From positions 1-21,127 of IMG/VR virus record IMGVR_UViG_3300026473_000050: a DNA stretch of 21,127 bases. One strand, given 5' to 3'. Below, piece after piece: positions 1-21,127 of the stretch. Source of the DNA: a virus. Below the pieces are notes generated by a model. It was not told the DNA's origin. It was given only the letters and a program-made list of their open reading frames with translations, and searched no databases. Numbering within the stretch: position 1 is the first letter of the stretch; each line of letters begins with the position of its first letter. The translations under genes and the position numbers were made by a program.

Positions 1-2
1 AC

Positions 3-455
3 GCGGTACAACTAAAAAAAGACGAAGGATTAGAAACTGCTTCTATTGATTCTTGGAAGGACTTAAACCACCCTTACAACGATTACGGTGGTTATGCTCA
101 GTATTTAGAGTTCGTTCTTCCGTATCGTAACCAAATCGCAGAAGACAACGACTTACACCTGCATACTATTATTCATCCCAAGTTAACCGAAAAGGAAAAC
201 GGAAAAAGAAGCGCACCAGTTCCATACGATTTAAAAGGCGGTTCGGAATGGTTTAACTCGGGAAAATGTATGATAACCGTACACCGAGATGACCCGACTT
301 ACTATAAAGCGGAATTGTATTTTAACAAGATTAAACCGCGTTCAAACGGGAAAATAGGTAAACACGAAATCTTTTTCGATAAAGAAAAATTAGTTTACTT
401 TGAACAGGAACAACACGGGAACACATTAATTAAAAAATACGCTAAAGCAAAATAA
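3..455 (+). CDS. DnaB/Twinkle-type replicative helicase, C-terminal fragment
   Basis: Open from the left edge of the window to TAA at 453-455, giving the last 150 residues of a longer protein. The fragment carries the pattern seen at the end of T7 gp4/Twinkle-like hexameric helicases: a His-Pro (HPK) after a beta strand, then a YDLKGGSEWF segment (the 'GS' motif before the arginine-finger region), then ITVHR and a KIKPRSNGKIGKHEIFFD strand pair in which basic residues lead into the final strands. In this family these parts bind DNA and complete the ATP site between neighbouring subunits. The protein would unwind DNA at the phage fork; whether it also has an N-terminal primase cannot be seen. 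The next gene starts on the last base of its stop codon (TAATG), so the two are translationally coupled. The methionine at 270 is internal, since similarity to the family continues upstream of it. Confidence 0.75.
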   Translation, partial: AVQLKKDEGLETASIDSWKDLNHPYNDYGGYAQYLEFVLPYRNQIAEDNDLHLHTIIHPKLTEKENGKRSAPVPYDLKGGSEWFNSGKCMITVHRDDPTYYKAELYFNKIKPRSNGKIGKHEIFFDKEKLVYFEQEQHGNTLIKKYAKAK

Positions 456-745
456 TGGACGATTTCACAACACTAAGAGCGCAGGTTTTACTTTCTCACA
501 CTTACTTAAAGATTCAGGGAAGTTTAGACGAAATAAAAGCGAAGAACCCTAACCGAACCGATTTAATTGATTCAATGGAAGAAACATTAGAACATATACA
601 AGAATGTAAGGTATATTGGAATCAACTCGAACAAGAATACCGAGCGTTGCGCCAAAACGCTTATCGATTAGAATTAGTTAACTTGGACTTAAAGACGGAA
701 AATAACCGCTTAGAAGCAATAAATAAAGCCTTAAATTATGAATAG
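455..745 (+). CDS. small coiled-coil phage protein, function unknown
   Basis: A 96-residue acidic protein with no catalytic motif. Leu, Ile and charged residues recur in a heptad-like pattern across most of its length, especially residues 35-95 (LEHIQECK, LEQEYRALRQ, LDLKTENNRLEAINKAL), so it is predicted to be a mainly helical coiled-coil dimer or oligomer. It starts one base into the helicase stop codon and its own end overlaps the next start by 8 bases, placing it in the replication operon. A role as helicase accessory or replisome adaptor is possible from position only. Its base composition matches the phage core genes, unlike its downstream neighbour. Confidence 0.6.
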   Translation: MDDFTTLRAQVLLSHTYLKIQGSLDEIKAKNPNRTDLIDSMEETLEHIQECKVYWNQLEQEYRALRQNAYRLELVNLDLKTENNRLEAINKALNYE

Positions 746-1094
746 AATAAAAGGTTTATATATATGTAAATGTTACAGGATTATAGATAATAAATTACAG
801 CCTGTATTAAAATATGGAAAAACAAATAATATAAATACAAGAATGTATTTTTATAATAAAAATGGTTTAGCTTATAAATTAATTGCATTTTTTCCGTGTA
901 AAGATTTTATTGATGAAAGAGAAAATTTAATACACCAAAATTATGAAGCATATAGAATTACAAGAAGCGAACATATTTTATACGAAAAAGGTGAATTCAA
1001 TCAATTATATGATATTGTTAAAGAGGCATCCGAAGTAACGATTAAAAAATTATATAATAAACAACGAAAATGGATAGGTTTCTCAATACAATAA
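738..1094 (+). CDS. GIY-YIG-like (T5orf172/Mug113-type) nuclease
   Basis: 118 residues. The start fits a compact GIY-YIG-like fold: a GLYICK strand (residues 6-11), then LKYGKTNNINTR (24-35) with the Gly-Lys-Thr and the Arg usual for this group, then an acidic segment DERENLIHQN (58-67) that could supply the catalytic Glu. Families of this shape include free-standing phage homing nucleases and T5orf172-type proteins; the specific activity is inferred. The gene is far more AT-rich than its neighbours. Its Asn codons are almost all AAT and its Arg codons mostly AGA/AGG, whereas nearby core genes favour AAC and use CGA/CGT. That suggests recent acquisition as a small accessory (moron or homing) gene next to ninG. 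Start at 738 is the first ATG and overlaps the previous gene by 8 bases. Confidence 0.5.
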   Translation: MNRIKGLYICKCYRIIDNKLQPVLKYGKTNNINTRMYFYNKNGLAYKLIAFFPCKDFIDERENLIHQNYEAYRITRSEHILYEKGEFNQLYDIVKEASEVTIKKLYNKQRKWIGFSIQ

Positions 1095-1095
1095 T

Positions 1096-1614
1096 ATGAA
1101 GTGTAAGAACTGTAAAGCCGAATTTAATCCCGTTCGATTTAACCAAAAGTATTGCCTAGAATCCGATTGTGTTCGTGTTTGGGTAGAAACTGAAAAGGAA
1201 AAACAATGGAAGAAGAAAAAAAAGCAATTAAAAGACGAATTGCAAACCTTACCCGAGTTGCTTAAATTGGCTCAAATAACCTTTAACAAGTACATTCGAT
1301 TAAGAGACAAGAATAAACCTTGTGTAAGTTGCGAAAAGCCGTTAGGCGCGAAATACGATGCGGGACATTATTTTAGTTTGGGTGGACACAAGGCAGTAAC
1401 CTTTGACGAAGACAACGTACACGCTCAATGCGTAACGTGTAATCAATATAAACACGGAAACCTACTTAACTACCAAATCGGTATTCAGGAACGAATAGGC
1501 GCAGATAGATTAATAGAACTCCACGCAAAAGCACACGAAACCCGAAAGTACACACGCGAAGAACTTAAAGAAATAATAGAAACCTATAAACAAAAAATAA
1601 AAGAAATACAATGA
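1096..1614 (+). CDS. ninG: NinG/Rap-like recombination nuclease
   Basis: 172 residues, close to the usual length of lambda NinG (Rap), a structure-specific nuclease that acts on Holliday junctions and D-loops in Red-type recombination. Two zinc-binding clusters are visible: an N-terminal one with C3, C6, C20 and C25, and a second made of CVSC (76-79) and CVTC (112-115) around DAGHYFS (88-94), an HNH-like core. Residues 35-50 are strongly basic and helical; the tail is a charged helix. It sits in the same operon as an ERF annealing protein and a YqaJ exonuclease further on, so resolution of recombination intermediates fits the context. Composition is core-phage-like, in contrast with the AT-rich genes on either side. 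Its stop overlaps the next start by 4 bases. Confidence 0.85.
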   Translation: MKCKNCKAEFNPVRFNQKYCLESDCVRVWVETEKEKQWKKKKKQLKDELQTLPELLKLAQITFNKYIRLRDKNKPCVSCEKPLGAKYDAGHYFSLGGHKAVTFDEDNVHAQCVTCNQYKHGNLLNYQIGIQERIGADRLIELHAKAHETRKYTREELKEIIETYKQKIKEIQ

Positions 1615-2075
1615 AAGTAAAATTAGATTTAATGGAAATAGAATTGTGTAAATATATTGGAATAAGTAGAAGTAATATGGCAAGAAAAAATAATGTTATG
1701 GACGCAAAAATTGGAAATCAAAATGGAATTGAAGCAGATATTCAAGGATTTATGGCTGAATATGCTTTTGCTAAAAAATTTAATTTATTTCCTGATTTTG
1801 GTTTGTCTATAAGAAGCGGAAGTTACGATGGTATAACAAAAAAGGGTTATAGATATGATATAAAATCTACTAAAAATAAAAATGGTAATTTATTATCTAC
1901 ATTAAAAATTAACAATGATATAGATATTTATGTTTTGGCTTTTGTTGAAAACGATACAGTAGAATTTGTTGGTTGGGCAAATAAAAATGAATTAATAAAT
2001 GAAAATAATATAAAAGATTTAGGACACGGCAAAGGGTATTTTTTAAGTAGAAATAAATTAAAAAAATTTACCTAA
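1611..2075 (+). CDS. PD-(D/E)XK-like endonuclease, putative
   Basis: 154 residues. After a helical N-terminal third there is a helix with GFMAEYAF (46-53), then SYDG (71-74) and YRYDIKST (80-87). The order Glu50, Asp73, Asp83-Ile-Lys85 reproduces the E...D...(D/E)XK arrangement of the restriction-endonuclease fold; the rest is alternating strands ending in VGWANK. Phages carry stand-alone proteins of this kind with unknown targets (host DNA breakdown, branched DNA or defence have all been suggested for the fold); the target here is not known. Codon use is strongly AT-biased: nearly all Asn are AAT and all five Arg are AGA, like the gene at 738-1094 but unlike ninG between them. It is the last gene before the promoter at 2084-2109. 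Confidence 0.55.
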   Translation: MKVKLDLMEIELCKYIGISRSNMARKNNVMDAKIGNQNGIEADIQGFMAEYAFAKKFNLFPDFGLSIRSGSYDGITKKGYRYDIKSTKNKNGNLLSTLKINNDIDIYVLAFVENDTVEFVGWANKNELINENNIKDLGHGKGYFLSRNKLKKFT

Positions 2076-2083
2076 AATTTATT

Positions 2084-2109
2084 TTGTAATATAAAAAGTG
2101 TTATATTTG
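2084..2109 (+). promoter_or_regulatory. Bacteroidota-type promoter for the recombination operon
   Basis: A TTG (2084-2086) is followed, 15 bases on, by TATATTTG (2102-2109), an exact match to the Bacteroidota -7 consensus TAnnTTTG. The spacing is slightly shorter than the usual 17-23 bases. It lies in the only real gap (2076-2132) upstream of the ERF gene, and a start near 2114-2116 would leave a leader of under 20 bases before the ATG at 2133. The same octamer occurs at the 4264-4271 promoter. Confidence 0.55.
2088..2107. promoter_or_regulatory. inverted repeat overlapping the promoter, possible operator
   Basis: AATATAA (2088-2094) and TTATATT (2101-2107) are perfect inverted copies separated by 6 bases. 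The pair fills the promoter spacer and runs into the -7 element, where a bound repressor would block the polymerase. All 14 arm bases are A or T, so chance is a real alternative. Confidence 0.3.
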
Positions 2110-2132
2110 TATGTAATTAAAAATTTTACGCT

Positions 2133-2660
2133 ATGAAACATTTATTTAAGTCGTTGGCGCAGTTCCAACAAGAAGTCCCTGTAATTCACAAGGGTACACA
2201 AGGCTTCGGGTATTCTTACGCTGATTTACCCGCTATCTTTGAAAAGATTAACCCGTTATTAGCCAAACACGGATTAGGCTTTACGCAGTTGCTTAATTCA
2301 AAAGATGGTTCGAATTACATAGTAACGGTAATTTTTCACGTTGAAACTGGAGAATCAATCGAAAGCCAAACTATTATACCACAAGTTACCTTAAAAGGAA
2401 TGAACGATTACCAATCATTCGGGAGCGGTGTTACTTACTTTAGACGTTATGCGTTGAGTTCAGCACTCGGATTAGTTACGGACAAAGATACGGACGCTTC
2501 AGGCGAACAAGTAAAAGACGAACCAAAGAAGCCTACAATAGACCAAAAGCGTTTAGGTAAGGCTTTAGAAGCAATCTCAGAAGGTAAATACACTAAAGAC
2601 GAACTACTATCTAACTTTAGTTTAACTGATTCACAAATAAAATTACTTGAAAACGTATGA
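2133..2660 (+). CDS. erf: ERF-family single-strand annealing protein
   Basis: 175 residues. The first 122 or so match the ERF superfamily of phage recombinases: a YADLPAIFEKINPLLAKHGL block (residues 29-48), an alternating strand region with HVETGESIES, and the signature GSGVTYFRRYALSSALGL (97-114) followed by an Asp-rich end to the core (TDKDTDA). These proteins form rings that anneal complementary single strands, as in phage P22. The C-terminal third is a linker and a small helical part, likely for partner contacts. The start follows directly after the promoter at 2084-2109, with no competing ATG. The stop overlaps the start of the YqaJ exonuclease (ATGA), the classical exonuclease-plus-annealer pair. 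Confidence 0.9.
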   Translation: MKHLFKSLAQFQQEVPVIHKGTQGFGYSYADLPAIFEKINPLLAKHGLGFTQLLNSKDGSNYIVTVIFHVETGESIESQTIIPQVTLKGMNDYQSFGSGVTYFRRYALSSALGLVTDKDTDASGEQVKDEPKKPTIDQKRLGKALEAISEGKYTKDELLSNFSLTDSQIKLLENV

Positions 2661-3328
2661 AAGTCCGATGTTCTCAAATTGGTAAGATAATGACTAACCC
2701 CCGTAAGTCGGGGGAAGTCCTAAGCCAAACCGCAAAAACGTACGTTCAAGACCTTGTGTTATTAGAAAAGTACGGAATCCGTAAAGAGTTTTCCAGTAGA
2801 TACACCGACAAAGGAAACGATGTAGAAGAACTTTCGATAGCATTGGTTAACGAGGTATTGAATTACAAGTTCATTTACAAGAACGATGAACACTTTGAAA
2901 ACGATTGGGTTACAGGAACTCCCGACGTAAACACGGACGAAGTATTAATAGACGTTAAGAGTTCTTGGGATGCTTCTACATTCCCGTTCTTTGAGACCGA
3001 AATACCAAACAAAGATTATTACTATCAACTTCAAGGGTATATGTGGCTAACTGGCAAACAAGAATCCGTGTTAGCGTATTGCTTAATTGATACTCCGTTA
3101 GAAATGGTTGAAGACGAAGTAAGGAGAGCGCATTGGAAACTACATCTAATTGACGAAAACACGGAACTACGTCAAGAAGTAGAATCTAAACACAAATTCG
3201 GACACATACCAAATAATCGCAGGGTTAAATATTGGTTTGTTCAACGTGATGAACAAGTAATTGAGCAAATCAAAGAACGTGTAGAACTATGCCGAGAATA
3301 CTATAATCTTTTAATGAAAACGATATGA
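2657..3328 (+). CDS. YqaJ/lambda-exonuclease-type recombinase nuclease
   Basis: 223 residues, typical for YqaJ-like viral exonucleases. The PD-(D/E)XK site is visible: GNDVEE (53-58), GTPDV (87-91) with Asp90, LIDVKSSW (97-104) giving Asp99-Val-Lys101, then YYYQLQGYMWLTG (121-133) with the Gln-Tyr helix usual for this family. Such enzymes digest one strand from DNA ends and hand the overhang to the annealing partner, here the ERF protein encoded just upstream. The C-terminal part is helical and charged. It is coupled to erf by an ATGA overlap, and its own stop overlaps the next start the same way. Codon use is core-phage-like. Confidence 0.88.
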   Translation: MKVRCSQIGKIMTNPRKSGEVLSQTAKTYVQDLVLLEKYGIRKEFSSRYTDKGNDVEELSIALVNEVLNYKFIYKNDEHFENDWVTGTPDVNTDEVLIDVKSSWDASTFPFFETEIPNKDYYYQLQGYMWLTGKQESVLAYCLIDTPLEMVEDEVRRAHWKLHLIDENTELRQEVESKHKFGHIPNNRRVKYWFVQRDEQVIEQIKERVELCREYYNLLMKTI

Positions 3329-3549
3329 AACAAACAGCAGTAGAGTGGTTACAAAAACAATTAGAGTGTTTTGGAAATAAATATGAACTACAAATGTCTT
3401 GGGCTACAGTAGATGAGTTACTTGAACAAGCCAAAGAAATGGAGAAAGAGCAGATAATTAATGCATTAATGACGAGTGAAGTTGAATTATTAGCTTGGGG
3501 TATATCAGCAGAACAATACTACAACGAAACATATGAAAGCAATACTTGA
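3325..3549 (+). CDS. small phage protein, function unknown
   Basis: 74 residues, acidic and mainly helical. The pattern VEWLQKQLE...TVDELLEQAKEMEKEQI recalls short proteins that are common in phages and mobile regions of Bacteroidota and have no assigned role. No membrane segment, Cys cluster or catalytic motif is visible. It is coupled to the exonuclease by an ATGA overlap and overlaps the next gene by 17 bases, so it belongs to the recombination operon. An adaptor or regulatory role would be guesswork. Confidence 0.6.
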   Translation: MKQTAVEWLQKQLECFGNKYELQMSWATVDELLEQAKEMEKEQIINALMTSEVELLAWGISAEQYYNETYESNT

Positions 3550-3754
3550 ATTTAACCTACCTGAAGACGAAGCAGAATACTACTGTGCAAATAAAGGAAC
3601 TGCGATGTTAAACGTACTTTGGGAACTTCGTGATGAACTACGCAAAATGTACAAATACGAAGAACTAAACGAAGACGAATGGAAAATAGTTGAGCGAATG
3701 CGGGATTTTCTAAACGATAGCTTAAACAACCACGAAATAAACTTAAATAAATAA
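3533..3754 (+). CDS. small conserved phage protein (MKAILEFNLPED family)
   Basis: 73 residues opening with the beta strand MKAILEFNLPED, followed by a helix with LWELRDELRKMYKYEE. I recognise this opening and the following WELRDELR-type helix as a family found widely in phages of Firmicutes and Bacteroidota near replication genes; to my knowledge it has no established function. The protein is acidic and soluble. It overlaps the upstream gene and is followed 4 bases later by the SSB-tail gene. Confidence 0.65.
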   Translation: MKAILEFNLPEDEAEYYCANKGTAMLNVLWELRDELRKMYKYEELNEDEWKIVERMRDFLNDSLNNHEINLNK

Positions 3755-3757
3755 CAA

Positions 3758-3994
3758 ATGGAAACAAAAAACAACACGGGAGCAATTTTTAAGAACGATA
3801 AAAAACAAGGTAATCAACCAGACTACCGAGGTAAAGTAAATGTAAACGGAAAAGAAATGGAGATAGCGTTATGGTTGAAGGAATCCAGTAAAGGAACGAA
3901 GTATTTTTCGTGTTCATTTAGCGAACCATACGTGAATGAAACACCAAAACAAGTACACACACAAATAATAGACGAAGACGATTTACCCTTTTGA
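3758..3994 (+). CDS. small DNA-metabolism protein with SSB-like C-terminal tail
   Basis: 78 residues. The body (GAIFKN, PDYRGKVNVNGKEMEIALWLKE) looks like a short beta-rich domain related to the DUF736-like phage/plasmid proteins. The last residues, IIDEDDLPF, match the acidic tail with a terminal Pro-Phe by which bacterial SSB recruits its partners. Sequence therefore suggests either a minimal single-strand DNA-binding protein or a protein that mimics the SSB tail. It lies in the operon with ERF and YqaJ proteins, where single-stranded DNA is made. The body is shorter than an ordinary OB-fold SSB, so direct DNA binding is not certain. Confidence 0.6.
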   Translation: METKNNTGAIFKNDKKQGNQPDYRGKVNVNGKEMEIALWLKESSKGTKYFSCSFSEPYVNETPKQVHTQIIDEDDLPF

Positions 3995-3996
3995 TT

Positions 3997-4203
3997 ATGT
4001 TTATAGATGATAACTCCTTACGCAAGGAACTGAAGCAAATACTTCTTACCAAAACACGAAACCAAGTAGTTAAGGAAATAAAGCAACGAGGTTTAAAGAT
4101 GCACCAATACACAATAGACCGATTTTTATCAGGCGCATTGGTAAGCATCAAAACACTACGAACACTTGACGAATACGTTTACCGAGTAAGTAAAGGAATC
4201 TAA
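3997..4203 (+). CDS. small helix-turn-helix DNA-binding protein
   Basis: 68 residues from ATG at 3997. A TTG start at 3991 would add two residues, but it overlaps the upstream stop and gives no benefit. The segment NQVVKEIKQRGLKMHQYTID followed by RFLSGALVSIKTLRTLDEYV fits a Cro/XRE-like helix-turn-helix: a first helix, a Gly turn, a recognition helix, then the S...TL...L helix usual in these folds. It is the last gene before a terminator, and the next promoter 40 bases downstream contains a perfect palindrome (4246-4262), a plausible target. A role in switching between the early operon and the sigma-led operon is inferred from this layout. Confidence 0.6.
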   Translation: MFIDDNSLRKELKQILLTKTRNQVVKEIKQRGLKMHQYTIDRFLSGALVSIKTLRTLDEYVYRVSKGI

Positions 4204-4207
4204 CATT

Positions 4208-4235
4208 AAGCCGACTTTCGTGGTCGGTTTTTTTG
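4208..4235 (+). terminator. rho-independent terminator ending the early operon
   Basis: CCGAC (4211-4215) pairs with GTCGG (4223-4227) across a short loop; flanking A/T bases extend the stem to 8 pairs (4208-4230), and a T-run follows. It starts 5 bases after the HTH gene stop. Confidence 0.85.
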
Positions 4236-4242
4236 TTTTTTG

Positions 4243-4271
4243 TTGTGATTAGAAATTAATCATTATATTTG
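4243..4271 (+). promoter_or_regulatory. promoter of the sigma-led (late) operon
   Basis: TTG (4243-4245), an 18-base spacer, then TATATTTG (4264-4271), an exact TAnnTTTG match with ideal Bacteroidota spacing. It follows directly on a terminator. The start of transcription would fall near 4276-4278, leaving only about 10 bases before the ATG at 4287, so the message is nearly leaderless. Confidence 0.75.
4246..4262. promoter_or_regulatory. palindromic operator candidate in the promoter spacer
   Basis: TGATTA-GAAAT-TAATCA: two perfect 6-base arms with a 5-base centre, lying exactly between the -33 and -7 elements. A bound repressor would exclude RNA polymerase. The HTH gene ending at 4203 is the nearest candidate regulator; this pairing is inference. 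Confidence 0.5.
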
Positions 4272-4286
4272 ACTACAAAATGAACA

Positions 4287-4820
4287 ATGGAATGGCTTAA
4301 CATCGTAGTGAAAGACCACAAAGAATGGGTTAAACTGGTCAAAAGTTTTGGCGAGGATTTCTTCGCTGAAGACATCGTGCAAGAATCCTACCTACGATTA
4401 CATAAGTATTGCAAACCTGAAAATATTATTCAAGATGGTCAAGTCAATAAAGGTTTTATGTATTTTGTTTTACGCAATCTTTACCTATTACACGTTAAGG
4501 CTGAAAAGAAGAACGAAATGGTAAACCTTGACAACTTACCCTTACTAAAAGACGAACCAACCAACCTAACTAAAGAAGAAGCCTATACACGATTGCTCAG
4601 TAAAATACACGAAGAAGTAGATTCGTGGCATTGGTACGATAAACAACTTTTCACGATATACAAAGACACGGATTTAAGTATTAGAGACATCGCAAAGGAA
4701 ACTACAATCAGTTCCAGTTCAATCTTCAATACCTTAAAGAACTGCAAAAGCAAAGTAAGGAATAAGTTTAAGGAAGATTATGAGGACTACAAAAACGAAG
4801 ATTACGAATTAATTAAATAA
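4287..4820 (+). CDS. sigma-70-like transcription factor (ECF-like), phage-encoded
   Basis: 177 residues. Region-2-like sequence is seen at AEDIVQESYLRLHKY (27-41) and GFMYFVLRNLYLLHV (56-70), the helices that bind the RNA polymerase clamp and melt the -10. A region-4-like helix-turn-helix follows at about 128-155 (LSIRDIAKETTISSSSIFNTL) for -35 recognition. Two-domain size and order match small sigma factors. As the first gene of a new operon that continues into terminase and virion genes, it could direct late transcription, as RinA/ArpU-type regulators do upstream of terminase in other phages. An anti-host role cannot be excluded. ATG at 4287 is the first usable start; an ATG at 4280 runs into a stop after six codons. 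Confidence 0.75.
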   Translation: MEWLNIVVKDHKEWVKLVKSFGEDFFAEDIVQESYLRLHKYCKPENIIQDGQVNKGFMYFVLRNLYLLHVKAEKKNEMVNLDNLPLLKDEPTNLTKEEAYTRLLSKIHEEVDSWHWYDKQLFTIYKDTDLSIRDIAKETTISSSSIFNTLKNCKSKVRNKFKEDYEDYKNEDYELIK

Positions 4821-4827
4821 AATAAAT

Positions 4828-5223
4828 ATGGCACGAAGAAAAAAACAAGCCGAAGGTTTAGGAGACACGGTAGAGCAAGTTTTAGAAGCTACAGGAATCG
4901 CAAAGGTAGCTAAATGGGTATTAGGCGAAGATTGCGGATGCGAAGAACGTAAACAAAAGTTAAATGACCTTTGGAGATACAAACGACCTGAATGCCTAAC
5001 GGAAGACGAATACAAATATTTAGACGGATTCTTTGCACAGGGTAGAAATTCAGTTTCTCCAAGCGAACAACGAGAACTACTTAAAATCTACAATCGAATA
5101 ATGCACGAAAAAATGCAACCTACAAGTTGCGGTTCGTGTTTACGGGAAGTAGTTAATAAATTGAATAAGTTATACGCAATCTATAAAGAAGAACAAGATG
5201 CCGATACCACAACCAACGAGTAA
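4828..5223 (+). CDS. Cys-rich phage protein, possible zinc-binding, function unknown
   Basis: 131 residues. An N-terminal helix (LGDTVEQVLEATGIAKVAK) is followed by GEDCGCEERKQKLN (C36, C38), then a segment with C56, and near the end PTSCGSC (C101, C104). The CxC and CxxC pairs could bind one zinc ion. I recognise the EDCGCEERK pattern from Bacteroidota phages, where it lies near packaging genes, but I know of no assigned function. A preceding A-rich leader (AAATAAAATAAAT) serves as the translation signal. Its end overlaps the HAD gene by 26 bases. Confidence 0.6.
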   Translation: MARRKKQAEGLGDTVEQVLEATGIAKVAKWVLGEDCGCEERKQKLNDLWRYKRPECLTEDEYKYLDGFFAQGRNSVSPSEQRELLKIYNRIMHEKMQPTSCGSCLREVVNKLNKLYAIYKEEQDADTTTNE

Positions 5224-5629
5224 CGAAAGTGAAAAGGAATTTATCCAGCGTTGTATGGATGATTCTAAAATGAAGGACGAATACGATATAGACCAACGCT
5301 ACGCAGTTTGTCAAGATGCGTTTAAAACCAAGTTAGCCGGCGAAAAGATTTCATTCGATTTTGACGGAACTTTAAGTACGAAACGAGGTTACGAAAAGGC
5401 GAAGCAACTAATAAGCGAAGGAGCAGAAGTTTACATCATCTCAGCAAGGCAAAATAAAGACGGAATGTTAGCTAAAGCAAACGAGTTAGATATACCAGTA
5501 GGAAGGGTTTACGCTATGGGTAGCAACGAAGCTAAAATTGAAAAGGTAAAGGAACTTGGAATAGTAACACACTACGATAACAACGTTGATGTCGTACGAG
5601 CATTAAGAGGAATAGGCGCAATAATATGA
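5198..5629 (+). CDS. HAD-family phosphatase with short phage N-terminal domain
   Basis: 143 residues in two parts. Residues 1-42 (MPIPQPTSNESEKEFIQRCM ... QRYAVCQDAF) match a short helical domain I know from head-protein or protease N-termini in other phages. Residues 50-143 are a minimal capless HAD domain: motif I DFDGT (54-58, nucleophile Asp54 and Asp56), motif II IISAR (Ser82), motif III Lys113 or Lys116, motif IV HYDNN with Asp127. The family removes phosphate from nucleotides, nucleic acid ends, sugars or small molecules; the substrate here is unknown. It is joined by ATGA to the ParB-like gene, suggesting joint work. Start at 5198 is supported by the conserved MPIP opening. Confidence 0.7.
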   Translation: MPIPQPTSNESEKEFIQRCMDDSKMKDEYDIDQRYAVCQDAFKTKLAGEKISFDFDGTLSTKRGYEKAKQLISEGAEVYIISARQNKDGMLAKANELDIPVGRVYAMGSNEAKIEKVKELGIVTHYDNNVDVVRALRGIGAII

Positions 5630-6156
5630 AAATAGAAAAAGTAAAGTTATCGGAAATTAAACCGAACCCGAAAAACCCAAGACTAATTAAAGACGAAAAG
5701 TTTAAAAAATTAGTTCAATCAATTAAGGACTTTCCGCAAATGTTGGAACTTCGTCCCATTGTAGTTGATGAGAATAACATTATATTAGGTGGAAATATGC
5801 GTTTTAAGGCACTTAAAGAAGCAGGACATACCGAAGTGTCAATAGTTAGAGCGAACGACCTTACAAGCGAACAAAAAGACGAATTTATTGTAAAAGATAA
5901 CGTAGGATTCGGGGAATGGGATTGGGATAGTTTAGCAAACGAATGGGATGTTGATAAACTTGAGGAATGGGGTTTAGATATTCCTATATTTGATAGTAAT
6001 ATAAATGATATTGAACAAATTGATGAATTTAATGAGTCAGTAAATTTTACAATTAAATGTGAATCTATTGAACAACTAGAGGAATTACAAACTAAATTAA
6101 ATTGCTCTTCTAATAAATTAAAATATGAAGACTTTTTAATTAAAGTTGCATTATGA
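5626..6156 (+). CDS. ParB/Srx-like nucleotide-binding domain protein
   Basis: 176 residues. IKPNPKNPR (11-19) and LRPIVVDENNIILGGNMRFKAL (42-63) are the core of the ParB N-terminal domain, where the GGxxRxxA loop binds nucleotide. Residues 75-120 continue the usual phage version (VKDN.GFGEWDWD, WGLDIP). In phages such domains often sit before a DNA methyltransferase or near DNA-modification genes; no methyltransferase follows here. From about residue 121 (base 5990) composition changes abruptly: Asn goes from mostly AAC to AAT and the sequence becomes AT-rich, like the next gene. The C-terminal 55 residues are therefore likely of different origin, and the gene may be a chimera. ATGA overlaps join it to both neighbours. 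Confidence 0.75.
   Translation: MKIEKVKLSEIKPNPKNPRLIKDEKFKKLVQSIKDFPQMLELRPIVVDENNIILGGNMRFKALKEAGHTEVSIVRANDLTSEQKDEFIVKDNVGFGEWDWDSLANEWDVDKLEEWGLDIPIFDSNINDIEQIDEFNESVNFTIKCESIEQLEELQTKLNCSSNKLKYEDFLIKVAL
5960..5992 (+). promoter_or_regulatory. possible internal promoter within the ParB-like gene
   Basis: TTG (5960-5962), 22 bases, then TATATTTG (5985-5992), the same octamer as at the two intergenic promoters. It could drive the downstream glycosyltransferase-like gene on its own. It sits exactly at the AT-rich boundary, where chance matches rise. Confidence 0.25.
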
Positions 6157-7106
6157 GAATAGCATTATTAGATATTAAGGTAGGCACTAAGATAGGAAGT
6201 AATTTTACTGCCGTAAATATGCGTAATATGATATTGCTACAAAAAGAATTAGGAGCTGACTTTTATTATTCAACAGACCAGTTAATTAATAATAATAAGG
6301 AATATGATATATTTATATTTGGGTTTGCATCTATTAATGGCGAAATAGAAAAACAATTTGAATTTGTAAAAAAATCACCAAATTCAAAAATATTTAGATT
6401 AGTTGGAGAATATGAGCAAAGTGGACATCCTCCGCTTTATTATGTATTGACAAGATTAAATAAAATGCACCACGTAATAAGCAATGTAGATGAAAATTTT
6501 AATAGTTATGGAAAGTATAAATCAGGACAATCATTTCTAAATTTAAACTTACTTGTGGTAAAACAATCAAATCAATTAATAGAAAAAAAATACGATTGTA
6601 TTTATTATGGTAGATGGAGAGAAGATAGAAAGGAGTATTTTAAAAAGTATATCCAAGATGGAATATATTTAAGTACCTCCATAAAGAATATGAAAAAATT
6701 TAAACATAATAATTGCAATCCTAAATATTTAGATACAATTAGTTGGGAAGATAAAAAGGAAACATTAAACTTTTTTAGATACTCATTATACATTGAGGAT
6801 AAATATACACATAAAGTATTTAATAACTTAGCTAATCGTTGGTATGAAGCTGGATTTTGTAATAATGTTGTTTTTTTTGATGTGAATTGCTGGAACACAA
6901 TACGAAAATCGGAAATAGCATCTTTTGAAAACCAAATAAAAGATTACATAGTTACAAGTTATGAAGATTTACAAGATAAAATTAAATATTGTAACCAAGA
7001 TTTTGAACGACATTTATCAATTCAAAAAGGATGGAGAATTGGAGAGATGCATCATAAATATCAGATGATTAATCAATTAAAAAAAATAATTGGATTAACA
7101 GAGTAA
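5990..7106. other. AT-rich island of foreign composition
   Basis: From about 5990 to the stop of the glycosyltransferase-like gene the sequence is much poorer in G+C than its surroundings: a hand count of 6241-6300 gives 15 of 60, against 29 of 60 for 7141-7200. Asn is mostly AAT and Arg mostly AGA. The island starts inside the ParB-like gene and ends just before the packaging genes, which points to import by recombination. Similar AT-rich blocks are the genes at 738-1094 and 1611-2075. Confidence 0.6.
6153..7106 (+). CDS. probable GT-B-type glycosyltransferase
   Basis: 317 residues. The N-terminal half begins MRIALLDI, a first Rossmann strand, followed by NMRNMILLQKELG, an acceptor-side helix; DIFIFGFAS and KIFRLVGEYE are further strands. 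The second half opens with KYDCIYYGRWREDRKEYF, the start of a second Rossmann domain, and contains THKVFNNLANRWYEAGFCNNVVFFD (about 233-257), the place where GT-B enzymes bind the sugar nucleotide, with an expected 'R.yEa...g.vp' layout. This resembles, by eye, the plan of T4 DNA alpha-glucosyltransferase; no direct similarity can be claimed. Target could be phage DNA, virion protein or host surface. Strongly AT-rich with AGA and AAT codons. Coupled to the ParB-like gene by ATGA. Confidence 0.45.
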   Translation: MRIALLDIKVGTKIGSNFTAVNMRNMILLQKELGADFYYSTDQLINNNKEYDIFIFGFASINGEIEKQFEFVKKSPNSKIFRLVGEYEQSGHPPLYYVLTRLNKMHHVISNVDENFNSYGKYKSGQSFLNLNLLVVKQSNQLIEKKYDCIYYGRWREDRKEYFKKYIQDGIYLSTSIKNMKKFKHNNCNPKYLDTISWEDKKETLNFFRYSLYIEDKYTHKVFNNLANRWYEAGFCNNVVFFDVNCWNTIRKSEIASFENQIKDYIVTSYEDLQDKIKYCNQDFERHLSIQKGWRIGEMHHKYQMINQLKKIIGLTE

Positions 7107-7107
7107 A

Positions 7108-7125
7108 ACACCGAAATTACACCGA
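7108..7125. repeat. short direct repeat upstream of the small terminase gene
   Basis: ACACCGA occurs twice (7108-7114 and 7119-7125) with 4 bases between, filling the gap before the ATG at 7127. Packaging recognition sites often lie by this gene, but two heptamers alone are weak support. Confidence 0.3.
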
Positions 7126-7126
7126 T

Positions 7127-7462
7127 ATGAACAAAGAAGATAATTTAAAACCCGCTTGGAGCAAAGGAGAAAGCGGAAACCCTGCGGGAAGACCAAAAGG
7201 AAGTAAGAACCGAAGCACAATCGCGCGCCGTTGGTTAGAAGTTAATCAATCATTAAAAAACCCAATTACCGGCGAGAACGAAACAATGAGCCAAGAAGAC
7301 TTAATGACCTTGGCGCTAATTAAAAAAGCACGTGAAGGCGATGTAAACGCGTACAAAGCGTTAATGGATAGCGGTTATGGTGCGCCCGTTCAGCAAATCG
7401 AACAAACGAATATAGAAATTCCACTTTTTCCTGATGTTCAAGAGGACAACCGCAACGAATAA
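7127..7462 (+). CDS. terS: terminase small subunit (DUF5681-like)
   Basis: 111 residues. The opening WSKGESGNPAGRPKGSKNR (11-29) is the Gly/Pro/Lys-rich DUF5681 hallmark, followed by a helix IARRWLEV. This domain is common in phage proteins directly before large terminases, and is taken as the DNA-binding small subunit that marks phage DNA for packaging. The middle is helical (MSQEDLMTLALIKKAREGD); the end (EIPLFPDVQ) is a tail that may contact the large subunit. It overlaps the large subunit gene by 29 bases in another frame. Composition returns to core-phage type right at this gene. Confidence 0.75.
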   Translation: MNKEDNLKPAWSKGESGNPAGRPKGSKNRSTIARRWLEVNQSLKNPITGENETMSQEDLMTLALIKKAREGDVNAYKALMDSGYGAPVQQIEQTNIEIPLFPDVQEDNRNE

Positions 7463-8594
7463 GGTACTCGGATTAAAGAACCGCGTTAAGATTATTCAGG
7501 GTGGCACGAGTGCTTCCAAGACGTATTCAATTTTGGCGGTGCTAATTAATAAGGCGCTATTAATACACGGAATCGAAATAAGCGTAGTTGCCGAAACTAT
7601 ACCACATTTAAGGCGTGGCGCGTTAAAGGATTTCCTGAAAATAATGAAGTGGACGGGTAGGTATATTGAAGATAGGTTCAACAAATCTTTACTTCGTTAT
7701 GAGTTTGCCAACGGAAGCGTAATAGAGTTTTTTTCCGCAGACGATTCAAGCAAGTTGCGTGGTGCAAGGCGCGACATACTTTACATAAACGAATGTAACA
7801 ACGTAACCTTTGACGCTTACAACGAATTGGCTATAAGAACACGAAAGGAAGTTTATTTGGACTTTAACCCTGCAAATGAATTTTGGGTACATACGGAACT
7901 AAAAGACGAACCCGATTCGGACTTCCTGATTCTTACTTACAAGGACAACGAAGCGTTAGACAAAAGCATAGTAGAGCAAATAGAAAAGAACCGCGACAAA
8001 GCAAATACAAGTTCTTATTGGGCGAATTGGTGGAAGGTTTACGGAGAAGGTCAACTTGGAATGCTCGAAGGAGTAGTTTTCAGTAATTGGAAACAAATCG
8101 ACACGATACCTAAAGAAGCTAAGTTGTTAGGAATAGGACTTGACTTTGGTTATACCAATGACCCGACTGCGATAATAGAAATATACAATTACAACGGACA
8201 ACGAATAGTAAACGAGTTAGCATACCAAACAGGGTTATTAAATAGCGACATCGCAAAACTGCTACCGAAAAACGTGGTGGTGTACGCTGATTCTTCCGAA
8301 CCTAAATCAATAGACGAAATTAAACGCTACGGAATAACGATTAAAGGAGTAACCAAAGGTAAGGATTCGATAAACTACGGAATAGATGTTATTCAGCGCA
8401 ACGAATACTTAGTTACTTCGAATAGCAGTAATTTAATTAAAGAACTACGTTCATATGTTTGGGATACCGACAAACAAGGCAAACGATTAAACAAACCTAT
8501 CAATTTTAATAACCACGCTATTGATGCGTTCAGGTATCACGAAATGGAAACGCTTGGGATAGGTTCAAACTACGGAAACTATGCAATACGATAA
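7434..8594 (+). CDS. terL: terminase large subunit (ATPase and nuclease)
   Basis: 386 residues. The ATPase has GGTSASKT (23-30) as Walker A and ILYINE (115-120) as Walker B with catalytic Glu120; YLDFNPANEFWVH (141-153) is the coupling segment. The RNase-H-like nuclease has Asp237 in GLDFGYTNDPTA, Asp286 in VVYADSSEP and Asp364 in NHAIDAFRY. All motifs are intact, so the protein should be active in translocating and cutting DNA at the portal. The start at 7434 lies 29 bases inside the small subunit gene; no later Met lies before Walker A, so it is the best choice. The stop overlaps the next small gene by 14 bases. Confidence 0.92.
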   Translation: MFKRTTATNKVLGLKNRVKIIQGGTSASKTYSILAVLINKALLIHGIEISVVAETIPHLRRGALKDFLKIMKWTGRYIEDRFNKSLLRYEFANGSVIEFFSADDSSKLRGARRDILYINECNNVTFDAYNELAIRTRKEVYLDFNPANEFWVHTELKDEPDSDFLILTYKDNEALDKSIVEQIEKNRDKANTSSYWANWWKVYGEGQLGMLEGVVFSNWKQIDTIPKEAKLLGIGLDFGYTNDPTAIIEIYNYNGQRIVNELAYQTGLLNSDIAKLLPKNVVVYADSSEPKSIDEIKRYGITIKGVTKGKDSINYGIDVIQRNEYLVTSNSSNLIKELRSYVWDTDKQGKRLNKPINFNNHAIDAFRYHEMETLGIGSNYGNYAIR

Positions 8595-8763
8595 AACCAA
8601 CGATATGCAAGTAATGATTACTCGAGTTGAGCAATACATTCACGAGCGTACCGGAAAACGAGTTAGAATAGTGTTCAATAATATGGCACGTTTTACCGCT
8701 CACTTTGAAATGCTTATTCACGCACACGAATACGTTGTGAATTACAAAAAAACGAATAAATAG
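8581..8763 (+). CDS. small hypothetical protein after terminase
   Basis: 60 residues, basic, with a pattern of helix-strand-helix (ITRVEQYIHERTGKRVRIVF, then FEMLIHAHEYVVNY). No family recognised. Codon use matches neighbours and it fills the 179 bases between terL and the tail chaperone gene, so it is probably real. An internal ATG at 8605 would remove the overlap with terL and could be the true start. Confidence 0.5.
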   Translation: MQYDKTNDMQVMITRVEQYIHERTGKRVRIVFNNMARFTAHFEMLIHAHEYVVNYKKTNK

Positions 8764-8773
8764 TTTATAAGTT

Positions 8774-9505
8774 ATGAAGTTAGACATCACCGTTCCAAGT
8801 TCAATTAGCGAAATACCTTTGGTCAACTACCAAAAGTTCCTGAAGTTACAGGAATCGTCAAACGACCAAGAATTTATAGCGCAGAAAATGATTGAAATCT
8901 TTTGCGGAATAGAACTAAAGGATATTGTCAAAATCAAATTGTCAAGCATAAACGAACTAATACAACACTTCACGAAAATCTTTGACGAAAAGCCAAAGTT
9001 CAAACCAACATTTAAAATCGGAGACATTGAGTTCGGGTTTATTCCTGACTTAGAAAATATTACTTTCGGTGAATACGTGGATTTAGATAACTACCTTTCA
9101 AAGTGGGATACATTCCACAAAGCTATGGCAGTGATGTACCGACCAATCACGTTAAAAAAAGACGAAAAATATAACATTATGGAATATACTGGAGCAAGTG
9201 AATTTAGCGACTTAATGTTGTACGCACCGATGGACGTAGCTATTTCCGCTTCGCTTTTTTTTTGGACTTTAGGAAACGAGTTGTTAAGCGCTACCCTAAA
9301 CTATTTGGAGAGCGAACTAACAAAGATGAACAAGACCGAACAAGCGACTTTAGCGCACGAACTCAGTTTGGAAAAAAATGGGGGTGGTATAGCTCAATCT
9401 ATGGACTCGCTAAGGGAGACCTTACAAAATATGACGAGGTTACAAAATACGGATTATTTAAATGTCTTACCTATCTTACCTTTGAAGCAGAAAAAAACGA
9501 AATAG
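8774..9505 (+). CDS. tail assembly chaperone, short form (gpG-like)
   Basis: 243 residues when read without frameshifting. The opening MKLDITVPSSISEIPLVNYQKFLKL and the region FGEYVDLDNYLSKW ... HKAMAVMYRP match the tail chaperone family found in Bacteroidota siphophages. Such proteins bind the tape measure and hold it soluble during tail assembly, as lambda gpG does. Residues after 201 (GGGIAQSMDSL to the end) are less family-like than the sequence in the -1 frame at the same place, which suggests two products made from one start. A G-to-GT ratio set by frameshifting is the usual design. Start at 8774 is the first ATG after the previous stop. Confidence 0.75.
   Translation: MKLDITVPSSISEIPLVNYQKFLKLQESSNDQEFIAQKMIEIFCGIELKDIVKIKLSSINELIQHFTKIFDEKPKFKPTFKIGDIEFGFIPDLENITFGEYVDLDNYLSKWDTFHKAMAVMYRPITLKKDEKYNIMEYTGASEFSDLMLYAPMDVAISASLFFWTLGNELLSATLNYLESELTKMNKTEQATLAHELSLEKNGGGIAQSMDSLRETLQNMTRLQNTDYLNVLPILPLKQKKTK
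9373..9379 (+). promoter_or_regulatory. -1 ribosomal frameshift slippery site (A AAA AAT)
   Basis: In the frame of the chaperone gene the codons are GAA-AAA-AAT-GGG, giving the X XXY YYZ heptamer A_AAA_AAT within a run of seven A. A -1 slip re-pairs on AAA-AAA and continues at TGG (9379). The following G-rich stretch and two small stems (TATAG/CTATG, and TAAGG/CCTTA with a GAGA loop at 9411-9424) could help; neither is a strong classical stimulator at the ideal distance. Confidence 0.7.
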
Positions 9506-9537
9506 AAATAATGGAAATAAAAAAGAGTTACAAATGA
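9379..9537 (+). CDS. -1 frame C-terminal extension of the tail chaperone (gpT-like)
   Basis: Read after the slip at 9373-9379, this frame adds 52 residues beginning WGWYSSIYGLAKGDLTKYDE. The pattern 'gWyssiy.LA.gd...' followed by LFKCLTYLTFEAEKNE is the conserved end of tail chaperones in Bacteroidota phages, so the fused protein of about 254 residues looks like the ancestral full-length form. An ATG-led reading of this frame begins at 9262, but that upstream part (MDFRKRVVKR...) is the shadow of the zero frame and not likely translated. The stop at 9537 overlaps the next start by 4 bases. Confidence 0.7.
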   Translation, partial: WGWYSSIYGLAKGDLTKYDEVTKYGLFKCLTYLTFEAEKNEIEIMEIKKSYK

Positions 9538-9989
9538 ACGGATACTACTCACTTTTAAACGAACTAAGAACACACTTTAACGGAGACCCATTAGTTAATA
9601 CCGTATCGCAAGGTTCAATCTTCAACGTTGACTTAGGTAAACAAACTATTTTTCCATTGGTTCATATAATGGTTAATCAAGTTACTTTTAATGACAACGT
9701 AATCACTGCAAATATAACTTTGATGGCTATGGATAACGTAAGCCAACGAAAAGAAGAAGCACCCAATACGTTCGAAACTGCGGATAACGAAATAGACGTT
9801 TTAAATACGCAACTCGCGATTTTAAACCGAGCATTCGAAATGCTTAAACACGGAAACATTTGGGACAAGCTATACCACCTGAATAGTATGCCAACGTGCG
9901 AACCTTTTGTAGAACGATTCGAAAATTATTTAGCGGGTTGGGCTATGACCTTTGATGTTGATTTCCCTAACGATATGACTATTTGTTAA
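9534..9989 (+). CDS. tail terminator / tail completion protein
   Basis: 151 residues. VNTVSQGSIFNVDLGKQTIF, HIMVNQVTF and the end FVERFENYLAGWAMTFDVDF form an alpha/beta layout that I recognise from tail completion proteins encoded between head-tail connectors and tail genes in flavobacterial phages. The role inferred is capping the tail tube and joining it to the head. The assignment rests on family pattern and position, not on a catalytic site. ATGA overlap with the frameshifted chaperone; the next gene starts right after the stop. Confidence 0.6.
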   Translation: MNGYYSLLNELRTHFNGDPLVNTVSQGSIFNVDLGKQTIFPLVHIMVNQVTFNDNVITANITLMAMDNVSQRKEEAPNTFETADNEIDVLNTQLAILNRAFEMLKHGNIWDKLYHLNSMPTCEPFVERFENYLAGWAMTFDVDFPNDMTIC

Positions 9990-10544
9990 ATGGAAAAGGC
10001 AGAACAATTAAAGGCATTAAAAAAGTTCCGTGATTACGTTATCACGAAATCCAAATCGAATTTAAGTCGCAAGAATTTTACTGGTGTTTTGTCGAATAGT
10101 ATCAAGGCTGACTTTAAAGTAATGGAGAACTCAATACGTTTTTATTTTGAAATGCCTGAATACGGGTGGTATCAAGATAAAGGGGTAAAGGGTAGCAACC
10201 CTACCTTAGTAAAAAACGGAAGACAAAAAGCACCGAGTAGTCCATTTAGCTACAAGGTAAAGAAACCACCTTTACAAGCTATGATAAACTGGGCGAAATC
10301 TAAAAACATACGTTTAAGAGACGAAGAAGGAAAGTACAAAAAAGGCAACTACCAAACAATCGGATTTTGGCTACAAAAACGAATCTTTGCTCAGGGAATT
10401 AAACCGAGTTTGTTTTTTACTAAACCATTTGAACAGGCGTACAAGAATCTTCCTGATGCTATGATAAAGGCTTATGGCTTAGAAGTAGAAGAACTATTTG
10501 ACACGATAATGAAAGAAAATTTTAAAAACTATGATAATAAATAG
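9990..10544 (+). CDS. HK97 gp10-like tail component / head-tail joining protein
   Basis: 184 residues. The stretch FEMPEYGWYQDKGVKGSNP (54-72), then WAKSKNIRLRDEEGKYKKGNYQTIGFWLQKRIFAQGI and PSLFFTKPFEQAYKNL, has the layout of gp10-like minor tail/neck proteins: a 'Y..y.e.G' core and a final 'RPff..a...' region. It should sit at the neck or the tail-head interface. It directly follows the tail terminator-like gene with no gap and overlaps the next gene by 14 bases. Confidence 0.65.
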   Translation: MEKAEQLKALKKFRDYVITKSKSNLSRKNFTGVLSNSIKADFKVMENSIRFYFEMPEYGWYQDKGVKGSNPTLVKNGRQKAPSSPFSYKVKKPPLQAMINWAKSKNIRLRDEEGKYKKGNYQTIGFWLQKRIFAQGIKPSLFFTKPFEQAYKNLPDAMIKAYGLEVEELFDTIMKENFKNYDNK

Positions 10545-11625
10545 AATATTTGCACGAAGTCCGTACATCATTGAGATAAACGAAATCGGACAAGCGGGAA
10601 GTAAGGTAGAACTTTACATATATTACAACGGAACAACACCACCAAGTTCACCGAGTTATACGCTTGAAAAACTTATTCCTGCAAGTAATAATACGCAGAC
10701 GTTGTACAATATTTCTCCGTATTTAATGGAGCAAATAAAACACGATGTGTTTAATAATAATTATTCTACTGATGGTGGTTTATTGGGTTTTAATCAATAC
10801 GTTTTAGTTGACGTAAAGCGTTACAAATTAGTTTTGAATACCTACGTTTTATTAGATACAATAACGTATTGGGCGTACGATGGATTTGGGTATTATTCAC
10901 AAGGTTACAATCCGTCTCACGGTCAAGCAATGCCAGTACATTTAGACGAAATGGATTATTACTTTTGGTCGGATGCAAACAACAACCCAAGTTTAAATCA
11001 ATTAGAACAGGCGGGTACGTTTACGGCTTATTTGGAAGTTGGTTGGACGGTAAAATATACGCAGTTACAAACTGGGTTAACGCATTCATATACAATTAGT
11101 GCAGATAATATGTACAACCTTTATCGTGTTTACCCAAATTACTATCTTACGGGAAACAAAGTTGAAATCTTTACTCCTACTTCCGTATTGAGTTGGACTG
11201 CTACATTTAACCCAATGGAAGAATGTAGATACGATGTACAAGTAGTGGACTTCATTAATATGTACGGAGCGTGGCAACGTGAATTCTTTTTTAAAGCGTC
11301 TTTTGAAAGTTTGGCAACAACAACAACTGAATTTAATTTAATGCAAACAATTGGGTTATTTGGAAGTTGGGACACCAAAGCCAACCAACGTCAAACATTT
11401 AACACAAACGGAATCATAACATACCGAGTTAACACAGGGTGGGTTGACGAATCGTTTAATTCAAACCTTCAGCAATTAATGTTAAGTGAACGAATCCTAC
11501 TTAATAACGAACCAGTAAAACTTAAAACAAAAGAAATCGAAAAGCAAAAGAACATAAATAACAAAAAAATAAATTACGTTTTAGAGTTCGAACAAAGCAA
11601 CGACTTAATAAATAATGTTATCTAA
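10531..11625 (+). CDS. tail structural protein, function unknown
   Basis: 364 residues, beta-rich, with repeated aromatic and Thr-rich strands (YIYYNGTTPPSS, SPSYTLEKLIP, NISPYLMEQIKH, GWTVKYTQLQTG). No enzyme motif. The alternating pattern suggests stacked Ig-like or jelly-roll domains, as in tail tip or baseplate proteins. It is coupled to the larger tail protein downstream by TAATG, so the two may form one tail-tip structure. I recognise similar pairs only as unassigned structural proteins in Bacteroidota phages. The first Met is used; it overlaps the gp10-like gene by 14 bases. Confidence 0.55.
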   Translation: MIINRIFARSPYIIEINEIGQAGSKVELYIYYNGTTPPSSPSYTLEKLIPASNNTQTLYNISPYLMEQIKHDVFNNNYSTDGGLLGFNQYVLVDVKRYKLVLNTYVLLDTITYWAYDGFGYYSQGYNPSHGQAMPVHLDEMDYYFWSDANNNPSLNQLEQAGTFTAYLEVGWTVKYTQLQTGLTHSYTISADNMYNLYRVYPNYYLTGNKVEIFTPTSVLSWTATFNPMEECRYDVQVVDFINMYGAWQREFFFKASFESLATTTTEFNLMQTIGLFGSWDTKANQRQTFNTNGIITYRVNTGWVDESFNSNLQQLMLSERILLNNEPVKLKTKEIEKQKNINNKKINYVLEFEQSNDLINNVI

Positions 11626-13928
11626 TGAAAAGGCAAGTTCGCATCTTTGTAGAGGGAATGGAGTTGGATTTATTCAACGATGAAAATATCGAAGTAAATT
11701 CTACGATTCAAAACATTCAGGATATTTCCAAAACCTATACCGACTTTTCGCAATCGTTCACAATACCAACGAGCGCAAACAATAACAAGATATGGCAGTA
11801 CTTCTACGAAAACGCGGTTAATAGTTCAATCAATTATCAAGAGCGTTTAAATGGATACATTGAAATAGATATGACGTTTTTTCGTAGGGGTAAAATCCAA
11901 ATGGAAAAGAGTCAACTAAAAAACGGACAACCTGACAACTACACGATAACATTCTACGGAGATGTAACCACTTTAAAAGATATTTTAGGTGAAGATTTGT
12001 TAAGTGATGTTAACTACACGACAATAAATCACGACTACAATTTTACGGAAGTATTTACTCGGATAACTGATATTGGAAACGACTACGATGTATGTTACCC
12101 ACTCATCACTTCAAATCGAATATGGGAATACAACAACGCAATTAATTCGGCAGACATTCCCGCTTGGTTGATTGGTTCGCTTGGGTTAACGGCTAACGAC
12201 ATTCATACGAATGCGGGTGCGATTGATTATCGTGAGTTATTTCCAGCAGTTCGAGTAAAATCTATTTTCGACTGCATCCAACAAACGTACGGAATCAAAT
12301 TTAACGGAGCATTCTTAACAGACCCGAAATTTACTAAGGCGTATCTATGGTATAAGAATAAAAACACTTTTGAATTTACAGGGGAGGCGCAAGATATTAT
12401 TTTCAATTCTTTAACATCGTCTTATACTCCTGTTTATGCGCTGAATTATTACGTTGATACAACACAAGGCAAGATTTCAACCATATTTCAAAACGGAGCA
12501 AGTTTTCAAAGTATTTATGTAAATGTCAATACGATTTCAAGTACAATCATTCCTTACTATGTAGATGTTTATCGCAATGGCGCAATATTTTGTACGTTAA
12601 ACGGATTAGGGTTTACGTTGAATGGTAATTTTCCTTACATATTGAACACGCTTGGCTTAAACGACTACTATACTTTTCAGGTTCGAAGTACGGCATCTTT
12701 GACTATTGATTTTAATATAACCTACTCAGTAAGTTATTTTGTAGGTGCGATATTTCACACGGATTACGTTACCTACGACACTTTCACGAACACGCTAACA
12801 ACTTACACCGACTTGGCGCAGTTAGCACCGCAAATCAAAGTAAACGAGTTCGTGGCGGGTATTTTAAAGCAATTTAACTTAACGTGTTTTTGTACGGGGT
12901 TAATTAACGGAACTTTTAATTACACTATTATTCCTTTAGCTGATTGGTACGCTTCAGGAGCAGTTATAGATATAACTGAGTTCACGGATAAAACCGAAAT
13001 AGGAATAGACCGAGTAAAACTTTACAAAAAAATAGGATTCGCATTCCAAGAATCTAACTCGTTAATGAATAAAGCGTTTTACAATCAAGGCTTAAAGGAA
13101 TACGGAAACACGGAATATCAATATCCGTACGATGGCGGAGAGTTTAGTATTCAAGTACCTTTTGAGAACTTATTATTCAATCAATTTTACCACGCCGGAA
13201 GTCCTACTGGTTTACAAGTAGGTTATTCGTTAAATGAATCGTTTAGTCCGTACATACCAAAGCCGTGTTTACTTTACAAGTTTGGTGGTATTAATTTAAC
13301 CGACCATATCGTTTACACTGACGGAGCGGCTCACGTTAGTAACCACGATTATATGATGTTCGGACAAGACCTAACTGATAACGGAATAGATTATTCATTG
13401 AATTTTGCTCCTGAAACAAGTTCGTACTGGTTAGCACCTATTCAACAATCAATATTTGCAACGTATTATTTTCCTTACTTAGCTAATCTTTTTAACCCTA
13501 AGAACAGGCTAACAACGATTAAGGCGAACTTACCCGTTTCGATTTTGACAACATTACAGCTAAACGATAGGATAATCATTCGAGATAAGCGTTACATCAT
13601 AAACGAATTTAAAACGAATCTTGTAAGCGGTGAAACCACGTTCCAATTATTGAACGATTTTATGCCGCTTTTTCCTGAAAGGATAATCAACACAAACACG
13701 AGTCAAGATGGTATAAGCGTTCCAATTACTTTACCGCAATTAGCAAATAGAGTAGAGTTTTCGTGCGACAATCCCGATGTTATTTTACCCGACCCAATAA
13801 TTGAAAGCCAAACGGTAACATTTATTTTACCACGAGCAAAAGAACCTGATGTAATTACAATTAACGTAAATTTTGATTTTACAAACGGACTTACGCAAGT
13901 GCAACCAATAATAATAATTAGACAATGA
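11625..13928 (+). CDS. large tail-tip / minor tail structural protein
   Basis: 767 residues. The N-terminal part (STIQNIQDISKTYTDFSQSF, IPTSANNNKIWQYFYENAV, then RGKIQMEKSQLKNGQPDNYT, ITFYGDVTTLKDILGEDLLSD) is the hallmark opening of a large structural protein that recurs in siphophages of Bacteroidota. It likely forms part of the distal tail or host-contact apparatus. The middle is beta-rich with many Asn/Tyr/Thr. The last 80 residues (PITLPQLANRVEFSCDNPDVI, VTFILPRAKEPDVITINVNF) look like an Ig-like or BACON-like end domain, often used to bind surfaces. It overlaps the next small gene by ATGA. Confidence 0.65.
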   Translation: MKRQVRIFVEGMELDLFNDENIEVNSTIQNIQDISKTYTDFSQSFTIPTSANNNKIWQYFYENAVNSSINYQERLNGYIEIDMTFFRRGKIQMEKSQLKNGQPDNYTITFYGDVTTLKDILGEDLLSDVNYTTINHDYNFTEVFTRITDIGNDYDVCYPLITSNRIWEYNNAINSADIPAWLIGSLGLTANDIHTNAGAIDYRELFPAVRVKSIFDCIQQTYGIKFNGAFLTDPKFTKAYLWYKNKNTFEFTGEAQDIIFNSLTSSYTPVYALNYYVDTTQGKISTIFQNGASFQSIYVNVNTISSTIIPYYVDVYRNGAIFCTLNGLGFTLNGNFPYILNTLGLNDYYTFQVRSTASLTIDFNITYSVSYFVGAIFHTDYVTYDTFTNTLTTYTDLAQLAPQIKVNEFVAGILKQFNLTCFCTGLINGTFNYTIIPLADWYASGAVIDITEFTDKTEIGIDRVKLYKKIGFAFQESNSLMNKAFYNQGLKEYGNTEYQYPYDGGEFSIQVPFENLLFNQFYHAGSPTGLQVGYSLNESFSPYIPKPCLLYKFGGINLTDHIVYTDGAAHVSNHDYMMFGQDLTDNGIDYSLNFAPETSSYWLAPIQQSIFATYYFPYLANLFNPKNRLTTIKANLPVSILTTLQLNDRIIIRDKRYIINEFKTNLVSGETTFQLLNDFMPLFPERIINTNTSQDGISVPITLPQLANRVEFSCDNPDVILPDPIIESQTVTFILPRAKEPDVITINVNFDFTNGLTQVQPIIIIRQ

Positions 13929-14098
13929 GTTATATTAATCAAATAGTTCAACTACTTCAGCTATCGGAATTTATAGCCGAACACGAATATATTGAAATCG
14001 CAAAAGGAAAATACAAATTACATTCGGACATTAAAGGAACGTACAATCAGGCGAAACGTGAGTTAAAAGTAAAAAGAATAACCAATGGCAGAAACTAA
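13925..14098 (+). CDS. 57-residue protein between tail protein and tape measure
   Basis: Reads MSYINQIVQLLQLSEFIAEH to KRITNGRN and ends at TAA 14096-14098. It starts by ATGA on the stop of the large tail protein and overlaps the tape measure start by 14 bases, so it fills an otherwise empty 156-base gap exactly. The product is basic at its end and helical (IVQLLQLSEFIAEHEYIEIAKG). Function unknown; a chaperone-like or tail-tip role would be a guess. Codon use matches its neighbours, and the tight overlaps support it as a real gene despite its size. Confidence 0.6.
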   Translation: MSYINQIVQLLQLSEFIAEHEYIEIAKGKYKLHSDIKGTYNQAKRELKVKRITNGRN

Positions 14099-16523
14099 AC
14101 AAATCAATCTCGAAATAAATAGCAACGCAGTCCCGTTAAAACGTCAACTTAAAGAAGCTACCGTTGAACTACAAAAGATGGCTGACCAATTCGGGATGAA
14201 CTCGAAACAGGCACAAGAGGCGGCAAAGAAAGTCGCTATGTTAAAGGATAAAATCGGAGATGCTAAAATGATGTCGGACGCATTTAACCCCGACAAAAAG
14301 TTTCAAGCGTTAAGCGGTGCATTAAGTGGTGTATCGGGTGGATTTTCAGCGGTTACTGGTGCTATGGGTTTAATGGGAGTTGAATCCGAAAAGGTACAAC
14401 AAATGATGCTAAAGGTACAAAGTGCTATGGCATTATCTCAAGGAATAAGCGCAATCACTCAGGCGAAAGACCAATTTAAAGTACTTGGAATAATGATTGG
14501 TAATGTTACTCAATCGTTATTTAAAAAGAATGCGGCAACGGCTGTTTCAACGGCATTAGACACGGCAGACACGGCTGCAACTGAAGCACAGGCGGTCGCA
14601 ACTTCACAACTCGCAACGGCACAAACAGGAGCGGCAGTAGCCACAGGAGTAGGAACTAATGCGATGAAACTATTTAGAATTGCGTTGATTTCTACGGGTA
14701 TCGGTGCGATAGTAGTAGGTATTGGGTTACTTATAGCCAACTTTGACAAATTAGCTGCTGGGGTAATGTGGGCGCGTGAAAAGTTTGAGAAACTTGGAAC
14801 CGGCGCAAAGATATTAATATCGGTTATGTTTCCGATTATAGGTATTATCTACGGAACGATTAAAGCGTTAGAATACTTTGGGGTGGTTGACGATGTGCAA
14901 ACGGCAAAAGCTAAAAAGAATGCTCAAGAACATACCGAAGCGGTGGTAAAGGCTGCGGATAAAAGAGCCAATGCAATTAAAAAAGAACAAGCGCAGAATG
15001 ACGCTAAAGCACAACGTCAAATCGACTTAGCAAAAGCCGAAGGAAAAGCGACCTACGAAATGGAACTATCTAAAGCGAAATCACACCTTGCCAGTGGTAG
15101 AGTATTCCTTGAAGTTCAAAAGTCCAAAATGAAAGCCATAAAAGCAGAAATGCAATTGCTTATGGAATCCGAAGACCAAGATTCCGATAGGTATAAATCG
15201 TTAAAAAAACGAATGAAAGAAGTCCAAAAGATAATGGACGAAACCTACAAAGACAATGTGGATACAAAACACGCCATTGAAGTAATGGAAGCGGAACACC
15301 GCAAAGAAATGGCGGATAAAAATAAAGAAGCATTCGACAAAATCAAGCAAATAAGTGATGCGAAACGAAAGGAGTACATTGACGCAATCAAGAAGCAATA
15401 CGAAGACCAATTAAAACTGGAGGAAGAATTAGAAAATCAAAAGTTAGCGTTAATGGAAGACGGAATAGAAAAGGAAAAAGCCGTAAGACAAGACGCATAT
15501 AACGACTACCGAGACAACTTCCTGAAAGAACGAATGGCAGACGAACAAGCCGCCTTAGATAAACAATACCAAAGCGGTAAGATAAGCCGTGCGCAATACA
15601 ATAAAGCAATAGAAGAACTTCGTTTAACTGCTGAATCTAAATTAACCGAGCAAGAACGTCAAATACTCATAAATGCTAAAGACATTTTAAACAAAGATTT
15701 GTTAGCAATAGACGAAAAGTATCAAGAAGAAGTAAAAAAACGCACTATAGATTTTCAGGAATGGGTTAAACAACAACAACAAAAAGAACACGAAGAATTT
15801 TTAAACCAAGTTGATGTTCTTGCTGAAGAAAACTATCAAGCATCTTTAACCGAGCAAAAACGTGAACTATATTTAATCGAGGAGAAGTATGCTGAAATGG
15901 AGCGAATGGCTGAAGCAGGAAGTCAAGAAGAAAAGATAATAACGGAAGCCAAACGTAGAGAAATTGCCGATATAAACAAGAAGTACGATGAAGAAGAAGC
16001 CAAATCGAAAAAGGAACAAATCAATAAATACTTAGATTTAGCGAAAGGGCAGTTTCAAATGTTAGGCAATTTAGCCGTATCGTTTAACTTCAAATCAAAA
16101 GATGCGCAACGTAAAGCGTTCAACGTAAAAAAAGGAGCAGATATAGCAAGTGCAACAATAGATACCTACAAAGCGGCAAACGAAGCGTATGCGTCAATGG
16201 CTGCTATCCCTGTAACTGGTCCTGTATTGGGTGGAATTGCTGCGGCTATGGCAGTTGCTGCTGGTTTATTGAATGTTAAAAAAATTGCATCTCAAAAGTT
16301 CGAAGGCGGTGGTTCGGGAAGTGGTGGAGGTGGTGGTGGTTCAGTTGGTGGAATGTCATTAGGTGCGGGAAGTCAAGCACCAAGTTTTAACGTGGTAGGT
16401 AATAATGGATTGAATCAACTTTCGCAACTTCAACAACAACCTACCCAAGCCTATGTAGTGAGCGGACAAGTTACAACGGCGCAAAGTTTGGATAGGAATA
16501 GAATACAAAACGCAACACTTTAA
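14085..16523 (+). CDS. tape measure protein
   Basis: 812 residues. The protein has a helical, Ala/Lys/Glu-rich body with long coiled coils (residues 280-650). Hydrophobic segments lie at about 195-220 (FRIALISTGIGAIVVGIGLL), 241-265 (ILISVMFPIIGIIYGTI) and 710-733 (GPVLGGIAAAMAVAAGLLNV), then a Gly/Ser-rich linker (740-763). This is the usual layout of siphophage tape measures, which set tail length and help DNA enter the cell. At the commonly used 0.15 nm per residue the tail would be about 120 nm. Its separation from the tail tube gene (19429) by capsid genes is unusual. The first Met follows directly on a short overlap. Confidence 0.85.
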   Translation: MAETKQINLEINSNAVPLKRQLKEATVELQKMADQFGMNSKQAQEAAKKVAMLKDKIGDAKMMSDAFNPDKKFQALSGALSGVSGGFSAVTGAMGLMGVESEKVQQMMLKVQSAMALSQGISAITQAKDQFKVLGIMIGNVTQSLFKKNAATAVSTALDTADTAATEAQAVATSQLATAQTGAAVATGVGTNAMKLFRIALISTGIGAIVVGIGLLIANFDKLAAGVMWAREKFEKLGTGAKILISVMFPIIGIIYGTIKALEYFGVVDDVQTAKAKKNAQEHTEAVVKAADKRANAIKKEQAQNDAKAQRQIDLAKAEGKATYEMELSKAKSHLASGRVFLEVQKSKMKAIKAEMQLLMESEDQDSDRYKSLKKRMKEVQKIMDETYKDNVDTKHAIEVMEAEHRKEMADKNKEAFDKIKQISDAKRKEYIDAIKKQYEDQLKLEEELENQKLALMEDGIEKEKAVRQDAYNDYRDNFLKERMADEQAALDKQYQSGKISRAQYNKAIEELRLTAESKLTEQERQILINAKDILNKDLLAIDEKYQEEVKKRTIDFQEWVKQQQQKEHEEFLNQVDVLAEENYQASLTEQKRELYLIEEKYAEMERMAEAGSQEEKIITEAKRREIADINKKYDEEEAKSKKEQINKYLDLAKGQFQMLGNLAVSFNFKSKDAQRKAFNVKKGADIASATIDTYKAANEAYASMAAIPVTGPVLGGIAAAMAVAAGLLNVKKIASQKFEGGGSGSGGGGGGSVGGMSLGAGSQAPSFNVVGNNGLNQLSQLQQQPTQAYVVSGQVTTAQSLDRNRIQNATL

Positions 16524-16544
16524 GAATAATTAAATTAAATAGTT

Positions 16545-17438
16545 ATGAGAATCATCGAATTAATCATAGACGAACAAGACGAGCAAAGCGGAATAGATGC
16601 GGTTAGCGTGGTTCATTCTCCAGCAATCGAAGAAAACTTTATTGCCTTAAATAAACACGAAATCGAACTAAAAGAAGTTGACACCGAAAAGCGAATTTTA
16701 ATGGGTGCGGCTTTGATTCCTAACAAACAAATATACCGCAGAAACTCAAAGAACGAAGAATACTATATTTACTTTAGTCCGGACACGATACGCAAAGCAA
16801 GTGAATTGTTTTTAATGCGTTCAAACCAAAACAACGCTACTTACGAACACGATAAAAAGTTAACAGGATTAAGCGTAGTTGAATCGTGGATAATCGAAGA
16901 CGAACAAAAAGACAAATCTAAACTTTACGGATTCGACCTACCAAAAGGAACGTGGATGATTTCAATGAAAGTAAACAACGATGAAGTTTGGAACGATGTT
17001 AAAGAAGGCAAAGTTAAAGGTTTCTCAATCGAAGGTTACTTTGCGGATAAATTCGAAATGAGCGCAGAAGAAGACGAAGCTACCGAAGTAATAAATGAGT
17101 TAAAAAGGTTGTTAGGCATCGAATTAGAATCTTACACGGACTATCCTAAACAAGCAACTGAGAACGCTAAAACCGCTTTGAGATACGCAGAAGAAAACGG
17201 GTGGGGAGATTGCGGAACTGATGTAGGCAAACAACGTGCAAATCAATTAGCAAAAGGAGAACCGATAAGCGAAGACACCATAGCACGAATGGCAAGTTTT
17301 GAACGACACCGACAAAATTCACAAAAAGAATTAGGAGACGGGTGCGGTCGTTTAATGTGGTTAGCTTGGGGTGGAGACGAAGGTATAGAATGGGCGCAAC
17401 GTAAACTTGAAAGCATAAAAAATGGCAAAGCAAACTAA
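16545..17438 (+). CDS. XkdF-like prohead serine protease with C-terminal extra domain
   Basis: 297 residues. Residues 1-170 are XkdF-like: VSVVHSPAIEENFIAL (20-35), ILMGAALIPNKQIYRR (51-66), YYIYFSPDTIRKA, then YEHD (100-103, His102) and GFSIEGYF (159-166, Ser161), the expected His and Ser of a herpesvirus-assemblin-like S78-type protease that trims scaffold and capsid. Residues 197-297 form a separate domain with DYPKQATENAKTALRY, GDCGTDVGKQRANQLA, ISEDTIARMASFERH, and MWLAWGGDEGIEWAQ. I know this domain from other phage head proteins, but not its function. Its end overlaps the next small gene by 17 bases. It is encoded just before the scaffold and major capsid genes, its likely substrates. 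Confidence 0.75.
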   Translation: MRIIELIIDEQDEQSGIDAVSVVHSPAIEENFIALNKHEIELKEVDTEKRILMGAALIPNKQIYRRNSKNEEYYIYFSPDTIRKASELFLMRSNQNNATYEHDKKLTGLSVVESWIIEDEQKDKSKLYGFDLPKGTWMISMKVNNDEVWNDVKEGKVKGFSIEGYFADKFEMSAEEDEATEVINELKRLLGIELESYTDYPKQATENAKTALRYAEENGWGDCGTDVGKQRANQLAKGEPISEDTIARMASFERHRQNSQKELGDGCGRLMWLAWGGDEGIEWAQRKLESIKNGKAN

Positions 17439-17556
17439 CGTAAAAGTTCACGTTCAAAAACCAAAGGTAAAGCGACCAAACGTACACGCAAAATCCAAGT
17501 CAAGTAAACTAAAGAGTTCAAAGAATTACATTAAACTAAATAGAGGTCAAGGATGA
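17422..17556 (+). CDS. 44-residue basic head-region protein
   Basis: Reads MAKQTNVKVHVQKPKVKRP, NVHAKSKSSKLKSSKNYIK and LNRGQG, ending at TGA 17554-17556. Very rich in Lys and Ser, with the motif KRPNVHAKSKSSK and the end GQG. I recognise this 'R(P)xVHAKSKSSK...RGQG' pattern as a tiny protein repeatedly found in Bacteroidota phages near head genes, of unknown function. It overlaps the protease end by 17 bases and the next start by ATGA. Such strong positive charge suggests nucleic-acid or scaffold binding. Confidence 0.6.
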   Translation: MAKQTNVKVHVQKPKVKRPNVHAKSKSSKLKSSKNYIKLNRGQG

Positions 17557-17756
17557 GTAACGAAGAAAAGCGAAGTAGTCCACGAGGTGGTAAACGTGGT
17601 TGCTTATGTAAAGACGGAACATATAACCGAAAATGTTGTAACGGAGATTTACAAAATCAAGGAATAGGAAACACCTACCAACAAACTCAAGGCAGCCAAA
17701 TAACAAACCAAAATACCACGCACTCAACTACTAATAACGGGACGGGCGGAAACTAA
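17553..17756 (+). CDS. small Cys-rich head-region protein
   Basis: 67 residues. GCLCKDGTYNRKCCNGDLQN (16-35) with C17, C19, C28 and C29 could be a metal or disulfide knot; the rest is low-complexity Asn/Gln/Thr. I recognise this Cys pattern followed by QGIG from Bacteroidota phage head clusters, function unknown. Coupled to the previous gene by ATGA. The low-complexity tail (THSTTNNGTGGN) may be a flexible linker. Confidence 0.55.
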   Translation: MSNEEKRSSPRGGKRGCLCKDGTYNRKCCNGDLQNQGIGNTYQQTQGSQITNQNTTHSTTNNGTGGN

Positions 17757-17801
17757 AAATGCAACAAACAAAAATTAAATAAGTTATTAAATAAAAACAA
17801 T

Positions 17802-18398
17802 ATGAAGAATACCACACTATTAGAAAAAATCAAAGCGTTACTTTCTCAGGAAGTAAAATTAGAACAAATGATGATGGCTGACGGAGTTACTAAAATCGAA
17901 GCCGATTCTTTTGAAACAGGAAAAGAAGTTTTCGTTGTAACTGAAGACGAACAAAAGATAGCCGTTCCGGTTGGAGAATACGAATTAGAAGACGGACGCA
18001 TTTTGGTTATCGTTGAAGAAGGAATCATCTCGGAAGTTAAAGAGGTAAAAGAAGAAGAAGAAATGCCTGAAGCACCTGCCGAAGAAGTACCTACTGAAGC
18101 TAAAGACCAAGAAATGAGCGAACCTGTATCATCTCCTAAGAAAACTATTGAATCAATAGTTAAAGAAACATTCTTTAGTGAAATGGAAAACTTGAAAAAA
18201 GAAAATGAAGCGTTAAAAGAAGAATTGGCTAAACTATCGAAAGTTGACGAAGTCGTAGAAGAAAAGACCGAACTTTCCGAAGAACCTACACCAATAGCAT
18301 TTAACCCTGAAAACGAAGCTAAAACCGAGTTCACTAAAATCGGTAAAAAAGCACCAAAAGGAATAATGGATTCCATCTTAAATAAAATGTATAATTAA
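17802..18398 (+). CDS. capsid scaffolding protein
   Basis: 198 residues, strongly acidic. A small beta-rich start (VFVVTEDEQKIAVPVGEYEL, VIVEEGIISEV) is followed by an acidic run (residues 87-118), then a coiled-coil helix (FFSEMENLKKENEALKEEL, about 143-163), and a basic end KIGKKAPKGIMDSILNKMY that could touch the capsid. Its place directly before the major capsid gene and after the protease gene, together with the acidic coiled-coil make-up, is typical of scaffolds. No enzyme motif is seen. An A-rich leader (ATTAAATAAAAACAAT) precedes the start. Confidence 0.7.
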   Translation: MKNTTLLEKIKALLSQEVKLEQMMMADGVTKIEADSFETGKEVFVVTEDEQKIAVPVGEYELEDGRILVIVEEGIISEVKEVKEEEEMPEAPAEEVPTEAKDQEMSEPVSSPKKTIESIVKETFFSEMENLKKENEALKEELAKLSKVDEVVEEKTELSEEPTPIAFNPENEAKTEFTKIGKKAPKGIMDSILNKMYN

Positions 18399-18413
18399 TA
18401 AAAGAAAAATAAA
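18399..18413 (+). promoter_or_regulatory. A-rich translation leader of the major capsid gene
   Basis: TAAAAGAAAAATAAA lies directly before ATG. The 11-mer AAAATAAAATG, including the start codon, also occurs at the major tail tube gene (19421-19431). A-rich leaders replace Shine-Dalgarno sites in highly expressed Bacteroidota genes. Confidence 0.45.
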
Positions 18414-19349
18414 ATGCCAACAACAACTAACATTACAACTTCTTACGCTGGTCAATGGGCAGGTAAGTACGTTTCTGCTGCTCTTTTGAGCGCACCAACA
18501 ATCGAAGGTGGCGGTGTTACCGTTATGCCTAACGTAAAGTACAAAGCAGTTATTCAACGATTGGATACGAACGCAATTTTAGCTGATGCTACTTGCGATT
18601 TTACTCCTACTTCTACCGTTGATTTAACTGAGCGAGTTCTTCAAGTAAAAGACCTTCAAGTAAACCTTACTTTTTGTAAATCTCAATTTCACTCAACTTG
18701 GCAATCAATCGAAATGGGTTATTCTTCTTTCGACACTTTGCCTAAATCTTTCGCAGATTACCTAATCGCTTACGCTGCTGAAAAAGTTGCTGCTGCTAAC
18801 GAGGTATCTATTTGGCAAGGTTCTAACTCTAACTCAGGACAATTTGACGGACTTTACACAACTGCTTTGGCTGACCCTAACTTACCCGCTGCTCAATTAG
18901 TACCTTCAACTGCTATTACTCCAGCTAACGTAATCGGAGAATTACAAGCGGTTTACGATGCTATTCCTGCTGCACTTTACGGAAAGCCTGATTTAAAAAT
19001 CTACGTATCACAAAACGTGGCTAAGGCTTACGTTGCTGCATTGGGTGGTTTCGCAGTTGCTGCTACTTCAAATTCAGGTGTTAACGCACAAGGTACAATG
19101 TGGTACAACAACGGAGCGTTGACTTTCAACGGGTTGCCTATCTTTATGGCTAACGGACTTCCAGTTGATTCAATGATGGTAGCGACTACATCTAACCTTT
19201 ACTTCGGTTGTTCTTTGTTGAGCGACACGCAAGAAGTACGAGTGATTGATACTTCAGCTACTTTAGGAGATGATAACGTGCGTGTAGTTATGCGAATGGC
19301 TGCGGGTGCAACTTACGGAGTTATTGAAGACATCGTAATTTACGGATAA
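18414..19349 (+). CDS. major capsid protein (HK97-like fold)
   Basis: 311 residues. Ala, Thr and Val are abundant and codon use is more selective than in other genes (many GCT, ACT, TAC, AAC), a mark of very high expression. Segments such as FDTLPKSFADYLIAYAAEKVAAANE (a long spine-type helix), then PDLKIYVSQNVAKAYVAALGG, LTFNGLPIFMANGLP and DNVRVVMRMAAGATYGV match the HK97-type capsid family in Bacteroidota phages: N-arm, spine helix, A-domain and P-domain in order. No N-terminal cleavage signal is obvious. It is preceded by the scaffold gene and followed by a strong terminator. Confidence 0.85.
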   Translation: MPTTTNITTSYAGQWAGKYVSAALLSAPTIEGGGVTVMPNVKYKAVIQRLDTNAILADATCDFTPTSTVDLTERVLQVKDLQVNLTFCKSQFHSTWQSIEMGYSSFDTLPKSFADYLIAYAAEKVAAANEVSIWQGSNSNSGQFDGLYTTALADPNLPAAQLVPSTAITPANVIGELQAVYDAIPAALYGKPDLKIYVSQNVAKAYVAALGGFAVAATSNSGVNAQGTMWYNNGALTFNGLPIFMANGLPVDSMMVATTSNLYFGCSLLSDTQEVRVIDTSATLGDDNVRVVMRMAAGATYGVIEDIVIYG

Positions 19350-19371
19350 TCAACCTAACCAAAATATAACG

Positions 19372-19402
19372 GGGTGGTGGATAAAACTGCCACCCTTTTT
19401 TT
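19372..19402 (+). terminator. rho-independent terminator after the major capsid gene
   Basis: GGGTGG (19372-19377) pairs with CCACCC (19390-19395), followed by seven T (19396-19402). The loop is 12 bases. It sits 22 bases after the stop of the capsid gene; no TAnnTTTG promoter follows before the next gene. Confidence 0.75.
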
Positions 19403-19428
19403 GTAAAACATTAAAAAAATAAAATAAA

Positions 19429-19989
19429 ATGAGCTGCGATATTTCACACGGAAGACAAGAACCTTGTAAAGACGTAGTAGGTGGGTTAAGAAACATCTAC
19501 TTCATTAACTACGGGGACTTTGACGGAACAACAGACGTTACTTACGATACTGCGGTAGGTTACGAAGACGTAATTACTGCGATTGGCGGTAACATCAACA
19601 ACATTTATAAATATGAATTGAAAGGAACTAACTCGTTTGAAACAACTATCACTTCTTCTCGTGAAAATGGTACAACTTTCTTCGAGCAAGTTTTGTCTAT
19701 TCAATTAAAGAAACAAGACCAAATTACACACAAGCAAATTAAGTTACTTTCTTACGGAAGACCTAACGTAGTTGTAGAAACTAACAACGGAGATTTCTTT
19801 ATTGCGGGATTGGTTCGCGGTATGGATGTAACTGCGGGAACTATTTCAAATGGTACTGCGCTTGGTGATATGACAGGATATTCTTTGACTTTGACTGGGC
19901 AAGAGGCAGTTCCAGCGAACTGGTTAGATTGTAACACCGAAGCACAATTAGTTACTTTATTGGGTTCTCCTACGGTAGTTAATTCATAA
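19429..19989 (+). CDS. major tail tube protein
   Basis: 186 residues, beta-rich. It opens CDISHGRQEPCKDVVGGL with two Cys and a turn, and has YKYELKGTNSFETTI, FFEQVLSIQLKKQD and VPANWLDCNTEAQ. I recognise this pattern from the tail tube proteins of Bacteroidota siphophages. Codon use is selective as in the capsid gene, suiting the many copies needed. It lies between two terminators and has the same A-rich start context as the capsid gene (AAAATAAAATG). A second capsid-related protein is the only real alternative. Confidence 0.7.
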   Translation: MSCDISHGRQEPCKDVVGGLRNIYFINYGDFDGTTDVTYDTAVGYEDVITAIGGNINNIYKYELKGTNSFETTITSSRENGTTFFEQVLSIQLKKQDQITHKQIKLLSYGRPNVVVETNNGDFFIAGLVRGMDVTAGTISNGTALGDMTGYSLTLTGQEAVPANWLDCNTEAQLVTLLGSPTVVNS

Positions 19990-20013
19990 GAACTTTGTTT
20001 CATAAGCGTTAAG

Positions 20014-20035
20014 GGGGTGGAAACACCCCTTTTTT
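20014..20035 (+). terminator. rho-independent terminator after the tail tube gene
   Basis: GGGGTG (20014-20019), a GAAA tetraloop, CACCCC (20024-20029) and a T-run. Flanking A/T pairs extend the stem. A stable GNRA-type loop makes it strong. No promoter of the TAnnTTTG type lies between it and the start at 20071. Confidence 0.88.
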
Positions 20036-20070
20036 ATTGCACAAAAAAACGGAATAATAGTTATTAATAT

Positions 20071-20403
20071 ATGATAGTAGTTCAACAAACTAACGTAAGT
20101 CAAACATTTAATTTTATACCACGTTACGGAAGCGGTGTAACGCTTGAATTAATTGACGAAAACACAAACGTAAGCGTACCTGTTGCAGGTTCATTTACTA
20201 CTGGGGATTACGTACATTCGTTTAGCGGTGTTTTGCCAACCATTGAAAATCATTTTTATTGGGTAATAATAAAAGACGGAGGAGGAAACCTACTATTAAA
20301 AGAACGAATGTTTTGCACTAATCAACCTATAAATACATTCTCGGTTAATAATGGGCAGTACATATCAAATCAAACAACTAATGACTTCATAATGTATGAG
20401 TAA
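20071..20403 (+). CDS. small structural protein, function unknown
   Basis: 110 residues, beta-rich with a single domain (VSQTFNFIPRYGSGVTLELIDENTNVSVPV, then HFYWVIIKDGGGNLLLKERMF). No catalytic motif. It sits between the tail tube gene and the portal gene, and similar proteins with the FIPR opening are encoded in the structural clusters of other Bacteroidota phages. Its role may be a head or neck decoration. It overlaps the portal start by 8 bases. Confidence 0.55.
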   Translation: MIVVQQTNVSQTFNFIPRYGSGVTLELIDENTNVSVPVAGSFTTGDYVHSFSGVLPTIENHFYWVIIKDGGGNLLLKERMFCTNQPINTFSVNNGQYISNQTTNDFIMYE

Positions 20404-21127
20404 TAACGTACACATTTTACAACTTGCGGAATATCAACAACCGACTATCCAAGAATCTAAACGCGATGCGTGGGTAGAGTTCGGAGAAGATAACAACTAC
20501 TTCGGTTACTTAATAGATAGGTATACGAAATCAACCACAAATAGCGCAATTATAAACAACGTAAGCCGTTTAATTTACGGCAAAGGTCTTAGCGCTTTAG
20601 ACGCTTCAAAAAAGCCTAACGAGTACGCTCAAATGATGACGTTGTTTAGTCCTGAATGTTTGCGTAAAATGGTATTCGACCGCAAGTTATTCGGGCAGTT
20701 CGCTATGCAAGTTCACTACAACGAAAAGCACGACAAAATCTTAAAGGTTTACCACATACCCGTTAACTTATTACGTGCGGAAAAATGCAACGAAAAAGGC
20801 GAAATAACGGGGTATTACTATTCGGACAACTGGGAAGATGTACGCAAGTTCCCACCAACAAGGTTTAGTGCGTTTGGATACGGCAAAGACAAAATAGAAA
20901 TAATGTTCGTTAAGCCTTACGGGGTTGGAATGAAATACTACGCTTATCCTGACTATCAAGGTGCTATACCTTACGCAGTTTTAGAAGAAGAAGTAAGCGA
21001 CTATTTAATCAACGAAGTTCAAAACGGATTCTCAGGAACTAAGGTGGTCAACTTTAACAATGGAGTGCCAAGCGAAGAACAACAAGATTTAATAAGTCAA
21101 AAGGTTTTATCTAAACTTACTGGTTCG
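20396..21127 (+). CDS. portal protein, N-terminal part (runs off the window)
   Basis: Open from ATG at 20396 to the window end, giving 244 residues. It begins MSNNVHILQLAEYQQPTI, then WVEFGEDNNYFGYLIDRY, TTNSAIINNVSRLIYGKGL, LFGQFAMQVHYNEK and IPVNLLRAEKCNEKGEITGY. This is the family pattern of portal proteins of Bacteroidota phages: the 'VEFGEDNNYF..LI' opening, an 'I..GKGL' loop and the beta region leading to the stem. The portal ring is the DNA entry pore and the docking site for the terminase. Start chosen because the reading frame overlaps the previous gene by only 8 bases and matches the family opening. Confidence 0.85.
   Translation, partial: MSNNVHILQLAEYQQPTIQESKRDAWVEFGEDNNYFGYLIDRYTKSTTNSAIINNVSRLIYGKGLSALDASKKPNEYAQMMTLFSPECLRKMVFDRKLFGQFAMQVHYNEKHDKILKVYHIPVNLLRAEKCNEKGEITGYYYSDNWEDVRKFPPTRFSAFGYGKDKIEIMFVKPYGVGMKYYAYPDYQGAIPYAVLEEEVSDYLINEVQNGFSGTKVVNFNNGVPSEEQQDLISQKVLSKLTGS

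Follow-up and report, generated by a model that had tools for sequence, protein, structure and literature searches.

Organization of the Locus

The window, i.e., the whole analysed stretch of viral DNA (21,127 nucleotides; IMG/VR record IMGVR_UViG_3300026473_000050), was found to contain three ORFs on the + strand that are joined by two 4-base ATGA overlaps and have a sigma-like gene on one side and the terminase on the other, as described by a previous reading of this DNA made from the letters alone (the sequence-only reading). They encode a HAD-like protein, a ParB/Srx-like protein and a glycosyltransferase (GT; Table 1). The second assignment was confirmed by a significant ParB_N domain (PF02195; Pfam E 3.5e-7), and the same protein matched phrog_498 (DNA methyltransferase N-terminus) in PHROGs with E 4e-30. 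The ParB and GT genes were both shown to be under purifying selection (dN/dS about 0.06–0.2) and are real genes. The large terminase subunit (TerL) showed 54% identity to Flavobacterium phage terminases, and a Bacteroidota host is therefore likely for the window phage. At 738–1614 of the window, a MUG113/T5orf172-type (GIY-YIG-like) ORF was observed, followed by a lambda NinG homolog.

Table 1. Features at and around the ParB-GT locus (positions in the window).
Feature	Position	Strand	Description	Evidence
Sigma-like ORF	4287–4820		5′ of the three-gene stretch
Upstream flank of slot, 131 aa	4828–5223	+	Relatives in 59 fetched loci, whatever the slot holds
HAD-like gene, 143 aa	5198–5629	+	Phage-motif N-terminus and HAD-like domain; neighbour, outside the module
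ParB/Srx-like protein, 176 aa	5626–6156	+	N-domain 5626–5979, C-terminal tail 5980–6153	PF02195, E 3.5e-7
ParB C-terminal tail	5980–6153	+	GT-specific; proposed docking segment	Tail profile; GC 0.20
T4 BGT-like GT-B glycosyltransferase (predicted), 317 aa	6153–7106	+		AF2 model, Foldseek, hhalign, residues
Exchanged segment (ParB tail and GT)	5980–7126	+	Low GC	DNA homology breakpoints
DUF5681 gene	7127–7462	+	Downstream flank, small-terminase position	PF18932, E 1.8e-15
TerL gene	7434–8594	+	Downstream flank	PF17288/PF04466

Fold and Conserved Residues of the Glycosyltransferase

An AF2 model of the GT based on an alignment of 44 relatives reached pLDDT 93.8 and pTM 0.90, while an alignment of 15 relatives had given a poor model (pLDDT 75), for which the fold search returned only weak GT-B matches. 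The GT-B fold that the sequence-only reading had expected of the 317-residue protein is present in the predicted structure. In a Foldseek search against PDB, ranks 1–4 were all T4 beta-glucosyltransferase (BGT; E 7e-11 to 1e-8, TM 0.68–0.73), and the best match other than BGT was a GT-B protein at E 6e-6. Profile comparison (hhalign) gave E 1.3e-5 to T4 BGT alone and 6.1e-10 to the BGT family, represented by a seven-member alignment; in the controls, E was 0.09 with a TET-associated glycosyltransferase (TAGT) and 0.04 with T4 alpha-glucosyltransferase (AGT), all of these E-values being those of single comparisons. The controls ruled out both AGT and TAGT as the closest relatives of the GT, and AGT, which was also among the PDB matches, was structurally weaker than BGT.

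In the hhalign alignment, R156, D216, R229, and E232 of the GT were aligned with R191, D258, R269, and E272 of BGT, and R159 adjoins BGT R195, being matched if a shift of one residue is allowed. All five GT residues were invariant in 44/44 relatives. In T4 BGT we take R191, R195, D258, R269, and E272 to be UDP/glucose-binding residues and D100 to be the catalytic acid/base. A comparison of the strands SKIFRLVGE and SKIYYLFTD by eye would match GT E86 with D100, at a place outside the profile alignment, which covers mainly the C-terminal half. This residue, located just after the matching strand, was E or D in 44/44 relatives and is a putative catalytic base at the likely position of D100.

Pfam showed only a sub-threshold match of the GT to Glyco_trans_1_2 (PF13524, E 0.19) and no match to a BGT model at E ≤ 1, and no GT match was obtained in PHROGs. 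Phmmer and profile searches of PDB sequences gave nothing useful, so that the link to BGT was missed by sequence search alone. The likeness to T4 BGT comprises the predicted GT-B fold, the best PDB match and the residues of the sugar-nucleotide site, and it may extend to an acidic residue (E86) at the likely position of D100. The window GT differs in showing 19% identity, in lacking a Pfam BGT match and in being paired with ParB, whereas T4 b-gt is paired with the dCMP hydroxymethylase gene 42. The window GT most likely works like BGT; we do not assign it to the BGT family itself, since the acceptor pathway was not found (see below) and the family profiles gave no match.

ParB and GT Form the Conserved Unit

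Relatives of the GT were drawn from viral contigs by using the window protein and alignments. The close set, with identities of about 39% or more and the 5′ side of the gene intact, comprised 47 contigs in addition to the window, and a distant group showed 30–38% identity (n = 25). In the window and in 47/47 of the other close contigs, the GT gene was immediately preceded by ParB, usually with the same 4-base overlap, and the terminase and further genes of these contigs were often unrelated. In the distant group ParB was found directly 5′ of the GT in 18/25 and was missing in 7/25, and the GT may therefore be able to act without ParB. Two ParB-less distant relatives (L164:5950–7457 and L171:2928–4681) adjoin small DNA-methyltransferase-like ORFs. 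Among isolated phages, a homolog was detected only in Cronobacter phages S13 and LPCS28 and Citrobacter phage Ci1, in which a hypothetical protein showed 34% identity over residues 107–280; they differ from the window in being T4-like (182 kb), with the gene near uvsY/uvsW and no ParB upstream. Among bacterial and archaeal genomes, 0/117 pattern-matching stretches encoded a GT relative, and the search thus revealed neither a prophage nor a cellular source.

The seven longer GT-bearing records were searched for a further obligatory partner and none was found, as only the ParB and GT families were common to all of them. Within the GT phages, the HAD-like gene was confined to copies of the same phage and to split pieces in L011, and it recurs beside methyltransferase-type ParBs (L053, L076, and L098). 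The three joined genes pointed out by the sequence-only reading are thus literally joined in the window, and the co-occurrence in other phages by which it would have been checked was found for ParB with GT but not for HAD. The conserved unit is ParB and GT only, with the HAD-like gene as a mere neighbour. A pathway of all three genes, with the phosphatase making or trimming a modified nucleotide, agrees with the contiguous ATGA overlaps of the window, but it was rejected as very improbable because HAD does not track the GT in relatives, being missing from the other GT loci save for the L011 pieces and present in phages of the methyltransferase type.

The HAD assignment rests on the DFDGTL motif I and the sequence layout, Pfam giving no match for this protein. 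Its N-terminus carries the motif MPIPQPTSNESEKEFIQRCMDDSKM. Many relatives that lack the HAD part have this motif upstream of ParB, and the HAD domain therefore has the look of an inserted or fused element.

An Exchange Slot between the ParB N-domain and the Terminase

DNA homology between the window and seven relatives (L045, L046, L047, L048, L052, L057, and L062) was shown to end at 5978–5979, inside ParB, and to resume at 7127–7187. Compared to L045, the window showed 91% DNA identity over 5626–5979 and 83% from 7127, and the window ParB showed 95% identity to the methyltransferase-fused ParB of L045 over residues 1–121. The GC content was 0.20–0.25 in the segment between the breakpoints vs. 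0.35–0.43 at its edges.

In 41 of 78 loci found by means of the ParB N-domain, a DNA methyltransferase was fused to ParB; most of the remaining loci contained a short ParB tail and a separate gene. The occupants of the slot confirmed in examples were Mom (PF25680), C5 DNA methylase (PF00145), TAGT (PF20691), the oxygenase Tet_JBP (PF12851) and a fusion of ABC-ATPase and GNAT, the last of these in several phages (e.g., L050:5495–6571 and L197:3513–4583). The order was ParB-TET-methyltransferase-like in L092:2155–4362 and ParB-TAGT-TET in L124:5004–7086. As relatives hold other DNA-modifying enzymes between the same breakpoints, the slot is an exchange site for such enzymes and the window GT is one of its occupants.

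The cultured Pseudoalteromonas phage SL25 showed the same layout, in a 2-kb stretch that is unannotated in its record. Its ParB had suggested a cultured carrier of the ParB-GT pair, but the slot holds a protein of the ABC-GNAT type, and SL25 was discarded as such a carrier. By eye, a QueD-like and DpdA-like pair was seen after ParB in L060:5536–6698, and an AdoMet-decarboxylase-like ORF after a ParB-methyltransferase in L046:414–1926.

Compared to the phrog_498-type ParB-N/methyltransferases, the window shows the same N-domain in the same slot, with up to 95% identity over residues 1–121, except that the methyltransferase domain is replaced by a short tail and a separate GT gene. The TAGT loci likewise hold a phage DNA glycosyltransferase in the ParB slot; they differ in that profile comparison of a slot TAGT with the window GT revealed no similarity and in that the window module lacks a TET partner.

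The N-domain profile scored alike in GT-linked, other-enzyme-linked and methyltransferase-fused ParBs (medians 193, 197, and 195 bits, respectively). A profile of the tail, built from the GT-linked ParB set itself, gave 71–100 bits in the 25 ParBs linked to a GT, whereas the 63 remaining ParBs scored no higher than 3.5 bits, and distant GT-linked ParBs outside that set matched as well (e.g., L151, 2.5e-15). Furthermore, in L009, L012, and L015 the same tail was attached to an N-domain of a different ParB. The C-terminal ~50 residues of ParB thus accompany the enzyme, and the N-domain stays with the phage; this fits and suggests an enzyme-specific docking segment.

Many phage GTs decorate virion proteins or host surface glycans, and the sequence-only reading had left open virion or host-surface sugar as the target of the GT; its adjacency to ParB would then be incidental. 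Pfam alone, which sees the protein only as glycosyl transferase-like, and the failure to find a hydroxylated base pathway agree with such a role. We nevertheless regard it as unlikely, since BGT is the closest fold, outranking every other solved GT-B fold, the sugar-nucleotide residues are conserved, the slot otherwise holds enzymes that act on DNA, and the GT is strictly paired with ParB across unrelated phage backbones.

Acceptor Base

T4 BGT glucosylates 5-hydroxymethylcytosine (5hmC) made by gp42, and gene 42 adjoins b-gt in T4. The statement of the sequence-only reading that no methyltransferase or base-synthesis gene is visible in the window proved right as far as tested. Thymidylate synthase (PF00303) was not detected in the window or in 18 GT-bearing records, most of them fragments, but including contigs of 47, 38, and 36 kb. 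TET (Tet_JBP) was not detected in the 18 records (up to 47 kb) either, by a search that was positive in the control records L092 and L124, and no gp42 homolog (dCMP hydroxymethylase) was detected in the window or in seven of them. One GT-bearing record contained a C5 methylase. The complete genomes of Cronobacter S13 and Citrobacter Ci1, which encode the distant GT homologs, contained no gp42 homolog at E ≤ 1e-3 and likewise no BGT-like gene, and each carried a thymidylate synthase of ordinary length.

As no gene for a hydroxylated base was found, the chemistry of T4 cannot simply be copied to the window phage; as the records are often partial, a hydroxymethylated acceptor base could still apply. 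Under the latter alternative, a variant of the DNA-glycosylation reading favoured below, the GT would be an ordinary glucosyltransferase of 5hmC (or hydroxymethyluracil), with the base supplied by the host or through genes in a stretch of the phage genome that the sequence does not cover. We hold this as a tentative possibility: the closest fold uses 5hmC, the related TAGT of the ParB slot pairs with TET in L124, and the window and most relatives are incomplete, whereas thymidylate synthase/dCMP hydroxymethylase and TET were not found in the records named above, which include the long contigs, no third gene was common to the sampled GT phages, and the complete genomes of S13 and Ci1 showed no gp42 homolog at the threshold given, though each of them does carry a thymidylate synthase. 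Put forward with equal caution is the possibility that ParB and GT are self-sufficient and that sugar is transferred straight onto a canonical or host-modified base with no phage hydroxymethylase or TET, the tail being an adaptor that would make enzymes interchangeable on a DNA-bound scaffold.

Discussion

Sequence comparison and the structural model together support, with a probability of about 0.8, the interpretation that ParB and GT constitute a swappable cassette of two genes by which the phage glycosylates its own DNA against restriction or other DNA-targeting defence. The DNA-modification system suspected in the sequence-only reading is thereby upheld for ParB and GT by the BGT fold, the conserved sugar-nucleotide residues and the enzymes of the slot, with HAD not being a part of it. 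In the proposed mechanism, the ParB N-domain would be a common scaffold sitting on DNA, and the C-terminal tail, which always goes with the enzyme, would recruit one particular enzyme. By homology, the BGT-like GT-B enzyme would transfer a hexose, for which glucose taken from UDP-glucose of the host is the most likely candidate, and the glycosylated DNA would withstand restriction and other defences that target DNA. The tail and the enzyme would be swapped together when homologous recombination takes place at the ParB N-domain and at DUF5681/terminase.

That ParBc proteins occur beside phage DNA modification enzymes is already known, and their role was stated to be unknown (PMC12783734). The CmoX/CmoY carboxymethylcytosine pathway described there likewise has a ParBc protein beside a phage DNA hypermodification enzyme, with a different chemistry. 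No description of a pair of ParB and a BGT-like GT, of the swap boundaries or of the enzyme-specific tail was found in the open-access papers searched.

To our knowledge, the phage DNA glucosyltransferases described so far act on a base that has been hydroxylated beforehand. If this widespread two-gene module lacks the hydroxylation step, it would imply either a new base chemistry or an unrecognised acceptor. The pattern offered by the exchange slot, i.e., one conserved N-domain, many enzymes and an own tail for each, makes the role of phage ParB-like proteins beside DNA modification enzymes testable, and listing the genes located between the ParB N-domain and the terminase is a way to find unknown DNA-modifying enzymes.
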